Below are positions 1 to 64,000 of a DNA stretch of 64,000 nt, piece after piece; position 1 is the stretch's first letter, and every line of letters begins with the position of its first letter. The stretch covers positions 3,162,001 through 3,226,000 of the forward strand of contig NZ_AP028669.1 of NCBI RefSeq assembly GCF_041154485.1, written 5' to 3'. Under the pieces are notes generated by a model. That model made no database searches and was not told the DNA's origin. It saw only the letters and a program-made list of their open reading frames with translations. Source of the DNA: Variovorax sp. V93 (GTDB lineage Bacteria; Pseudomonadota; Gammaproteobacteria; Burkholderiales; Burkholderiaceae_C). The position numbers were made by a program, and so were the translations under genes.

Positions 1-286
1 CGAGCGCCGCGCGCTCGCGCGCTCCATGCGCGCGCAAAGCGAGGACCGCAAGCGCAATCCCTCGGCCGTCTGGGCCGACGTGGACGGCGGCGCCGCGCGC
101 CAGTGGCTGCAGCAGGCGCGCGCGCACACGCTGGTGCACGGCCACACGCATCGCCCGGCCGATCACGACCTGGGTGACGGCCTCAGGCGCATCGTGCTCA
201 GCGACTGGGACGCCGCGGCCCATCCGCCGCGCGCACAGCTGCTGTGCCTGTCCCCCGCCGGCGCGCAGCGCGTCGATCTGCGCTAG
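1..286 (+). CDS. lpxH: UDP-2,3-diacylglucosamine hydrolase, C-terminal part (partial)
   Basis: Only the last 95 or so residues are present; the gene enters from the left edge. The product removes UMP from UDP-2,3-diacylglucosamine to give lipid X in lipid A synthesis, on the cytoplasmic face of the inner membrane. The visible part carries the calcineurin-type metal-binding motif GHTHRPADH and the following LSDWD segment, both typical of the LpxH tail. The TAG stop (284-286) lies inside the left arm of an inverted repeat that fills the gap to mtfA, so this repeat forms the end of the reading frame and could act as the 3' boundary of the mRNA. The family call is firm from the motif spacing; the catalytic N-terminal half is outside the window. 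Confidence 0.85.
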   Translation, partial: ERRALARSMRAQSEDRKRNPSAVWADVDGGAARQWLQQARAHTLVHGHTHRPADHDLGDGLRRIVLSDWDAAAHPPRAQLLCLSPAGAQRVDLR

Positions 287-553
287 GGCCTGTTGACGCT
301 ATGGAAGGGGTCGCGAAGCTCGCCACAGCCCGTCCATCAAGGCGCGCGACGCCGTGCGTGCGTCCGCACGCACAAGGAGCGCAACGCCGAGGGGTGGGCT
401 GTGGCGAGCTTCCCTGCGGGTTGCTTCGCCAAGGGGCCGCCTGCGGCGTTGCCCGCGCTTGCAAGGCCAAAGCCTTGCTGCGCCCGGGCGCCTTGCATCC
501 AGCCCCTTGGCGAAGCAACGCGATCCCCTTCCATAGCGTCAACAGGCCCTAGC
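282..553. repeat. Branched palindromic intergenic element
   Basis: The whole gap between lpxH and mtfA is a composite inverted repeat. The outer arms (282-315 and 519-553) are complementary over about 34 bases with one single-base indel. Inside are two perfect hairpin stems: 315-331 with 396-412 (17 bp) and 420-437 with 502-519 (18 bp). Each loop holds a further small stem (354-362/365-373, 9 bp; 461-467/472-478, 7 bp). The strand would fold as a three-way junction. No convincing reading frame is present. The layout resembles a non-autonomous, MITE- or REP-like element, but no target-site duplication is obvious because the left arm includes the lpxH stop codon. Confidence 0.85.
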
Positions 554-555
554 CG

Positions 556-1347
556 ATGTTCAAGTGGCTGCGCCGGCTGCGCGCCCTGCCCCCTATCCCT
601 GAAGACGCCTGGCAGGCCACGCTGGCGCGCTATGCCTTTCTTGGCGAGCTTCCGCAGGACCAGCAACTGCGGCTTCGAACGCTGTCGGCCGAATTCCTGC
701 GCGACAAGGAGTTTCACGGCACGCAAGGCTTCGTCATCACCGACGAGGTCGCGCTGGCCATTGCCGCACAGGCGGTGTTGCCGATCCTCAACCTGAAGGG
801 CGGCCTGGACTGGTACGACGATTTCGTCGGCATCGTGGTGCATCCGTCCGAGGTCGTCGCACGGCGCAAGATCGTCGACGAAGCGCAGGTGGTGCACGAA
901 TACGACGAGGTGGTGGCCGGCGAGGCCATGGACCGCGGGCCGGTGATGCTGAGCTGGCAGGACGTGCTCGCGAGCGGCATCACGACGGGCGGCGGCTACA
1001 ACGTCGTGATCCACGAATTCGCCCACAAGATCGACATGCGCGCGGGCGACGCCGACGGCTGCCCGCCGCTGCCGCCCGGCTTTGCGGGCAAGCGCAGCGC
1101 GCGCGAGGCCCGCGCCGCCTGGCTCGCGGTGCTGCAGCCGGCCTATGAAGACTTTCGCGAGAAGACCATCCTGGCCGAGCGCTTCGGCGCGGAGCCGCCC
1201 TGGCTGGACGACTATGGGACCGTGTCGATCAGCGAATTCTTCGCTGTGGCCTGCGAGGCCTACTTCGTGAACCGTCCGAACTTCGCCCGGGACTTCCCCG
1301 CGGTGCTGGTTCTCTTCGATGCGTTCTTCCGGCCTGAACGGGCCTGA
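556..1347 (+). CDS. mtfA: MtfA-type zinc peptidase (M90)
   Basis: This 263-residue protein belongs to the MtfA (Mlc titration factor A) family of cytosolic gluzincin-like aminopeptidases. The zinc site HEFAH is at residues 153-157, and the conserved downstream EFFAVACEAYF segment supplies the third, glutamate ligand. Length matches the family (about 260-270). In enterobacteria MtfA binds the glucose repressor Mlc; whether that applies here is unknown, since no Mlc is in the window. The ATG at 556 lies 3 bases after the palindromic element, which must therefore form part of its leader and overlap any ribosome-binding site. No clear Shine-Dalgarno sequence is visible. Confidence 0.9.
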   Translation: MFKWLRRLRALPPIPEDAWQATLARYAFLGELPQDQQLRLRTLSAEFLRDKEFHGTQGFVITDEVALAIAAQAVLPILNLKGGLDWYDDFVGIVVHPSEVVARRKIVDEAQVVHEYDEVVAGEAMDRGPVMLSWQDVLASGITTGGGYNVVIHEFAHKIDMRAGDADGCPPLPPGFAGKRSAREARAAWLAVLQPAYEDFREKTILAERFGAEPPWLDDYGTVSISEFFAVACEAYFVNRPNFARDFPAVLVLFDAFFRPERA

Positions 1348-1398
1348 TCGCCCATCACGCCTGCGTTTCCTTGCTTACGCGCACGATACCGGCCCGCA

Positions 1399-1414
1399 TA
1401 CCCTGTCCAGGGTA
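1399..1414. promoter_or_regulatory. 16-base palindrome upstream of the GYD gene
   Basis: TACCCTG-TC-CAGGGTA is a perfect inverted repeat of 7-base arms. It lies about 20 bases upstream of a candidate promoter for the following gene and could be an operator. No regulator is suggested by the sequence. Confidence 0.35.
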
Positions 1415-1433
1415 AGAGTCGGCCGCGGGTGCC

Positions 1434-1461
1434 TTGCCTTTGCGGGCCCCGGGCGTAGCAT
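1434..1461 (+). promoter_or_regulatory. Candidate sigma-70 promoter for GYD gene
   Basis: TTGCCT (1434-1439) and TAGCAT (1456-1461) are separated by 16 bases and would start a transcript about 110 bases before the ATG at 1578. The match is moderate, and other hexamers in this 230-base gap cannot be excluded. Confidence 0.4.
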
Positions 1462-1577
1462 CGCTGCCGCCATCGCCTTCCACAGCACCGCTGCGCGCGT
1501 GATGACGTGAAGCGTCGCCGTCGGGGGCGGCGTTGCCTCATGTGATTCGTCCCCCGCGGATAACACAGGAGCGAAAA

Positions 1578-1871
1578 ATGGTGACCTATATCGGTATGCT
1601 GAACTTCACGGACAAGGGCATTCAGAGCGTCAAGGAAACCACCAAGCGCGCCGCTGCCGCCAAGGAAACCGCCCAAAAACTCGGCGTCAATATGCGCGAT
1701 ATCTACTGGACCATGGGCGACTGCGATGTGGTCTGCGTGCTGGAGGCCGACGATGAGCAGGCGCTGGCCGCATTCAGTCTGGCTGTCGCCATGCAGGGCA
1801 ATGTGCGCACGCGCTCCCTGCGCGCCTACACCGCCGGGGAAATGGACGGGATCCTGGCCAAGCTGCCTTGA
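1578..1871 (+). CDS. GYD domain protein
   Basis: A 97-residue protein with the small ferredoxin-like GYD fold (Pfam GYD; named for a Gly-Tyr-Asp motif, here the related GDCDVVCVLEADD stretch at about residues 49-61). Members are single-domain cytoplasmic proteins of unknown biochemical role, sometimes beside metabolic genes. The ATG at 1578 is chosen because a good Shine-Dalgarno (AGGAGC, 1567-1572) precedes it; an upstream in-frame ATG at 1533 lacks one. The gene stands alone between mtfA and a strong terminator, so it is probably monocistronic. No functional partner is evident. Confidence 0.8.
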   Translation: MVTYIGMLNFTDKGIQSVKETTKRAAAAKETAQKLGVNMRDIYWTMGDCDVVCVLEADDEQALAAFSLAVAMQGNVRTRSLRAYTAGEMDGILAKLP

Positions 1872-1879
1872 GCCGGGCT

Positions 1880-1917
1880 GGGCTTTTTCAGGACGGATCA
1901 GGGAAATGAAAAAGCCC
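1880..1917 (+). terminator. Intrinsic terminator after GYD gene
   Basis: GGGCTTTTTCA (1880-1890) is exactly complementary to TGAAAAAGCCC (1907-1917), an 11-bp stem with a 16-base loop starting 8 bases after the stop codon. Confidence 0.7.
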
Positions 1918-1930
1918 GCGCGCGGCGGGC
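1909..1930 (-). terminator. Intrinsic terminator of the DUF349 gene
   Basis: On the minus strand GCCCGC and GCGGGC pair (1914-1930) and are followed by a run of five T residues (1913-1909), 28 bases after the DUF349 stop. It shares bases with the terminator of the opposite strand, so the convergent pair is served by one compact region. Confidence 0.75.
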
Positions 1931-1957
1931 CCTTTCTCGTGAACGCACGCTGGCGCC

Positions 1958-4810
1958 TTATTTGCGCAGCAAGGCCTTCAACGCGTTCTGCAGCCGGCGC
2001 GCACTCGCGGGGTCATGGGCCGCCGCCAGCACCTTGCCGGCATCCTGGCCCCAGGTCTGGGCCGGCGCGGGATCGCCGCGCTTGGTCAGCAGCTTGAGCT
2101 GCAGCGCACGGCGCGCATCGAGCTGCTCGGCAGGCGTCGGCACTTCAGCGGCCATTTCGAGGCGCAGCAGTGCTTCTGCGGCTTCGTCGGGCGCAGCCTT
2201 GGGCGCCGCGCCGATCGCCTGGGACCAGCCGCTGCGCACCGCGGGCGTGATCGCGCGTCCGAGTTCCTGCACGCTGGGCAGCCGCGAGGCGTCGCGCTGC
2301 TCCCATGCGCCAAGCACTTGCGTGAGCGCTTCGCCGTGGGCCTGGGCCGCGAGCTTGCGCAGCGCGAGGTCGGCGCGCTCGAGCGCCTCGCGCTGGGCGC
2401 GGAAAGCGGCGTCGCCGAGCCGCGGACCACGGTCCTCGAAGCGAGGCGGACGGTCGCCGAAGCGGCCGGCCGGTGCACCGCGACCATCGGGACGCGCTGC
2501 ACCGCGATCGCCTGGGCGGCCCGGGCCGCCCGGTCCCGGACGGGCGCCGTCGCGCCGGTCGCCGAAGCGCCCGCCTGCACGGCCCGCAGGCACGGCCTCG
2601 GCCTTCTTGTTGCCGGGCCGGTCGTCGCCGCGCACCGCGACCACAGGCTTGGGAGCGGGCTTCGGCGGCGTGGGCGGTGCCTTGGCCTCTTCGGCCACGG
2701 CAGCTTCGCCGGCGTCGTGTGCCGCAACGTCGGAGCGCGCCGATGCATCGGCACCGTCGGCCGGTGCAACGAGGTCCGGGGTGGCCGCGGCATGTGCCGG
2801 AGCGGGCGTGCCCGGCTGCGCTTCCGCATCGCTGGAACCCGGCGCCTGCTCGGCGCTTTCGCCGAACTCGGCTGCGGCCTGTCCGGGCGCGACCACTTCG
2901 GTGGCGCCCACGGCGGGGCCGTCGCTGGAGGGCTCGGGCTTTGCGGCAGGCGCCGGCGGCGGCGCTTCGCCACGCAGCGCGGCTTCGAGCCGCGCGATGG
3001 CGGCGCGGATCTTCTGCACGTCGCCGCCGGCATTGGCCGCGTCCAGCGCCTTGGAGGCCTCGAGCACATGGCGGTCGTGCTCGCTCATTGCGGAAGAGAC
3101 CTTTTCGCGCTCGGCCGTCTTGCGGTTGAAGGCTTCGTCGATGGGTGCGCGGAACGCGTCCCACAGCTTTTGCTCGTGGCGGCGGTCGAGCGGCACGCTC
3201 TGGGCCTCGGCCTGCCAGCGCTGCTGCAGCGCCTTGACGGCATCGATGCGCAGCATGGGCTGGGCGCCGAGCTCGGCCGCCTCCGCGATCATGGCCTGGC
3301 GCCGTTCGATGCTGGCCTTTTGCGCCGCCTCGAAGGGTGCGCGCGCGGCACCGAAGGCTTCGTTCCACTGCGGCTGCAGTTCGGCAAATACTTTTTCGCC
3401 CACGTGGCCGGCATCGCGCCAGCGGTCGGCAAACTGGTGCAGCGCGCGGTTGTGCGCCTTCAGGTCGGTGGGGTTGGCGTGTTCGGCCGCCCAGGCCCGC
3501 ACTTCTTCGATCAGCGCCACGCGATGGGCGCGATGCTCCGCCGCATCGGCACGAACCTTTTCGAGCCAGGCCTCGACCACCTTGTGGGCTTCGTTGCAGG
3601 CTTCGTCGAAGCGCTTCCACAGCGCGTGGTTGGGCACGCCGCCCTGGTCGGCCTGCTTCCACTGGTCGCGCAGCGAGCGCAGCGTTTCCTGCATTTTGCG
3701 GCCGCCGAGCGCCTGGCCTTCGGGGCGCTTGAGCAAACCTTCGGCCTTGGCGACCAAGTCTTCGCGCACCTTGTCGGCGCTCCAGCGCTGCCAGCCTTCG
3801 AGCTCGCCGGCTGCGACCAGCGCCGCATGCACGCGCGCTTCGAGCGGCGCCTCGACCAGCTTGCCGTGTTCCTTCAGCACCGCGCGCAAGGCGGCGGCCG
3901 CGCCGGCGCTGGCCTTGCCGTGGCCTTCGGCGGTTTCCTGTTCGAGCTTGGCCAGGGCCGCCTGCACGGCGTCCTGCGCTGCTGCGCGCACGGACGGATC
4001 GACCTTGGGCGCTGCAGGCTTGGCGGGTGCCGCCTTGGGTGCGACGACCTCGCCGCGCGCGGCGCGAAGCTCGTCGGCCCACACCGGCACCGGCGGCAAG
4101 GGGGCCGCAGCGTCGGCGGCCGCGGCCTGCGCCTGGGCCAATGCCGCATGGAAGGCATCCGAGACGACCAGCAACTGCGCCTTCGACGATTCGAGCTGCG
4201 GCGCAAACCTGGCGTCCAGGCTGCTCCAGTTGGCATCGGCCGTGATGTCGGCGGCCTGCTGCTGCCAGTGGGCCACGTCGGCGCGCAGTGACTCCTCGGC
4301 GGCCTGGGCGTCCTGCCAGCCCTTGGTCGACAGCACTTCGAAGCGCTGGGCCAGCAGCACGGCGGCCTCGCGGTGCACCTGGGCGCGGTGCTGCAGGTCT
4401 TCGATGCCCTTGACGCGTTCGGCCAGTTGCACCTTGAAACCCGCCAGCGGCTCGCGCGACAGGGGCGCGCCGGCCTTGGCGGCGTCGCGCTGCCAGGCGA
4501 GCGCATCGGCGATGTTGAGCTTGGGCTGGGCCAGCAGCGCCTCGGCCTTTTGCGCCCATTCGGCGGCGATGGCCTCCTGGCTCTTGGCGCGCTTGAGTTC
4601 GTCGAGCTTTTCGCGCAGCAGGCGCGCCGCGCCCTTGTCGCGGCCGCTCAGCTCCTTGAAGACTTCCTGCATCTGCTCGGGCGCGGGGTTGCCGGCGAGC
4701 CAGTCGCGGATGCGCGCGGCGCGCTCGCCCGAAGTTGGCGCGGTGAAGGCGCCGCCGGTGAGCGTGTCGAGGGCCTGGAGGTCGTGTGGCTTGGAAGAAG
4801 TAGAGGTCAC
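1958..4810 (-). CDS. Large DUF349 protein with Arg/Gly-rich linker
   Basis: About 950 residues if started at the GTG at 4810; ATG codons further upstream would add up to 39 poorly conserved-looking residues. It is almost all helix. Three DUF349 helical hairpins, with the usual W-x(3)-F-x(2)-A pattern, can be seen at about residues 393-440, 478-525 and 547-590. Residues about 613-737 are Pro/Ala/Glu-rich and disordered, and about 738-797 are rich in Arg, Gly and Asp with repeated GRFGDR-like units. A second helical part follows to the C-terminus. The biochemical role of DUF349 proteins is not established. There is no signal peptide or membrane segment, so it is probably cytoplasmic. The start codon is the uncertain point: no clear Shine-Dalgarno precedes any candidate. 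Confidence 0.8.
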   Translation of the reverse strand: MTSTSSKPHDLQALDTLTGGAFTAPTSGERAARIRDWLAGNPAPEQMQEVFKELSGRDKGAARLLREKLDELKRAKSQEAIAAEWAQKAEALLAQPKLNIADALAWQRDAAKAGAPLSREPLAGFKVQLAERVKGIEDLQHRAQVHREAAVLLAQRFEVLSTKGWQDAQAAEESLRADVAHWQQQAADITADANWSSLDARFAPQLESSKAQLLVVSDAFHAALAQAQAAAADAAAPLPPVPVWADELRAARGEVVAPKAAPAKPAAPKVDPSVRAAAQDAVQAALAKLEQETAEGHGKASAGAAAALRAVLKEHGKLVEAPLEARVHAALVAAGELEGWQRWSADKVREDLVAKAEGLLKRPEGQALGGRKMQETLRSLRDQWKQADQGGVPNHALWKRFDEACNEAHKVVEAWLEKVRADAAEHRAHRVALIEEVRAWAAEHANPTDLKAHNRALHQFADRWRDAGHVGEKVFAELQPQWNEAFGAARAPFEAAQKASIERRQAMIAEAAELGAQPMLRIDAVKALQQRWQAEAQSVPLDRRHEQKLWDAFRAPIDEAFNRKTAEREKVSSAMSEHDRHVLEASKALDAANAGGDVQKIRAAIARLEAALRGEAPPPAPAAKPEPSSDGPAVGATEVVAPGQAAAEFGESAEQAPGSSDAEAQPGTPAPAHAAATPDLVAPADGADASARSDVAAHDAGEAAVAEEAKAPPTPPKPAPKPVVAVRGDDRPGNKKAEAVPAGRAGGRFGDRRDGARPGPGGPGRPGDRGAARPDGRGAPAGRFGDRPPRFEDRGPRLGDAAFRAQREALERADLALRKLAAQAHGEALTQVLGAWEQRDASRLPSVQELGRAITPAVRSGWSQAIGAAPKAAPDEAAEALLRLEMAAEVPTPAEQLDARRALQLKLLTKRGDPAPAQTWGQDAGKVLAAAHDPASARRLQNALKALLRK

Positions 4811-4828
4811 TTGCGCGAAATCGTTGTC

Positions 4829-4866
4829 TGAAGAGAGAAAGCGAAGGCGCCGGCAAAGGCCGGCGC
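4829..4866 (-). terminator. Probable terminator between DUF748 and DUF349 genes
   Basis: A perfect 8-bp stem GCGCCGGC / GCCGGCGC with a CTTT loop (4847-4866 in plus coordinates) is followed on the minus strand by a pyrimidine-rich tract (CTTCGCTTTCTCTC). It lies downstream of the DUF748 stop and inside the leader of the DUF349 gene, so it could also act as an attenuator. Confidence 0.5.
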
Positions 4867-4999
4867 ACATCGACATTTTCACCCAGTTGTGGCGGGCGGT
4901 TGAATTCCATGCCGCAACCGCAGCCAAATGGCTGCCGGAAGCGGGCGCGGGATGGCTACCTATATGGCGAGACGGGGCGGAAAACCAAGTGGGTGTTTG

Positions 5000-7900
5000 T
5001 CACTTCATGGCCAGGTCGAGCTCGGCGCCGGGCTTCCAGTCGCCACCGCTCGCCTTGGTCTTCACGGCACCGAGGAACAGGCGTTCGCTCGGCAGCTTCT
5101 GGGCCAGCAGGTAGTCGCGCACCACGGCGCCGCGCTCCACGGCCAGCTGCCGTATCGACTCCTCGTCGACCGGAATGCTCGCGAGCAGCAGGTTTTCCAT
5201 TTCCTTCACCGGCAGGTCCTTGGCGAGGCCGACCATGTTGCGCGGCTTGGTGATGTCCGCGCGCTTGTACACGGCGGTCAGCAGCTCGGGGTATTCGGCA
5301 TCGGTCACCGGCGGCACCTCGGTGCCCGCCTGGCCGCCGCGCACCGCCACGCGCCGCTTCTCGGCCTGGGCGAGCTGGCGCAGGCGCTGGCGCTGGTAGG
5401 CGTCGCGCTCCTTTTCGAGGCTGGCCGTGCCGACCACCGTCATCTGCAGGCTCGGACGCTCCGTCAGCGCCTTGACGACCTTGTCCAGGCTCTCCTTGGC
5501 AGTGGTACTGAGCACGGCGCTTCCGGGCTCGAAAGTGATGGTGCTCGACTCGCCGCTGCCGCCGCCGAGCCCGCCGGTCAGCAGGCTGAACGGCGAGGTC
5601 ACGGCCTTGACGATCAGGTTGACCACCGCCTTGAAGATCAACGGGCCGATGCTGAACTGCGGGTCGTTGAGCGAGCCCCTGAGCGGCAGGTCCACGTCGA
5701 TCACGCCGTTGCGGTCGGCCAGCAGCGCCACCGCGAGCCGCACCGGCAGGCTGTTGGGCGCACCCTGCACTTCGTCGCCGAACTGCAGCTGGTTGAGCAC
5801 CAGCTTGTTGGAGGCCGTGAGCTGGCCATCGGGCGCGATCTTGTAGTTGACGTCCATGCTCATCTTGCCGCGCTCGATGCCGTGGCCGGCGTAGCGCACC
5901 GAATACGGCGACAGCGGCGCCAGGTCGAGATCGCGCATCTTGGCAGTGATGTCGAGTTCGAGCGGCTTGGCCAGCGGGTTGAGCTTGCCGGTGATTTCCA
6001 GCGCGGCCGTCTGCTGCGCCTTGCCGCGCAGTTCCAGGTCGGCCAGCGCGGGGCGGCCGCTTTCGCCCTTGGGCGGGTTCGACGAGAAGGAACTGAGCTT
6101 GCCGGTCAGTTCGCTCAGGTCGGCCGAGTAGTTGGGCTTCACGAACAGGTCGGTGAAATCGACCCGGCCGTTGACCAGGCTCATCGGGCCGAAATTGATG
6201 ACCGGCTTGGGCCCCGAATCGGCTTCGGCCTGCGCAGCCGCCACGGGCGCTGCGGCCGGTTTGGCCGGCTCGGGGGCGCCGCCGACCATGGCCTCGGCCG
6301 ACACCGGCGCACCGCCGCCACCCGATGGCTGCTGTGGCCCGCCGCGCGTCGTGGTGGTGGTTCCGCCGAGGCTGCGCCGGGTCTTGACCTCCGCGCTTGC
6401 CGCGGCTGCGGCGTTGGCCTCCGCTTCCCCCTTCTTGGTGAGGTTCACCAGGTTGAGCCGGCCGGTGGGATCGACGATCACGCGGGCGAAGAAATCGGTC
6501 AGCGTGGTTTCCCGCACGTCCACCGCCGGTGCGGCGTTGGGCGCCATGCTCACCTGCAGGCCGCGCAGGCTCAAGGTCTTCCAGCTCAGCAACTGGTTGG
6601 TGTTGCGGTCGAAGCCGGGCGACTGGGTCAGCGAGATGCTGTTGGCGCGGAAGTCGTCGAGCGCCGTGTCCCCGGCCAGCTTGATCGTCATGCCGGCTGG
6701 TGCGCTCGCATAGCGCACGGTTCCTCTGTAGCTTGCGAAGGCGCGGCGAATGTCGACGTTGAGCGCGTCGGCGTAGTAGGCCTTGAAGGCATGGGCGGGA
6801 AACGACGCCACTTCGAGCCGGCCCTCGGCCGACAGCGGCTTGAGCACCATGTTGCCCTTGTAGTCGAAACGGCCCGGCTCCGAACGCCTGGAACCGATGC
6901 GCCCCGAGACCTGCAAAGGCGAGACCGTGCCGGTTTCGGGCGCGACCTTCTGTGCCTTCAGGCTGAATGCCGTGATCTCGACGACCACCGGCGTGGCGCT
7001 GGCCTTGTCGGCATAGGAAAGCGTGCCGTTGTCGACCGCCAGGGTGCCGATGGTCAACGCCCAGGGTTTGGTGTTGGCGCCGGGCGGCGCCGCTTCGGGG
7101 CCTGAGCCGGCGGGCTTGGGCGCGGCCGCCTTGGCCTGCACCGCTCCGCCGCCGCCGGCCGGCACCTTGAGCCAGCGCTCGAACATCCAGCGCTTTTCGC
7201 TGTCGCGCTCGACCTGCACCTTGGGATTGGTGGCAGTGAAGGAGGCCACGTTCAGCGTGTGCCTGGTCATGTCGACCTCGGCATCGACCAGCTCGAAGCG
7301 GCCGACGCTTGCCAGCGCGGTCTTCGCCTGGGTGAGCGCCAGGCCATCGACGGCCAGGCGCCGCGCCTTGAACCGGAGATCGGGCCGGGCCCAGGCGACG
7401 TCGATCTGCCCGCTGAGCTTGCCGTCGAGCGTGGGCTCCAGGCTGTGCGCGAGGTACGGAGCCGCCAGCGACAGCGGCAGCGCATCGACCTCGGTCTGCA
7501 CCTCGGCCACCTTGTCGGTGGCGCTGCCCTGGAACTTGAGCGTGGCGCCGGCAAGGGCGGTGCTGCCGCTGAACCGGGCCGGCTTCTCCATGGGCCAGGT
7601 GAGCCCGGTCAGGTCGAGGCCGAGCGCGGTCGTCTCGATGGCCGCGGCCGGCTGAACGGTTTCATCGCGCCACCCGATGCGCCCGCCGCTGAGGGCCACC
7701 TTGTCGACCTGGACCTTCAGCTTCGGCTTTTCGGGGGCCTTGCCGTCCGGCGCGCTTGCGGCGGCGGCGGGGGCTTGTGCCACCTTCTCTGCCGCTCCGG
7801 TGGCCGGATCGGTGGCCAGCAGGTTCAACTGGCCCTTGGCATCGCGCGCGACCGCAAGCTGCGGATTGGCCAGCGCGACTTCGCTCAGGTGAAACACCGC

Positions 7901-8824
7901 TTCCAGCGGCCGCACGTCGGCCAGCGCCAGCTTGAGCGAATCGAAACCCAGCAGGTCCCGCCCCCGGGCATCGCCGAGCTTTGCCTTGTGCGCTTCGACG
8001 GTGCCGGTGATCTTGAGGCCGGCGGTGGCGGCCTGCTCGAAGTCGATCTTCAGGTCGGCATCGAGGCTGCCCGCCTGCAGCTGCACGGGCAGGCCGCCCG
8101 GGATGTAGCCCAGGTACGGCGCCAGGTCGAGGCCCTTGAACTGCACATGGGCATCGGTCTTGCGGCTCTTCGCGAACGGCGTGGTGAGGGCTGCCGAATC
8201 GAACTTGCTGCCGTTGAGCGCAAAAGCCAGCTTGGGCTCGGTGTTGATGTCGCGCTTGGAGGCCAGGTTGCTCAGGAACGGCACGTTGAGAACGAAGCCG
8301 CGCAGTTCGTGCCTGCGCTTGACGGTCTGGTCGTCGAAATCGACCGCGCCGTCCCTGATCGAGATGTTGTAGATCGCAAAGCGCGCCGGCTCGGCCTTGG
8401 GATCGGGCGGCGGGCCGGCTGCGAGCTTGGCCAGGATGTCGTCGATGTCGTACTTGCCGTCGGCCAGGTGCGTGAGCAGGATGGCCGGCGCCTCGACCGT
8501 CACCGCATCGATCACCGGCGCCAGCCGCAGGATCGACTGCAGTTCTGCGTCGGCATAGATGCGCTTGACCGCCACCTGGGGCCGGCTGCCGTCGGCCGTG
8601 GCTATGCGCAGGTCGTGCAGTGCGAGCTCAAGCGTCCAGGGCTTGAAATCGATCTTGCCGACGGTAACCTGCCGGCCCAGCTTTTCGCTCGCGATCTTCT
8701 GGAGCTGGCTCTTGGCAATCGGCGGCACCGCCAGCCAGGCGACGACCCAGAGAGCCAGGAGAACCAGCAACGCGACGATCCCACGTCGCACCCATTTGTT
8801 TTGTTTGAGCGAAGCTACATCCAT
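5000..8824 (-). CDS. AsmA-like DUF748 envelope protein
   Basis: A 1274-residue protein with one N-terminal membrane anchor (about residues 14-35, VLLVLLALWVVAWLAV region) and a long periplasmic part of repeated beta-rich segments typical of DUF748, a member of the AsmA/TamB/YhdP superfamily. Family members bridge inner and outer membranes and are implicated in lipid transport and outer-membrane homeostasis. The middle has Ala/Pro-rich low-complexity stretches. Towards the C-terminus a segment with the sequence ITFEPGSAVLS resembles the start of an OmpA-like peptidoglycan-binding domain, as seen in many DUF748 proteins. The ATG at 8824 is chosen because it places the basic residues and anchor at the N-terminus; a longer frame to 8926 has no support. 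Confidence 0.85.
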   Translation of the reverse strand: MDVASLKQNKWVRRGIVALLVLLALWVVAWLAVPPIAKSQLQKIASEKLGRQVTVGKIDFKPWTLELALHDLRIATADGSRPQVAVKRIYADAELQSILRLAPVIDAVTVEAPAILLTHLADGKYDIDDILAKLAAGPPPDPKAEPARFAIYNISIRDGAVDFDDQTVKRRHELRGFVLNVPFLSNLASKRDINTEPKLAFALNGSKFDSAALTTPFAKSRKTDAHVQFKGLDLAPYLGYIPGGLPVQLQAGSLDADLKIDFEQAATAGLKITGTVEAHKAKLGDARGRDLLGFDSLKLALADVRPLEAVFHLSEVALANPQLAVARDAKGQLNLLATDPATGAAEKVAQAPAAAASAPDGKAPEKPKLKVQVDKVALSGGRIGWRDETVQPAAAIETTALGLDLTGLTWPMEKPARFSGSTALAGATLKFQGSATDKVAEVQTEVDALPLSLAAPYLAHSLEPTLDGKLSGQIDVAWARPDLRFKARRLAVDGLALTQAKTALASVGRFELVDAEVDMTRHTLNVASFTATNPKVQVERDSEKRWMFERWLKVPAGGGGAVQAKAAAPKPAGSGPEAAPPGANTKPWALTIGTLAVDNGTLSYADKASATPVVVEITAFSLKAQKVAPETGTVSPLQVSGRIGSRRSEPGRFDYKGNMVLKPLSAEGRLEVASFPAHAFKAYYADALNVDIRRAFASYRGTVRYASAPAGMTIKLAGDTALDDFRANSISLTQSPGFDRNTNQLLSWKTLSLRGLQVSMAPNAAPAVDVRETTLTDFFARVIVDPTGRLNLVNLTKKGEAEANAAAAASAEVKTRRSLGGTTTTTRGGPQQPSGGGGAPVSAEAMVGGAPEPAKPAAAPVAAAQAEADSGPKPVINFGPMSLVNGRVDFTDLFVKPNYSADLSELTGKLSSFSSNPPKGESGRPALADLELRGKAQQTAALEITGKLNPLAKPLELDITAKMRDLDLAPLSPYSVRYAGHGIERGKMSMDVNYKIAPDGQLTASNKLVLNQLQFGDEVQGAPNSLPVRLAVALLADRNGVIDVDLPLRGSLNDPQFSIGPLIFKAVVNLIVKAVTSPFSLLTGGLGGGSGESSTITFEPGSAVLSTTAKESLDKVVKALTERPSLQMTVVGTASLEKERDAYQRQRLRQLAQAEKRRVAVRGGQAGTEVPPVTDAEYPELLTAVYKRADITKPRNMVGLAKDLPVKEMENLLLASIPVDEESIRQLAVERGAVVRDYLLAQKLPSERLFLGAVKTKASGGDWKPGAELDLAMK

Positions 8825-8866
8825 CGCGGGAGTGTGCCGCAAAGAAGCAGGCCGCCAGAAACAAGA

Positions 8867-8905
8867 AAGCCCGGCAATTCGACGAAATGTCTCATTACCG
8901 GGCTT
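8867..8905 (-). promoter_or_regulatory. Leader hairpin upstream of DUF748 gene
   Basis: AAGCCCGG (8867-8874) pairs with CCGGGCTT (8898-8905) around a 23-base loop. Read on the minus strand the stem is followed by TTTCTTGTTT, giving it terminator character 40 bases before the DUF748 start. It may attenuate or end an upstream transcript. The loop is long, so confidence is low. Confidence 0.4.
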
Positions 8906-9174
8906 GATGGCGGGCACAAAACCCATGCCATCGTTTCGCGCGACCGGAAGTCAATGGTTCCTGCCGTGCTGGCAGCAAGAGATTGCCGCCATGGATCCTC
9001 CATCGTTCCGACCCTTGACTTGCACCTCGGGCCGTAGGATTTCGGAAAACCGCCTGAGAACTCAGGCGTGTTCAGATTAGGCGCCGCACCCTTGCATTGC
9101 AATGCCGTCTTTCAAGGGTTTTCCCTTAGATTTTGTTTAAATGTGTAATCACATAAGGGAATAGGCTCTTATAC

Positions 9175-9202
9175 TTGACCGGGTATTTAGCCGCGCTAGA
9201 AT
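9175..9202 (+). promoter_or_regulatory. Sigma-70 promoter of transglycosylase gene
   Basis: TTGACC (9175-9180) and TAGAAT (9197-9202) with a 16-base spacer match the consensus well and sit in the only AT-rich part of this intergenic region. Transcription would begin near 9209. Confidence 0.65.
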
Positions 9203-9401
9203 CCCGCCTGCCCCTGGCTGCCCCAGACCCAGCAGGGGCCACCTGAATCCGCTGCCGAGTTCCCCCGGCTTGATCAGGCCACCGCGCTCCTACCCTACAC
9301 CTCCATGCGCGGAGCCTGATTCGTACCAATCCAAGCGCCGCTGCCTTCATCCATCGCCTCACCGGCGCTGCGACCCAGGTGCCGCACAGAAAGGAAGAGC
9401 G

Positions 9402-10265
9402 ATGAACAAGGCGTTTGATGCCACGGCCCGCGGGCTGAGGACCTTTGTGTCCGACGTGGCAGACGGCTTTTTTGAAATCACCCACAACGGGTTTGCACTG
9501 GTCGGCCTGGCCATCGTGTTCGCGGCCCTCGCCCTGGTCGCGCGGCCCGATCTGCGCAAGACCGGCGAGGAACAGCTCATGGGCTGGCTGCAGTCGCGCA
9601 AGCCCGCGCCTGAAGCCACCGACCTGGAGCCGACCGCCATCGTGCGCACCACGGCCGCGAGCCCCGGCGACCTGCCCAAGCAGCAGGCCGCCGTGGCCTA
9701 TTGGCTCAGCAAGAAGTACCGCGTGGCGGCCGAACCGCTGAGCGTGCTGGTTGCAGAGGCCTACCACCTCGGCAAGCGCACCAAGCTCGACCCGACGCTG
9801 ATCCTGGCCATCATGGCCGTCGAATCGAGCTTCAACCCCTTTGCCCAGAGCCAGGTGGGCGCCCAGGGCCTGATGCAGGTAATGACGCGCGTGCACGGCG
9901 ACAAGTACGAAAGCGCGGGCGGCACGCTCACCGCCTTCGACCCCGTGACCAACATGCGCGTCGGCGTGAAGGTGCTGCAGGAATGCATCGCCCGCGCCGG
10001 ATCGCTCGAAGGCGGCCTGCGCTACTACGTGGGCGCCGCCAACCTCGAGGACGACGGGGGCTACGCAGGCAAGGTCATGGCCGAGCACGAACGGCTGGTG
10101 CAGGTGGCCAACGGCCGCAATCCGCCAACGATGGCAACGCCCGCGGCGCCGGTCGTGCGGGCGCAGGCCCAGCCGATCCCGGTTGCCGTGCCGCCCAAGC
10201 CGCAACAGGCGGCCGAGCCGGCCGCGGACCCGCAGAAAGTGGCCCTGCTGTCGGGCGTTTCCTGA
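9402..10265 (+). CDS. Lytic transglycosylase, SLT domain
   Basis: A 287-residue protein with one N-terminal membrane segment (about residues 26-46, FALVGLAIVFAALALVA) and a soluble lysozyme-like SLT domain at about residues 110-235. The catalytic glutamate is probably E141 in the motif MAVESSFNPFAQS, followed by the conserved GAQGLMQVM. It should cleave peptidoglycan glycan strands with formation of 1,6-anhydro-muramic acid ends, in the periplasm. The C-terminal 45 residues are Pro/Ala-rich. The ATG at 9402 has a good Shine-Dalgarno (AAGGAAGAG); an upstream in-frame start at 9270 would remove the sensible membrane topology. It is not linked to another cell-wall gene here. Confidence 0.88.
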   Translation: MNKAFDATARGLRTFVSDVADGFFEITHNGFALVGLAIVFAALALVARPDLRKTGEEQLMGWLQSRKPAPEATDLEPTAIVRTTAASPGDLPKQQAAVAYWLSKKYRVAAEPLSVLVAEAYHLGKRTKLDPTLILAIMAVESSFNPFAQSQVGAQGLMQVMTRVHGDKYESAGGTLTAFDPVTNMRVGVKVLQECIARAGSLEGGLRYYVGAANLEDDGGYAGKVMAEHERLVQVANGRNPPTMATPAAPVVRAQAQPIPVAVPPKPQQAAEPAADPQKVALLSGVS

Positions 10266-10288
10266 GCCCCTGCGCTACACTCCACCCC

Positions 10289-10405
10289 GTACGCGACTGG
10301 CGATAGGCGCAGCACCCCGCAAGGTGCCCTGCGCTGACGTGGAATACCACTGGGAAGCGTGCCGCCTGGCATCCATTCAGGCGTTCAGCCGTTCGCCTGG
10401 GCAGC
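10289..10405 (+). ncRNA. ZTP riboswitch (pfl motif) upstream of glyA
   Basis: The two halves of the ZTP/ZMP aptamer are plain. GCGACTGGCG (10293-10302) is followed by GTGGAATACCAC (10339-10350), TGGGAAGCGTGCCGCC (10351-10366) and, after a variable linker, the pseudoknot strand CGCCTGGGCA (10394-10403). In the known class these elements sense the folate-stress alarmone ZTP and switch on purine and one-carbon genes, and glyA is a typical target in Burkholderiales. A hairpin CCTTGTT / AACAAGG (10406-10428) follows directly and probably belongs to the expression platform. Because no U-run follows it and the Shine-Dalgarno (AAAGGA) is just downstream, control at translation or by alternative pairing is possible. 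The transcription start lies upstream of about 10285; I could not fix it. Confidence 0.92.
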
Positions 10406-10450
10406 CCTTGTTTGGTTGAAGAACAAGGACCTCGTCTTCAAAGGACTGCC

Positions 10451-11695
10451 ATGTACCACCGCAACATCCTGGTCGAACAGACCGATCCTGAAATCTGGGC
10501 TGCCATCCAGGCCGAAAACGCGCGCCAGGAACACCACATCGAGCTGATCGCGAGTGAGAACTACGCCTCGCCGGCCGTCATGGCCGCCCAGGGCTCGCAG
10601 CTCACCAACAAGTACGCCGAAGGCTACCCGGGCAAGCGCTACTACGGCGGCTGCGAGCACGTCGACGTGGCCGAGCAACTGGCCATCGACCGCATCAAGC
10701 AGATCTTCGGCGCCGACGCCGCCAACGTGCAGCCGCACTGCGGCGCCTCGGCCAACGAGGCCGTCATGCTGGCCTTCCTGAAGCCCGGCGACACCATCAT
10801 GGGCATGAGCCTGGCCGAAGGCGGCCACCTGACGCACGGCATGCCGCTGAACATGAGCGGCAAGTGGTTCAACGTGGTGAGCTACGGCCTGGACGCCAAC
10901 GAGGCCATCGACTACGACGCGATGGAGCGCAAGGCGCACGAGCACATGCCCAAGCTGATCATCGCGGGCGCCTCGGCCTACTCGCTGCGCATCGACTTCG
11001 AGCGCTTCGCCAAGGTGGCCAAGGACGTGGGCGCGATCTTCATGGTCGACATCGCCCACTACGCCGGCCTGGTGGCCGCGGGCGTGTACCCCAACCCGGT
11101 GCCGCACGCCGACGTGGTCACCTCCACCACCCACAAGAGCCTGCGCGGCCCGCGCGGCGGCATCATCCTGATGAAGTCGCAGCATGAGAAAGCCATCAAC
11201 AGCGCGATCTTCCCGGGCCTGCAGGGCGGCCCGCTGATGCACGTGATCGCCGCCAAGGCCGTGGCGTTCAAGGAAGCCATGTCGCCCGAGTTCAAGGCCT
11301 ACCAGCAGCAGGTGGTCAAGAACGCCCAGATCGTGGCCGACACGCTCACCAAGCGCGGCCTGCGCATCGTGAGCGGGCGCACCGAAAGCCACGTGATGCT
11401 GGTCGACCTGCGCGCCAAGGGCATCACCGGCAAGGAAGCCGAAGCCGTGCTGGGCAGCGCCCACATGACGATCAACAAGAACGCGATCCCCAACGACCCT
11501 GAAAAGCCGATGGTCACCAGCGGCGTGCGCATCGGCACCCCCGCCATGACCACGCGCGGCTTCAAGGACGAAGAGGCGCGCATCACCGCGAACCTGATCG
11601 CCGACGTGCTCGAGAACCCGCGCGACGCCGCCAACATCGACGCGGTCCGCGCCAAGGTGCACGCGCTGACGAGCCGGTTCCCGGTCTACCGCTGA
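10451..11695 (+). CDS. glyA: Serine hydroxymethyltransferase
   Basis: A 414-residue, full-length GlyA. It interconverts serine plus tetrahydrofolate with glycine plus 5,10-methylene-tetrahydrofolate, the main source of one-carbon units, in the cytoplasm with PLP. Visible hallmarks are the N-terminal [13 protein letters not shown] motif, the substrate-loop segment [16 protein letters not shown], and the PLP-lysine segment [14 protein letters not shown]. The ATG at 10451 is preceded by AAAGGA; frames starting further upstream would run into the riboswitch. Expression is probably governed by the ZTP riboswitch just before it. nrdR follows after 19 bases in the same direction and may be co-transcribed. 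Confidence 0.97.
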
Positions 11696-11714
11696 TCCCG
11701 CAAGAAGTGGCCGC

Positions 11715-12158
11715 ATGAAATGCCCTTTTTGCGGTCATCTCGAAACGCAGGTCGTCGAGACCCGCGTTTCGGAAGACGCCGACTTCGTGCGCAGGCGCCG
11801 CCAGTGCAGCGCCTGCGACAAGCGCTTCACCACCTATGAGCGGCCCGACGTCAACTTTCCGGTGGTCGTCAAGAAGGACGGCAGCCGCGCCGACTTCGAA
11901 TCGGGCAAGGTCCGCGCCTCGATGATGCTGGCGCTGCGCAAGCGGCCGGTCAGCATCGAGCAGATCGACAACGCCCTGCTGCGCATCGAGCAGAAGCTCC
12001 TGGCCAGCGGCCTGCGCGAAATCGATTCGACCAAGGTGGGCGAACTCGTGATGCGTGAGCTCAAGAAGCTCGACAAGGTGGCCTACGTGCGCTTTGCCTC
12101 GGTGTACCGCAGCTTCGAGGACGTGGACGAGTTCCGGCAGCTGCTGCGGGACATCTGA
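11715..12158 (+). CDS. nrdR: Transcriptional repressor of ribonucleotide reductase genes
   Basis: A 147-residue NrdR. The N-terminal zinc ribbon has C3-x2-C6 and C31-x2-C34, followed by the Arg-rich [13 protein letters not shown] region, and residues about 49-139 form the ATP-cone domain that senses ATP/dATP. NrdR binds NrdR boxes in front of nrd promoters and represses when dATP is high. No nrd gene is in the window. The glyA-nrdR order is common in proteobacteria and links one-carbon and deoxynucleotide supply. It ends 12 bases from the convergent end of the pilin operon, with no clear terminator between them. Confidence 0.96.
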
Positions 12159-12170
12159 AGAGCCGCGCGC

Positions 12171-12635
12171 TCAGCGGTTCCAGCAGGCCTGCACCAACGC
12201 ATTCGAAGCGCTGGTCTGGCCGGCCGCCAGCTTGACGCCCTGCTGGTTCACCGTGAGCGTTCCGCACTCGTCGGCTTTCGATGCGCCCTGAGGCACGGCT
12301 TGCAGCGTGTAGGTGGTTGCCGTTCTTGCGGCGTAGCCGATGGCGTAGTTCGCCGTGCCGGACGATGGCGCCTGCTGCAGCCCGGCCGGCAGCGGGACGG
12401 TCGCAGGTGGATATTGCCCGCTGGCCGTCAGGTAGCGCTCGGTCCATTGGGCCGCCTGCAGCAGTTGCTGCTTGGCATCGGCCCGCTTGGCCCGCTGCAC
12501 ATAGCGCGTGTAGCTCGGATAGGCAATCGCGGCCAGGATGGCAATCACCGCCGCCACGATCATGAGTTCGACCAGCGTGAAGCCGCGCGGGCGAATCCGC
12601 TCCTTGCGGGCCTGCATTTCAGGATATATGTTCAT
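12171..12635 (-). CDS. pilE: Type IV pilin-like protein PilE
   Basis: A 154-residue prepilin with a basic leader ending in G and the class III cleavage/methylation motif FTLVELMIVAAVIAILA (Phe+1 and Glu+5 present). The mature part is a short globular pilin domain with two cysteines near the C-terminus (DECGTL and QACWNR) that could form the D-loop disulfide. It is the last gene of the minor-pilin operon, following pilY1 by six bases. By position it is the PilE-like minor pilin that helps prime pilus assembly; it is unlikely to be the major subunit. An alternative start, MQARKERIRPRG, seven codons in, gives a more usual leader length. Confidence 0.88.
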   Translation of the reverse strand: MNIYPEMQARKERIRPRGFTLVELMIVAAVIAILAAIAYPSYTRYVQRAKRADAKQQLLQAAQWTERYLTASGQYPPATVPLPAGLQQAPSSGTANYAIGYAARTATTYTLQAVPQGASKADECGTLTVNQQGVKLAAGQTSASNALVQACWNR

Positions 12636-12641
12636 GCGGCC

Positions 12642-15600
12642 TCAATTCCACGAGATCAGGTTGCGCCAGCCGAAGCGGCGCACGGCTTGCGGCAGCTCGG
12701 TCTCGTTGCAGCCGCCGGCCGCATTGCAGATCACGTGCTTGCCTTTTTCCGCGGCGTTCTGCGGCCGAAAGACGATGTCGTCCCGGCCCGAGTGGTTGCG
12801 GAAGCCGAGATAGCCGCCCAGCGCGCTGGTGGACCCGTTGTAGGCGATGCCGTCGGGGACGACGCCGCTGAAGAAGTCGATCACCATCGACCAGCCGTCG
12901 TCGCTGGTGCCCGGCGCGCAGTCGAGCGAATTGCTCGCCGAGCCGGGAATGGTGGACGAGAACAGGCCCGCGCTGCCGCTCAGCGCGTCGCCCGGGTAGA
13001 CGATGCGCTCGCCGGCGGTTCCCAGTTCCAGGTACCAGCCGCGCTTGCCGCCTGAGCCGCTGTAGCTCACGCCGTGGCTCGACGCGGTGCGGAATTCCAC
13101 GTCGCCTTCCTTCACCGTGCCGGCGCCGATGGTCTGCGCCACCAGGTCGGCCAGCACCGCGGTGCCCGTGCTGCCGTTGGCGCGGTCCCAGACGCCGTAC
13201 AGGTACTGCCTGGCGCTGCTGCTTTCGTCGCCGGCGGCAAACAGCCGGCCGGTGCCGAACATCACCATGTAGCCGCCGCGCGGATGGTCGGCGACCAGCG
13301 GCGCGGCCGTGATCGGCTGCGTGGCGCCGGCGGCGAACAGCGGCGTGCCGTCCAGGCTCGATGCTGCAGTGCCGGAGCCCAAGGTAGCCTTCCAGTCGCT
13401 GCTCTTGCCGCTGCTCAGGTCGAACTTCCAGAGGTTGCCGAGCAGGTCGCCGGCATAGACGTAGTCGACCTTGCCGTCGCCGTTGCTGTCCACCACCTGC
13501 GGCGCCGAGAGCCCGTTGCCGGTGCCGGTGGCCTGCGTGGCGGGCGCGGGGATCTTCAGCACGGACTTGTCGCCGTCGAGGTATTGGATCCACAGCATCG
13601 CCTTCTCGCTCGTGCTGTTGTAGCCGTTGCCCAGGATCACGGCCCGGCGGCCGTTGTTGAGCGGCGCCACCTGCAGCGCGCGCCTGGAAAAGGAATCGAG
13701 CACGGGTTGCTGGAACTGGTGGCCGAGGTCGTCGTCGGCGAGCGCAGTCGTGTCGATCACGGCCACGTCGGCGGCATGGGTCTCGCCGATGTTCTCGGGC
13801 TTGGTGACGTCGAGCACGAAGTAGCCCTTGCCGCCCGCCCCCAGCGTGCCCACGAGGAAGGACTTCCACAGCTTCGCCTTCTCGGTGTCGGTGGCCATGG
13901 CGTCGGCGGCCGAACCCATGTAGATGTCGGCCACGAAGGGGCTGCCGTCGACGTAGTACCTGTGCGAGTAGGTGCTCTCGCTGAGCTTCTTGAGCTGGGG
14001 CGCCGCCGCCGTGCCAAAGACGCCTTCGGGCACATAGGCGAACGCCTCCTGGCCAGTGCCGGCGTTGAACGCGTGCAGCATGCCGTCGTTGGCGCCGACA
14101 TAGACCATCGGCTTGCGGTCGATGGTCGAGGCGAACGCGGCGTAGCCGTCATGGGTGAAGCCGCTGCTGGGCTTGCCCGTGTACCAGACGCTGGAGCCCA
14201 CGATGTCGCCCAGCACGTGGCCGCGCCTGCGCAGGCCGAGGCCGGTGCCCTCGTTGCTGCGGTCGCCGCGAAGAAAGTCGAGCACGCCCTGCCCGAGGGC
14301 GGTGCTTGCCGTGTCGGTGCCGGTGCCGCCCTTGAGCGCCGCCTTCTGCGCGTCGCTCAGGTTGGCCCATCGGAACGGCACGCCGGCACCGGCGGCCGCG
14401 GCGCTGGTGGGCGTTGCCGCGGCGGTGCCCGAGAAGCTCAGCACCTTGCGATCGCTGTCGTGCGCGCCGGCCTTTGCCATGCGCGCATCGAGCAGTTCGC
14501 GCGCCGACCACGCGGGCGTGGCGGCCAGCTTGCCGTTGCTGCCGAACGGCGTGGCCGTCAGCTTGCCCGACCAGTCGGCCGTGTCGTAGCCGGCCTGGTA
14601 GGCCGAGGTAGCGCTCGATATCCTGCTGCCGCTGGCCGAGATCGAGGTCAGCGGGGTGCTGGTGTTGAACAGGATCTGCGAGAGGATCGATCGGAAGGCA
14701 TCGCCGAGGGCCTGCGCGTTCGCGGCCGGTGTGAAGGTGCCCCGGCTGTTGAGCGCGGCGTGCCAGAGGTCCATGCGCACGGCGGAGGCATTGTCGGCGA
14801 GCTCGTGGTAGTAGCCATAGGCGCCGCTTGCGGAATACCATCCTCCGTTCGCCGCCAAGGTGCTCGCCAGCGGATCCTTCCAGGCGATCGAGCCATCGGC
14901 CAAGCGCGCATAGTCCCCGCTGTAGGTCGGCTGCGGCGCATTCGCCGAGATGGCCGGCGTGCCCGTCCACGACGAGGCAGCGCCAAAGCCGATGGTGTAG
15001 GTGCTCAGGTGCTGCCAGGTGGCGGGATCGTTCTTGGGATTCCAGTACTCGGGAACCGTCGCCGTTCCCACGGTCACGTCGCCGGGCTCTGCAACGACCT
15101 TCTTGAGGTTGTTCGACACGGCGGGTTGCAGGTCGCTGGCCCAGTAGTGAAATGCCATGTCGGCCAGCGTCGGGCGGTATTCCGCCGTCGGCCACCAGCC
15201 GGAGCCGTCGTTCTTCCAGCTGAGGCTGCTGTTGACCGCCCCTGCATCGTCCTTGAAGGGTGCACGCGGCACGTAGGCCGTGGCATCGGGCAAGGCGCGG
15301 CTCGCTCCGTCCGCATTGCCGATGGCAGGCATGCCGAGTGCCGCGGGGTCGGGGTTGAATCCAAACAGGTTGTAGTCGCCGTCGGTCATGAAGATGTGGA
15401 AAGACTTGCGGCAGCTCGACTGGGTCGCGCCTTCCACCCCCGGGTCATCCGAATAGGGATTGAACTGGCCCATCGTCTTCATGTATTCGCCGGCGCGGGT
15501 CATCATGGCGTGCAAGGGTGTTCCGCCGGCCGCGGCCAGGGCATCGACCCAGCTCATGAAGTTGGCGCGATGCGTGTCATCGAGCGAACGCATCAGGTTC

Positions 15601-16028
15601 GCATTGGCCCGGCCATTGACGAGGCAACTGCCGGCTTGGTAGGCGCCCGCGGCGGTGTCGCCGAAGAAGCCGACGCAGCTGCCAACCTTGTTGTTGTTCA
15701 TCGCCTGCCAGGAAAGGCGGATCCGGTCGTTGGGAATGTTGGCCGCCGAGAAGTTGTCCCTGAGCGCGGTCTTCAGCGCTTCCAGCCGCGTGGGTGTTCC
15801 GGCTGGCGGTGCCGAGCTTCCATCCGACGCCCGCGACGACCACGCCATGCTGCCCGAGTTGTCGACCGACACGATCACGTTCGGCGCGGGCTCCTTGACC
15901 GCCGTGTTGCGCGGCGCCTGGGCCAGCGGATATTGCGCAGCGTGCCCGGCGGCCTGCGCCAGCACCAGGCTGCACAGCACGGCGCTCCTCGAAAACCTGT
16001 GGATGCTCATCTCGATTTTTCTTGCCAT
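12642..16028 (-). CDS. pilY1: Pilus tip adhesin/assembly factor PilY1
   Basis: About 1128 residues. The N-terminus has a signal peptide (SIHRFSRSAVLCSLVLAQAA, cleavage near AAQYP), then a von Willebrand A-like region whose metal site D56-N-S58-G-S60 is intact. The C-terminal half, about residues 560-1100, is the PilY1 beta-propeller with a calcium loop D847-S-N-G-D851-G-K-V-D855, which in Pseudomonas PilY1 controls pilus extension and retraction. The protein acts at the pilus tip and outer surface in adhesion, twitching and surface sensing. The ATG at 16028 is used because GGAAAGTGA precedes it; it begins two bases after the pilX stop. Full-length compared with the family (1000-1200). Confidence 0.92.
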   Translation of the reverse strand: MARKIEMSIHRFSRSAVLCSLVLAQAAGHAAQYPLAQAPRNTAVKEPAPNVIVSVDNSGSMAWSSRASDGSSAPPAGTPTRLEALKTALRDNFSAANIPNDRIRLSWQAMNNNKVGSCVGFFGDTAAGAYQAGSCLVNGRANANLMRSLDDTHRANFMSWVDALAAAGGTPLHAMMTRAGEYMKTMGQFNPYSDDPGVEGATQSSCRKSFHIFMTDGDYNLFGFNPDPAALGMPAIGNADGASRALPDATAYVPRAPFKDDAGAVNSSLSWKNDGSGWWPTAEYRPTLADMAFHYWASDLQPAVSNNLKKVVAEPGDVTVGTATVPEYWNPKNDPATWQHLSTYTIGFGAASSWTGTPAISANAPQPTYSGDYARLADGSIAWKDPLASTLAANGGWYSASGAYGYYHELADNASAVRMDLWHAALNSRGTFTPAANAQALGDAFRSILSQILFNTSTPLTSISASGSRISSATSAYQAGYDTADWSGKLTATPFGSNGKLAATPAWSARELLDARMAKAGAHDSDRKVLSFSGTAAATPTSAAAAGAGVPFRWANLSDAQKAALKGGTGTDTASTALGQGVLDFLRGDRSNEGTGLGLRRRGHVLGDIVGSSVWYTGKPSSGFTHDGYAAFASTIDRKPMVYVGANDGMLHAFNAGTGQEAFAYVPEGVFGTAAAPQLKKLSESTYSHRYYVDGSPFVADIYMGSAADAMATDTEKAKLWKSFLVGTLGAGGKGYFVLDVTKPENIGETHAADVAVIDTTALADDDLGHQFQQPVLDSFSRRALQVAPLNNGRRAVILGNGYNSTSEKAMLWIQYLDGDKSVLKIPAPATQATGTGNGLSAPQVVDSNGDGKVDYVYAGDLLGNLWKFDLSSGKSSDWKATLGSGTAASSLDGTPLFAAGATQPITAAPLVADHPRGGYMVMFGTGRLFAAGDESSSARQYLYGVWDRANGSTGTAVLADLVAQTIGAGTVKEGDVEFRTASSHGVSYSGSGGKRGWYLELGTAGERIVYPGDALSGSAGLFSSTIPGSASNSLDCAPGTSDDGWSMVIDFFSGVVPDGIAYNGSTSALGGYLGFRNHSGRDDIVFRPQNAAEKGKHVICNAAGGCNETELPQAVRRFGWRNLISWN

Positions 16029-16030
16029 GC

Positions 16031-16717
16031 TCAATTCACTTTCCTGACCGCGGCCGGGTCGAAGGACATCTGCAACAGGACCCGCGTGCCGCCGCCCGTG
16101 CCGGCCGTGCGCGCGCCGGTGGAGAGCGCAGTGATCCGGTACAGCGGCTCGTCACTCCGGGGACGGTCGATCACCTCGATCCAGTACCTGGCGCTGGCCA
16201 GGGCCGGATTGCCAGCCGTCGGCGCGCCCGTGAATCGACCATAGGCGGCGTACTGGTCCACGTACGCGGCACGGGTCCAGAACCGGTAGGCCTCGCTGCC
16301 CGAAGCAGCGCCCACGGAGTCCGTCCCGGCGAAGTAGCAGATGCCACGCTCGCAGCTGTTGGCGCCCTTTCCCACGTAGGCGGTGACCCAGCCGGTATCC
16401 CGATCGGGAAAGACGCGGCTGTCCGCGGCCTTGCGGCAAGGCGAGTCCACGAGCGCAGAACACGCCACGTAGGTCTGCGTCGCAGCATCGAAGGCCAGTT
16501 GCCGGATGTCGCGCTCGGCATCCAGCAGCGCGGCTTCGGCGGCTTCGAAGGCGCGCTGGTAGTCGCGCTGGTTGCCCGCCATCGATTCGAGCAGTTGGGC
16601 CGTCCGCGCACCGCCCACCGCGAGCAGCGCCGAGAGCAGCAGCATGATGAGCACGATGAACAGCGAGAACCCGCGCTGCTGCGCCGCGCATCTGCCGGGG
16701 ACCTGAATGTGTTTCAT
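16031..16717 (-). CDS. pilX: Minor pilin PilX
   Basis: A 228-residue PilX-type protein. After a leader ending QQRG it has a hydrophobic N-terminal helix beginning FSLFIVLIMLLLSALLAVGG, as in the PilX_N family, in which Glu+5 is replaced by an aliphatic residue. The rest is a globular domain with several cysteines. PilX is a minor pilin that, with PilV, PilW, FimT and PilY1, forms the priming complex at the pilus tip. The ATG at 16717 overlaps the pilW stop as ATGA, so translation is probably coupled. The absence of Glu+5 is normal for PilX and GspK-like tip subunits. Confidence 0.88.
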   Translation of the reverse strand: MKHIQVPGRCAAQQRGFSLFIVLIMLLLSALLAVGGARTAQLLESMAGNQRDYQRAFEAAEAALLDAERDIRQLAFDAATQTYVACSALVDSPCRKAADSRVFPDRDTGWVTAYVGKGANSCERGICYFAGTDSVGAASGSEAYRFWTRAAYVDQYAAYGRFTGAPTAGNPALASARYWIEVIDRPRSDEPLYRITALSTGARTAGTGGGTRVLLQMSFDPAAVRKVN

Positions 16718-17517
16718 AGGTTCCGCAGTGCGAACACCGCCGTGTAGACGCGGCGCAGCCTGCCGTCGCTGCTGGTCCGCGACGAGCCATCGCAATCGAC
16801 GTAGCTGCCGCCCGGGTTGCTCCTGGAAGTACCCGCAAGCTGCAGGCACACGCGCACCGTTCGAACCTGATCGAAGCTCGCGACGTTCGCGGCCGTCACG
16901 TAGCGCACCACCCGCTCGGCTCCGGCATCGCCGATGCCGTACATGACGTCGAAGCGTTCGACGCCGTCGATGATCGGCTTTGGCGTGGTATTGCCACTGC
17001 CCATGCACCGCAAGGTGCCGTTGACCACGTAGAACTCGCTGGTGATCAGGCGCACGTTCGCGGGATCCGCGGGATTGCCGGGGGTGTACGCTGCGCCCGC
17101 CGAACTCTTGGCCACCTGGCCGAGGCAGTCGTGGAAGAAATCCGGGTTCGGCGCATAGCCGACCTTCAGCGTGTCGTTCACCGAACCGGCGGCCGCCTCC
17201 TGCCCCTTGATCGCGAAGAAGGCCGGCTCGCTCCCGAGCTTGGTGTCCGCATTGACGTCGAAGTAGTACAGCGGCCCGGTGGCATCGATCGGAAAGTAGC
17301 CGGCCTGCCGGATCTGCTGCCCGAGCAGCCTGAATGCCAGCGCCGACGACTGGTGCAGCGCATTGACGTCATCACCCATCATGGCGGTGCTGCGCGTGCC
17401 GAGCATGCTGGCCATCGCAGCCAGCACCACCAGCATGCCGATGATCAGCGCGACGAGGATCTCGACCAGCGTGAAGCCGGCCTGGCGCAGGCGGTGAGAG
17501 AAGGCTTTGTTGTTCAT
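16714..17517 (-). CDS. pilW: Minor pilin PilW
   Basis: A 267-residue PilW-type prepilin. The leader ends RQAG and is followed by FTLVEILVALIIGMLVVLAA with Glu+5 present. The globular part contains the PilW features seen in this family (a YYFDVNADTKLG segment and the conserved region GVERFDVMYGIGD). It acts in the inner-membrane priming complex of the type IV pilus. The start (ATG 17517) overlaps the pilV stop by four bases and its own stop overlaps the pilX start in the same way. Confidence 0.9.
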   Translation of the reverse strand: MNNKAFSHRLRQAGFTLVEILVALIIGMLVVLAAMASMLGTRSTAMMGDDVNALHQSSALAFRLLGQQIRQAGYFPIDATGPLYYFDVNADTKLGSEPAFFAIKGQEAAAGSVNDTLKVGYAPNPDFFHDCLGQVAKSSAGAAYTPGNPADPANVRLITSEFYVVNGTLRCMGSGNTTPKPIIDGVERFDVMYGIGDAGAERVVRYVTAANVASFDQVRTVRVCLQLAGTSRSNPGGSYVDCDGSSRTSSDGRLRRVYTAVFALRNL

Positions 17518-18065
17518 GGCTGTGGCACCGCGACGATGGCTTCCAGGCAGGCCTTGCCGGTCGGGCAGCTCCAGGCCGAATCCGGTGCGATCGGGTTGAC
17601 TGCAGCAGGCTCTTCCCAGGCGATGTGCACGAACAGCAGGCCGCCGGCGGCCTTGCTGCTCTGCACGTCGGCCACGCCGCCCGGCAATGCACTCGCCACC
17701 CGCTGCTTCCAGGTCCACAGATCGTGGGCCGCCAGCTGAGCGGCGGTGCAACTGGCCTTGGCCCCTGCGCACGCGGGGGTGGGCGCGGTGGCGTTCGCCG
17801 CCGTCCAGCCGGCCACATAGGGGCTGGCGGACGCGGCGCCGCTCACGGGATTCGCACGGATGCGATCGACCATGTCGCCGGCCAACTGCGCAGCGATGTT
17901 CTGGTTGCTCGCGCCCACGCTGTCGGAGAGCACACGCAACTGGAGGCCGGCCAGCGCGAGCAGGCCGAACGAGAGCACGAGGATGGCCACCAGGGCCTCG
18001 ATCATCGAGAAGCCCGCCTGACCCCTGCGCAGCTTGCGTGGCTCGCGAATCAGGGCGCTCAGCAC
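17514..18065 (-). CDS. pilV: Minor pilin PilV
   Basis: A 183-residue PilV-type prepilin, starting at a GTG that overlaps the fimT stop. The leader ends GQAG and the helix begins FSMIEALVAILVLSFGLLALAG with Glu+5. The mature domain carries the usual PilV pattern QLAGDMVDRIRANP and a cluster of four cysteines. PilV pairs with PilW, PilX and PilY1 in pilus priming. Longer frames upstream only extend through fimT and are not credible. The GTG start gives an 18-residue leader, usual for this family. Confidence 0.88.
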   Translation of the reverse strand: MLSALIREPRKLRRGQAGFSMIEALVAILVLSFGLLALAGLQLRVLSDSVGASNQNIAAQLAGDMVDRIRANPVSGAASASPYVAGWTAANATAPTPACAGAKASCTAAQLAAHDLWTWKQRVASALPGGVADVQSSKAAGGLLFVHIAWEEPAAVNPIAPDSAWSCPTGKACLEAIVAVPQP

Positions 18066-18586
18066 ACGCTGCCACCCTTCACCACTCGGGTACGCCAGCC
18101 CAGCGACAGGCATACGGCAACATCGTTGGATGAACTGGCGCTCCCCGCCGGGTGGAAGCTGATGCGGGCGACGCTCGAAAAATGGCCCATGGGATCGAAG
18201 GCCATGGGCCCGATGGCGCTTTTCTCGACCGCAACGCGCGTGTCGGGGTCTTGCCGCTGGAGGATTTCGAACCCGTCGCCGCTGCCGACCACTGTTTCCC
18301 AGCCGCAGCTCCAGTCTGCGCCGCTGCACTCCGCGCGCTGCCGGATGGTCACGGCCTGCCCGCGCCGAGCCGCCTCTGCGCGCGCGTGGCTCACGCTCGC
18401 CATCAGGGCCGAAGCCATGCCCTCGACGCGGTACTTTTCGACCAGGCTGTTGAAGCTGGGCAGCGCCAGTGCCAGCAGGATGGCCATCAGTACGATGACG
18501 ACCATCATTTCGACCAGCGTGAAGCCGCGTGGCGTTCCGGGTCGGCGGAAATGCGTCCTCGCAGACGCGCAGAATCTGTTTTTCAT
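18059..18586 (-). CDS. fimT: GspH/FimT-type minor pseudopilin
   Basis: A 175-residue prepilin, the first gene of the minor-pilin operon. The leader (MKNRF...TPRG) is followed by FTLVEMMVVIVLMAILLALA with Glu+5, then the GspH/FimT domain, which has the usual SFNSLVEKYRVEGMASALM helix end. Four cysteines lie in the mature part. FimT-like proteins are minor pilins; some bind DNA and support natural transformation through basic residues near the C-terminus (here RTRVVKGG), but that function is only an inference. The ATG at 18586 is chosen for leader length. Confidence 0.88.
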   Translation of the reverse strand: MKNRFCASARTHFRRPGTPRGFTLVEMMVVIVLMAILLALALPSFNSLVEKYRVEGMASALMASVSHARAEAARRGQAVTIRQRAECSGADWSCGWETVVGSGDGFEILQRQDPDTRVAVEKSAIGPMAFDPMGHFSSVARISFHPAGSASSSNDVAVCLSLGWRTRVVKGGSVC

Positions 18587-18594
18587 GCCGCACC

Positions 18595-18636
18595 GTCCGC
18601 CGCCTCGCCGAAGTGGCGGGAGCGGCGGACGTTTTT
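18595..18636. promoter_or_regulatory. Strong hairpin in the leader of the pilin operon
   Basis: GTCCGCCGC (18595-18603) pairs perfectly with GCGGCGGAC (18622-18630), with four further pairs (CGCC 18606-18609 with GGCG 18615-18618) inside. It lies 9 bases upstream of the fimT ATG in the minus direction and would hold the region where the ribosome binds. Read in the plus direction it is followed by GTTTTT, like a terminator, although no plus-strand gene ends here. Confidence 0.55.
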
Positions 18637-18783
18637 CTCCCTGACTGCAATTTTTCAAAATTCTATTTGGCGAATCCCTATTGACCAGCTGTTGAACGAC
18701 GAGCGGTCGAAATAAATGGATCAATGGATCACCGGCTTCAATTGTTTTTAAATTGATTTCCAAATAGATTTGGTTTAATAAAA
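18637..18783. promoter_or_regulatory. AT-rich divergent promoter region (fimT / ribD)
   Basis: This stretch is far richer in A and T than its surroundings and lies between divergent operons for minor pilins and riboflavin synthesis. It includes an inverted repeat CTATTTGG (18662-18669) / CCAAATAG (18760-18767) spaced by 90 bases, and several AT hexamers that could serve as -10 boxes in either direction. I cannot assign one promoter with certainty. Confidence 0.5.
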
Positions 18784-19911
18784 ATGACAAATGCAAATGA
18801 AATTCTGAATTTCATGGCCCAAGCCTTGGACCTCGCGCGCCAGGCCGGGCCGGAGACCGACCCCAATCCCCGCGTCGGTTGCGTACTCGTGGACGCCAAC
18901 GGCACCGTGATCGGCCAAGGGCACACCCAGCAGGTCGGCGGCCCGCATGCCGAGGTGATGGCGCTGCGCGATGCCGCGGCGCGGGGCCTTTCGGTTGCCG
19001 GTGCCACCGCCTTCGTCACGCTCGAGCCCTGCGCGCACCACGGCCGCACCGGGCCCTGCTGCGAGGCGCTGGCCGCGGCCGGCATCGGCCGGGTCGTGGC
19101 ATCGATCGCCGACCCCAACCCGCTGGTGGCCGGCCAGGGCTTCGAGCGGCTGCGCGCCGCGGGTATTGCGGTCGAGGTGGGGCCGGGCGCGGAGGAAGCA
19201 CGCGAACTCAACATCGGCTTTTTCAGCCGCATGGTCCGCAAGACGCCCTGGGTGCGGCTCAAGACCGCGGCCTCGCTGGACGGCAAGACCGGCCTGCGCA
19301 ACGGCGTGAGCCAATGGATCACCTCGGAACCGGCGCGCGCCGACGGCCACGCGTGGCGGGCCCGGGCCAGCGCGGTGCTGACCGGCGTAGGCACGGTGCT
19401 GGAGGACGATCCCCGGCTCGACGTGCGGCTGGTGCAAACCAGCCGCCAGCCGCACGTGGTGGTGGTCGACAGCCAATTGCAGACGCCGCCCGGCGCGCAG
19501 ATCTTCATGGCCGGCCGCCCCGTCTGGATCTACGCCGCGGTACAGGACAGCGCCAAGGCTGCCGCGCTGCAAGCGCGCGGCGCCACCATCACCTGCCTGC
19601 CCAATGCGCAGGGCAAGGTCGATCTGACCGCGATGCTGCGGGATCTGGCCAAGCGCGAGGTCAACGAACTCCACGTCGAGTCCGGCCACAAGCTCAACGG
19701 CTCGCTGCTGCGCGAGGGCCTGGTCGACGAGCTGCTGGTGTACCTGGCGCCCAAGCTCATCGGCGACGGCCTGGACATGGCCTCCGGCATCCACACCGGC
19801 GGGCCGCTGGCCGACCTGGCCGGCGCCCTGCCGCTGGAATTCAGGACCATCGAGCGGATCGGGCCGGACCTGCGGATCGTGGCCCGGGTCGCGGGAAGGG
19901 ACGCTTTCTAG
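18784..19911 (+). CDS. ribD: Riboflavin biosynthesis deaminase/reductase RibD
   Basis: A 375-residue bifunctional enzyme. The N-terminal cytidine-deaminase-like domain (about 1-150) has the zinc site H56-A-E58 and the EPCAHHGRTGPC motif; the C-terminal reductase domain (about 155-370) has the substrate/NADPH region beginning RLKTAASLDGK. It converts the GTP-derived pyrimidine to 5-amino-6-ribitylamino-uracil phosphate. It heads a long plus-strand operon of riboflavin genes. The ATG at 18784 has no strong Shine-Dalgarno and comes straight after the AT-rich promoter region; an in-frame ATG at codon 11 is an alternative. No FMN riboswitch was found in front of it. Confidence 0.93.
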   Translation: MTNANEILNFMAQALDLARQAGPETDPNPRVGCVLVDANGTVIGQGHTQQVGGPHAEVMALRDAAARGLSVAGATAFVTLEPCAHHGRTGPCCEALAAAGIGRVVASIADPNPLVAGQGFERLRAAGIAVEVGPGAEEARELNIGFFSRMVRKTPWVRLKTAASLDGKTGLRNGVSQWITSEPARADGHAWRARASAVLTGVGTVLEDDPRLDVRLVQTSRQPHVVVVDSQLQTPPGAQIFMAGRPVWIYAAVQDSAKAAALQARGATITCLPNAQGKVDLTAMLRDLAKREVNELHVESGHKLNGSLLREGLVDELLVYLAPKLIGDGLDMASGIHTGGPLADLAGALPLEFRTIERIGPDLRIVARVAGRDAF

Positions 19912-19966
19912 CGGGCGAATGCAGGCGCCCGCCGGGCGGACCCAGGATGTCTGCGAAAATGCGCGG

Positions 19967-20632
19967 ATGTTCACCGGAATCATCACCGGCGTGGGGCGCA
20001 TCGCCGCCATCCACGACCTCGGCCCCTCCTCCTCCTACGGCAAAAGACTCGGCATTGCGGTGCCCGACGGCTATCTCGACGACGTCGGGCTCGGCGACAG
20101 CATTGCGCTCAATGGCGCGTGCATGACCGTGACCACGCTCGACCCCGCGCGGCAGCAGTTCACCATCGACATCTCGGCCGAATCGCTCGACAAGACCGCG
20201 GGGCTGACCGAGGAAGGCGCCCGCATCAACCTCGAGAAGGCGCTGCGCGCCAGCGACCGGCTGGGCGGCCACATCGTTTCCGGCCACGTGGACGGCATCG
20301 GCACGGTCAGCCACTTCGCGCCGGTCGGCGAAAGCTGGGAGCTGCGCGTGGTGGCGCCGCCCGCGCTGGCGCGCTTCCTGGCCTACAAGGGCTCGATCAC
20401 GGTCAATGGCGTGAGCCTGACCGTCAACAGCGTGAGCGACATCGAAGACGGCGCCGAGATCAGCATCAACCTGATCCCGCACACCGTCGAGAACACTTCG
20501 CTGGGCAGCCTCCAGGCCGGCTCGAAGGTCAATCTAGAAATCGATACCGTGGCGCGCTACGTGGAGCGCATGCTCCAGGCCGGCGTTCTGGTGCCGCCCT
20601 CTTCCACATACTCCAAGGACACCGCCGAATGA
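19967..20632 (+). CDS. ribE: Riboflavin synthase, alpha chain
   Basis: A 221-residue riboflavin synthase (also called ribC in some species). It has the diagnostic N-terminus [10 protein letters not shown] and two similar beta-barrel lumazine-binding halves (about 1-97 and 98-195), each with a GxxLGGHxVxGHVDG or corresponding [10 protein letters not shown] segment. It dismutates two 6,7-dimethyl-8-ribityllumazine molecules to riboflavin and the ribitylamino-uracil. The ATG at 19967 is required by the conserved N-terminus. Its stop overlaps the next gene start (ATGA at 20629), which implies coupled translation. Confidence 0.95.
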
Positions 20633-21783
20633 ACGCTTCCGTCACGCCCATCGGCGCTCCCCGCGGCACGCGGGCGCCCGCGCCGATTTCTTCCGTCGAG
20701 GAGATCGTGGCCGAGCTCGCCGCCGGCTGCATGGTGATCCTGGTCGACGAGGAAGACCGCGAGAACGAAGGCGACATCGTCATTGCGGCCGATCACATCA
20801 CGCCCGAGGCCATCAATTTCATGGCGCGCCATGCGCGCGGGCTGATCTGCCTCACGCTCTCGCGCGAGATGTGCGAGCGGCTGCAGCTGCCGCCCATGGT
20901 GTCGCGCAACGGCGCCAAGCATTCGACCGCCTTCACCGTCTCCATCGAGGCGGCCGAAGGCGTGACCACCGGCATCTCGGCCGCCGACCGCGCGCGCACC
21001 GTGCAGGCGGCCGTGGCGCGCAACGCCGTGGCCAGCGACCTGGTGCAGCCCGGCCACATCTTTCCGCTGCAGGCGGTGGACGGCGGCGTGCTGATGCGCG
21101 CCGGCCATACCGAAGCCGGCTGCGACCTGGCCGCAATGGCCGGCTGCTCGCCCGCCTCGGTGATCTGCGAGGTAATGAACGAAGACGGCACCATGGCGCG
21201 CCTGCCCGACCTGCAGATCTTCGCGGCCGAGCATGGCCTGAAGATCGGCACCATTGCCGCGCTCATCGAGCACCGCAGCCGCACCGAATCGCTGGTCGAA
21301 AAAGTCGGCTGCCGCGAGATCCAGACTGCTTGGGGCACTTTCACCGCCCATGCCTTCACCGACAAGCCGAGCCGTGGCGTGCACCTGGCGCTGGTGCGCG
21401 GCAAGTGGGCGCCGGAAGACACGGTGTCGGTGCGCGTGCACGAGCCGCTGTCGGTGCTCGACGCGCTCGAGATCAACCGCTCGCTGCACTCGTGGAGCCT
21501 GGACGCCAGCCTCGCGCACATCGCGAACGAAGGCAAGGGCGTGGCCGTGCTGCTCAATTGCGGCGAAACGGCCGGCGAACTGCTCGCGCAATTCGACGGC
21601 ACCGCACGGCCCGCGCAAGCGCCCGAGCGCGGCCGCATGGACCTGCGCAGCTACGGCATCGGCGCGCAGATCCTGCGCGAATGCGGCGTGCACAAGATGA
21701 ACCTGCTCGGCACGCCCCGCCGCATGCCGAGCATGGCCGCAGGCTACGGCCTCGAAATTGCCGGCTACCTCACGAAAGACTGA
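20629..21783 (+). CDS. ribB: 3,4-dihydroxy-2-butanone-4-phosphate synthase with degenerate GTP cyclohydrolase II domain (RibBX type)
   Basis: A 384-residue RibBA-like protein. The N-terminal half (about 20-220) is an intact DHBP synthase: it has the acidic [10 protein letters not shown] loop, [11 protein letters not shown], and the [10 protein letters not shown] motif, and makes the four-carbon precursor of riboflavin. The C-terminal half is GTP cyclohydrolase II-like in fold but lacks the zinc cysteine cluster C-x10-C-x-C (the equivalent stretch is [11 protein letters not shown]) and the RQEGRGIGL catalytic loop, while [12 protein letters not shown] is kept. I therefore expect DHBP synthase activity only, as reported for RibBX proteins; a separate ribA should exist elsewhere. 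Database names that call it bifunctional would be misleading. Confidence 0.9.
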
Positions 21784-21788
21784 CCACC

Positions 21789-22259
21789 ATGCAAGGTGCA
21801 AACAAGGGCGCTGACAACAACACGCCGCTCGACGGAAAAGGCCTGCGCATCGGCATCGTGCAGGCGCGCTTCAACGCCGACATCACCGACGCGCTCGCCG
21901 CCGCCTGCCTGGCCGAGCTCGAGAGGCTGGGCGTGGCCGCTGACGACATCCATCACGTGCAGGTTCCGGGCGCGCTCGAAGTGCCGGTGGCCCTGCAGGC
22001 CATGGCCGTGCGCGGCGGCTACCACGCGCTGGTGGCGCTGGGCTGCATCATCCGCGGCGAGACCTACCACTTCGAATTGGTGGCCAACGAATCGGGCGCG
22101 AGCGTGAGCCGCGTGGCGCTCGACCATCGCCTTCCCATCGCCAACGCGATCCTCACGACCGAAAACCTCGAGCAAGCCGTCGCCAGGCAGACCGACAAGG
22201 GCCGCGATGCGGCCCAGGTGGCTGTCGAGATGGCGCGGCTGCTGGCCTCCCTCACATGA
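21789..22259 (+). CDS. ribH: 6,7-dimethyl-8-ribityllumazine synthase
   Basis: A 156-residue lumazine synthase. It condenses the RibB product with 5-amino-6-ribitylamino-uracil. Motifs seen are [12 protein letters not shown] near the N-terminus, the substrate-binding [12 protein letters not shown], and [17 protein letters not shown] with the catalytic-region histidine. Family members form pentamers or 60-mer capsids; this one lacks obvious determinants that would decide which. It begins six bases after the ribB stop, and its stop overlaps the nusB start as ATGA. Confidence 0.96.
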
Positions 22260-22801
22260 CCGAAGACAACAACAAGGCAGCCGGCGCCAAGCCGCGCCCG
22301 GCGCGGCAAGTGCGCACCGGCCTCACCAGCACCGGCGCGCGCAAGGCCTCGGCCAAGTCGAACCGCAGCCGCGCGCGCGAGTTCGCGCTGCAAGCGCTCT
22401 ACCAGCACCTGGTGGGCCGCAACGACCCGACCGAGATCGACCACTTCACGCGCGACCTCGCGGGCTTCCACAAGGCCGACGCCGCGCACTACGACGCGCT
22501 GCTGCACGGTTCGATCGAGGGCGCCGAGCAGCTCGACGCACTGATCCGCCCGCTGCTGGACCGCAAGTTCGAGGAGATCTCGCCCATCGAGCATGCCGTG
22601 ATGTGGATCGGCGTGTACGAGTTCCAGCACTGCCTGGACGTGCCATGGCGCGTGGTGCTCAACGAGTGCATCGAGCTTGCCAAGGAATTCGGCGGCACCG
22701 ACGGCCACAAGTACGTGAACGCCGTGCTGAACGGCCTGGCGCCGCAGCTGCGCCCGCTCGAAGTGGAAGCCGACCGGGCTTCGGGGAAAGCGAAGGCATG
22801 A
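22256..22801 (+). CDS. nusB: Transcription antitermination factor NusB
   Basis: A 181-residue, all-helical NusB. After a basic, disordered extension of about 35 residues it has the conserved [13 protein letters not shown] start of the domain and the C-terminal pattern [18 protein letters not shown] (here [25 protein letters not shown]). NusB binds boxA RNA with NusE/S10 and supports rRNA antitermination. The ribH-nusB link is conserved in many proteobacteria. Both ends overlap neighbours by four bases. Confidence 0.95.
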
Positions 22802-23994
22802 GGATCTCGGCGCGCGCACAGCGCATCGAACCCTTCTACGTGATGGAGGTGGCCAAGGCCGCCGGCGTGCTCGCACGCGAGGTGGCCCACACCGACCGGC
22901 CGATGATCTTCCTGAACATCGGCGAGCCCGACTTCACGGCCCCGCCGCTGGTGCAGGAAGCCGCCGCCCGCGCCGTGCGCGCCGGCGCCACGCAGTACAC
23001 CCAGGCCACCGGCCTCGAGTTGCTGCGCGAACGCATCAGCGGCTGGTATGCGCAGCGCTTCGGCGTCGACGTGCCGGCGCGCCGCATCGTGGTGACCGCG
23101 GGGGCCTCGGCCGCATTGCAGCTGGCCTGCCTGGCGCTGATCGAGTCCGGCGACGAGATCCTGCTGCCCGACCCCAGCTATCCCTGCAACCGCCACTTCG
23201 TGAGCGCCGCGGATGGCAAGGCCGTGCTGATACCCACCACCGCCGAAGAGCGCTTCCAGCTCACGGCCGCCAAGGTCGAGGCCGCATGGACCGACAAGAC
23301 GCGCGGCGTGCTGCTGGCCTCGCCCTCCAACCCCACCGGCACCTCGATCGCGCCCGATGAACTGCGCCGCATCCACGAGGTGGTGTCGCGGCGCGGCGGC
23401 ATCACGCTGATCGACGAGATCTATCTTGGGCTTTCGTACGACGACGCGTTTGGCCAGACGGCACTCGCCATCGACGACAACGTGATCAGCATCAACAGCT
23501 TCAGCAAGTACTTCAACATGACCGGCTGGCGCCTGGGCTGGCTGGTGGTGCCCGAGGCGCTGGTGCCGGTGGTCGAGCGGCTGGCGCAAAACCTCTTCAT
23601 CTGCGCGAGCACGGTGTCGCAGTACGCGGCGCTGGCCTGCTTCGAGGCCGAGAGCATTGCCGAATACGAGCGCCGCCGTGCCGAGTTCAAGGCGCGCCGC
23701 GACTGGTTCATTCCGCAGTTGAATGCGCTGGGCCTGAACGTGCCGGTGGTGCCCGATGGCGCCTTCTACGCCTGGGCCGATTGCACCGCCGTCGCCCAGA
23801 AACTGGGCATCTCGGGCAGCTGGGACTTCGCCTTCGAAACCATGAAGCGCGCCCACGTCGCCGTGACGCCGGGCCGCGATTTCGGCACCGCCGAGACGGC
23901 CAGGTTCGTGCGCTTCTCCACCGCCAGCTCGATGGCGCACCTGCAGGAATCGGTCGAGCGCCTGCGCGCCTTGATCGCGAACCCCGCCCGATGA
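22798..23994 (+). CDS. PLP-dependent aminotransferase, class I/II
   Basis: A 398-residue fold-type I aminotransferase. The PLP-binding lysine is in [15 protein letters not shown], the phosphate/ring contacts in NPTGTSI and DEIYLGLSY, and the substrate arginine in [11 protein letters not shown] near the C-terminus. It is in the aspartate/alanine/aromatic aminotransferase superfamily, but I cannot name the substrate from sequence. Position in the rib-nus-tol operon suggests a housekeeping role, for instance alanine or aspartate-type transamination, though this is a guess. The ATG overlaps the nusB stop and its TGA overlaps the ybgC start. Confidence 0.88.
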
Positions 23995-24449
23995 GCTACG
24001 CGTTTCCGATCCGCGTCTACTGGGAAGACACCGACGCCGGCGGCATCGTGTTCTACGCCAACTACCTCAAGTTCATGGAACGCGGCCGCACCGAGTGGCT
24101 GCGTTCGCTGGGCGTGGAGCAGCGAAAGCTGCGCGAGGAAACCGGCGGCCAGTTCGTGGTGAGCGAAACGCAGCTCAAATACCATCGCCCCTCGCGGCTC
24201 GACGACGAACTGCTGGTTACAGCCGATCTCCGACAACTGGGCACGGCGTCGTTGATAATCGGTCAACGCGTGCTATCAAAAACAGAGCAGGAACGAATGG
24301 GGGCCGCGGCGCCCGTTCTGCTGTGCGAAGGCACGATCCGCATCGGCTGGGTGGATGCCTCCACACTGCGTCCTGCGCGGATACCAGCCCAAGTTGCGGG
24401 AACCCTCGAGCGCTGCGGCGGCTCCATGACTCAACCTTTCAAGCCATGA
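23991..24449 (+). CDS. ybgC: Tol-Pal-associated acyl-CoA thioesterase YbgC
   Basis: A 152-residue hot-dog-fold thioesterase. The signature YWEDTDAGGIVFYANYLKFMERGRTEW-type region is present near the N-terminus, with the catalytic aspartate in WEDTDAGG. It hydrolyses short- to medium-chain acyl-CoAs at the cytoplasmic face and is usually the first gene of tol-pal operons, as here. A short patch at about 24255-24300 (encoding IIGQRVLSKTEQE) is AT-rich compared with the rest of the gene and falls in a variable loop. The C-terminus is extended by about 20 residues. Overlaps tolQ by four bases. Confidence 0.93.
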   Translation: MSYAFPIRVYWEDTDAGGIVFYANYLKFMERGRTEWLRSLGVEQRKLREETGGQFVVSETQLKYHRPSRLDDELLVTADLRQLGTASLIIGQRVLSKTEQERMGAAAPVLLCEGTIRIGWVDASTLRPARIPAQVAGTLERCGGSMTQPFKP

Positions 24450-25168
24450 ACCAAGACCTCTCCATCATCAATCTCCTGCTCCATGCGAGCTTCGTGGTGC
24501 AACTGGTCGTGCTGCTGCTCGTGATCGTCTCGATCGCCAGCTGGGCCGCGATCATCCGCAAGTACTTCGCGCTGCGCCGCATGCGCGCGCTCAACGACGA
24601 CTTCGAGCGCGAGTTCTGGTCGGGCACCAGCCTGAACGAGCTGTTCGCCTCGGCCGCGCAGAACGCCAAGTTCGCGGGGCCCATGGAGCGCATCTTCGCC
24701 TCGGGCATGCGCGAATACCAGAAGCTGCGCGAACGCCACGTGAGCGACGCCCCCACGCTGCTGGACGGCGCCCGCCGCGCGATGCGTGCGAGCTTCCAGC
24801 GCGAGCTCGACGCGGCCGAGCAGAACCTGTCGTTCCTGGCCACCGTGGGCTCGGTGTCGCCGTACGTCGGCCTGTTCGGCACGGTCTGGGGGATCATGCA
24901 TGCCTTCACCGGCCTGGCCGCGCTCGCGCAGGTGACGCTGGCCACCGTGGCGCCCGGCATTGCCGAAGCGCTGGTGGCCACCGCCATCGGCCTGTTCGCC
25001 GCCATTCCGGCGGTGGTGGGCTACAACCGCTTCGCGCGCGAGATCGACAAGATCGCGATTGCCCTCGAGACCTATATCGAGGAGTTCTCCAACATCCTGC
25101 AGCGCAACCTCTCGGCCAATCCGGCCGCGGTGGCGTCGGCAACTTCGGCGGCTCCGGCCAACCGCTGA
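24446..25168 (+). CDS. tolQ: Tol-Pal system protein TolQ
   Basis: A 240-residue inner-membrane protein of the ExbB/TolQ/MotA family. It has an N-terminal transmembrane helix (about 13-37), a cytoplasmic loop with the conserved MERIFASGMREYQKL segment, and two further helices (about 135-160 and 165-190) with the pattern GSVSPYVGLFGTVWGIMHAF. With TolR it forms a proton-driven motor that energises TolA for outer-membrane constriction at division. Start chosen by ATGA overlap with ybgC. Confidence 0.96.
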   Translation: MNQDLSIINLLLHASFVVQLVVLLLVIVSIASWAAIIRKYFALRRMRALNDDFEREFWSGTSLNELFASAAQNAKFAGPMERIFASGMREYQKLRERHVSDAPTLLDGARRAMRASFQRELDAAEQNLSFLATVGSVSPYVGLFGTVWGIMHAFTGLAALAQVTLATVAPGIAEALVATAIGLFAAIPAVVGYNRFAREIDKIAIALETYIEEFSNILQRNLSANPAAVASATSAAPANR

Positions 25169-25183
25169 GCGGAGGTCCAGCGC

Positions 25184-25621
25184 ATGCCCGCCGTTTCATC
25201 CCGGGGCCGAGGCCGCCGCACGATCAACGAGATCAACATGGTCCCGTTCATCGACGTGATGCTGGTGCTCCTGATCATCTTCATGGTCACAGCGCCGCTC
25301 ATCACGCCGAGCGTGATCAACCTGCCTTCGGTCGACCGCGCCAACAAGCAGCCCGACAAGCCGATCGAGATCGTCATCAAGAGCGACGACGAAGCGCAGA
25401 TCAAGAAGGACCCGTCCACCGGCAGCGGCGGCACGTCCGTTCCCATGACCCAGATCGGCTCCGCGGCCAAGACCGCCCAGGGCGGCGACGACCAGCGCCC
25501 CGTGGTCATCAGCGCCGACAAGTCCGTCAAGTACGAAACCGTCGTGAAGGCGATGAACCAGCTCAAGCGCAGCGGCATCGAGCGCGTGGGCCTGTCCGTC
25601 ACCACCACGGGCGGCAAATAA
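25184..25621 (+). CDS. tolR: Tol-Pal system protein TolR
   Basis: A 145-residue ExbD/TolR protein. It has a short cytoplasmic N-terminus with INEINMVPFIDVMLVLLIIF, containing the single transmembrane helix (about 20-40) and the protonatable aspartate in FIDVMLV. The periplasmic domain follows and contains an insert of about 20 polar residues. TolR transmits proton flow through TolQ to TolA. GGAGG at 25171-25175 is its Shine-Dalgarno. tolA begins three bases after its stop codon. Confidence 0.95.
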   Translation: MPAVSSRGRGRRTINEINMVPFIDVMLVLLIIFMVTAPLITPSVINLPSVDRANKQPDKPIEIVIKSDDEAQIKKDPSTGSGGTSVPMTQIGSAAKTAQGGDDQRPVVISADKSVKYETVVKAMNQLKRSGIERVGLSVTTTGGK

Positions 25622-25624
25622 GGC

Positions 25625-26551
25625 ATGTCGCTCGCACTGGATCGCCCCGAGTTCGCACCACCGCCGCAGCGCGGCACGCCGCGCGCGGTGCTGCTCGCGC
25701 TGGTTGCGCATGCGCTGCTGATTGCCGCGCTGACGTGGGGCGTGCGCTGGCGCAGCGATGCCGACGAAGGCGCCGTCGATGCGGAGCTGTGGTCGTCCAC
25801 GGTGCAGCAGGCCGCGCCGCGGCTGTCGGCGCCGCAGGCACCCACGCCGGCTCCCGCGCCGCCGCCGCCTGCTCCGCCGCCACCGCCGCCGCCTCAGGTG
25901 AAGGCCCCCGAGCCCGCACCGGCGCCGCGTGCGCCGGACATCGCGCTCGAGCGCGAGAAAAAGCTCAAGGAAGAAAAGGAACAGAAGGAGCGCGAGCTCG
26001 AGCGCCAGCAACAGCAGCGCAAGAAAGAGCTCGAGGCCAAGCAGCGCGCCGAAGACGAAGCCGAACGCAAGAAGGCGCAGCAGCAAAAGCTCGCCGAACA
26101 GCAGAAGAAGCAGCAGCAGGAAGCCGAGGCCAAGCAGGCTGAAGCGAAGAAGCAGCAGGAAGCCGCAGCCAAGCAGGCCGCGGCCGACCGCGCCGCAACG
26201 CTCAAGCGCATGCAGGGCCTTGCGGGCGCGAGCGGCAGCGACGATTCCAAGGGCACGGCCATGCGCTCGTCAGGACCGTCGAGCGGCTACGCGGGACGCA
26301 TCGCGGCCGCCGTGCGCCCGAACATCACCTTCCCCGATGCCGAGACGGTCAACGGCAATCCGGCGGCCGAGTTCGAAGTGAACCTGGCACCGGACGGCAC
26401 CATCGTCGGCGTCAAGCTGACCAAGTCGAGCGGACTGCCCAGCTGGGACGAAGCCGCCGAGCGCGGCCTGCACAAGACCGACAAGCTGCCGCGCGACACC
26501 GACGGGCGCATCTTCCCGTCGCTGATCGTTTCGCTGCGGCCCAAGCGATAG
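25625..26551 (+). CDS. tolA: Tol-Pal system protein TolA
   Basis: A 308-residue TolA. One transmembrane helix at about residues 22-40 anchors it; a run of eight prolines precedes a long Lys/Glu/Gln/Ala-rich helical rod (about 105-190), and the C-terminal domain (about 210-305) has the TonB-like pattern PNITFPDAETVNGNPAAEFEVN and ends in SLIVSLRPKR. It spans the periplasm and contacts Pal and porins. tolB and pal, which usually follow, are absent: the next gene is the convergent dnaE, 51 bases away. Confidence 0.92.
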   Translation: MSLALDRPEFAPPPQRGTPRAVLLALVAHALLIAALTWGVRWRSDADEGAVDAELWSSTVQQAAPRLSAPQAPTPAPAPPPPAPPPPPPPQVKAPEPAPAPRAPDIALEREKKLKEEKEQKERELERQQQQRKKELEAKQRAEDEAERKKAQQQKLAEQQKKQQQEAEAKQAEAKKQQEAAAKQAAADRAATLKRMQGLAGASGSDDSKGTAMRSSGPSSGYAGRIAAAVRPNITFPDAETVNGNPAAEFEVNLAPDGTIVGVKLTKSSGLPSWDEAAERGLHKTDKLPRDTDGRIFPSLIVSLRPKR

Positions 26552-26602
26552 CAGGGCCCGCCAGGCGCTACACGCGCCCGGCCGCCTTGCCGCTCATCCT
26601 TC

Positions 26603-29600
26603 TCATTCGTAGACGACCGAGGCCTTGCCGGCCTCCGCCTGCGCGGTCCAACTCGCCAGCGCGGCGTCGGTCGGGAAGAACCTGGCGCGCTCGCCGAGCT
26701 GCAGCTCGACCTGCGCGCCGCCGCGCGCCATCGACAGGCGCACCGGCAGCCCCTGCACGAGGTCGCCGTGCTCGCTCTGCTCGGTGCGCGGCGGAAAGTC
26801 CTTCACGAGGCGCGCGATGTCGGGCGCCTTGCCATTGACCGCCACCCGCAGGAATTTTCCGAAGCGGCAGCGCGCGGTGGCCAGGTCCCACACCTGCTGC
26901 ACCTGGAAGCGGGCCTCGAAGCCGCCGCGGCCCGGCTGGAGCCGGCCGCTCACGATCACCAGCTCGTCGTCCTTCAGGGTGTTGCGGTTCGCATTGATCA
27001 GCGCCTCGTCGGCGGTGGCGTCGATGGCGTCGGACTTGTCGTCGAGCTTGAAGATCGCCAGCCGGCCGCGCTGGCCGTTGATCACGCGGAAATCGCTCAC
27101 GATGCCCGCGATCACCTGCTGTTCGCGCGTGTCCATCAGGTCGCCGATCTCGCGCTTGCAGAAGCGCCGCACCTCGTGCGCCACCTCGTCGAACAGGTGG
27201 CCCGAAAGATAGAAGCCGACGGCCGTCTTCTCGAAGGTGAGCCGCTCCTTCACGCCCCAGGGCGTGGCGTCGACCAGCTCGGGCTCCTGCGTGGCCGAGC
27301 CGTGCTCGCTGTCGCCGAAGATGTCGACCTGCGCGGCATTGGCCTCGGTGGCGGCCGCGAACTCGAAGGCGCGGTCGACCGAGGCAATGAGCGAGGCGCG
27401 GTTCTGCTGGATCGAATCGAAGGCACCAGCCTTGATGAGCGCTTCGACCGTGCGCTTGTTGATGCGCTGGCGGTCGATGCGCACGCAGAAGTCGAACAGG
27501 CTCTTGAACGGGCCGCCCTCCTCCCGTGCGCGCACCACGGCCTCGACCGCGAGCTGGCCCGTGCCCTTGACGGCGCCCAGGCCGTAGCGGATCACCTTGT
27601 CGGTGACCGGTTCGAAACGGTAGTTGCCGCGGTTCACGTCCGGCGGCTCGAAGGTGATGCCGAAATTCTTCTGCGCGTCCTCGAACAGCACCTTGAGCTT
27701 GTCGGTGTCGTCCATTTCCACGGTCATGTTGGCGCAGAAGAACTCGGCCGTGTAGTGGACCTTGAGCCAGCCCGTGTGGTACGCCAGCAGCGAGTAGGCG
27801 GCGGCGTGCGACTTGTTGAAGCCGTAGCCCGCGAACTTCTCCATCAAGTCGAAGATCTCGTCGGCCTTGTCCTGGGGAATGCCGTGCGTCTTGAGTGCGC
27901 CCGCGCGGAATTTCTCGCGGTGCTCGGCCATTTCCTCGAGCTTTTTCTTGCCCATGGCGCGGCGCAGCAGGTCGGCGCCGCCGAGCGAGTAGCCGCCCAG
28001 GATCTGCGCGGTCTGCATCACCTGCTCCTGGTAGACCATGATCCCGTAGGTCTCGGAGAGCATCTCGGCCACGGCCGGGTGCGGATACTCCACCTCTTCG
28101 CGGCCATGCTTGCGCGCCACGAAGCTCGGGATCAGGTCCATCGGGCCCGGACGGTACAGCGCGTTGAGCGCGATCAGGTCCTCCAGGCGCGTCGGCCGCG
28201 CATCCTTCAGCATGCCCTGCATGCCGCGGCTTTCAAACTGGAACACCGCTTCCGTCTTGCCTTCGGAGAACAGCTTGTAGGTCTCGCGGTCGTCGAGCTT
28301 GATGTTCTCGTACGCGAAGTTCTCCTGGCCCTTGTGGCGCTTGACGATGAACTCTTTCGCAATCTCGAGGATGGTGAGCGTGGCCAGGCCCAGGAAGTCG
28401 AACTTCACGAGGCCGATGGCCTCCACGTCGTCCTTGTCGTACTGGCTCACGGCCGAGTCGCTGCCGGGCTGCTGGTAGAGCGGGCAGAAGTCGGTGAGCT
28501 TGCCGGGCGCAATCAGCACGCCGCCCGCGTGCATGCCGATGTTGCGGGTCATGCCTTCGAGCTTCTGCGCGAGCTCGACCAGCATGCGCACTTCTTCTTC
28601 CTTCTCGATGCGCGCCGCGAGCTGCGGCTCCATCTCGATGGCGTAGTTGTTCTTGTCGCCTTCCACCTTGGGGTTGGGCGGATATTGAATGGTGACGGGC
28701 TGGCCGGGCTTGTTGGGAATGAGCTTGCTGATGCCGTCGCAGAACATGTAGCTCATGTCGAGCACACGGCCCACGTCGCGGATGGCGGCGCGCGCGGCCA
28801 TGGTTCCGAAGGTGGCGATCTGGCTCACGGCATCGCGGCCGTACTTGTCCTTGACGTAGTCGATCACGCGGTCGCGGTTGCCCTGGCAGAAGTCGATGTC
28901 GAAGTCGGGCATCGAGACGCGCTCGGGGTTCAAGAAGCGTTCGAACAGCAGCTTGTATTCGAGCGGATCGAGGTCGGTGATCTTCAGCGCGTAGGCCACC
29001 AGCGAGCCCGCGCCCGAGCCCCGGCCCGGGCCCACCGGGCAGCCGTTGTTCTTGGCCCACTTGATGAAGTCGCCCACGATCAGGAAGTAGCCCGGGAAGC
29101 CCATGTTCAGGATCGTGTTGATCTCGAACTCCAGGCGCTCCACATAGCGCGGCCGCTCGGCATCGCGCTTGGCGACGTCGGGGTAGAGGTGCGCCAGGCG
29201 TTCTTCCAGGCCCACGAACGACTCCTGGCGGAAGAACTCGTCGATCGGCATGCGCACGCCTTCGCTGATGAAGGGCGTCGGAAAGTCGGGCAGCTGCGGC
29301 TTGCCGAGCACCAGCGTGAGGTTGCAGCGCTTGGCGATCTCGACCGTGTTGGCCAGCGCGCTCGGCACGTCGGCAAAGAGCGCCTCCATTTCGGCGCTCG
29401 ACTTGAAGTACTGCTCCTCGGTGAACTTGCGCACGCGGCGGGGGTTGCCCAGGATTTCGCCCTCCGAGATGCAGACGCGCGCCTCGTGCGCCTCATAGTC
29501 CTGGCGTTCGGCAAACTGCACCGGATGCGTCGCGACCACCGGCAGGCGCAGCCGGGCCGCGAGCTTCACGGCGGCGATCACGTGCGGCTCGTCCTCGGGG

Positions 29601-30121
29601 CGGCCCGCGCGCTGCAGTTCGATGTAGAAACGGTGCGGGAACATCCCCGCCAGCTGCAGCGCCAGCTCGGCGGCGCGTTCTTCCTGCTCCTGCAGCAGCG
29701 GCGCACCCAGCGGGCCGGCCTGCGCGCCCGACAGCGCGATCAGCCCGCCCTGCAGCTCCTGGAGCCATTCGAGCTTGCAGGCCGCCTGCGACTGGCCGCG
29801 GCCCACGTTCTGCGTCCAGGCGCGCGCCAGCAGCTCGGACAGGTGCAGGTAGCCTTCCATGTTCTGCACCAGCAGCACGATGCGGGTGAGCACCCCGGGC
29901 TCCTTGCCCAGCCCCTCGATGAAGATTTCAGCGCCGATGACGGGCTTGACGCCCTTGCCGCGCCCCTGCTTGTAGAACTTGACCGCCCCGAACAGGTTGT
30001 TCAGGTCGGTGATGGCCAGTGCGGGCTGCTTGTCGGCAGCGGCGGCCTTGACGACTTCGTCGATGCGGTTGGTGCCGTCGACGACGGAAAACTCGGTGTG
30101 CAGGCGCAGGTGAACAAACAT
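26603..30121 (-). CDS. dnaE: DNA polymerase III subunit alpha (DnaE)
   Basis: A 1172-residue replicative polymerase. Domains in order: PHP domain (about 1-275) starting FVHLRLHTEFSVVDG, palm and fingers with catalytic aspartates D406 and D408 in PDFDIDF, helix-hairpin-helix and beta-clamp-binding region, and OB fold towards the C-terminus. The length and domain order match DnaE1 of the beta- and gammaproteobacteria, not the shorter error-prone DnaE2. It has its own promoter region, divergent from the sulfurtransferase gene. Some PHP metal ligands look changed, as in E. coli, so I would not assume nuclease activity. Confidence 0.97.
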   Translation of the reverse strand: MFVHLRLHTEFSVVDGTNRIDEVVKAAAADKQPALAITDLNNLFGAVKFYKQGRGKGVKPVIGAEIFIEGLGKEPGVLTRIVLLVQNMEGYLHLSELLARAWTQNVGRGQSQAACKLEWLQELQGGLIALSGAQAGPLGAPLLQEQEERAAELALQLAGMFPHRFYIELQRAGRPEDEPHVIAAVKLAARLRLPVVATHPVQFAERQDYEAHEARVCISEGEILGNPRRVRKFTEEQYFKSSAEMEALFADVPSALANTVEIAKRCNLTLVLGKPQLPDFPTPFISEGVRMPIDEFFRQESFVGLEERLAHLYPDVAKRDAERPRYVERLEFEINTILNMGFPGYFLIVGDFIKWAKNNGCPVGPGRGSGAGSLVAYALKITDLDPLEYKLLFERFLNPERVSMPDFDIDFCQGNRDRVIDYVKDKYGRDAVSQIATFGTMAARAAIRDVGRVLDMSYMFCDGISKLIPNKPGQPVTIQYPPNPKVEGDKNNYAIEMEPQLAARIEKEEEVRMLVELAQKLEGMTRNIGMHAGGVLIAPGKLTDFCPLYQQPGSDSAVSQYDKDDVEAIGLVKFDFLGLATLTILEIAKEFIVKRHKGQENFAYENIKLDDRETYKLFSEGKTEAVFQFESRGMQGMLKDARPTRLEDLIALNALYRPGPMDLIPSFVARKHGREEVEYPHPAVAEMLSETYGIMVYQEQVMQTAQILGGYSLGGADLLRRAMGKKKLEEMAEHREKFRAGALKTHGIPQDKADEIFDLMEKFAGYGFNKSHAAAYSLLAYHTGWLKVHYTAEFFCANMTVEMDDTDKLKVLFEDAQKNFGITFEPPDVNRGNYRFEPVTDKVIRYGLGAVKGTGQLAVEAVVRAREEGGPFKSLFDFCVRIDRQRINKRTVEALIKAGAFDSIQQNRASLIASVDRAFEFAAATEANAAQVDIFGDSEHGSATQEPELVDATPWGVKERLTFEKTAVGFYLSGHLFDEVAHEVRRFCKREIGDLMDTREQQVIAGIVSDFRVINGQRGRLAIFKLDDKSDAIDATADEALINANRNTLKDDELVIVSGRLQPGRGGFEARFQVQQVWDLATARCRFGKFLRVAVNGKAPDIARLVKDFPPRTEQSEHGDLVQGLPVRLSMARGGAQVELQLGERARFFPTDAALASWTAQAEAGKASVVYE

Positions 30122-30168
30122 CCTTCCATTGTAGAAAGCCGCACTCCACGATGTGGGGTGGCGATCCC

Positions 30169-30183
30169 TACAATTACGCCCCG
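30169..30183 (+). promoter_or_regulatory. Candidate -10 box for a nearly leaderless mRNA
   Basis: TACAAT (30169-30174) ends eight bases before the GTG start of the sulfurtransferase gene, and no Shine-Dalgarno is seen between them. A start of transcription at or next to the GTG would give a leaderless message. The -35 region is not clear. Confidence 0.4.
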
Positions 30184-30974
30184 TGCAAGAGATTTTGAAT
30201 ATCGCGGCCTACAAATTCGTGGCCATCGACGACAGCCCCGTGCTGCGCGAGGAGCTGCGCGGGCGCGCCCAGGCCCTGGGCCTCATGGGCACCATCCTGC
30301 TGGCGCCCGAGGGCATCAACCTGTTCCTGGCGGGGCTGCCTGATGCCATCCGCAGCTTCGTGGCCGGCCTGCGCGCCGATGCACGCTTCGCCGACCTCGA
30401 AACCAAGGAAAGCTGGTCCGCCGCGCAGCCCTTCCGCCGCATGCTGGTGAAACTCAAGCGCGAGATCATCCGCATGGACCACCCGGCCATCCAGCCGGCC
30501 GCGGGCCGGGCGCCCGGCGTGGACGCGCCCACGCTCAAGCGCTGGCTCGACCAGGGCCACGACGACGAAGGCCGCGAGATTGCGCTGCTCGACACGCGCA
30601 ACGGCTTCGAGGTCGACGAAGGCACCTTCGACGGCGCGATCGACTGGCGCATCGCCAAGTTCACCGAGTTCCCGCCCGCGCTCAAGGCGCACCGCGCCGA
30701 TTTCGCGGGCAAGACCGTGGTGAGCTTCTGCACCGGCGGCATCCGCTGCGAAAAGGCCGCGATCCTGATGCGCGAGGAAGGCGTCGAGAACGTGTTGCAA
30801 CTCGAAGGCGGCATCCTGAAATATTTCGAAGAAGTCGGCGGTGCGCACTACCACGGCGACTGCTTCGTGTTCGACGGCCGGCGCGCGCTGGCGCCCGACC
30901 TGAGCGCGCGTGCGGCCGATGCCAGCGCGCGTGCCTCGGAAGACATCGACCTCGGTCGCGGCCTGAAGAAATAG
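30183..30974 (+). CDS. Rhodanese-domain sulfurtransferase (TrhO-like)
   Basis: A 263-residue UPF0176/TrhO-type protein. The N-terminal part (about 1-110) has the acylphosphatase-like fold with [16 protein letters not shown]; the rhodanese domain (about 120-230) has the catalytic cysteine in [13 protein letters not shown]. coli TrhO (about 350 residues) makes 5-hydroxyuridine at tRNA position 34 in an oxygen-dependent way; this homologue is shorter at the C-terminus, so transfer of that function is probable but not certain. The GTG at 30183 is chosen because [12 protein letters not shown] starts the conserved domain; the upstream in-frame region has no start signal. Confidence 0.82.
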
Positions 30975-31005
30975 CCGGCGGATTGCCGGCCGCGCGCTCC
31001 GGAGA

Positions 31006-31929
31006 TCAGACCGGCGTCGTGCCTACGTCCGGCTCGCGCACGCCGAAAGGCTTGCCCGGCAGCGGAATGAATTCGGTCTCGCCAGGCACATGGCCCATGC
31101 GCTGCGCAGCCCAGTCGGCGCCGGCTTCGAGGATGCGCTCGCGCCGGCTCGAGACGAAGTTCCAGCTGATGTAGCGCGGGCCGTCGAGCGGCTCGCCGCC
31201 GATCACCATCAGGCGCGCGGCGGTGTCGGAGGTCAGCACCGCGCCCTGGCCATCGGGCAGAACAGCCATGGTGTGCACTGGAATCGATTCGCCATTGACG
31301 CGCGCATCGGCATCGACGACGTAGACGGCCAGTTCGGGCGCCAGCGCGGGCAGCTCGAAGCGGCCGCCCGCGGGCAATGCGATGTCGAGGTAGATCGTCT
31401 GCGACAGTGTCTTCACAGGCGAACGCGCGCCAAAGGCCTCGCCCACCAGCACGCGCACCGTCACGCCCTGCTCCACCACCTCGGGAATGGCACTGGCCGG
31501 CGTGTGCTCGAAGCTCGGCTCGGCTTCTTCATGCGCCTGCGGCAACGCAGCCCAGAGCTGCAGCCCGTGGTTCACGTAGGTGTCGGCCTTCAGGCGCTCG
31601 GGCTTGCGCTCGGAGTGCACGATGCCGCGCCCCGCGGTCATCCAGTTGATGGCGCCGGGCAGGATCTCCTGCACGCTGCCGAGGCTGTCGCGATGCATCA
31701 TCGCGCCCTCGAAAAGATAGGTGACCGTGGACAGGCCGATGTGCGGGTGCGGCCGTACGTCGTGCTCCGTGCCGGGCTGCTCGGTGGCCGGGCCGAAGTG
31801 GTCGAAGAACACGAACGGGCCCACCGAGCGGCGCTGCGCCGCCGGCAGCAGGCGCCGCACCTTGAAGCCACCGCCGAGGTCCTTGTCGTGCGGTTGAAGC
31901 CATTGGGTCTGGGCGGTGGTATCGGTCAT
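31006..31929 (-). CDS. Pirin family protein
   Basis: A 307-residue bicupin of the pirin family. The N-terminal cupin has the metal-binding pattern HPHIGLSTVTYLFEGAMMHRDS with RPHPHIG, HRDSLG and E residues, followed by the pirin signature GRGIVHSE. Pirins bind one iron; some act as quercetin dioxygenases, others as redox-sensing regulators. The C-terminal pirin domain (about 180-290) is present. It lies downstream of flavodoxin, DoxX and a second, shorter pirin, all on the same strand, so it is probably the last gene of a stress or quinone-related operon. Substrate unknown. Confidence 0.88.
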   Translation of the reverse strand: MTDTTAQTQWLQPHDKDLGGGFKVRRLLPAAQRRSVGPFVFFDHFGPATEQPGTEHDVRPHPHIGLSTVTYLFEGAMMHRDSLGSVQEILPGAINWMTAGRGIVHSERKPERLKADTYVNHGLQLWAALPQAHEEAEPSFEHTPASAIPEVVEQGVTVRVLVGEAFGARSPVKTLSQTIYLDIALPAGGRFELPALAPELAVYVVDADARVNGESIPVHTMAVLPDGQGAVLTSDTAARLMVIGGEPLDGPRYISWNFVSSRRERILEAGADWAAQRMGHVPGETEFIPLPGKPFGVREPDVGTTPV

Positions 31930-31955
31930 CGGGGGCTCCGTGGTGGGCTGGGGAT

Positions 31956-32507
31956 TTATCCGCGTGATCTTGCCACTGCAGCGATCCGTTCGCCGAAAGC
32001 GCGCGCGGTGTCGAAGTCGCCCTTGAACATCTCGGCCGGGCTCGCGTCCGAAGGCGATTGCGTCAGCAGGCCGCCGTAGCCGCCCACGTAGTTCATCGAA
32101 TCGCGCGTGGCCGCCTTGTTGTTGGTCGGCAGGATGCCCATGCTGACCCAGAGGCCGCTGTGCTGCATCGCGAGCGTCCACAGGTAGGCGATGGTCGCGA
32201 CCTTGTCGCCGTTCATGGTGGCGCTGTTGGTGAAGCCCGCGAAGAGCTTGTCCTTCCAGCCCTGCGTGAACCAGACCTTGGACGAGGCATCGGCGAATTT
32301 CTTGAACTGCCAGCTCACGCCGCCCATGTAGGTCGGCGAGCCGAAGATGATCGCGTCGGCCGCGGCCAGCGTCTCCCAGCCGCCTTCGGGCAGGTTGCCA
32401 TCGGCGTCGATGGCGAGCAGCTGCGCGTCCGCGCCATCGGCCACGGCTTGCGCCACGCGCTGGGTATGGCCGTAGCCGGAATGGAAGACGACAACGATGT
32501 TTGCCAT
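31956..32507 (-). CDS. Flavodoxin-family NAD(P)H:quinone-type protein
   Basis: A 183-residue flavodoxin-like protein. The FMN phosphate loop is HSGYGHTQRVA, and SPTYMGGVSWQFKKF and the later LPTNNKAATRDSMNYVGGYGG provide the ring-stacking loops, similar to WrbA-type quinone reductases but without the full WrbA length and insertion. It probably reduces quinones by two electrons or serves as an electron carrier. It lies 26 bases upstream of the pirin gene and 31 bases downstream of doxX, in one direction, which suggests a shared transcript and a link to quinone or electrophile stress. Confidence 0.82.
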   Translation of the reverse strand: MANIVVVFHSGYGHTQRVAQAVADGADAQLLAIDADGNLPEGGWETLAAADAIIFGSPTYMGGVSWQFKKFADASSKVWFTQGWKDKLFAGFTNSATMNGDKVATIAYLWTLAMQHSGLWVSMGILPTNNKAATRDSMNYVGGYGGLLTQSPSDASPAEMFKGDFDTARAFGERIAAVARSRG

Positions 32508-32538
32508 GTTCAGGGACTCCTTTGTTCGGGTTGTGAAA

Positions 32539-32958
32539 TCAGCGCTTGTCGATGCTGAAGCGGCCGGGACCGAAGGCGGCGAAGGCGAGCAGGCCGCCTG
32601 CGATGGCGATGTTCTTGTTGAAGTTGATCTGCTGCATCATCTTCATCGCGTCCGGCACGGCCCAGTACTTGTGGAAGAACAGCGCGGTGGCCACGGTGAA
32701 GATCGCCATCGCAATGGCGGTCCAGCGGGTCTTGAAGCCCACCAGCAGCGCAATGCCGAGGACGAGCTCGACCAGGATGGCGATCGCGGCGCCCACTTCC
32801 GGCAGCGGCAGGCCCACCGAGTTGATGTAGCCCACGGTGCCCGCAAAGCCCATGAGCTTGCCGATGCCGGCCGGGATGAACAGGTACGCGATCAGGATGC
32901 GGCCGGCCAGCGCCAGCGTGTCCTGGGCTGCATTGGGGGTGGTGGTTGTGGTTGCCAT
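32539..32958 (-). CDS. DoxX family membrane protein
   Basis: A 139-residue protein with four predicted transmembrane helices (about residues 18-34, 50-75, 80-100 and 112-130) and the DoxX pattern AGRILIAYLFIPAGIGKL. DoxX proteins are small quinol-oxidase-like or redox membrane proteins of unclear activity, often near thiosulfate, quinone or pirin genes. Position between the pirin and flavodoxin genes supports a redox role. The ATG at 32958 follows a purine-rich AGGAG on the minus strand; longer frames upstream are unlikely. Confidence 0.85.
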   Translation of the reverse strand: MATTTTTPNAAQDTLALAGRILIAYLFIPAGIGKLMGFAGTVGYINSVGLPLPEVGAAIAILVELVLGIALLVGFKTRWTAIAMAIFTVATALFFHKYWAVPDAMKMMQQINFNKNIAIAGGLLAFAAFGPGRFSIDKR

Positions 32959-33043
32959 GTGTGAAAACTCCTCGGGTTGTTGAAATTGAAAAGGAACAGG
33001 AAAAAAGGAAAAGAAGGCCGGGCGGCATGCGCCCGGCCAGGGA

Positions 33044-33745
33044 TCATGCCGCCAGGTCGAACACCAGCACTTCGGCATCCTTGCCGGCGCCGAGCGTGAG
33101 CTGCGATTCGCCTTCAAGCATCGCGGCGTCGCCGCCAGCGAGCTTCTGGCCATTCACTTCGAGCTCGCCGCGCACCAGGTGCACGTAGCTCTTGCGCTGG
33201 GGGTCGAGCGCCAGGCTGGCCTTCTCGTCGCCGTCGAGCAGCCCGGCGAAGAGGCGCGCATCGGCATGCACCGTCACCGAGCCGTCGGCGCCGTCGGGCG
33301 AGGCCACCAGGCGCAGCTTGCCGCGCTTCTCGGCGTCGCTGAACTTCTTCTGCTCGTAGCCGGGCGCAATGCCGCGCACGTTCGGCTCGATCCAGATCTG
33401 GAGGAAGTGCGTGGTCTCGTCGGCCTTGTGGTTGAACTCGCTGTGCATCACGCCGCGCCCGGCGCTCATGCGCTGCACGTCGCCCGGCGGGATGGATTCC
33501 ACGTTGCCCATGCTGTCCTTGTGCGCCAGTTCACCCGAAAGCACGTAGCTGATGATCTCCATGTCCTTGTGGCCATGGGTGCCGAAGCCGGCGCCCGCGG
33601 CCACGCGGTCTTCGTTGATCACCCGCAGGTTGCCGAAACCCATGTGGGCCGGGTCGTAGTAGCCGGCAAAGGAAAAGCTGTGGAACGAGCGCAGCCAGCC
33701 ATGGTCGGCATAACCGCGTTCCTGTGATTTACGGACTTGCAACAT
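33044..33745 (-). CDS. Pirin family protein (YhhW-type)
   Basis: A 233-residue pirin resembling E. coli YhhW. It starts MLQVRKSQERGYADHGWL and contains FHSFSFAGYYDPAHMGFGN, then the metal-binding FGTHGHKDMEIISYV, SMGN and the signature GRGVMHSE. In E. coli this type has quercetinase activity in vitro. It is the first gene of the pirin-DoxX-flavodoxin-pirin cluster; the four genes share direction with gaps of 26 to 85 bases. The LysR gene is divergent, 178 bases away, and is the probable regulator. Confidence 0.9.
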   Translation of the reverse strand: MLQVRKSQERGYADHGWLRSFHSFSFAGYYDPAHMGFGNLRVINEDRVAAGAGFGTHGHKDMEIISYVLSGELAHKDSMGNVESIPPGDVQRMSAGRGVMHSEFNHKADETTHFLQIWIEPNVRGIAPGYEQKKFSDAEKRGKLRLVASPDGADGSVTVHADARLFAGLLDGDEKASLALDPQRKSYVHLVRGELEVNGQKLAGGDAAMLEGESQLTLGAGKDAEVLVFDLAA

Positions 33746-33867
33746 CGTCAAACTCCTTCGGCCCTGTCCCGTGGGGGATGTTCGGGCCTTCTTCGTATGC
33801 CGCGCCGGATGCGCAGCGGATGTGAAGAACTTTAGGCCCGCACCCCCGCTGCAAAAGCGCCGGGTTT

Positions 33868-33878
33868 TGATGGCATCA
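33868..33878. promoter_or_regulatory. Putative LysR operator between pirin and lysR genes
   Basis: TGATG-G-CATCA is a perfect inverted repeat in the intergenic region. With its AT-rich right flank (GATCGATCAA, itself repetitive) it resembles a T-N11-A type binding site for the adjacent LysR regulator. It lies 46 bases before the lysR ATG. Confidence 0.4.
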
Positions 33879-33923
33879 TTCAAATTTTTTGATCGATCAA
33901 TCCATCAATCCACGGGAGCCGAC

Positions 33924-34877
33924 ATGCCCAGCGCCAGAGACGTACTGACCCCCGACGCGCTCGCCATGCTGCAGACGGTGGCCGCCACCGGCAGCTTTGC
34001 CGGCGCGGCGCGGGAGCTCAATCTGGTGCCCAGCGCGCTCAGCTACCGCGTGCGCCAGATCGAGGACGCGCTCGACGTGCTGCTGTTCGACCGCAGCGCG
34101 CGCCAGGCCCGCATCACCGAGGCCGGCGCCGAGCTGCTGCGCGAGGCGGCGCGGCTGCTCGGCGAGATCGATGCGGTGGCCAACCGCGTCAAGCGCGTGG
34201 CCACCGGCTGGGAGCCGATGCTCACCATTGCGGTCGACAGCGTGATCGCGCGCGATCCGCTGCTCGACCTGGCCACGGCCTTCTTCGCGCTCGATCCGCC
34301 GACGCGGCTCAAGCTGCGTGACGAGACCCTGCTGGGCACCATCGAGGCATTGACCAGCGGCGAGGCCGACCTGGCCATCGGCGCGGTGCTCGACGCCGCG
34401 AGCCTGGCCTTCACCGCCACCGGCATCCGCAGCCGGCCGATCGGCGAGCTGTGTTTTGTCTATGCCGTGGCGCCGCACCATCCGCTCGCGCGCCTGCCCG
34501 AGCCCTTGACCGATGCGGTGCTGCGCCAGCATCGCGCGGTGGCGGCGGCCGACTCGGTGCGCAGCGGGCCGAGCATGACGGTCAACCTGGTCGGCGGGCA
34601 GGACGTGCTCACGGTGCCGAGCATGCAGGCCAAGCTGAACGCGCAGCTGCACGGCCTGGGCGGCGGCTTTCTGCCCGAGCCGATGGCGCGGCCCTACATC
34701 GAGGCCGGCCACCTGGTCGAGCGCAAGACCGAGCGCCAACCGCCGCTCGCGACCATGCACTGCGCCTGGCGCGCGCGCAGCGCGGGCGGTCCGGGCCGCG
34801 CACTCGAATGGTGGCTCGCGCAGTTCGAGCACGAGGCCACGCGGCGGGCGCTGCTGGAGCGGCACCGGGGGCGTTGA
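33924..34877 (+). CDS. LysR-family transcriptional regulator
   Basis: A 317-residue LysR-type regulator. The winged helix-turn-helix is at about residues 10-68 (LQTVAATGSFAGAARELNLVPSALSYRVRQIEDAL), followed by the periplasmic-binding-protein-like effector domain (about 95-300). Its divergent neighbour is the pirin operon, which it probably controls in the usual LysR manner; a palindrome lies between. The effector is unknown. The ATG at 33924 has GGGAG eight bases upstream. A short GC-rich hairpin follows the stop (34893-34908) and could be a weak terminator. Confidence 0.9.
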   Translation: MPSARDVLTPDALAMLQTVAATGSFAGAARELNLVPSALSYRVRQIEDALDVLLFDRSARQARITEAGAELLREAARLLGEIDAVANRVKRVATGWEPMLTIAVDSVIARDPLLDLATAFFALDPPTRLKLRDETLLGTIEALTSGEADLAIGAVLDAASLAFTATGIRSRPIGELCFVYAVAPHHPLARLPEPLTDAVLRQHRAVAAADSVRSGPSMTVNLVGGQDVLTVPSMQAKLNAQLHGLGGGFLPEPMARPYIEAGHLVERKTERQPPLATMHCAWRARSAGGPGRALEWWLAQFEHEATRRALLERHRGR

Positions 34878-34974
34878 AAGCCATCGCCTTGCAGCCGCGC
34901 GGCGGCCCCTTTTGCAGACCGTTGTAGAGTCCGGACACATCCATCCGTCTCCGTACACAAGAAAAGAGTCCCTC

Positions 34975-36057
34975 ATGACCACTCGCGCAACTGCAAAGGC
35001 GGCCGACCGCCACCGAACCCCCACCGCTCCACGCCATTACGCCGTCGTCGGCGCCGGCATTGCCGGAGTCGCCTGCGCGCGAACGCTGGTGCAGGCCGGC
35101 CACAAAGTCACGGTGTTCGAACGCGAGGCCGCGCCCGGCGGGCGCATGGCGAGCGTCGACACCGCCTTCGGCCGCTTCGACAGTGGCGCGCAGTACTTCA
35201 CCGTGCGCGATCCGCGCTTTGCGCTGGCGCTCGAAGCCACACCCAGCCTCTGCCGTCCCTGGAGCGCCAACCTCGTGCGCGTGCTCGATGCGCACGGCCG
35301 CGTGGCCGAGGCCGCATTGCCCGGGCGCGAATCGCACTGGGTGGCGCAGCCCGGCATGGACGCGCTGGTGGCCCACTGGGCCGCGCCGCTGGGCGACAGC
35401 CTCGTGCTCGACACGCAGGTCACGCAGATCGAGCCCGATGCGCTCGACCCCAGGCGCTGGCAGCTGCGCACCGCCGGCGAAGACGATTCGCAGCACGTGT
35501 ATTCGGGCTTCGACGCCGTGCTGCTGGCCGTGCCGCCCTCGCGCACGCGCGCGCTGCTGGGCGACGGCAAGCTCTCGGCCGCCATCAGCCAGAAGATCGA
35601 GCCGGTGCGCATTGCGCCCTGCTGGACGCTGATGATCGCCTTCCCGCAGGCCAACCAGGCCAACATGTCGCACCTCGGTCCGCAATGGAATGCGGCGCGC
35701 AGCACCCACCACCGTGTGGCATGGCTCGCGCGCGAATCGTCCAAGCCCGGCCGCGAACGCGTCGAGCGCTGGACGCTGCAGGCCAGCGCCGCCTGGTCGC
35801 AGGAGCACCTGCGCGACGACGCCTCGCGCGTCGAGGCCAAGCTGCTGCGCGCCTTCGCCGAGATCACCGGCATCCATGCCGCGCCCACGCACGCCCGGGC
35901 ACGCTGCTGGACCGAAGCCCAGACCCAGGTTCCAGTGGGCAAGAGCCACCTGTGGGACGCCAAGGCGCGCATCGGCGTGGCCGGCGACTGGTGCACCGGG
36001 CACCGGGTCGAAGACGCGTTCCTCTCGGGCCTTTCATTGGCGCTTGCAGTGATCTGA
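34975..36057 (+). CDS. FAD-dependent NAD(P)-binding oxidoreductase (renalase-like)
   Basis: A 360-residue flavoprotein of the amine oxidase/renalase-like group (COG3380). The ADP-binding Rossmann motif is at about residues 21-50 ([21 protein letters not shown]), followed by the GGRM sequence and FDSGAQYFT that contact FAD. The C-terminal FAD signature is [20 protein letters not shown]. Bacterial homologues oxidise isomeric dihydronicotinamides, but the real substrate here is unknown. The gene has its own AT-richer upstream segment (34912-34974) and is followed seven bases later by gluQ, so the three genes to trmB probably form one transcript. Confidence 0.85.
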
Positions 36058-36064
36058 TCCTCGG

Positions 36065-36991
36065 ATGCGGGAGACCGGCCGTTTCGCGCCCTCGCCCACC
36101 GGCCCGCTGCACGCCGGTTCGCTGGTGGCCGCGCTCGCAAGCTGGCTCGACGTGCGCGCGCGCGGCCCCCAGGCGCGCTGGCTGGTCCGCATCGAGGACG
36201 CCGACACCGAACGCTGCCTGCCCGGCATGGGCGAGCACATCCTTGGGCAGCTGGCCGACTGCGGCCTGCTGCCGGACGAAGCGCCGGTATGGCAGACGCA
36301 GCGCTCCGCGCGTTACGAAGCCGCGCTGGCAAGGCTGCAGGCCCTCGGCCTTGCCTACCCCTGCGGCTGTTCGCGCAAGGACATCGACGAGGCGCTGGCG
36401 CGGCTCGGCCGGCCGCACACGCGCCATGGCGAGCGGGTCTACCCCGGCACCTGCCGCGACGGGCTGCACGGCAAGCCCGCACGTGCCTGGCGCTTTGCCA
36501 CCGAGAAGTTCGAATCGGCCCAGCCAGCGCTGGCCTCCGGCGAACTCTGCTGGACCGACCGCCGCCTCGGCCGCCAGTGCCAGGACGTGAGCCGCGAGGT
36601 CGGCGACTTCGTGCTGCGCCGCGCCGACGGCCCCTGGGCCTACCAGCTTGCGGTGGTGGTCGACGACGCGGAACAGGGCGTGACCGACGTGGTGCGCGGC
36701 GAGGACTTGGCCGACAACACCGCGCGCCAGATCCTGCTGCAGCGCGCGCTCGGCCTGCCCACCCCCAGCTACCTGCACACGCCACTGGTGCGCGGCGCCG
36801 ACGGCGACAAGCTCTCCAAGCAGAACGGCGCCACCGCCATCGACACCGCCACGCCCGAAGCCGCCCTGGCCGCGCTCGACGCGGCCGCGCGCGTGCTCGG
36901 GCTGCGCGCCACCACGGCGGCATCCTGCGCGGCTGCATTGGCCGGCTGGGTGCCCGAATGGCGCGATCTCTACAATTCGCGGCCGCAATGA
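36065..36991 (+). CDS. gluQ: Glutamyl-Q tRNA(Asp) synthetase
   Basis: A 308-residue truncated glutamyl-tRNA synthetase. It has the HIGH-type motif in [19 protein letters not shown], the KLSKQNGA (KMSKS-like) motif, and lacks the anticodon-binding domain, as expected for GluQ-RS. Cysteines at CGCS suggest the zinc-binding site. The enzyme attaches glutamate to the queuosine base at position 34 of tRNA(Asp). Its stop overlaps the trmB start (ATGA at 36988), a pairing of two tRNA-modification genes. Confidence 0.94.
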
Positions 36992-37725
36992 CCTCTTCCG
37001 ACACCGTGCCCCACGATTCCCCGCCGAGCGACGCCGCCGCCGACAAACCGCATCCGCTGCACCGCCGCCTCAAGAGCTTCGTGAAGCGCGCCGGCCGCAC
37101 CACCGAAGGCCAGGCCCGCGCCTTCGCCGAACTGGGACCGCTGTTCCTCATCCCCTACAAGCCCGAGCCGCTCGACCTGACGGCGGCCTTCGGCGGCCGC
37201 GCCGGCCCCACCGTGCTCGAGATCGGCTTTGGCATGGGCGAGGCCACCGCGCACATCGCCACCGTGCTGCCCGAGACCAACTTCCTGTGCTGCGAAGTGC
37301 ACGAACCCGGCGTGGGCGCGCTGCTCAAGCGCATCGGCGAGCAGTCGATCCCCAACATCCGCATCTGCGCGCACGATGCGGTCGACGTGCTCGACCACAT
37401 GCTGCGCCCCGGCTCCCTGGCCGGCGTGCATGTGTTCTTCCCCGACCCGTGGCACAAGAAGCGCCACAACAAGCGCCGCCTGATCCAGCCCGAGTTCGTG
37501 AAGAAGCTCGCCGAGCACCTGCAGCCGGGCGGCTACATCCATTGCGCCACCGACTGGCAGCCCTACGCCGAGCAGATGCTCGAGGTGCTGTCCGCCGAGC
37601 CGCTGCTGCGCAACACGGCCGAAGGCTATGCGCCCAAGCCGGCGTACCGGCCGCTCACCAAGTTCGAGAACCGCGGCATCAAGCTGGGCCACGGGGTCTG
37701 GGACCTGGTGTTCCGGCGCGCCTGA
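36988..37725 (+). CDS. trmB: tRNA (guanine46-N7)-methyltransferase
   Basis: A 245-residue TrmB. It has the SAM-binding motif [10 protein letters not shown] and the TrmB signature [16 protein letters not shown], with the C-terminal substrate motif [12 protein letters not shown]. It methylates G46 in the tRNA variable loop. The N-terminus has a basic extension of about 45 residues, common in betaproteobacteria. It overlaps gluQ by four bases and ends about 100 bases before the binding-protein gene, with a GC-rich palindromic run (37741-37755) between them but no clear T-tract. Confidence 0.96.
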
Positions 37726-37825
37726 AGCCGCGCCATCGGCAGGCCGGCCGGCATCTTTCGCCGCAGCCTTCCCCCTGGGCACCGAAATTGCTACACTTTT
37801 TTACTACTGTTAAAAAAGGTGAGCC

Positions 37826-38986
37826 ATGGACAGTTCTCGCAGGGAATGGCTGGGCAAGGCGTGCGGGGCGCTGCTGCTGGGCAGCGGCGTTCATCTTCCG
37901 GCGCTGTCGCAATCATCGAACCGCGCAGCGGGCGCCCGGGTGGTCGTGCTGGGCCAGTCGGTGCCGCTGACGGGCGCGGCCGGCGAGATTGGGCTGGCGT
38001 TTGCGGCCGGCAGCCGGCTCGCGGTGGCCGACTTCAACGAGCGCAATGCCGCGAGCGGCCTGCAGCTGAAGCTGCTGCAGCTCGATGACGGCTACGACGC
38101 GGGCCGGGCAGCCGCCAATGCGCGCACCCTGCTCGGCGCCGACAAGGCCGACATGCTGTTCGGCTTCGTGGGTACCGCCAGCAGCGACGCCGGCGCCAAC
38201 GTCGCCGCGCAGCAGGGCAGCCTGCTGTTCGCGCCCTTTGCCGCCGCCGACTCGCTGCGCGAGGCCAGCCATCCCCATGTGTTCCACGTGCGCCCCGGCA
38301 TGATCGACGAGGCGCTGAAGATCGTGCGCCAGTGCGCCACCGTGGGCCAGACGCGCATCGCGCTGGTGGGCGATGACGACGCCATGGGCCGCGCCGGCCT
38401 CGCCGCCGTCCAGCAGGCCATCACCGAGCTGAAGCTGCCCGCGCTGGTGGCCTCGGCGATGGTGCCGGCCGGCGCCGACAAGCTCGACGCGGCACTGAAG
38501 ACGGTTCTGCAGCAGTCGCCGCAGGCCATCGTGCTGGTGTCGCTCTCGGGCACCACGGCCAACGCGATCCGCAAGCTGCGCAAGAGCGGCTACAGCGGCA
38601 GCTTCATGGCCTTCTCGATCGTGGGCATCGACCCGCTCTATGCCGAACTGGGCAAGGACATCGGCGGCATCGTGATCTCGCAGGTGGTGCCGTCGCCGCG
38701 GCCCTCGGCCATCCCGATCGTCAAGGAGTACCGCGCCGCAGTCGACAACTCCGACCAGACGCCCTCGTACGAAGGCCTCGAAGGCTTCATCGCGGTCAAG
38801 GTGGCGGGCGAAGCGGTGCGCCGCGCGGGCCGCGGCTTCACCACCGCGAGCCTGCAGCGCGTGATGACCGCCATGACCGACTACGACGTGGGCGGCTTCC
38901 GCGTCAACCTGCGTCCGGGCCTGCGCGATGCCTCGCGCACCATCGACCTGATCAGCATCTCGGCCGACGGCCGCGTATTGCGTTGA
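37826..38986 (+). CDS. ABC transporter substrate-binding protein (branched-chain amino acid type)
   Basis: A 386-residue periplasmic binding protein of the Peripla_BP_6 (LivJ/UrtA-like) family. The N-terminus has a Tat-like signal SRREWLGKACGALLLGSG with cleavage near ALSQSS. No permease or ATPase genes are adjacent, so it is an orphan receptor that either uses components encoded elsewhere or acts in sensing. The ligand is unknown. An AAAAAAGGTGAG Shine-Dalgarno precedes the ATG. The gene ends four bases from the convergent Crp/Fnr gene. Confidence 0.85.
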   Translation: MDSSRREWLGKACGALLLGSGVHLPALSQSSNRAAGARVVVLGQSVPLTGAAGEIGLAFAAGSRLAVADFNERNAASGLQLKLLQLDDGYDAGRAAANARTLLGADKADMLFGFVGTASSDAGANVAAQQGSLLFAPFAAADSLREASHPHVFHVRPGMIDEALKIVRQCATVGQTRIALVGDDDAMGRAGLAAVQQAITELKLPALVASAMVPAGADKLDAALKTVLQQSPQAIVLVSLSGTTANAIRKLRKSGYSGSFMAFSIVGIDPLYAELGKDIGGIVISQVVPSPRPSAIPIVKEYRAAVDNSDQTPSYEGLEGFIAVKVAGEAVRRAGRGFTTASLQRVMTAMTDYDVGGFRVNLRPGLRDASRTIDLISISADGRVLR

Positions 38987-38990
38987 GGCG

Positions 38991-39710
38991 CTATCCGGTG
39001 CTCACCAGCGCCTGCAGCGCATCGAGCGATCGGAGCTCGATGCGTCCGTAGCCCAGCGCGAGCACGCCCTCGTCCGCCAGCGCATTGAGCTCCTTCGAGA
39101 GCGTCTGGCGCGTGACGCCGAGCATCATCGCCAGCGCCTCCTGCGGCAGCATCAGCATGCGGCGCAGGTGCACCGACTGCGTGGCGTCGCCGCGCGCCAG
39201 CACCAGCAGCCGGTGCGCCACGCGGGCACGCAGGCTGCGCAGCGTGGCGTCTTCGGTGAGGCCGTAGAGCATGCGCACGCGCGCGGCCAGCATGGCGGCC
39301 ACCGCGTTGGCAAAGACCACGTCGCGCATCTGCTGGGCAAAGGCCTCGGGCGGCACCACGAGCAGGTCGAGCGCCTCCAGCGCGGTGGCGTCGTGGGTGC
39401 GCGGCGAGCCGTCGATCAGCGTGATCTCGCCGAACCAGTTGCCGGGCTCGAGCACCGCAAGAATGGCCTCGCGCCCGTCCTGCCGCAGCGACGAGATCTT
39501 GATCGTGCCGGCCAAGAGGCCATAGAAGCCGCCGCCGGCAGCATGGATCGGATCGCCCTGGCGGAACACCATTGCGCCGCGCCGCACGTGAATGAGTTCG
39601 GCCGCGCCCAGCAGTGCTTCGCGCTGCGCGCGCGGCATGCTGGTGAACCATGGATTGCGCTCCATCGCAGCGCGGTGCGGGGCGGAAAGACGCGGTTTGG
39701 AAGGCGGCAT
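38991..39710 (-). CDS. Crp/Fnr-family transcriptional regulator
   Basis: A 239-residue regulator. The N-terminal cyclic-nucleotide-binding-like domain (about 18-135) has IHVRRGAMVFRQGD and NWFGEITLIDG; the C-terminal winged helix (about 165-230) has LPQEALAMMLGVTRQTLSKELNAL as recognition helix. It has no four-cysteine iron-sulfur cluster set of Fnr, so oxygen sensing of that kind is unlikely; a cyclic nucleotide or another ligand may bind. It is divergent from an HD-domain gene, and a perfect TGTCAA-N4-TTGACA palindrome lies between them, which fits this family's binding-site type. Confidence 0.88.
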   Translation of the reverse strand: MPPSKPRLSAPHRAAMERNPWFTSMPRAQREALLGAAELIHVRRGAMVFRQGDPIHAAGGGFYGLLAGTIKISSLRQDGREAILAVLEPGNWFGEITLIDGSPRTHDATALEALDLLVVPPEAFAQQMRDVVFANAVAAMLAARVRMLYGLTEDATLRSLRARVAHRLLVLARGDATQSVHLRRMLMLPQEALAMMLGVTRQTLSKELNALADEGVLALGYGRIELRSLDALQALVSTG

Positions 39711-39735
39711 GCGGGGGTTTACCAGAGCCTTGCAT

Positions 39736-39751
39736 TGTCAAATTCTTGACA
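39736..39751. promoter_or_regulatory. Crp/Fnr-type operator overlapping a -35 box
   Basis: TGTCAA-ATTC-TTGACA is a perfect 16-base palindrome 26 bases from the Crp/Fnr start and 63 bases from the HD gene start. The TTGACA half is also a perfect -35 hexamer for rightward transcription; a possible -10 (TACAGT, 39773-39778) is at an over-long 21-base spacing (TCTACA at 19). The site would suit repression or autoregulation. Confidence 0.65.
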
Positions 39752-39813
39752 GTTGAACGTCAAGCCCGGGTCTACAGTGGCCGCTCCCCCCAAAGAACAC
39801 GGAGACGGACACG

Positions 39814-40404
39814 ATGAGCGAACGGGCAGGTTTCAGGAGCATGCAGGAAAGCACGCGCGAAGACTGGCAACTGATCGGCGGCGAGTTCAGGCAGTTCGCG
39901 AGCGGCCTGCCGGCACGCGTGATCAGGCACCTGCAGATCCTCGAAGGCGACTACGGCGGCTTCCCGGTCGACCGCTACACCCATTCGCTGCAGACCGCCA
40001 CGCGCGCGCTGCGCGACGGCCGCGACGAGGAATACGTGGTGTGCGCGCTGCTGCACGACATCGGCGACACGCTCGGCAGCTTCAACCATCCCGACATTGC
40101 CGCGGCCATTCTCAAGCCCTTCGTGAGCGAGGCCAACCACTGGATGGTGCAGCACCACGGCATCTTCCAGGGCCACTACTTCTTCCATCACATCGGCCTG
40201 GACCGAGACATGCGCGACGGCTTCAAGGACCATCCGCACTACGAGCGCACGGCCGAGTTCTGCGCGCTCTACGACAACCCGGCCTTCGATCCCCGCGCCG
40301 AGACGCTGCCCATCAGCGAATTCGAGCCCATGTTGCGGCGCCTGATGGCGCAGCCGAAGCAAAGCATCTACAAGGCCGCCATGACGGAACCGGCCGCGGC
40401 CTGA
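39814..40404 (+). CDS. HD-domain protein (PhnZ/MIOX-like oxygenase family)
   Basis: A 196-residue protein with the HD metal-site pattern spread over the chain: RYTHSLQTA, CALLHDIGDTLG, MVQHHGIFQGHYFFHHIG and ELYDNPAFD-like (here ALYDNPAFDPR). This spacing fits the HD-fold di-iron oxygenases such as PhnZ/TmpB and myo-inositol oxygenase more than phosphohydrolases. No other phosphonate or inositol genes are in the window, so the substrate is open. Divergent from the Crp/Fnr gene and 23 bases before a class II aldolase gene, with which it probably forms an operon. Confidence 0.78.
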   Translation: MSERAGFRSMQESTREDWQLIGGEFRQFASGLPARVIRHLQILEGDYGGFPVDRYTHSLQTATRALRDGRDEEYVVCALLHDIGDTLGSFNHPDIAAAILKPFVSEANHWMVQHHGIFQGHYFFHHIGLDRDMRDGFKDHPHYERTAEFCALYDNPAFDPRAETLPISEFEPMLRRLMAQPKQSIYKAAMTEPAAA

Positions 40405-40427
40405 CCCCCACAAGGAAACCACGCACC

Positions 40428-41195
40428 ATGAACGCAAACACCCAGTCCGAAATCCAGAAGCTCGTCTCCGCCGAGGAGTGGCAGCTGCGCGTCGACCTCG
40501 CCGCCTGCTATCGCCTGGTGGCGCTCTACGGCTGGAGCGACCTCGTCTTCACGCACATCAGCGCGCGCATTCCCGGGCCCGAGCACCACTTCCTGATCAA
40601 CCCCTACGGCCTGATGTTCGACGAGATCACCGCCTCGAGCCTGGTCAAGGTCGACCAGCAGTGCAACAAGGTCATCGAGTCGCCCTACCCCGTGAACCCG
40701 GCCGGCTTCGTGATCCACAGCGCCGTGCATGCGGCGCGCGAGGACATCCAGTGCGTGCTGCACACCCACACCCGGGCCGGCATCGCGGTGAGCGCGCAGA
40801 AGAACGGCGTGCTGCCCATCAGCCAGCAGTCGACCTTCGTGCTGGCATCGCTGGCCTACCACGACTACGAAGGCGTGGCCTTCCGCGACGACGAGAAGCC
40901 GCGGCTGCAGGCCGACCTGGGGCACGCCAATTTCCTGATGCTGCGCAACCACGGCCTGCTGACTTGCGGCAAGACCATTGCGGACGCCTTCCTTTCGATG
41001 TACACCTTCGAGAACACCTGCCAGATCCAGATCGCCGCGCAGTCCGGCGGCGGCGAACTCACGCAGGTGAACCCCAAGATCGTCGAAGGCGTGGGCCAGG
41101 CAATGAAGGTGCAGACCGGCGGCCTGGGCGGGCAGTTCGTCTGGCCCTCGCTGATCCGCAAGCTCGACCGCATCGACGACAGCTACAGGCAATAA
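40428..41195 (+). CDS. Class II aldolase/adducin family protein
   Basis: A 255-residue class II aldolase-type protein (fuculose/ribulose-phosphate aldolase fold, also adducin head). The zinc ligands are HTHTRAG and the later RNHGLL, and the catalytic region VDQQCNKV is visible. It should cleave or epimerise sugar phosphates or similar hydroxy acids through a zinc enediolate. The exact substrate cannot be told. It follows the HD gene after 23 bases, with AAGGAAA as Shine-Dalgarno, and is closed by an intrinsic terminator at 41221-41262. Confidence 0.88.
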   Translation: MNANTQSEIQKLVSAEEWQLRVDLAACYRLVALYGWSDLVFTHISARIPGPEHHFLINPYGLMFDEITASSLVKVDQQCNKVIESPYPVNPAGFVIHSAVHAAREDIQCVLHTHTRAGIAVSAQKNGVLPISQQSTFVLASLAYHDYEGVAFRDDEKPRLQADLGHANFLMLRNHGLLTCGKTIADAFLSMYTFENTCQIQIAAQSGGGELTQVNPKIVEGVGQAMKVQTGGLGGQFVWPSLIRKLDRIDDSYRQ

Positions 41196-41220
41196 GCCGC
41201 GCCGATCCCGGTTTCCACGG

Positions 41221-41262
41221 CTGCCAGTGCCTGCGCGACAGGTACCGGCAGCCATTTTTTTT
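41221..41262 (+). terminator. Intrinsic terminator after the aldolase gene
   Basis: CTGCC (41221-41225) pairs with GGCAG (41247-41251) and CCTG (41230-41233) with CAGG (41239-41242), giving a long imperfect stem, followed by a run of eight T residues (41255-41262). Confidence 0.85.
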
Positions 41263-41282
41263 ATCTGCGCGATGATGCGCAC

Positions 41283-42209
41283 ATGGAACTCCGGCAACTG
41301 CGCTACTTCGTCAAGGTCTGCGAACTCCGCAGCATGGGCCGTGCGGCCATCGAACTGGGCGTGGTCACGTCGGCGCTGAGCCAGCAGATCAGCCGGCTCG
41401 AAGGCGAGCTTTCCACGCGCCTGTTGCAGCGCAGCTCGACCGGCGTCACGCCCACCGATGCCGGCATGGCCTTCCTGCACCAGGCGCAGCTCACGCTGCG
41501 CCATGCCGACGACGCGGTGCGCGCGGCGCAGCAGGCGCGCCTGTCGGGCCATGTGAGCGTGGGCCTCGCGCCCACCACCGCCACCGTGCTCGGCGTGCCC
41601 TTGATGCGGGCGATGCAGGAGCGCTATCCCGAGGTGCGGCTGCACATGGTGGAGGCGCTCTCGGGCCACCTCACGACGATGCTGCATGCGCGCCAGCTCG
41701 ACCTGGCGGTGCTGTTCCAGACCGACACGCCGCGGCGCTGGAGCGTGCTGCCGCTGCTGGGGGAAAAGCTGTTCGTGATCGCATCGCCGAATCTCGCGCA
41801 GCGCCCGTCTGGCGCCAAGGTGCGCCTGTCGCAACTGGCCGAGCTGCCGCTCATCCTGCCCAGCGGCAGCCACGGCCTGCGCGCCACGCTGATGGCGGCT
41901 TTCGCGCGGGCCCGCACCGCGCCGCGCATCGTCGCCGAGGTGGACGGCCTGGCGCTGTTGATGGACGCGGTGCGCGCCGGCCACGGCGCGACCATCCAGC
42001 CCGGCGCCGCCACCGCCCGCCATGACCGCGGCGACCTTCAGCTCACGCAGATCAGCGATGCGCACGTGGGCCGCCACAACCTGCTGGTGAGCCTGTCCGA
42101 CGACGAGCTTTCGCCGGCCGCGCTGGCGGCGCGCGTGGTGCTTGCCGACACCGCCCGCGCCCTGGTGCGCGAAGGGCGCTGGGCCGGCGCCAGTCTTCTC
42201 GAAAACTGA
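41283..42209 (+). CDS. LysR-family regulator next to tcuAB
   Basis: A 308-residue LysR regulator. The HTH is at about residues 5-60 (CELRSMGRAAIELGVVTSALSQQISRLEGEL) and the effector domain at about 90-290. It sits just upstream of tcuA in the same direction, a frequent place for the tricarballylate regulator (TcuR), so it is the probable activator or repressor of tcuAB. No Shine-Dalgarno is seen before its ATG; instead a small palindrome TGCGC-GATGAT-GCGCA (41266-41281) abuts it. Confidence 0.88.
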   Translation: MELRQLRYFVKVCELRSMGRAAIELGVVTSALSQQISRLEGELSTRLLQRSSTGVTPTDAGMAFLHQAQLTLRHADDAVRAAQQARLSGHVSVGLAPTTATVLGVPLMRAMQERYPEVRLHMVEALSGHLTTMLHARQLDLAVLFQTDTPRRWSVLPLLGEKLFVIASPNLAQRPSGAKVRLSQLAELPLILPSGSHGLRATLMAAFARARTAPRIVAEVDGLALLMDAVRAGHGATIQPGAATARHDRGDLQLTQISDAHVGRHNLLVSLSDDELSPAALAARVVLADTARALVREGRWAGASLLEN

Positions 42210-42258
42210 ACACCCGTTGCCTGTTCCGGCCTTTCGCGTGAAGGCCGCGCTCCCTAAA

Positions 42259-42280
42259 GTCTCCTGGATTCCAAGGAGAC
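42259..42280 (+). promoter_or_regulatory. Hairpin covering the tcuA ribosome-binding site
   Basis: GTCTCCT (42259-42265) pairs with AGGAGAC (42274-42280) around an eight-base loop, so the Shine-Dalgarno AAGGAG (42273-42278) of tcuA is paired. The GTG start follows at 42287. It could limit translation until opened by a factor, or be part of a LysR binding site. Confidence 0.5.
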
Positions 42281-42286
42281 CCACGA

Positions 42287-43714
42287 GTGATAGACGTACT
42301 GGTTGTCGGCGGCGGCAATGCCGCGCTGTGCGCCGCGCTGATGGCGCGCGAGGCCGGCGCCTCGGTGCTGCTGCTGGAAGCCTCGCCCAAGGCCTGGCGC
42401 GGCGGCAATTCGCAGCACACGCGCAACCTGCGCTGCATGCACGACGCGCCGCAGGACGTGCTGGTCGATGCCTACCCTGAAGAGGAGTACTGGCAAGACC
42501 TGTTGAAGGTGACCGGCGGCCTGACCGACGAGCATCTCGCGCGCCTGGTGATCCGCGCCTCGTCGAACTGCCGCGACTGGATGCGCCGCCACGGCGTGCA
42601 TTTCCAGCCGCCGCTGTCGGGTGCGCTGCACGTGGCGCGCACCAATGCCTTCTTCATGGGCGGCGGCAAGGCGCTGGTGAACGCCTATTTCCGCAGCGCC
42701 GAACGGTTGGGCGTGCAGATCCGCTACGACACGCCCGTGGCCTCGGTCGAGCTCGACGGCGACCGCTTCGTGGCCGTGCGCACCGAGGCCAGCGAGCGCA
42801 TCGCGGCAAAGAGCTGCGTGCTGGCCGCCGGCGGCTTCGAGTCGAACCGCGAATGGCTGCGCGAGGCCTGGGGCCGGAACGAGCGCGGCGAATGGCCGGC
42901 CGACAACTTCCTCGTCCGCGGCACGCGCTTCAACCAGGGCGTGCTGCTGAAGTACATGATCGGCGCGGGCGCCGACAGCATCGGCGATCCATCGCAGGGC
43001 CACATGGTGGCCATCGATGCGCGCGCGCCGCTCTACGACGGCGGCATCTGCACCCGCATCGATTGCGTGTCGCTCGGCGTCGTGGTCAACCGCGAGGCCC
43101 GGCGCTTCTATGACGAGGGCGAGGACTTCTGGCCCAAGCGCTACGCCATCTGGGGCCGGCTCGTGGCGCAGCAGCCCGGGCAGATCGCATGGTCGGTCAT
43201 CGACCAGAAGGCGGTCGGGCGCTTCATGCCGCCGGTGTTCGCCGGCACGCAGGCGAACACGCTGGGCGAACTGGCGCAGAAGATCGGCCTGGACGAAGCC
43301 ACGTTCGTTCGCACCGTGCAGGACTACAACGCCGCCTGCCGCGTCGGCCGCTTCGACCACACCGCGCTCGACGACTGCCACACCGAGGGCCTTGCGCCCG
43401 CCAAGACGCACTGGGCCCGGCCGATCGACACGGCGCCCTTCCACGCCTACCCGGTGCGCCCCGGCATCACCTTCACCTATCTGGGCCTGAAGGTCGACGA
43501 GACCGCGGCCGTGCGCTTTGGCGGGCGGGCCAGCCCCAACCTGTTCGTGGCCGGCGAAATGATGGCCGGCAACGTGCTGGGCAAGGGCTACACGGCCGGC
43601 GTGGGCATGAGCATCGGCACGGCCTTCGGCCGCATCGCGGGCACGCAGGCGGCACGTGCAGCAAAGAACCTTTCGAAGAATCCCCCGGAGACCGCCCTTG
43701 CAGCAGCTTACTGA
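42287..43714 (+). CDS. tcuA: FAD-dependent tricarballylate dehydrogenase TcuA
   Basis: A 475-residue flavoprotein of the fumarate reductase/succinate dehydrogenase flavoprotein family. It opens with the dinucleotide motif [22 protein letters not shown] and has the substrate/active-site regions typical of TcuA ([10 protein letters not shown] near residues 40-50 and the C-terminal [19 protein letters not shown]). In Salmonella TcuA oxidises tricarballylate to cis-aconitate. Translation starts at a GTG with AAGGAG 10 bases upstream. The 3' end overlaps tcuB by 17 bases. Confidence 0.93.
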
Positions 43715-44924
43715 TCTGGTCGCACGCGCCCGTGCGGATGCCGACGGCATCGGCAACGACGCGGCGCGCGTGATTCCCATCGCCCCCGCCCTGCCGCTGA
43801 CCGCCAGCGAAGGCGAGGTCGCGCGCATCCTGCAGATCTGCAACGCCTGCCGCTATTGCGAGGGCTTCTGCGCCGTGTTCCCCGCGATGACGCGGCGGCT
43901 CGAGTTCGGCAAGGCCGACACGCACTACCTGGCCAACCTGTGCCACAACTGCGGCTCCTGCCTGCATGCCTGCCAGTACGCGCCGCCGCACGAGTTCGCG
44001 GTAAACGTGCCGCAGGCCATGGCACAGGTGCGCATGCAGACCTACCACGACTACGCGTGGCCGCCCGCGATGGGGGCGCTGTACAGGAAGGCCGGCCTCA
44101 CGGTTGCGCTGGCACTGGCCGCCGGGCTCGCGCTGTTCCTGGTGCTGGCCGTCGCGATGACGGGTGCCCTGCTGCACGCGCCGCTCGCGGGCAACTTCTA
44201 CGCGATCTTCCCGCACAACTTTCTCGCACTGGTGTTCGGCGCGGTGTTCGCGTTCGTGGTGTTCGCACTGGCGATAGGCGTGCGGCGCTTCTGGCGCGAG
44301 GTGTCGCCGGCACGGGACAACGCGCCGGGCGAAGTGGCCGGCGTGCGCGCCGCGGCCGGCGCCGAGGCTGCACACGATGTGCTGCGCCTCAGGTACCTGG
44401 GCGGCGGCCACGGCGACGGCTGCAACAACGAGGACGACCGCTTCACGCTCTGGCGGCGCCGCTTGCACCACTTCACCTTCTACGGCTTCATGCTGTGCTT
44501 CGCCTCTACCTGCGTGGCAACGCTCTACCACTACCTGCTTGGCCTGCACGCGCCCTATGCGCTCACGAGCCTGCCGGTGCTGCTGGGCACCGCGGGCGGC
44601 ATTGGCCTGGTGATCGGCCCCATCGGGCTGCTGTGGATGAACCTGCGGCGCAACGCAGCGCATGGCGACGTGGCGCAGCGGCCGATGGACCGCGGCTTCA
44701 TCGCGCTGCTGCTGCTCACCAGCGTTACGGGCCTGGCCCTGCTCGCGTGGCGCGACACCGCCTTCATGGCGCTGCTGCTCGCGGTGCACCTGGGCGTGGT
44801 GATGGCGCTGTTCCTCACGCTGCCCTACGGCAAGTTCGCGCACGGCATCTTCCGCTCGGCGGCGCTGCTCAAGTTCGCGATCGAGAAACGGCTGCCCAGC
44901 CGCCTGCAGCTGGGTGCCGACTGA
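43698..44924 (+). CDS. tcuB: Tricarballylate utilization protein TcuB
   Basis: A 408-residue membrane iron-sulfur protein. Two [4Fe-4S]-type motifs are visible near the N-terminus ([11 protein letters not shown] and [17 protein letters not shown]), then six transmembrane segments. In Salmonella TcuB returns the TcuA flavin to its oxidised state by passing electrons to the respiratory chain. The start is taken at the TTG at 43698, which has GGAG eight bases upstream (43687); an upstream in-frame GTG at 43656 is less likely. An intrinsic terminator follows at 44941-44983. Confidence 0.93.
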
Positions 44925-44940
44925 CATCGCCCCTCACTCG

Positions 44941-44983
44941 AAGCCATCCCGCTGCCGAGCCAAGCGAGCGGGACCGGCTTTTT
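44941..44983 (+). terminator. Intrinsic terminator after tcuB
   Basis: AAGCC and GGCTT enclose a second pair TCCCGCT / AGCGGGA (44947-44953 with 44967-44973), and TTTTT ends at 44983. It lies 17 bases past the tcuB stop, between tcuB and the Bug gene, so the downstream gene needs its own promoter or read-through. Confidence 0.8.
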
Positions 44984-45015
44984 CCGAAGACCACGACAAC
45001 ACCAGGACTCCCGCG

Positions 45016-45996
45016 ATGAAAAAAACGCTCTCCTCCTTCCTGCGCGCCGGCATGGCCGCCCTGCTCGCGGCGGCTGCCGCATCGACCGCGCTCGCGGCCG
45101 GCTGGCCGGCCAAGCCCATCACCATCGTCGTGCCCTTCGTGGCCGGCGGCACCACCGACATCGTCGCGCGCACCGTGGGCCAGAAGCTCTCGGAATCGCT
45201 CGGGCAGCCGGTCATCATCGACAACCGCGGCGGTGCCGGCGGCACCGTGGGCGCGGCCATCGCATCGAAGGCGCCGGCCGACGGCTACACGCTGTTCCTG
45301 GCCACCATCGCGCATTCGATCGCGCCGGGCCTCTACAAGCGCCTGCCTTACGACTTCCAGCGCGACTTCGAGCCCGTGGCGCTCGTGGCCTCCACGCCCA
45401 ACGTGCTGGTGGTCAACGACAAGGTGCCGGCCAGGTCGGTGGCGGAACTGGTGGCCTACATCAAGGCGAATCCCGGCAAGGTGAACTTCGGCTCGGCCGG
45501 CAACGGCAGCACCGAGCACATCTCGGGCGAACTGTTCCGCTCGATGACCCGGACCGACCTCACCCACGTGCCCTACAAGGGCGGCGCGCCGATGATGGCG
45601 GACCTGATCGGCGGCCAGATCCAGATGGCCATCGAGACCAGCCCGTCGGCCGCACCGCACGTGCGCGGCGGCAAAGTGCATGCGCTGGCCGTGACCACGC
45701 TGAAGCGATCGCCGGCCTACCCGGGCGTGCCCACGCTCGACGAGGCCGGCCTCAAGGGCTACGACATGACCACCTGGTTCGCGCTCATGGCGCCCCACGG
45801 CACGCCGCCGGACCTCGTCACGCGCCTGAACGCCGAAGTCGCCCGCGCGCTGCAGCAGCAGGACGTGGCCAGGCGCTTCGAGGAGCAAGGCGTAACAGCA
45901 GGCAACATGCGGCCGGCCGAGCTCAAGTCCTTCATCGGCAGCGAAACCACCAAGTGGGTGAAGGTGGCCCGCGACGCCGGCGCGACTGCCGAATAG
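45016..45996 (+). CDS. Tripartite tricarboxylate transporter substrate-binding protein (Bug family)
   Basis: A 326-residue TctC/Bug receptor. It has a signal peptide (hydrophobic run about residues 10-25, cleavage near ALAAGWP), the family start WPAKPITIVVPFVAGGTTDIVAR and DNRGGAGG, and HVPYKGGAPMMADLIGGQI. The binding cleft suits tri- or dicarboxylates, but Bug proteins bind many carboxylates. TctA and TctB membrane subunits are not nearby. Placement straight after tcuAB suggests tricarballylate or citrate capture, which is inference. ATG at 45016 gives a normal signal length. Confidence 0.9.
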   Translation: MKKTLSSFLRAGMAALLAAAAASTALAAGWPAKPITIVVPFVAGGTTDIVARTVGQKLSESLGQPVIIDNRGGAGGTVGAAIASKAPADGYTLFLATIAHSIAPGLYKRLPYDFQRDFEPVALVASTPNVLVVNDKVPARSVAELVAYIKANPGKVNFGSAGNGSTEHISGELFRSMTRTDLTHVPYKGGAPMMADLIGGQIQMAIETSPSAAPHVRGGKVHALAVTTLKRSPAYPGVPTLDEAGLKGYDMTTWFALMAPHGTPPDLVTRLNAEVARALQQQDVARRFEEQGVTAGNMRPAELKSFIGSETTKWVKVARDAGATAE

Positions 45997-46065
45997 GCTT
46001 GCGCGCCTACCGCCAAAAGCCCGAGCAGACCGTGCGGCCTCGCTTTGGCGGGACAATGGCGGGCC

Positions 46066-48345
46066 ATGCACGTTCGAATCCCCGCCATGGCGGCCCTGCT
46101 GGGCCTGGCCTGTTTTCTTCCCTTCTCCCCCGTCTCCCAAGCAGCCCCGGCCACCGCCGAGGGCGCCGCGGGCGCGGATGCCCGCGTCGAATCGCTCATC
46201 GCCCGCATGACGGTCGAGGAGAAGGTCGGCCAGCTCAGCCTCTACGGCCCGGCCAACACCAACATTCCCGGCAACCCGCAGGCCGCCCAGCGCAATGGGC
46301 AGCAGGAGATCGACGACGTGCGCGCCGGCCGCCTCACGGGCCTGTTCAATAACGAGGGGCTGGAGCGCAAGCGGGTGCTGCAGGAAGTGGCCGTGCGCGA
46401 ATCGCGCCTGGGCATCCCCCTGCTCTATGGCGCCGACGTGATCCACGGCTTTCGCACCATCTTCCCGATGCCGCTGGCCGAAGCCGCGAGCTGGGAGCCC
46501 GAACTCGCCGAGCGCACCGCGCGCGCGGCCGCGGTGGAAGCCAGCGCCGACGGCTTTCGCTGGACCTTCGCACCCATGGTGGACATTGCACGCGACGCGC
46601 GATGGGGCCGCGGCATCGAGGGCGCGGGCGAAGACGTGTACCTGGCCAACCAGTTCGCGGCCGCGCGCGTGCGCGGCTTCCAGGGCACAGACCTGTCGCA
46701 CGCCGATTCGCTGCTGGCCACGCCCAAGCATTTCGCGGCCTATGGCGCCGCCGAAGGCGGGCTCGACTATGCCGCCACCGACATCTCCGAGCGCACGCTG
46801 CGCCAGGTTTACCTGCCGCCGTTCCGCGCCGCGCTGGACGCGGGTGCGCTCTCGGTCATGAGCGCCTTCAACGAGATCTCGGGCATTCCATCCATTGCCA
46901 ACCCGGCGCTCCTGACGGGCGTGCTGCGCGACGAGTGGAAGTTCAAGGGCTTCGTGGTGTCCGACTACACGGCCGACGAGGAGCTGATCGCGCACGGCTA
47001 TGCGGCCGACGGCCGCGAGGCGGCCAAGCAGTCGTTCCTGGCCGGCACCGACGTCAGCATGCAGAGCGGCCTGTACATGCGCTACCTGCCCGAGCTCGTG
47101 GCCTCGGGCGAAGTGCCGATGGCGCGCCTGGACGACGCGGTGCGCCGCGTGCTGTGGGTCAAGCAGAGGCTGGGCCTCTTCGATGCACCTTTTCGCGGGC
47201 TCGATGCCGCACCGGCAAAGCCCCGGGCCGACAACCCCGCGCACATCGCGCTCGCGCGCGAGGACGCGCGCCGTTCCATCGTGATGCTGAAGAACGAGCG
47301 CGCGGTGCTGCCGCTGCCCAGGTCGGGCCGGAAGATCGCGCTGATCGGACCCTTCGCCTCGGGCACGCAGGACCTGCTCGGCGCGTGGAGCCTGTTCCCG
47401 GGCCAGTCGGCACCGGTCGGCATCGACGAAGGCCTGCGCGCCGCGCTGGCCGATCCCGCTGCGCTGACGGTGGTGCGCGGCTCGGGCATCGATGCGCCGC
47501 TCGCCGATGGCATCGAGGCCGCCGTGGCCGCCGCGCGCGAGGCCGACGTGGTGGTGCTCGCCATCGGCGAGAGCGAGCGCATGTCGGGCGAAGCCCGCTC
47601 GCGAACCGACATCGGCATTCCACAGGCCCAGCAGGACCTGGCCGAGGCCGTGGCCGCCACCGGCAAGCCGGTGGTCGTGCTGCTGAGCAACGGCCGCGCG
47701 ATGGCGCTCAGGGGCGCGGTGCGCGATGCCGACGCCATCCTCGTCACCTGGTTTCTCGGCGTGCAGACCGGCACGGCCATTGCCGACGTGGTGTTCGGCG
47801 ACTTCAATCCCTCGGGCCGGCTACCGGTGAGCTTTCCGCGGGCCTCCGGCCAGGTGCCCTTCTACTACGGCCAGAAGCGCACCGGCCGGCCGCTGCCCGA
47901 CAACGACCAGGCCATGGCTTTCAAGACCCGCTACGTGGACACCACGAACCAGGCGCTCTACCCCTTCGGCCATGGCATCGGCTATGCGCCGGTACGCTAC
48001 GACAGTGTGGAACTGAGCCAGGACCGGCTGCCGCTCGGCGGCACACTGCGTGTGCGCGCCACCGTCACCAACACCGGCCGGCGCGAGGCCGAGGAAGTGG
48101 TGCAGCTGTATGCCGCCGAACGCGCCGCGAGCGTGACGCGGCCCGTGCGCGAGCTCAAGAACTTCCGCAAGGTGCGCATCGAGCCCGGGGCGTCGAAGGT
48201 GGTCGAGTTCACGCTGCGCGCGGACGACTTGCAGTTCGTCGGCCGCGACATGAAGCCGACGGTGGAGCCCGGAGAGTTCGATCTGTGGGTGGCGCCTTCG
48301 GCCACGGGCGGCATCAGGAAGAGCTTCGCGCTCACGCGCGAATGA
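46066..48345 (+). CDS. bglX: Periplasmic beta-glucosidase (GH3)
   Basis: A 759-residue glycoside hydrolase family 3 enzyme resembling BglX. It has a signal peptide (hydrophobic about residues 6-25, cleavage near SQAAP). The N-terminal GH3 barrel (about 50-350) includes the nucleophile D300 in the motif GFVVSDYTADEEL; a C-terminal alpha/beta sandwich (about 400-640) supplies the acid/base side, and a fibronectin type III-like domain closes the chain (about 665-750). It should hydrolyse beta-glucosides in the periplasm. ATG 46066 is chosen as the shortest start giving a full signal peptide; an in-frame TTG at 46045 is unlikely. Confidence 0.92.
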   Translation: MHVRIPAMAALLGLACFLPFSPVSQAAPATAEGAAGADARVESLIARMTVEEKVGQLSLYGPANTNIPGNPQAAQRNGQQEIDDVRAGRLTGLFNNEGLERKRVLQEVAVRESRLGIPLLYGADVIHGFRTIFPMPLAEAASWEPELAERTARAAAVEASADGFRWTFAPMVDIARDARWGRGIEGAGEDVYLANQFAAARVRGFQGTDLSHADSLLATPKHFAAYGAAEGGLDYAATDISERTLRQVYLPPFRAALDAGALSVMSAFNEISGIPSIANPALLTGVLRDEWKFKGFVVSDYTADEELIAHGYAADGREAAKQSFLAGTDVSMQSGLYMRYLPELVASGEVPMARLDDAVRRVLWVKQRLGLFDAPFRGLDAAPAKPRADNPAHIALAREDARRSIVMLKNERAVLPLPRSGRKIALIGPFASGTQDLLGAWSLFPGQSAPVGIDEGLRAALADPAALTVVRGSGIDAPLADGIEAAVAAAREADVVVLAIGESERMSGEARSRTDIGIPQAQQDLAEAVAATGKPVVVLLSNGRAMALRGAVRDADAILVTWFLGVQTGTAIADVVFGDFNPSGRLPVSFPRASGQVPFYYGQKRTGRPLPDNDQAMAFKTRYVDTTNQALYPFGHGIGYAPVRYDSVELSQDRLPLGGTLRVRATVTNTGRREAEEVVQLYAAERAASVTRPVRELKNFRKVRIEPGASKVVEFTLRADDLQFVGRDMKPTVEPGEFDLWVAPSATGGIRKSFALTRE

Positions 48346-48364
48346 TGCGCGGCAGGGAGCGCCG

Positions 48365-48643
48365 ATGAAACCACCCGTGCCCACCGCGCGCCGCCTGGCA
48401 CTGGTCTCCGAAACGGCGGTCGAGAGCTATCGCTTCGATCCGGACGGCACCGTCGCCGCGGTCCTCGGAGAAAGGGATGGCCCCGCCTGCGCACCCATCT
48501 TCCGCTACTGCGCGCTGTCTGACGACAGCATCGAACTGTCGGACGGCGATGGCGTGTTCGCCACCTGGACGCACATCGAGATCGAGGGAGACGAGCTGCG
48601 CGCCCTGTGCAACGGCCAGGCCAAGGTATTCAGGATCGGATGA
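48365..48643 (+). CDS. Hypothetical protein
   Basis: A 92-residue protein with no family I recognise. It has no signal peptide or membrane helix, is mixed alpha/beta in appearance, and is mildly acidic (SDDSIELSDGDG, HIEIEGDEL). The ATG is 17 bases after the bglX stop, so it may be co-transcribed with bglX. A bidirectional terminator follows. A cytoplasmic accessory or regulatory role is only a guess. Confidence 0.6.
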   Translation: MKPPVPTARRLALVSETAVESYRFDPDGTVAAVLGERDGPACAPIFRYCALSDDSIELSDGDGVFATWTHIEIEGDELRALCNGQAKVFRIG

Positions 48644-48663
48644 CCGGCGCGGAAAAACGAAAA

Positions 48664-48690
48664 AACGGGCCCCGTCGAGGGCCCGTTCTT
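48664..48690. terminator. Bidirectional intrinsic terminator
   Basis: AACGGGCCC (48664-48672) pairs perfectly with GGGCCCGTT (48679-48687). It is followed by T-rich sequence in the plus direction and preceded by an A-rich tract that gives a T run on the minus strand, suiting the convergent genes on either side. Confidence 0.85.
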
Positions 48691-48719
48691 CATTGCGCCG
48701 ATCAAGGGCCAGCTTCGGC

Positions 48720-49070
48720 TCAGAGGCCGGCCTGGCGCGTGAACGACACGCTGGGTTTCTTGTAGGCTTGCGGCACTTCGTCGCGGTAGAACGCGCGGCG
48801 GTCGAGACTTGCGAGCGGGTCGTGCGCCTTGGCAACGGCTTCGGCCTGGATCACTGCACGGTCGGCGGTCGAGGTGAAGGCTTGTGCGCCAGCGGCGGCA
48901 CCGTCGCTGTATTCATTGCCGGCGCGGGCGGCGGCAACGGCTTGCGGCGCGACTTCGGCGCGCGAGACGCCGGAGTTCACGGTCAGCACGCCTTCGTAGG
49001 TTTCTGCATGCGCACCGGCGGCAGCCAGGAGCGAGAGGGCAGCAGCAGCGAGGACTTTCGAGGCATTCAT
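48720..49070 (-). CDS. Small secreted protein, DUF4148-like
   Basis: A 116-residue protein with a clear signal peptide (MNASKVLAAAALSLLAAAGAHA, cleavage after AHA). The mature part is short, Ala-rich and contains SGVSRAEVAPQAVAAARAGN, a pattern of the small periplasmic DUF4148-type proteins common in Burkholderiales, some of which are named as helicases in databases by mistake. Function unknown. It has its own Shine-Dalgarno (GGAGATTGAA) and the bidirectional terminator downstream. Confidence 0.78.
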   Translation of the reverse strand: MNASKVLAAAALSLLAAAGAHAETYEGVLTVNSGVSRAEVAPQAVAAARAGNEYSDGAAAGAQAFTSTADRAVIQAEAVAKAHDPLASLDRRAFYRDEVPQAYKKPSVSFTRQAGL

Positions 49071-49123
49071 TTCAATCTCCTAATGGGTTGGTTGGTGAAA
49101 TGAAGTGTGATCCTGAAGGCCCC

Positions 49124-49153
49124 AAAAAAACCGCCGCAAACGGAATCGCGGCG
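49124..49153 (-). terminator. Terminator of the amide/urea operon
   Basis: On the minus strand CGCCGC pairs with GCGGCG (49153-49132) and is followed by a seven-T run (49130-49124). It lies 65 bases past the fmdB stop and before the DUF4148 gene. Confidence 0.8.
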
Positions 49154-49217
49154 TTCACGGGATTGAAACAATCGGCCGGCGCCGGCCCGCTGCACGCCAC
49201 AAATTATTAGCCCGGCA

Positions 49218-49565
49218 TTAGTGCGAAATCATCCAGGGCCGCTTCGAAGGCGCCGACTTGGCGCCGTTCGCCGCCGTGACTGTCGCACTGCGCCGCGACG
49301 ACGAACCCGAGCAGCAGCCGCAGCCCGCCGGATGCTTGAAGCGCGCGTAGTCGCGCGAGCTGCCCGGCTCGTGCCGGGCGCGCTCGTTGGTCTCCATCGC
49401 GCGGCGCGTGCCAGAGGCCATCAGCGCGAGCCGCGGCGCCGCCGAAAGCACGCGCGGCGATGCACAGCCGCAGTCGGGGCACGCGGCGGGATCGTCGCGC
49501 TGGCCCGAAGGCCGCAGCGCCTCGAAGCCGCCGCACTGGCCGCAGGCGTAGTCGTAGGTGGGCAT
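49218..49565 (-). CDS. fmdB: FmdB-type zinc ribbon protein
   Basis: A 115-residue protein with the FmdB/putative regulatory zinc ribbon at its N-terminus: MPTYDYACGQCGGFEALRPSG followed by CPDCGCAS. The rest is polar, with a second Cys-rich patch (GCGCCSGSS). In Methylophilus methylotrophus FmdB is proposed as a regulator of formamidase expression. Here it is the last gene after fmdA, with a 10-base gap, so it belongs to the same transcript. Whether it binds DNA or another protein is not shown. Confidence 0.88.
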   Translation of the reverse strand: MPTYDYACGQCGGFEALRPSGQRDDPAACPDCGCASPRVLSAAPRLALMASGTRRAMETNERARHEPGSSRDYARFKHPAGCGCCSGSSSRRSATVTAANGAKSAPSKRPWMISH

Positions 49566-49575
49566 GGCGCGTCCG

Positions 49576-50808
49576 TCAGGCCAGGTCGTGCGAGAGCGGC
49601 ATGTCGATGCTGCCGTCGATCATCTTCATCGGCCCCGCTGCGTTCGGGTTGATGTCGAAGTCGAAGATCTGCGTGGGCAGCCAGAGCGTGGCGCAGGAGT
49701 TGGGCACGTCGACCACGCCGCTGATGTGGCCCTGCACGGGCGCGGTGCCCAGGATCGAGTAGGCCTGCGCGCCCGAGTAGCCGAATTTCTTCAGGTACTC
49801 GATGGCATTCAGGCAGGCCTGGCGGTAGGCCACGTTCACGTCCAGGTAGTACTGCTTGCCGGCCTCGTCGACCGAGATGCCTTCGAAGATCAGGTAGTCG
49901 TTGTACTGCGGCGTGATCGGGCTCGGCTTGAAGATCGGGTTCCTGATGCCGTACTTGGCCATGCCGCCCTTGATGAGCGTGACCTTCATGTGCACCCAGC
50001 CGGCCATCTCGATGGCGCCGCAGAAGGTGATCTCGCCATCGCCCTGGCTGAAGTGCAGGTCACCCACGCTGAGGCCCGCGCCATCGACGTACACCGGGAA
50101 GAACACCTTCGAGCCGCGCGACAGGTCCTTGATGTCGCAGTTGCCGCCGTGCTCGCGCGGCGGCACGGTGCGCGCGCCTTCGGCCGCCGCCCTGGCGCGC
50201 GCTTCGCCTGTCATCTTGCCCATGTGGGCGGTACCGGCGAACGGCGGATTGGCCAGGCCGGGCACGCGGTCCGGGTCGGTGGCGATGAGCTTGCCCTCGC
50301 GCTCGTTCCACATGTCAAGCATCGGCTTGTCCGGCAGGCAGCCGATCAGGCCGGGGTGGATCAGGCCCGCGAAGTTCACGCCCGGCACGTGGCGCGAGCT
50401 GGTGAACATGCCCTTGAAGTCCCAGATGGATTTCTGCGCTTCGGGAAAGTGGTCGGTCAGGAAGCCGCCGCCGTTCTTCTTCGAGAAGAAGCCGTTGAAG
50501 CCCCAGAGGCTGTCCTGCTTGGCGCCGATGTCGAGCAGGTCCACCACCAGCAGGTCGCCGGGCTCGGCGCCTTTCACGCCCACGGGGCCCGAGAGGTAGT
50601 GCACGGTGCTCAGGTCGATGTCGCGCACGTCGTCGGCGCTGTCGTTGTTCTTGATGAAGCCGCCGGTCCAGTCGAAGGTCTCGAGGATGAAATCGTCGCC
50701 CGGGTTGACCCAGCAGGCCATGGGAATGTCCGGATGCCAGCGGTTGTGGATCATCTCGTTCTCGGTGGGCGGCTTGGTCAGGTCGACCTTGATCAGCGTG
50801 TCCGTCAT
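49576..50808 (-). CDS. fmdA: Formamidase
   Basis: A 410-residue formamidase of the FmdA/AmdA acetamidase family. It hydrolyses formamide to formate and ammonia in the cytoplasm. Typical segments are ETFDWTGGFIKNNDSADDV near residues 43-62, DLSTVHYLSGPVGVKGAEPGD, and FSQGDGEITFCGAIEM. It lies 27 bases downstream of urtE in the same direction and before fmdB, so uptake and hydrolysis genes form one unit. This is the reason to read the transporter as an amide or urea system. Confidence 0.95.
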   Translation of the reverse strand: MTDTLIKVDLTKPPTENEMIHNRWHPDIPMACWVNPGDDFILETFDWTGGFIKNNDSADDVRDIDLSTVHYLSGPVGVKGAEPGDLLVVDLLDIGAKQDSLWGFNGFFSKKNGGGFLTDHFPEAQKSIWDFKGMFTSSRHVPGVNFAGLIHPGLIGCLPDKPMLDMWNEREGKLIATDPDRVPGLANPPFAGTAHMGKMTGEARARAAAEGARTVPPREHGGNCDIKDLSRGSKVFFPVYVDGAGLSVGDLHFSQGDGEITFCGAIEMAGWVHMKVTLIKGGMAKYGIRNPIFKPSPITPQYNDYLIFEGISVDEAGKQYYLDVNVAYRQACLNAIEYLKKFGYSGAQAYSILGTAPVQGHISGVVDVPNSCATLWLPTQIFDFDINPNAAGPMKMIDGSIDMPLSHDLA

Positions 50809-50835
50809 TTGCAGTGGCTCCTGGTTGGGTTGTGG

Positions 50836-51537
50836 TTAAACGGAGAGATAGGCTTTGATGTGATCGACATCGGTCTTGTCGCGCGCCGTTTCGTGTACGA
50901 GCCGACCGCCTTCGATCACGAAGAGCCGGTCAGCCACGTCCAACGCAAAACTCAGCACCTGCTCGGACACGACGATGGTGATGCCGCGCAGCTTGCGGAT
51001 CTCGTTGAGCGCCTTGGCGATGTCCTTGATGATCGAAGGCTGGATTCCTTCGGTGGGCTCGTCGAGCAGCAGCACCTTGGGATCGGTGACGAGGGCGCGC
51101 GCAATGGCCAGCTGCTGCTGCTGGCCGCCGGAGAGGTTGCCGCCCTTGCGGCGCTTCATGTCCCAGAGCACGGGGAACAGGGCGTAGATCTCTTCGGGGA
51201 TGCGTTTTGTCTTCGAGTTCTCGAGGCCGGTCTGGATGTTCTCTTCCACCGTGAGGGTCGGGAAGATCATGCGGCCCTGCGGCACGTAGGCGATGCCCTT
51301 GGCGACGCGCCTGAAGCTCTCGTCGCGCGATACGTCCTGGCCCGCGACCTCGATGCGCCCGCTCCTGATGGGCAGCACGCCCATGAGGCTCTTGAACAGC
51401 GTGGTCTTGCCCATGCCGTTGCGGCCCATGATGGCCACGGTCTCGTTGGCATGGCCCTCGAAGGAAATGCCATGCAACGCCTCGCTCTGGCCGTAGGCTA
51501 CGTGCAGGTCTTCTACCTTCAGCATGATGTTGCTCAT
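50836..51537 (-). CDS. urtE: Urea/short-chain amide ABC transporter ATP-binding protein UrtE
   Basis: A 233-residue ABC ATPase of the LivF/UrtE type. Walker A is GRNGMGKTT, the signature LSGGQQQQLAIARAL, and Walker B LLLDEPTEGIQPS. It should power uptake with UrtD through the UrtB/UrtC permease. The ATG at 51537 is the conserved start MSNIMLKVEDLHVAYG; a longer frame reaches into a palindromic repeat and is rejected. A 302-base gap, mostly repeat, separates it from urtD. Confidence 0.93.
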   Translation of the reverse strand: MSNIMLKVEDLHVAYGQSEALHGISFEGHANETVAIMGRNGMGKTTLFKSLMGVLPIRSGRIEVAGQDVSRDESFRRVAKGIAYVPQGRMIFPTLTVEENIQTGLENSKTKRIPEEIYALFPVLWDMKRRKGGNLSGGQQQQLAIARALVTDPKVLLLDEPTEGIQPSIIKDIAKALNEIRKLRGITIVVSEQVLSFALDVADRLFVIEGGRLVHETARDKTDVDHIKAYLSV

Positions 51538-51561
51538 CGGGTGGCTCCTTTGATGCTCGTG

Positions 51562-51819
51562 TTCAGGGCGTGTGCACAGGCCACCGGGTACTTCCCTCCG
51601 CGAATGTCCCCCGGGCTTCGCCCTCCTCCTTGATTTCGCTGCGGGAAGCACCCGATGCCCTGTGCACCTGGGCACGCTGCAGATGGACAGCTGATCAACG
51701 ACCGCTGCGCATAACGATCACGTCGATGGGGTGCCTTGCGCAGCGAAATAAAGGAGGAGGCCGCAGGCCGGGGGACATTCGCGGAGCAAGGTACCCCGTC
51801 GGCGTGTTCGCGCCCTGAA
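51562..51819. repeat. Large imperfect palindromic element between urtE and urtD
   Basis: Two arms of about 90 bases (51562-51653 and 51728-51819) are complementary along most of their length, with an uninterrupted core CTCCGCGAATGTCCCCCGG. A second, smaller inverted repeat (51572-51589 with 51650-51667) overlaps the left arm, so alternative hairpins compete. The element fills the urtE-urtD gap. It has no credible gene and looks like a dispersed non-coding repeat of the genome. Confidence 0.85.
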
Positions 51820-51839
51820 AGACAGAGACAGCGCTTCAT

Positions 51840-52583
51840 CTAGTGCCCCAGATAAACGTCAATGACCTTCGGATCCGCCTGCACCTTCTCCATCGGCCCC
51901 TCGGCCAGGATCTTTCCCTGGTGCATCACCGTGACCTTGTGCGCGATCTGCTTCACGAACGCCATGTCGTGCTCTATGACGATCACCGCGCGGTTCTGGC
52001 AGATGCGCTTGAGCAGCTCGGCCGTGAGCTCGCGTTCACGGGCACTCATGCCGGCAATGGGCTCGTCGAGCATCAGTAACTCGGGCTCCTGCATCAGCAG
52101 CATGCCGATCTCCAGCCACTGCTTCTGGCCGTGGCTCAGCAGGCCCGCCTCGGTGCGCAGCCGGTCGGCCAGGCCGATGTCCTCGGCCACCGCCTGCACC
52201 TTGGCCTTGACCTCGTCGTCGCATTTGAACGCCAGCGCGCCGAGCACCGAGCGGCCTTTCGGAAAAGACACCTCGAGGTTCTGGAACACGCTGAGGTTCT
52301 CGTAGATCGACGGCGTCTGGAACTTGCGGCCGATGCCCAGCCGCACGCGCTTGTGCTCGGCCATCTTCGTGAGCTCGGTGTTCTTGAACTTGATGCTGCC
52401 GCCGCTGGCGCGCGTCTTGCCGCAGATCAGGTCGAGCAGCGTGGTCTTGCCCGCGCCGTTGGGGCCGATGATCACGCGCAGCTCGTTCCTGTCGATGTAG
52501 AGCGTGAGGTCGTCGATGGCCTTGAAGCCGTCGAACGAAACGCTGAGGTCTTCCACGGCAAGCGCGAAGTCGGTGTTGCTCAT
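51840..52583 (-). CDS. urtD: Urea/short-chain amide ABC transporter ATP-binding protein UrtD
   Basis: A 247-residue ABC ATPase of the LivG/UrtD type. Walker A is GPNGAGKTT, the signature is the UrtD-typical LSHGQKQWLEIG, and Walker B LLMLDEPIAGM. It pairs with UrtE on the permease. The start follows urtC by 17 bases. The right end is 20 bases from the palindromic element. The LSHGQ variant supports the Urt/Fmd branch over a Liv transporter. Confidence 0.93.
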   Translation of the reverse strand: MSNTDFALAVEDLSVSFDGFKAIDDLTLYIDRNELRVIIGPNGAGKTTLLDLICGKTRASGGSIKFKNTELTKMAEHKRVRLGIGRKFQTPSIYENLSVFQNLEVSFPKGRSVLGALAFKCDDEVKAKVQAVAEDIGLADRLRTEAGLLSHGQKQWLEIGMLLMQEPELLMLDEPIAGMSARERELTAELLKRICQNRAVIVIEHDMAFVKQIAHKVTVMHQGKILAEGPMEKVQADPKVIDVYLGH

Positions 52584-52600
52584 GAGGTGTGGCTCCGGGT

Positions 52601-53809
52601 TCAGGCGCTCTGGCTGCCAACGCCTTCAGGCAACTGCGGTGCGGGCGAAGACGGCGAGGAAAGAGAGACAGGTGTGGGCGGCATCGGCGTGGATACGGGC
52701 GGCTTCACCGCGGCCTCGCGCAGCGCCTTGCGGCGCTCCTTCCACCAAGGCCTGATCTTTTCGTCCCAAAGGCCCGCGAGCCCCATCGGGAACGCCATGG
52801 TCACGCCGATGAAGAGGCCGGCCATCAGGAACAGCCACAGGTCCGGAAAGCTCTCCGAGAACAGCGTCTTTCCCGCATTGACCAGCAGCGCGCCGTACAC
52901 CGCGCCCACCAGGCTCATGCGGCCGCCCACGGCGCAGAAGATCACCATCTCGATCGACGGCACGATGCCCACGAAGCTCGGCGACATGAAGCCCACCTGC
53001 AGCGCGAACATCGCGCCGCCGATGCCCGAGAGCCCGGCCGCCAGGCAGAAGATGAAGACCTTGAAGTTCGACACGTCGTAGCCCGAGAAGCGCACGCGGT
53101 CTTCCTTGTCGCGCATGGCGAGCAGCAGCGTGCCGAGCTTGCTGGTCTGGATCCAGCGGCACAGCACGATGCTGGCGATCAGCAGGCCGACGCAGACGTA
53201 GTAGAGAACGTACTTGGCACCGTCAGTGCGCGTGTCCCAGCCCAGCATCGTCTTCAGGTCGGTCATGCCGTTGACGCCACCCGTGTAGCCCTGCTGGCCG
53301 ATGATGAGCACGGTGCAGATCAGCGCCACCGCCTGCGTGATGATCGCAAAGTACACGCCGCCCACGCGGCGCTTGAACATCGCAAAGCTCACCAGCCAGG
53401 CCAGCGCCATCGGCGCCAGCACCACCAGCGCCAGGCTCAGCGGCAGGCTCTTGAACGGCAGCCACAGCGCGGGCAGCTCGGTGATCTGGTTCCAGTCCAT
53501 GAAGTCCGGAATGCCGGGCGTCGACTGGATCTTGGTCGTAACGGGGTCGGAGGCTTCGAGCTTGAGGAACATCGCCATCGCGTAGCCGCCGATGCCGAAG
53601 AACACGCCCTGCCCCAGGCTCAGCACGCCGCCGTAGCCCCACACCATCACGAGGCCGACGGCCACGAAGGCATAGGTAAGGTACTTGCCCACCAGGTTGA
53701 GGCGAAAGATGTCGAGCGACAGCGGCAGCACGACCGCCAGCAGCAGCACCAGCAGCAAGAGGCTGCCGAGCTGGTAGCGCAGGATCGAGGCCTTGATGAA
53801 ATTCATCAT
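52601..53809 (-). CDS. urtC: Urea/short-chain amide ABC transporter permease UrtC
   Basis: A 402-residue permease of the LivM/UrtC type with about ten hydrophobic segments from residue 15 on. It has the conserved cytoplasmic loop region AMRDKEDRVRFSGYDVSNFKVFIFC that contacts the ATPase. The C-terminus is extended by about 50 polar, Pro-rich residues. It forms the membrane channel with UrtB. Located 31 bases after urtB and 17 bases before urtD. Confidence 0.93.
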   Translation of the reverse strand: MMNFIKASILRYQLGSLLLLVLLLAVVLPLSLDIFRLNLVGKYLTYAFVAVGLVMVWGYGGVLSLGQGVFFGIGGYAMAMFLKLEASDPVTTKIQSTPGIPDFMDWNQITELPALWLPFKSLPLSLALVVLAPMALAWLVSFAMFKRRVGGVYFAIITQAVALICTVLIIGQQGYTGGVNGMTDLKTMLGWDTRTDGAKYVLYYVCVGLLIASIVLCRWIQTSKLGTLLLAMRDKEDRVRFSGYDVSNFKVFIFCLAAGLSGIGGAMFALQVGFMSPSFVGIVPSIEMVIFCAVGGRMSLVGAVYGALLVNAGKTLFSESFPDLWLFLMAGLFIGVTMAFPMGLAGLWDEKIRPWWKERRKALREAAVKPPVSTPMPPTPVSLSSPSSPAPQLPEGVGSQSA

Positions 53810-53840
53810 CGGAACGTTCTCCAGGAAGGGTTCGGGTTCA

Positions 53841-54755
53841 TCAGCGGCGGACCTTGACGGCGAAGAGCCCTTGCGGCCGCATCATCAGGATCAGCACGAT
53901 CAGCGACAGCGTCAGCACCTTGGCCATCGAGCCGGTCATGAAGAACTCCGAGACCGATTGCGTCTGCGCAATGCCGAAGGCCGAGACCACGGTGCCCAGC
54001 AGGCTGGCCGCGCCGCCGAAAGTGACGACCAGGAAAGCGTCGACGATGTAGAGCGAGCCCGAGGTCGGCCCGGTCGAGCCGATGGTGGTGAAGGCCGCGC
54101 CCGCCACGCCGGCGATGCCGCAGCCGATCGCGAAGGTCAGGCGGTCGGTCTTCATGGTGTCGATGCCGGTAGCGTTGGCCATGGTGCGGTTGGCCACGGT
54201 GGCACGCACGCGCAGGCCCCAACGGCTCTTGTGCAGTGCGATCAGCACGCCGCCGGTCACAAGCGCGGTGAGCGCCAGCACGAACAGGCCGTTGATCGGA
54301 ATGTCGAGGCCCTCGTGCGGCGTCCACGAGCCCATGAGCCACTCGGGCAGCGTGGGGCTCACTTCCTTCGGGCCGATGAAGGTGCGAAAGATCTGCTGCA
54401 GCCCCAGGCTCACGCCCCAGGTGGCGAGCAGCGTGTCGAGCGGGCGCTTGTAGAGGTGGCGGATCAGCACCCACTCCACGATCCAGCCGACGATGAAGGC
54501 GAACACGAAGGCCAGGCCGATCGCGATCGGAAAGTAGTACGGCATGAACGCCGGCGCCAGGCTTTCGGTGACGCGCGCGGCCAGGTAGATGGAATAGGCG
54601 CCGATGGTCATGAACTCGCCATGCGCCATGTTGATCACGCCCATCTGGCCGAAGATGATCGCGAGCCCCAGGCCCATCAGCAACAGCACCGCGAAAAGGC
54701 TCAGCCCCGCGAAGCCCTGCATGAGGCCGATGTTCATCATGTCCGACAGAGTCAT
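53841..54755 (-). CDS. urtB: Urea/short-chain amide ABC transporter permease UrtB
   Basis: A 304-residue permease of the LivH/UrtB type with about eight hydrophobic segments, and the family pattern GQMGVINMAHGEFMTIGAYSIY and the loop VRATVANRTMANATGID. It forms the channel with UrtC. The ATG at 54755 is the conserved start MTLSDMMNIGLMQGF; longer frames run into a palindromic repeat. The gap to urtA (148 bases) holds that repeat. Confidence 0.93.
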   Translation of the reverse strand: MTLSDMMNIGLMQGFAGLSLFAVLLLMGLGLAIIFGQMGVINMAHGEFMTIGAYSIYLAARVTESLAPAFMPYYFPIAIGLAFVFAFIVGWIVEWVLIRHLYKRPLDTLLATWGVSLGLQQIFRTFIGPKEVSPTLPEWLMGSWTPHEGLDIPINGLFVLALTALVTGGVLIALHKSRWGLRVRATVANRTMANATGIDTMKTDRLTFAIGCGIAGVAGAAFTTIGSTGPTSGSLYIVDAFLVVTFGGAASLLGTVVSAFGIAQTQSVSEFFMTGSMAKVLTLSLIVLILMMRPQGLFAVKVRR

Positions 54756-54785
54756 GGCGACAGGTTCCAGGTGTTTGGGTATTGG

Positions 54786-54888
54786 CTCCTTCCCCCTCCG
54801 GGGGAAGGTTGGGATGGGGGCAGGCAGGGCGTGCCCATTGGCAACGCCGCTTGCCCCCACCCCTGCCCTCCCCCGGAAGGGGAGGGAG
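54786..54888. repeat. GC-rich palindromic repeat between urtA and urtB
   Basis: Arms 54786-54822 and 54852-54888 (37 bases each) are complementary with a few mismatches. Each arm contains its own small hairpin (TTCCCCCTCCGGGGGAA in the left one), and the centre (GGCGTGCCC / GGCAACGCC) can also pair. This CCCTCCGGGG-type sequence resembles dispersed intergenic repeats of betaproteobacteria. It could protect the upstream urtA message and lower expression of the downstream permease. Confidence 0.75.
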
Positions 54889-54903
54889 AAAGTCATCAGG
54901 GAT

Positions 54904-56172
54904 TTATTGGTACCCCTTCGGAAACGGATCCGGCTTGATCAGCTCGCTCGACTCCGCCACCACCTTGAACGTCCCGTCCAGTTGCCCCTGCCCGATGCGC
55001 GCCTTGCTCCACAGGTGATGGTTCGCGTCCAGCTTCACGTAGCCTTCAGGCGCCGTCTTCAGCTCGATGCCCGGCGAGCCGGCCACCACCTTGTCCACGT
55101 CGAAGCTGCCGGCCTTCTCCACCGCCGCCTTCCAGAGCCACGGGCCCAGGTAGCCCGCCTGCGTCACGTCGCCGATCACCGCGTCCTTGCCGTACTTGGC
55201 CTTGAAGGCCTCCACGAACTTCTTGTTGTTCGGGTTGTCCAGCGTCTGGAAGTACTTCATCGACGAGTAGAAGCCCGCGAAGTTCTCGCCGCCCACGCCG
55301 GTCATCTCGTCTTCCGTCACGGCCAGCGTCAGCAGGAACTGCTTGTCGCCCGTGATGCCCGCGGCCTTCAGCTGCTTGTAGAAGGCCACGTTCGAGCCGC
55401 CCACCACCGCCGCGAAGATGCAGTCGGGCTTGGCGACCTTGATCTTGTTGATCAGCGAGTTGAAGTTGGTGTGGCCCAGCGGGTAGTACTCCTCGCCCTT
55501 GACTGAGCCCTTCTGGAAGTTCTCGATGTGCTTGCGCGCGATCTTCATCGAGGTGCGCGGCCAGATGTAGTCGGAGCCCACCAGGAAGAAGGTCTTGGCC
55601 TTCTTCTCCTTCGCGCCCCAATCGAGGCCCCAGATGATCTGCTGCGTGGCTTCCTGGCCCGTGTAGATCACGTTCTTGCTCTGCTCCAGGCCTTCATAGA
55701 AGGTCGGGTAGTACAGGAGGCCGTTCTCCTTCTCGAACACCGGCAGGACAGCCTTGCGCGAGGCGCTGGTCCAGCAGCCGAACACTGCGGCGCAATGGTC
55801 GTTGACCAGCAGCTTCTTCGACTTCTCGGCAAAGGTCGGCCAGTCGGAGGCGCCGTCTTCCTTGATGACCTTGATCTTGCGCCCGAGGATGCCGCCCATC
55901 GCGTTGATCTGGTCGATGGCAAGCTGCTCGGCCTGGATGGAGCCGGTCTCCGAAATGGCCATGGTGCCGGAGGACGAATGCAGCTGGCCCACGGTCACTT
56001 CGGTGTCGGTCACCGCGAGCTTGGTGGTGTTGACCTTGGCCGTGGGGAACTGCGACTGGCCGAAGCTCAGGCCGCTCAGGCCCATCACCGGCAGCGCGGC
56101 GGCGCCTTGCAGCAATCGGCGGCGGCGCAATGCCAGGGCATCGAGGGAAAGATCTTCTGAATCACGCGACAT
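54904..56172 (-). CDS. urtA: Urea/short-chain amide ABC transporter substrate-binding protein
   Basis: A 422-residue periplasmic receptor of the UrtA/FmdD/AmiC type. The signal is Tat-like (LRRRRLLQGAAALPVMGLSG, cleavage near SFGQSQ). It has the UrtA/FmdD-type regions VTVGQLHSSSGTMAISE, FGCWTSASRKAVLPVFE and LLYYPTFYEGLEQSKNV. The ligand could be urea, formamide or acetamide; the linked formamidase favours a small amide, so FmdD may be the better name. First gene of the minus-strand operon, with the kinase gene divergent 250 bases away. Confidence 0.92.
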   Translation of the reverse strand: MSRDSEDLSLDALALRRRRLLQGAAALPVMGLSGLSFGQSQFPTAKVNTTKLAVTDTEVTVGQLHSSSGTMAISETGSIQAEQLAIDQINAMGGILGRKIKVIKEDGASDWPTFAEKSKKLLVNDHCAAVFGCWTSASRKAVLPVFEKENGLLYYPTFYEGLEQSKNVIYTGQEATQQIIWGLDWGAKEKKAKTFFLVGSDYIWPRTSMKIARKHIENFQKGSVKGEEYYPLGHTNFNSLINKIKVAKPDCIFAAVVGGSNVAFYKQLKAAGITGDKQFLLTLAVTEDEMTGVGGENFAGFYSSMKYFQTLDNPNNKKFVEAFKAKYGKDAVIGDVTQAGYLGPWLWKAAVEKAGSFDVDKVVAGSPGIELKTAPEGYVKLDANHHLWSKARIGQGQLDGTFKVVAESSELIKPDPFPKGYQ

Positions 56173-56422
56173 CGGGAAACTCCAGGCAGGTTGTTGGAAG
56201 GGTGAGCCGCGCACCATCACAGTGCATCGGACGGTGCCCCGAGCACCATGGCTGGTACTTTAGAAATCACCTGCGCCGCCGCGAATACGTCATTCAACGT
56301 AGCGGCCAGAGGTACGCCTGCATCCAGACTCGCAGGCCGTGCACAGGCGGACCGAATGCAGGGAGCGCTTCTTGCTGTGTCTGCCTGCCATGCCACCGCC
56401 GCCCTCACCGCCAGAGCCCACC

Positions 56423-59400
56423 ATGCCATCCGTCACCGGCCAGAAGATCTTTCGCATCCGCCGCGACTACAACGCGTGGGTTGCGAACGAGACGCTGGAG
56501 GACTACGCGCTGCGCTACACGCCGCGCAGCTTCCGCAAGTGGTCGGAGTTCCGCGTCGCCAACGCGGCCTTCGGCGCCACCTCGTTCCTGGCGCTGGAGG
56601 CCATCGGCGGCGCCATCGCGCTGAGCTACGGCTTCTCGAACGCGCTGTGGGCCATCCTGGTGGTGGGGCTCATCACCTTCCTCACCGGCCTGCCGATCTC
56701 CTACTACGCGGCCCGGCATGGCGTGGACATGGACCTGCTCACGCGCGGCGCGGGCTTCGGCTACCTGGGCTCCACCCTCACCTCGCTGATCTACGCGAGC
56801 TTCACCTTCATCTTCTTCGCGCTGGAGGCGGCCATCCTCGCGCTGGCGCTGCAGCTGTACCTCGACTGGCCGCTGCCGCTGCTCTACCTGATGTCGTCGA
56901 TCGTGATCGTGCCGCTGGTGATGCGCGGCATCACGCTGATCTCGGGCCTGCAGCTATGGACGCAGCCGATCTGGATCGTGCTGTTCGTGTGCCCGTTCAT
57001 CGCGGTGCTGGTGAAGAAGCCCGGGCTGTATGCCGACTTCACCGGCCTGGTGGGCCGCAGCTCCGACAGCAGCAGCTTCGATCCGCTGATGTTCGGCGCC
57101 GCCGCCACGGTGGCCTTCTCGCTGGTGGTGCAGATCGGCGAGCAGGTCGACTACCTGCGCTTCCTGCCCGAGAAGACAGCCGCCAACCGGGGCCGCTGGT
57201 GGGCCGCGGTGCTGGTGGCGGGCCCGGGCTGGATCGTGCCGGGCATGCTCAAGATGATGGGCGGCGCCTTCCTGGCCTTTCTGGCGCTGCAGCACGAGAT
57301 TCCCGCCAGGCACGCGGTCGAGCCCACGCTGATGTACCTCACGGGCTTTTCGTACGTGCTGCGCGACCCGGCCTGGGTGCTGGCGATCACCACGCTGTTC
57401 GTGGTGGTCTCGCAGATGAAGATCAACCTCACCAACGCCTATGCGGGCTCGCTGGCGTGGTCGAACTTCTTCGCGCGGCTCACGCACAGCCACCCGGGGC
57501 GCGTGGTGTGGCTGGTGTTCAACGTGGTGATCGCGATCCTGCTGATGACGCTGGGCGTGTTCGCGGCGCTCGAGCACGTGCTGGGCTTCTACAGCAACAT
57601 CGCCATTGCCTGGGTCGGCGCGCTGGTGGCCGACCTGGTCATCAACAAGCCGCTGGGCTGGAGCCCGCGCACCATCGAGTTCAAGCGCGCGCACCTGTAC
57701 GACATCAATCCGGTCGGCCTGGGTGCGATGCTGGTGGCGGCCGCGCTCGCCATGCTGGCGTATTCCGGCGTGCTGGGCCAGTGGGCGCGCGCGTTCTCGC
57801 CTTTCATCGCGCTGATCACGGCGCTTCTGGTCTCGCCGCTGCTGGCCTGGCGCACGCGCGGGCGCTACTACCTGGCGCGCAGCGACATCCGGCGCTGGAC
57901 GCCCGGGCAGATCGTGAAATGCTCGGTGTGCGACAACAGCTTCGAGTCGGAAGACATGGCGCACTGCCCGGCCTACAGCGCGCCGATCTGCTCGCTGTGC
58001 TGCACGCTCGAATCGCGCTGCCACGACCGCTGCAAGACCGATTCCCGCGCGGCCGAGCAGATGAGCGGCTGGCTCCAGGCGCTGCTGCCGCCCGCGCTGT
58101 CGGGCCGCCTCAACTTTCGCGTGGCGCACTACCTGATGGTGGCCACTTCGCTGGTGGCGCTGCTGGCCACGGTGATGGGCGTGGTGTATGCGCAGGAGGC
58201 CATCGTGGGCGCCGATGCGGTGGACCCGGCCCTGCGCAGCGCCTTCCTCAAGGTGTTCGCGCTGCTGTCGCTGGTGGCGGCGGTGGCCGCCTGGTGGATC
58301 GTGCTGGGCAGCGAGAGCCGGCAGATGGCGCAGGAGGAATCGAACCGCCACAACCACCTGCTCACCGTCGAGATCGAGGCGCATCAGCGCACCGACGCCG
58401 CCCTGCAGACTGCGAAGGAAGCCGCCGAAGCCGCCAACCAGGCCAAGACCCGCTACGTGGCCGGCATGACGCACGAGCTGCGCACGCCGCTCAACAGCAT
58501 CCTGGGCTACTCGCAGATCCTGCTCAAGGGCGAGGCCGTGGCGCCGCCGCGGGAAGCCGTGCAGACCATCCAGCGCAGCGGCGAGCACATGCTCGGGCTG
58601 ATCGACGGCCTGCTCGACCTCGCGCGCATCGAGGCCGGACGCTTGCAGCTGGAGCCCGCCCCGCTCGCGCTGCCGGCGTTTCTCGACGAAGTGGTGCACA
58701 TGGTGCGGCCGCAGGCGGAGAACAAGGGCCTTGCGTTCGTCTACACCCACAGCGGGCGGCTGCCGCCCTGGGTACATGCCGATGCCAAGCGGCTGCGCCA
58801 GATCCTCATCAACCTGCTGGCCAACGCGGTGCGCTTCACCGACAGCGGCACAGTCACGCTGCATGTCGACGCACGGCGCGAAGTGCTGCGCTTCGACGTG
58901 GTCGACACCGGCATCGGCGTGGCGCCGCAGGACCACCAGCGCATCTTTCTTCCGTTCGAGCGCGGCGCCGCGGGGCGCCGGCGCGGCGAGCCCGGCACGG
59001 GCCTCGGCCTCACCATCACGGGCCTGCTCACATCGCTGATGGGCGGCGAACTCGCGCTGGCCGCCACCTCGCCCGCGGGCAGCACCTTCAGCGTGCGGGT
59101 GTACCTGCGCGAAGTGGCCGACCCCGGCCCCCAGGCAGAAACACGGCGGCCGGTGTCGGGCTACATCGGCGCGCGCCGCACGCTGCTGGTGGTCGACGAC
59201 CAGCCGGTGCAGCGCCAGATGCTGGCCGGCATGCTCGCACCGCTGGGCTTCGAGGTGCGCGAGGCCGCGAGCGGCACCGAATGCCTGGACAGCCTGCGCG
59301 AGAACCTGCCTTCCGCCATCCTGCTGGACCTCACCATGGACGACATGGATGGCTGGCAGACCGCGGCACTGGTGCGCGCCTCGGGCTTCGACCGCCTGCC

Positions 59401-59812
59401 CATCATCATCGTCTCGGCCAACATGTTCGAGAACCAGGGCGAGCTGCTGCGCGCCGCGGGCTGCCAGGCCTTCGTGGGCAAGCCGGTCATCGAGTCGGAG
59501 CTGATCGCCACGCTGGAACGCCACCTCGGGCTCGAATGGCTGGCGTCGAGCGACGCCGCAATGCCGCCCGCCGTCGACATCGCGCCACGGCCGGTGCAGC
59601 TCGCGCTCTCGGAAGACGACCGCGCCGAGCTGATGCGGCTGGTGCAGATGGGCCACGTGCGCGGCCTGCACCAGGTGCTCGACCGGCTCGCCGCCGCATC
59701 CCCGCCGGCCGCGGCCACCTGCACCTGGCTGCGCGGCATGGTCAACCGTTTCGAACTCGACAAGCTCCGCAAGGCACTCGCAGAACAAGATGCAGACACT
59801 CTCGCCCCCTGA
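56423..59812 (+). CDS. NCS1-transporter-like hybrid sensor histidine kinase
   Basis: About 1129 residues if started at the ATG at 56423. Residues about 15-485 form a multi-spanning domain like the NCS1 nucleobase/allantoin/hydantoin permeases (start FRIRRDYNAWVANETLEDYALR). A cluster of eight cysteines lies at 500-537, then two more membrane segments (about 569-590 and 610-630), a short coiled coil, a HisKA domain with phospho-acceptor H684 (MTHELRTPLN), a HATPase domain with DTGIGVAP and GTGLGLTI, and a receiver with D969 in LLDLTMDDMDG. The last 80 residues resemble a weak Hpt-like helical tail without a clear histidine. It is probably a membrane sensor that uses a transporter fold to detect a ligand. 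The LuxR gene overlaps its end by 23 bases. Confidence 0.88.
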   Translation: MPSVTGQKIFRIRRDYNAWVANETLEDYALRYTPRSFRKWSEFRVANAAFGATSFLALEAIGGAIALSYGFSNALWAILVVGLITFLTGLPISYYAARHGVDMDLLTRGAGFGYLGSTLTSLIYASFTFIFFALEAAILALALQLYLDWPLPLLYLMSSIVIVPLVMRGITLISGLQLWTQPIWIVLFVCPFIAVLVKKPGLYADFTGLVGRSSDSSSFDPLMFGAAATVAFSLVVQIGEQVDYLRFLPEKTAANRGRWWAAVLVAGPGWIVPGMLKMMGGAFLAFLALQHEIPARHAVEPTLMYLTGFSYVLRDPAWVLAITTLFVVVSQMKINLTNAYAGSLAWSNFFARLTHSHPGRVVWLVFNVVIAILLMTLGVFAALEHVLGFYSNIAIAWVGALVADLVINKPLGWSPRTIEFKRAHLYDINPVGLGAMLVAAALAMLAYSGVLGQWARAFSPFIALITALLVSPLLAWRTRGRYYLARSDIRRWTPGQIVKCSVCDNSFESEDMAHCPAYSAPICSLCCTLESRCHDRCKTDSRAAEQMSGWLQALLPPALSGRLNFRVAHYLMVATSLVALLATVMGVVYAQEAIVGADAVDPALRSAFLKVFALLSLVAAVAAWWIVLGSESRQMAQEESNRHNHLLTVEIEAHQRTDAALQTAKEAAEAANQAKTRYVAGMTHELRTPLNSILGYSQILLKGEAVAPPREAVQTIQRSGEHMLGLIDGLLDLARIEAGRLQLEPAPLALPAFLDEVVHMVRPQAENKGLAFVYTHSGRLPPWVHADAKRLRQILINLLANAVRFTDSGTVTLHVDARREVLRFDVVDTGIGVAPQDHQRIFLPFERGAAGRRRGEPGTGLGLTITGLLTSLMGGELALAATSPAGSTFSVRVYLREVADPGPQAETRRPVSGYIGARRTLLVVDDQPVQRQMLAGMLAPLGFEVREAASGTECLDSLRENLPSAILLDLTMDDMDGWQTAALVRASGFDRLPIIIVSANMFENQGELLRAAGCQAFVGKPVIESELIATLERHLGLEWLASSDAAMPPAVDIAPRPVQLALSEDDRAELMRLVQMGHVRGLHQVLDRLAAASPPAAATCTWLRGMVNRFELDKLRKALAEQDADTLAP

Positions 59813-60695
59813 AACCGAACGCCCCGTGGTGCTGGTGGTGGATGACGCCCCCAGCAGCCTCGGCATGCTGTGCGACACGCTCGAATCCAGCGGCTACACC
59901 GTGCTCGTCGCGGCCGATGGCGAGGCTGCGCTGCAGCGCCTCGAACTGGTGGTGCCCGACGCGATCCTGCTCGACGGCCTGATGCCCGGCCTGTCGGGCT
60001 TCGAGACCTGCCGGCGCATCAAGGCCAATGCGGCGCTTGCGCACATTCCGGTGCTGTTCATGACCGGCCTCTCGGAGACGGCGCACGTGGTCGAGGGCTT
60101 CGAATGCGGCGGTGTCGACTACGTGGTGAAGCCGATCCGCGCGCAGGAGGTGCTGGCACGGCTGCACACCCACACGCGCAACGCACGCATCACGCGCATG
60201 GTGCGCGACGCGGTCGACGTGGCCGGCATGGGCGTGGTCTTCGTCGACGCGCGCGGGCGCATCGCATGGCGCTCGCCGCAGGCTGCGCTGTGGCTTCACG
60301 CACTCGATGCACCGCCGGCCGCCGGGCTGCTGCCCGCCTCGCTCGAACCCGCGCTGGCGCCTGGTGCAGCCATTGCGCTGGTCACCACGGCGGGTGCACG
60401 CATCTCGGTGCGCAACCTCGGCGCCGCGGCGCTCGGCGAGACCATGCTGCTGTTCGCGACGCAGCGCGAGGGGACCGCGGGCACGCCCTCGGCCCGGCTG
60501 ACCGAAGCGGCGCTCACGCCGCGCGAGACCGAAGTGCTCTCATGGCTCGCCAAGGGCAAGACCAACCGCGACATCGGCGAGATCCTCGGCACCAGTCCGC
60601 GCACGGTCAACAAGCATCTCGAGCACATCTTCGAGAAGCTGGGCGTCGAGACGCGCGCTGCCGCCGCGGCACTGGCCAGCGGGCAACTGGCCTGA
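59790..60695 (+). CDS. LuxR-type response regulator
   Basis: A 301-residue regulator. The receiver domain is at about residues 12-128 with D62 in AILLDGLMPG as phospho-acceptor and K in VVKPI; a middle segment (about 135-225) looks PAS-like; the LuxR helix-turn-helix is at about 235-295 (LTPRETEVLSWLAKGKTNRDIGEILGTS). Its start lies within the end of the kinase gene, so the two are translated together and form the cognate pair. The likely target is the divergent urtA operon, which is inference. Confidence 0.9.
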   Translation: MQTLSPPETERPVVLVVDDAPSSLGMLCDTLESSGYTVLVAADGEAALQRLELVVPDAILLDGLMPGLSGFETCRRIKANAALAHIPVLFMTGLSETAHVVEGFECGGVDYVVKPIRAQEVLARLHTHTRNARITRMVRDAVDVAGMGVVFVDARGRIAWRSPQAALWLHALDAPPAAGLLPASLEPALAPGAAIALVTTAGARISVRNLGAAALGETMLLFATQREGTAGTPSARLTEAALTPRETEVLSWLAKGKTNRDIGEILGTSPRTVNKHLEHIFEKLGVETRAAAAALASGQLA

Positions 60696-60733
60696 TCCAG
60701 CCATCGGGCGGGCAGACAGGCTGGCCCCGTTCG

Positions 60734-61177
60734 TTACCTCTTCGGTGCCGGCGTTGCAGGCACCGCAGGCGTCGTCGTCGTGCTGTCGGCCTTGGAACCG
60801 GGCACTGCCGGCGTCGCGGGCGTGGCTGACATCGTGGACGACGACGAAGACTGCTGCGACGGGGTGGCCGGCGTCGCAGGCGTGGCTGGCGTTGCAGGCG
60901 ATGTGCTCGTGGCTGGCGTCGCGGGCGTGGCGGGTGTCGCCGGGGTGGCTGCATTGGCCGAGGCATTGGACCCGCTGGCCGCGCCGGCGCCATTGCCCCC
61001 CGCACCGGCACCCACGCCTGCGCCGGCACTGCCGCCGCCACCTCCCCCGCCCCCGCCCCCGCCAGCGCCCCCACCGCCGCCTCCCGAGCCGCCGCCCGCA
61101 GCCAATGCAAGCGGGGCCACGCAGGCGCCCATGAGAACCGCAACCAGGGTCGGTGCAATACGTCGTGTCAGCTTCAT
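60734..61177 (-). CDS. Secreted Gly-rich protein with Ala-Thr-Pro repeats
   Basis: A 147-residue protein with a signal peptide (MKLTRRIAPTLVAVLMGACVAPLALA), then a run of about 45 residues almost only of Gly, Ala and Ser, and a C-terminal half built of ATP tripeptides (ATPATPATPATP and variants). It has no known domain. Such sequences are flexible and are expected outside the inner membrane. The cysteine in the signal (MGACVAP) could form a lipobox-like site, but the spacing is not typical. AAGGAGACTTCG precedes the ATG. A hairpin AGCCGG/CCGGCT (61221-61236) is in its leader. Confidence 0.7.
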   Translation of the reverse strand: MKLTRRIAPTLVAVLMGACVAPLALAAGGGSGGGGGGAGGGGGGGGGGGSAGAGVGAGAGGNGAGAASGSNASANAATPATPATPATPATSTSPATPATPATPATPSQQSSSSSTMSATPATPAVPGSKADSTTTTPAVPATPAPKR

Positions 61178-61339
61178 CGAAGTCTCCTTGTTGATGTTTC
61201 GACAAGGCCAAGCTAGACGCAGCCGGAAACCCGGCTTGTAGTCCAAAGTCTTCATGGCAGGCCGGTCCAGTCGCCGGTGCCATGCAATGGACAGCTGGGC
61301 GGGGCCTGTCTGCAAGCCCTCCGAATCAGATCGTCGGCC

Positions 61340-62491
61340 TCACGCGCCGTCCGGGGCCACCTGCTTGCCGCCGCGGGGCAGATGGACGGTGAAGGCCGTT
61401 CCTTCTTCCGCGGAGGAGGCCACCGTGATGGTGCCACCGTGTCCTGTCACGATCTCACGCGCAATGTAGAGGCCGAGGCCCAGGCTCGTGGCGGGACGCT
61501 CATGCGGTGCCGATTCGCGCGTTGCAACCTGCACCAGCGGATTGAAGATCACCTGCATCGAATCGGGAGCAATCGGCCTTCCCTGGTTCCTGACGATCAG
61601 GGTCACATGCGCGCCCTCGTCCCGGATCACCAGCGCGACGGGATGGGAGGGGTCTCCATGCTGCACGGCGTTGCTCAGCAGGTTGGTGAGGACCTGGCGC
61701 ATCCTGGGTGCGTCGAACATCAGGACCACGTCGGTCGGAATCTCGGCGACGAGCACCCGCTTGGGATAGGCCGCGCAGACCTCGTCGAAAGCCTCCTGGC
61801 ACAGGGCGCTCAGGCTGCCTTGCTGGGGAATCACCTCGATGCCGCGGCCGAGCCGGGTGCGCGTGTACTCGAGCAGGTCGGTGACCATGTCGTTGATCGA
61901 CGCGATGCTTCGCCTGGCGATCTGGAGCGTGCGCGCCCTGGGCTTGGCCTCGCCCCCCAGCTCGAGCAGATGGATGCAGGAGCTGAGCGCACTCAACGGG
62001 TTTCGCAGGTCGTGGCCCAGCACGGCCAGGAAGGTGTCCCTGGAATTGGCCACATGGTCCGAATAGGTGGCCATGGCTTCGGCCAGGCCCTGGTCGATGC
62101 CTTCGTTGAAGCGCACCACTTCTTCCAGGACCGCCGCATCGACCGTGCCGATGTGCCCCATCCACAAGCGAAGAACCGTGGCCCGCAGCGCGCGATATTC
62201 GGCGCCCAGCTGGGAGAGGTCGAACCCCACGCGCTGGCGCAGGCCGCCGTGTTCGGCGGCAAAAGTCTCTTTCAGGAACGGCACCGCGAGCCCCTTGGAC
62301 TTTGCCTCGCGCTCCTTTTCCGACTGGGCCGATTCCATTTCGCCGGCAATAGCCAGCAGGATTTCATGCGCATGGTCGCGCAGTTCGACGACGGACATGG
62401 TCTCCGCCGGCGGGATCATCGTTCGTGCGAAGGATTCCCACTCGACAAGAATGGGTTCGATGTTGTCCTTGATGAATTGGCTCAGGCGCAT
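61340..62491 (-). CDS. Sensor histidine kinase with RsbRD-like N-terminal helical domain
   Basis: A 383-residue cytoplasmic kinase without membrane helices. The N-terminal 140 residues are helical and similar in outline to the RsbRD/stress-sensor N-terminal domain (LSQFIKDNIEPILVEWESFAR). HisKA has H160 in LGHDLRNPLSAL; the HATPase domain ends with LGLGLYIAREIVTGHGG. No response regulator is adjacent, so its partner is elsewhere. It may respond to a soluble signal. The ATG at 62491 gives the conserved start; longer frames reach into the divergent gene region. Downstream, the Gly-rich gene is in the same direction after 162 bases. Confidence 0.85.
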   Translation of the reverse strand: MRLSQFIKDNIEPILVEWESFARTMIPPAETMSVVELRDHAHEILLAIAGEMESAQSEKEREAKSKGLAVPFLKETFAAEHGGLRQRVGFDLSQLGAEYRALRATVLRLWMGHIGTVDAAVLEEVVRFNEGIDQGLAEAMATYSDHVANSRDTFLAVLGHDLRNPLSALSSCIHLLELGGEAKPRARTLQIARRSIASINDMVTDLLEYTRTRLGRGIEVIPQQGSLSALCQEAFDEVCAAYPKRVLVAEIPTDVVLMFDAPRMRQVLTNLLSNAVQHGDPSHPVALVIRDEGAHVTLIVRNQGRPIAPDSMQVIFNPLVQVATRESAPHERPATSLGLGLYIAREIVTGHGGTITVASSAEEGTAFTVHLPRGGKQVAPDGA

Positions 62492-62617
62492 GCAGGGCGG
62501 AGTATGCACCCCGTGCAGGGCGGCAAGAGGCACGGCGAACAACGGCTGGACAGGCGCCGGGAAAAAGGGGTAATCGATGAAGCGTATCCTGGGGCCTCTC
62601 GAACCGGAACACATTCC

Positions 62618-62902
62618 ATGCCTGAACAGCCTCCATCCGGGACCGATCCCCTCGATCCTCCCTTCTTCCACGAGGCCTCCGGCACGGTCCGCTTCTGGGT
62701 GCTCATCGATGGCCAGCACATGGGCGCGAGCATCAGCAGGGATGTCCTGCGCTACCGCTTCCGGCCCGGCGCGCAGGGCGACGACCCGATGGAAATCTAC
62801 GCGCAGTACGCGGACCAGCTCGAAGCGGCCGTGCGCCGGCGGGCGGCGCAGGGCTCGATCGAGCCCGTGATGCTGCGCGAGTTCGATCTACCCCGCGATT
62901 GA
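62618..62902 (+). CDS. DUF1488-like small protein
   Basis: A 94-residue protein that fits the DUF1488 family in size and pattern: VRFWVLIDGQHMGASISRDVLRYRF at about residues 25-48 with a C-terminal helical half ending in LREFDLPRD. The function of DUF1488 proteins is unknown. It is divergent from the kinase gene and its last 15 bases overlap the convergent EamA gene. The start at 62618 is chosen by family length; an ATG at 62577 is in another frame. Confidence 0.7.
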   Translation: MPEQPPSGTDPLDPPFFHEASGTVRFWVLIDGQHMGASISRDVLRYRFRPGAQGDDPMEIYAQYADQLEAAVRRRAAQGSIEPVMLREFDLPRD

Positions 62903-63799
62903 ATCCACGCGCGCACCGCGCGTGCAGGCACCGCTGGCCAGCGTCACGCCGATCACGGCGCTGGCAATGGCGATCCGATCGATGCCCGTGGCGGGCTCGG
63001 CCAACCACCACCATCCGCCCAACGCGGAGAAAACGGGTGCCAGCCCTCCGAATGCCGCCGCCTGCGAAGCACCAAGACGCACGACCGCGGCGCCGAAGAT
63101 CCACAGCCCCAGCAGGCCCGCAACCGCGCCCTGCATCAGTGCCTGCCACAGCACGTCGCGCAGCGGCGCATCGACGAGGCCCGTTCCGCCGCGCCACAGC
63201 AGCCATGGCACCAGCAGGATCGCCGACCACGCACTGACGACGGCCGCGCCCTGCCATGCGCCGAGGCCGGCGCGCCTGAACGACAGCGAGAAGCCGGCCC
63301 ACAGCGCGGCCGCAAGAAGAAAGAGCAGATCGCCGCGCCAGGCGCCCGCATCGATGCCTCGGAAGCTGCCCGCTCCCAGGATGCCGATGCCCGCCGCAAG
63401 GAACAGCAACCCCGATGCGCGCGCGCGGTCCGGGCGTTCGCGCCAGAACATCCAGGCCAGGCCCGCAGCAAAGAGCGGACATGCGCCCGCCATGAAGACG
63501 CCCATGTGCGCCGACGGGGCGAACCTGCTGCCGCTCATCGCCACCAGTCCGAACGGCAGCCCCGCGCCAAGCACCATCCCGGCCAGCCACCGCAGCGGCA
63601 CCCCGCGCGGCAGCAGCCCCACGCGCAGCCACACAGGCATGAGCACGATCGCCGGTATGCCGTAGCGCAGGATCGCCAGGTCGGCCGGCGCGATCGTGGT
63701 GGTGGTCGAGTGGCGCGTGGCCACCTGCCAGATGCCCGCGATCAGCGCCGAAGCCGCGCCGGCGGCCAGGCCGGCTGAAAGGCGCACGTTGACCGTCAT
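62888..63799 (-). CDS. EamA-family (DMT) transporter
   Basis: A 303-residue membrane protein with about ten hydrophobic segments arranged as two five-helix EamA repeats (first about 10-140, second about 152-290). Segments such as APSAHMGVFMAGACPLFAAGLAW mark the DMT superfamily, which exports amino acids, nucleotides or other metabolites. Substrate unknown. The ATG at 63799 follows the AraC gene stop by 38 bases in the same direction, so the AraC protein may regulate it. Confidence 0.87.
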   Translation of the reverse strand: MTVNVRLSAGLAAGAASALIAGIWQVATRHSTTTTIAPADLAILRYGIPAIVLMPVWLRVGLLPRGVPLRWLAGMVLGAGLPFGLVAMSGSRFAPSAHMGVFMAGACPLFAAGLAWMFWRERPDRARASGLLFLAAGIGILGAGSFRGIDAGAWRGDLLFLLAAALWAGFSLSFRRAGLGAWQGAAVVSAWSAILLVPWLLWRGGTGLVDAPLRDVLWQALMQGAVAGLLGLWIFGAAVVRLGASQAAAFGGLAPVFSALGGWWWLAEPATGIDRIAIASAVIGVTLASGACTRGARVDSIAG

Positions 63800-63837
63800 C
63801 TGCTGGCTCCGTTGAATGCGAAGCCCGCAGTGTCCGG

Positions 63838-64000
63838 TCAATGCAGGCGGCGTGCTTCCAGATTCGTGCGCATCTGGCTCGGCGCCATGCCGAACGCGCG
63901 GCGGAAGGCCACCGTGAAGTGCGCGTGGCTTGCAAAGCCCAGGTCCGCCGCAAGCGCACTGAGGCTTCGCTCGCCTTCACGCAGGCGATCGAGCGCGAGC
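63838..64000 (-). CDS. AraC-family regulator, C-terminal end (partial)
   Basis: The last 53 or so codons of a regulator that continues past the right edge. The visible sequence has the AraC signature region ALAADLGFASHAHFTVAFRRAFGMAPSQMR, the second helix-turn-helix of the DNA-binding domain. It is the probable regulator of the following EamA gene. No more can be said without the rest of the gene. Confidence 0.85.
   Translation of the reverse strand, partial: LALDRLREGERSLSALAADLGFASHAHFTVAFRRAFGMAPSQMRTNLEARRLH

What the first reader, a model, noticed from the sequence alone, without database searches (positions are those of the whole stretch)
56423..59812. Histidine kinase fused to an NCS1 transporter domain
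The protein joins a full-length NCS1-like permease fold (about 470 residues) to a cytoplasmic kinase and receiver. Transporter-kinase fusions with other transporter families are known (for example the SLC5 domain of CbrA), but an NCS1-type sensor of nucleobase, allantoin or hydantoin-like ligands is unusual. The sequence shows the domain order; ligand and signalling role are inference.
Basis: partly seen in the sequence, partly recalled or inferred. Interest (0 to 1): 0.75.

Follow-up and report, generated by a model that had tools for sequence, protein, structure and literature searches.

The report
Transporter-fused kinase sensing urea-like amides
A soil bacterium carries a sensor protein that joins a nutrient-transporter-like membrane domain to a signalling kinase, and its gene neighbourhood across many bacteria suggests that it switches on genes for using urea and small amides such as formamide.

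Summary
The gene is real and intact: 1129 codons at 56423-59812, ending in a histidine kinase and receiver. Pfam finds no NCS1 match, but the N-terminal ~460 residues are NCS1-type by profile-profile comparison (probability 99.7%, E 1.4e-24; SSS and APC decoys under 1%). In 80 of 86 copies from 80 genomes a urea-transporter, urease or formamidase gene lies within 10 kb. The window copy is divergent from urtABCDE-fmdA; a second copy in the same genome sits beside urease. A palindrome, TACGT-N6-ACGTA, lies between urtA and the kinase gene; in 80 loci 59 of 60 exact copies precede urtA/kinase, fmdA or amiE, and a fuller pattern occurs once in the whole genome. Best reading: an NCS1-derived receptor for urea and/or short amides driving a LuxR-type regulator. 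Two features stand out: an invariant lysine where NCS1 symporters bind sodium, and an eight-cysteine module between transporter and kinase. A new variant of the transporter-kinase ('transceptor') kind.

The parts
56423..59812 (+). Hybrid sensor histidine kinase with N-terminal NCS1-type domain, 1129 aa
   Evidence: Open frame; Pfam domains; relatives of the same architecture
56498..57886 (+). NCS1-type membrane domain, residues about 26-488
   Evidence: hhalign 99.7% to NCS1, decoys under 1%; PRK11017 hit 26-445; hydropathy
57920..58036 (+). Eight-cysteine module, residues 500-538 (C-x2-C-x11-C-x7-C-x2-CC-x5-C-x3-C-K)
   Evidence: Six Cys in 213 of 213 rows, two in 212 with one row a gap; no Pfam family; in DNA held only in these kinases
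58109..58321 (+). Two further predicted transmembrane helices, residues about 563-633
   Evidence: Hydropathy only
58442..58639 (+). HisKA; phosphoacceptor His684
   Evidence: Pfam 8.5e-19; His in 140 of 140 full-length rows
58781..59107 (+). HATPase_c
   Evidence: Pfam 3.3e-23
59186..59515 (+). Receiver domain; phosphoacceptor Asp969
   Evidence: Pfam 2.3e-18; Asp in 138 of 140 rows, one Ala, one gap
59790..60695 (+). LuxR/NarL-type response regulator (receiver plus GerE), predicted partner; with the ATG at 59790 it overlaps the kinase gene by 23 bp (start uncertain)
   Evidence: Pfam; a similar gene in 60 of 80 related loci
56286..56301 (.). Predicted operator TACGTCATTCAACGTA between urtA and the kinase gene
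   Evidence: Found de novo; 59 of 60 exact copies in 80 loci precede urtA/kinase, fmdA or amiE; fuller pattern once in the own genome
54904..56220 (-). urtA, substrate-binding protein (start uncertain)
   Evidence: TIGR03407 518.5 bits, cut-off 492.75
53841..54896 (-). urtB permease (start uncertain)
   Evidence: TIGR03409 389.9 bits, cut-off 250.3
52601..53809 (-). urtC permease
   Evidence: TIGR03408 432.2 bits, cut-off 296.2
51840..52583 (-). urtD ATPase
   Evidence: TIGR03411 377.5 bits, cut-off 304.1
50836..51549 (-). urtE ATPase (start uncertain)
   Evidence: TIGR03410 336.1 bits, cut-off 285.8
49576..50808 (-). fmdA formamidase
   Evidence: NF045496 768.3 bits, cut-off 500; PF03069

Best explanation
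The protein is the sensor of a urea / short-chain-amide two-component system. An NCS1-type membrane domain has been turned into a receptor that binds urea or a small amide (formamide, acetamide) in the old substrate pocket. Invariant Lys333 sits where NCS1 symporters place the Na2 sodium ion, so ligand binding alone, without sodium, would shift the domain's conformation. The shift passes through the eight-cysteine module (probably metal-bound, in the place where CbrA has its STAC domain) and the TM13-14 hairpin to the DHp helices, changing phosphorylation of His684 and, through or alongside Asp969, of the LuxR-type regulator encoded next to it. The phosphorylated regulator binds the TACGT-N6-ACGTA palindrome and switches on urtABCDE-fmdA and, in relatives, fmdA or amiE separately. 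A second copy beside urease would do the same for urease. Shown: gene, domains, NCS1 homology, gene neighbourhood, conserved residues, the palindrome's placement. Inferred: ligand, direction of signalling, sodium independence, metal, regulator-palindrome contact.
For: Profile homology to NCS1 and not to SSS or APC. All five Urt proteins and FmdA next door pass their NCBIfam cut-offs. Urea/amide genes within 10 kb in 80 of 86 copies and in 70 of 80 named loci; UreC in 40 of 43 kinase-bearing against 60 of 207 other genomes of the order sample (p 1.7e-15, relatedness not corrected). Both copies in the own genome lie at urea genes. FmdA without UrtA or UreC beside two diverged copies. Palindrome: 60 exact copies in 1.48 Mb against 1.0 in shuffles, 59 of 60 before urtA/kinase, fmdA or amiE; fuller pattern once in the own genome, reversed control 0. 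The nearest stand-alone relative lies in an amidase / AmiC-like / AmiR-like operon. Lys at the Na2 position in 33 of 33 kinases, Arg in 7 of 8 stand-alone relatives, Lys/Arg in 0 of 35 NCS1. Sensor more conserved than kinase in 20 of 20 loci that I chose.
Against: No ligand was tested and no structure could be predicted. No urea gene lies near 6 of 86 copies; one of these is at a contig end, and two (G061, G068) had no UreC match in the genome and may sense something else. No shared palindrome was found in the urease-linked and related clade, 10 of 59 divergent loci lack an exact copy, 3 of 9 Variovorax genomes have no match to the fuller pattern, and the reversed control pattern matched once in each of two of them. 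Sodium-site Ser/Thr are also missing in many ordinary NCS1 sequences (Gly in 11 of 35), so loss alone is not special; only the Lys/Arg is.
Confidence: 0.58

Rival explanations
1. The domain is still an active permease for urea or short amides, and the kinase reads the transport cycle (a true transceptor, as proposed for CbrA).
For: Full-length NCS1 homology; pocket and gate positions N335, N338, Y340, R246, D243 kept in 213 of 213 rows; transport by CbrA is reported (PMC7096432, search listing only).
Against: Lys333 replaces the sodium ligand and the TM6 aromatic is leucine in one of three alignments; an ABC importer is encoded next door.
Confidence: 0.22
2. The transporter domain is only an anchor; the eight-cysteine module senses a metal (nickel, zinc) or redox state, or the kinase reads nitrogen status.
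For: The Cys module is as strict as the pocket; the urease-linked copy in the own genome also lies near a HupE/UreJ gene, a family with putative nickel transporters (recalled).
Against: A mere anchor would not be the best conserved part: 61-75% identity against 47-72% for the kinase, higher in 20 of 20 chosen loci. The palindrome also precedes amiE, which as a nitrilase-family amidase needs no metal (recalled).
Confidence: 0.12
3. One reading: a sensor of nucleobase, allantoin or hydantoin-like ligands.
For: NCS1 homology; two stand-alone relatives lie beside hydantoinase-family genes.
Against: No nucleobase, allantoin or hydantoin gene turned up among the kinase-neighbour genes scanned (a chosen part of them), against urea/amide genes at 80 of 86 copies; the one match to the fuller operator pattern in the own genome is at urtA.
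Confidence: 0.06

Closest known systems
CbrA, CrbS, RpuS: SLC5/STAC histidine kinases
   Same: Transporter-like membrane domain, linker module, kinase; CrbS is a hybrid kinase whose LuxR-family regulator needs an inverted repeat (PMC5715377, abstract and passages)
   Different: SLC5 (SSS) transporter, not NCS1 (hhalign 0.35% here); STAC linker instead of an eight-Cys module; histidine, acetate or pyruvate systems (listings)
Ks-Amt5 ammonium sensor kinase (PMC5764959, abstract in search listing only; the protein name is recalled)
   Same: Transporter fold used as the sensor of a histidine kinase for a nitrogen compound
   Different: Amt fold; no Amt match in Pfam here
NCS1 transporters Mhp1 (2jln) and CodB (7qoa)
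   Same: Homologous domain; Asn, Arg, Tyr and Asp positions kept
   Different: Lys at the sodium site, Glu for Mhp1 Gln121, Phe for Trp117; fused to a kinase
AmiC/AmiR amide sensing of aliphatic amidase operons (recalled)
   Same: Similar regulon: amide uptake and amidase
   Different: There a soluble amide-binding regulator and an antiterminator; here a membrane kinase and a LuxR-type regulator

Membership tests
NCS1 (PF02133, TC 2.A.39) | Reaches the Pfam gathering score | tested here: not met
   No match, whole protein E up to 1, residues 1-560 E up to 0.01
NCS1 (PF02133, TC 2.A.39) | Full-length profile homology to NCS1 rather than to other LeuT-fold families | tested here: met
   99.7%, E 1.4e-24, 423 columns; SSS 0.35%, APC 0.09%
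NCS1 (PF02133, TC 2.A.39) | 12 transmembrane helices | tested here: inconclusive
   Hydropathy lists 12 segments in residues 48-480, but two overlap (261-290) and one stretch (356-413) could hold two helices
NCS1 (PF02133, TC 2.A.39) | Aromatic pair sandwiching the substrate (Mhp1 Trp117, Trp220) | tested here: inconclusive
   Trp117 position Phe in 29 of 33, Leu in 4; Trp220 position Leu in 32 of 33 in one alignment mode, a gap in two
NCS1 (PF02133, TC 2.A.39) | Na2 sodium ligands Ser/Thr on TM8 | tested here: not met
   Lys333-Ile334 at CodB Thr278-Thr279 and Mhp1 Ser312-Thr313 in three alignment modes
NCS1 (PF02133, TC 2.A.39) | Cation-coupled transport | not testable with these tools
   Needs an uptake assay
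SLC5/STAC histidine kinases (CbrA type) | SLC5/SSS membrane domain | tested here: not met
   hhalign 0.35%; no SSF match
SLC5/STAC histidine kinases (CbrA type) | STAC linker domain | tested here: inconclusive
   No Pfam family in residues 489-640; not compared with a STAC profile
Amt-type sensor kinases | Ammonium transporter domain | tested here: not met
   No Amt match in Pfam
Hybrid histidine kinase | HisKA, HATPase_c and receiver with phosphoacceptors | tested here: met
   His684 140 of 140, Asp969 138 of 140
NarL/LuxR-type response regulator (59790-60695) | Receiver plus GerE helix-turn-helix | tested here: met
   4.8e-24 and 1.4e-18

The most novel reading that the evidence does not exclude
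A transporter turned receptor: an NCS1 fold with a built-in lysine in place of sodium, forming with the eight-cysteine module and the TM hairpin a portable sensory cassette for urea and small amides that evolution has grafted onto several different kinases in Proteobacteria and Cyanobacteria. It would be a dedicated bacterial membrane receptor for urea.
Probability: 0.35. Interest if true: 0.8.

Novelty: new variant of a known kind. Interest (0 to 1): 0.62.

Why it matters
The transporter-kinase fusions that my searches brought up use the SLC5 or Amt folds. This family adds a third fold, one with known outward-open and occluded structures (Mhp1, CodB), a simple candidate ligand, a predicted operator and a small predicted regulon, so how a transporter fold becomes a signal receptor can be tested directly. 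It also offers a candidate answer to how many soil bacteria and pseudomonads detect urea and formamide, which matters for nitrogen turnover in soil.

Tried and rejected
Nucleobase/hydantoin ligand: rejected as first choice because of neighbours and operator sites. SSS or APC origin of the domain: rejected by hhalign. Direct match of the family profile to a solved structure: no transporter found; only two weak hits of the Cys module to zinc-finger-like proteins, E 2 and 3.2, not significant. C-terminal tail as HPt domain: thought unlikely, His1078 is Tyr in 17 of 140 rows, so how the receiver and the separate regulator share phosphate stays open. Common palindrome upstream of urease-linked and related copies: none found. 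Own-genome PF02133 hit L002 lies in a 1078-aa open frame and at first looked like a fusion; its frame shows permease-like letters and no kinase that I could see, and I did not scan it. Context and tree: fmdA/urt-linked and urease-linked copies cluster (5 changes over 76 labelled rows, labels assigned by hand) but are not two clean clades (quick tree, long outgroup branch flagged by the tool).

Literature: no paper describing an NCS1-kinase was found; the library lacks most subscription journals.
Full report
The gene. One open frame runs from ATG 56423 to the stop at 59812, 1129 aa. Pfam places HisKA, HATPase_c and a receiver in residues 674-1031. A protein search with residues 1-560 scored 8000 candidates (its limit) and all 8000 were relatives at E up to 0.001; of the 120 listed, 117 have all three kinase-side domains, and the closest named ones are Variovorax. 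Some source annotations already say 'signal transduction histidine kinase/.../purine-cytosine permease-like', so the architecture is visible in automatic annotation.

Is it NCS1? Pfam says no (E up to 1; N-terminal part, E up to 0.01). NCBIfam gives cytosine permease PRK11017 at E 3.9e-7, far under its cut-off. BLASTP links the domain at E 4.5e-37 to a stand-alone protein, L056, that passes the PF02133 cut-off. Of the nine stand-alone relatives L056-L064, four pass that cut-off, three match below it and two show no match. A profile of 33 N-terminal domains against 35 NCS1 domains picked by Pfam gives probability 99.7%, E 1.4e-24, over 423 columns; against 24 SSS and 21 APC domains 0.35% and 0.09% (1, 1 and 4 fetched domains were dropped because they did not translate cleanly). 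I take NCS1 homology as shown.

Residues. In three MAFFT modes Mhp1 Gln121 aligns with Glu135, Trp117 with Phe131, Ser312 with Lys333, Thr313 with Ile334, Asn314 with Asn335, Asn318 with Asn338; CodB Thr278 (sodium ligand) with Lys333, Arg216 with Arg246 and Tyr285 with Tyr340. The roles of these residues are from passages of PMC4195764 and PMC9379551; that Ser312 and Thr313 are the Mhp1 sodium ligands is recalled, the CodB ones are. Over 213 kinase rows (the 120 listed proteins, 79% identical to the window or more, plus 93 from loci and the window) Lys333, Asn335, Asn338, Tyr340, Arg246, Asp243, Gln237, Glu240 and His357 never vary; Glu135 is Asp once. Of eight stand-alone relatives seven have Arg and one Thr at the lysine position, and none of 35 NCS1 sequences has Lys or Arg there (one has His). 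The TM6 aromatic is Leu in one alignment mode and a gap in two, so its loss is likely, not certain.

Cysteine module. Residues 500-537 hold eight of the protein's twelve cysteines: six are present in 213 of 213 rows, two in 212 with one gap. In six-frame translations of the loci held and the window (19011 frames; overlapping loci are counted more than once), 150 frames carry the module and all 150 also carry the NCS1-kinase N-terminus; the 2 N-terminal hits without it are two views of one stand-alone gene. It sits where CbrA has its STAC domain (PMC13022988, abstract and passages). Metal binding is a guess from the spacing.

Neighbourhood. On the minus strand next to the kinase gene lie urtA, urtB, urtC, urtD, urtE and fmdA; all six products pass their NCBIfam cut-offs. 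The second copy in the same genome lies with its own LuxR-type regulator beside genes for HupE/UreJ, urease beta and alpha, UreE, UreF and a CobW/HypB/UreG-type protein. In 80 named loci (the 80 best of at least 579, so weighted to near relatives) 65 have UrtA, 44 FmdA, 11 urease genes, 70 any of the Urt, Ure or FmdA genes, 60 a similar regulator; of the 52 with full flanks 44, 34, 9, 47 and 42. Some of these UrtA matches are only about 40% identical and may be a second transporter type. In genomes drawn evenly from order and phylum, 85 had a strong hit by my count; 5 with the kinase on contigs under 20 kb were dropped to meet the limit of 80 handles. Of 86 copies in the remaining 80 genomes, 73 have UrtA, 34 UreC and 58 FmdA within 20 kb; 80 have at least one within 10 kb (place lists were typed by hand, leaving out places on other contigs or far away, and the UrtA list was cut by the tool, so counts are lower bounds). 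The 6 others are G111, G047, G205, G061, G068 and G356 (contig end). UreC is present in 40 of 43 genomes of the order sample with the kinase (one a contig-end fragment) and 60 of 207 without; Fisher p 1.7e-15, not corrected for relatedness. Three weak hits in that sample were counted as lacking the kinase, because their open frames are only 450-458 aa.

Predicted operator. A count of dyads upstream of 30 kinase genes (the window and 29 loci that I chose) gave TACGT-N6-ACGTA in 21. In the 80 loci (1.48 Mb) there are 60 exact copies, in 49 loci, with 1.0 expected from simple shuffles; 48 lie before the divergent urtA/kinase pair, 8 before fmdA, 3 before amiE (one of these proteins scanned: aliphatic amidase NF009802) and 1 is unassigned (the 80-locus split is my subtraction of the window and the 9 site-selected Variovorax loci from the 70 sites). 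Among all 1024 half-sites it has the highest count, although GC-rich half-sites reach 55; among the 60 permutations of its own letters the next has 7. Of 59 divergent loci 49 have an exact copy, and 6 of the other 10 have one with a single mismatch (no chance control for these). The fuller pattern TACGTYRNNYRACGTA occurs once in the own 6.74 Mb genome, at 56286-56301 (reversed control 0), and 9 times in 9 Variovorax genomes, 6 of which have it; all 9 are at urtA/kinase (6) or amiE (3). The reversed control matched once in each of two of those genomes, and I did not check whether the 3 genomes without a site have the kinase. Within the window alone, matches with up to 2 mismatches are not above chance (1 against 0.52). 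That the regulator binds the palindrome is inference.

Evolution. The sensor is better conserved than the kinase in 20 of 20 full-length loci that I chose and compared with the window, 61-75% against 47-72%. In four cyanobacterial loci the N-terminal domain is 59-62% identical while the kinase part matches at 23-26% in two and not over half its length in the other two; all four have HATPase_c and a HisKA match (weak in L135 and L149) and no receiver. The distant L065 has PAS and Hpt domains in addition, L066 two receiver matches and Hpt. This fits a sensory cassette grafted onto different kinases. Stand-alone relatives lie with an amidase-family, an AmiC-like and an AmiR-like gene (L164), hydantoinase-family genes (L166, L167) or a carboxyltransferase-domain gene (L165).

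Already in print. A Dechloromonas aromatica genome table lists a 1131-aa 'histidine kinase' and a receiver protein beside UrtA (PMC2907700, passages), and an Ectopseudomonas paper notes a LuxR-family two-component regulator, and in a figure legend a hybrid kinase, with a second urtABCDE (PMC13296017, passages). In the passages I saw, neither names the transporter domain. A review of formamide use, seen in passages only, gave nothing on this system (PMC10781810). Passages of PMC11109136 gave nothing on NCS1. Absence of a dedicated paper rests.

Verdict. Real gene, real NCS1-type sensor domain, and a urea/short-amide role well supported by context. Ligand and mechanism await experiment.

Noticed in passing
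61340-62719: A second histidine kinase on the minus strand, with an N-terminal RsbRD_N domain (PF14361, 26.7 bits, cut-off 24.3) and HisKA/HATPase_c.
   Followed up: no
L164:9949-14984: An NCS1-type permease in an operon-like run with a carbon-nitrogen hydrolase, an AmiC-like and an AmiR-like gene; possibly it takes the place of the usual amide channel.
   Followed up: partly
L065:4671-8813, L066:5142-9263: Diverged NCS1-kinases of 1380 and 1373 aa with Hpt domains and no UrtA, UreC or FmdA match within 20 kb; they may sense another ligand.
   Followed up: partly
L067:4349-5509, L068:3401-4666: Receiver plus HATPase proteins encoded between receiver-less NCS1-kinases and fmdA, a split signalling arrangement.
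   Followed up: no
L140:21277: The one exact copy of the palindrome in 80 loci not assigned to urtA/kinase, fmdA or amiE.
   Followed up: no
L126, L135, L141, L149: Cyanobacterial copies with a 59-62% identical sensor but a weakly related or differing kinase part without receiver.
   Followed up: partly
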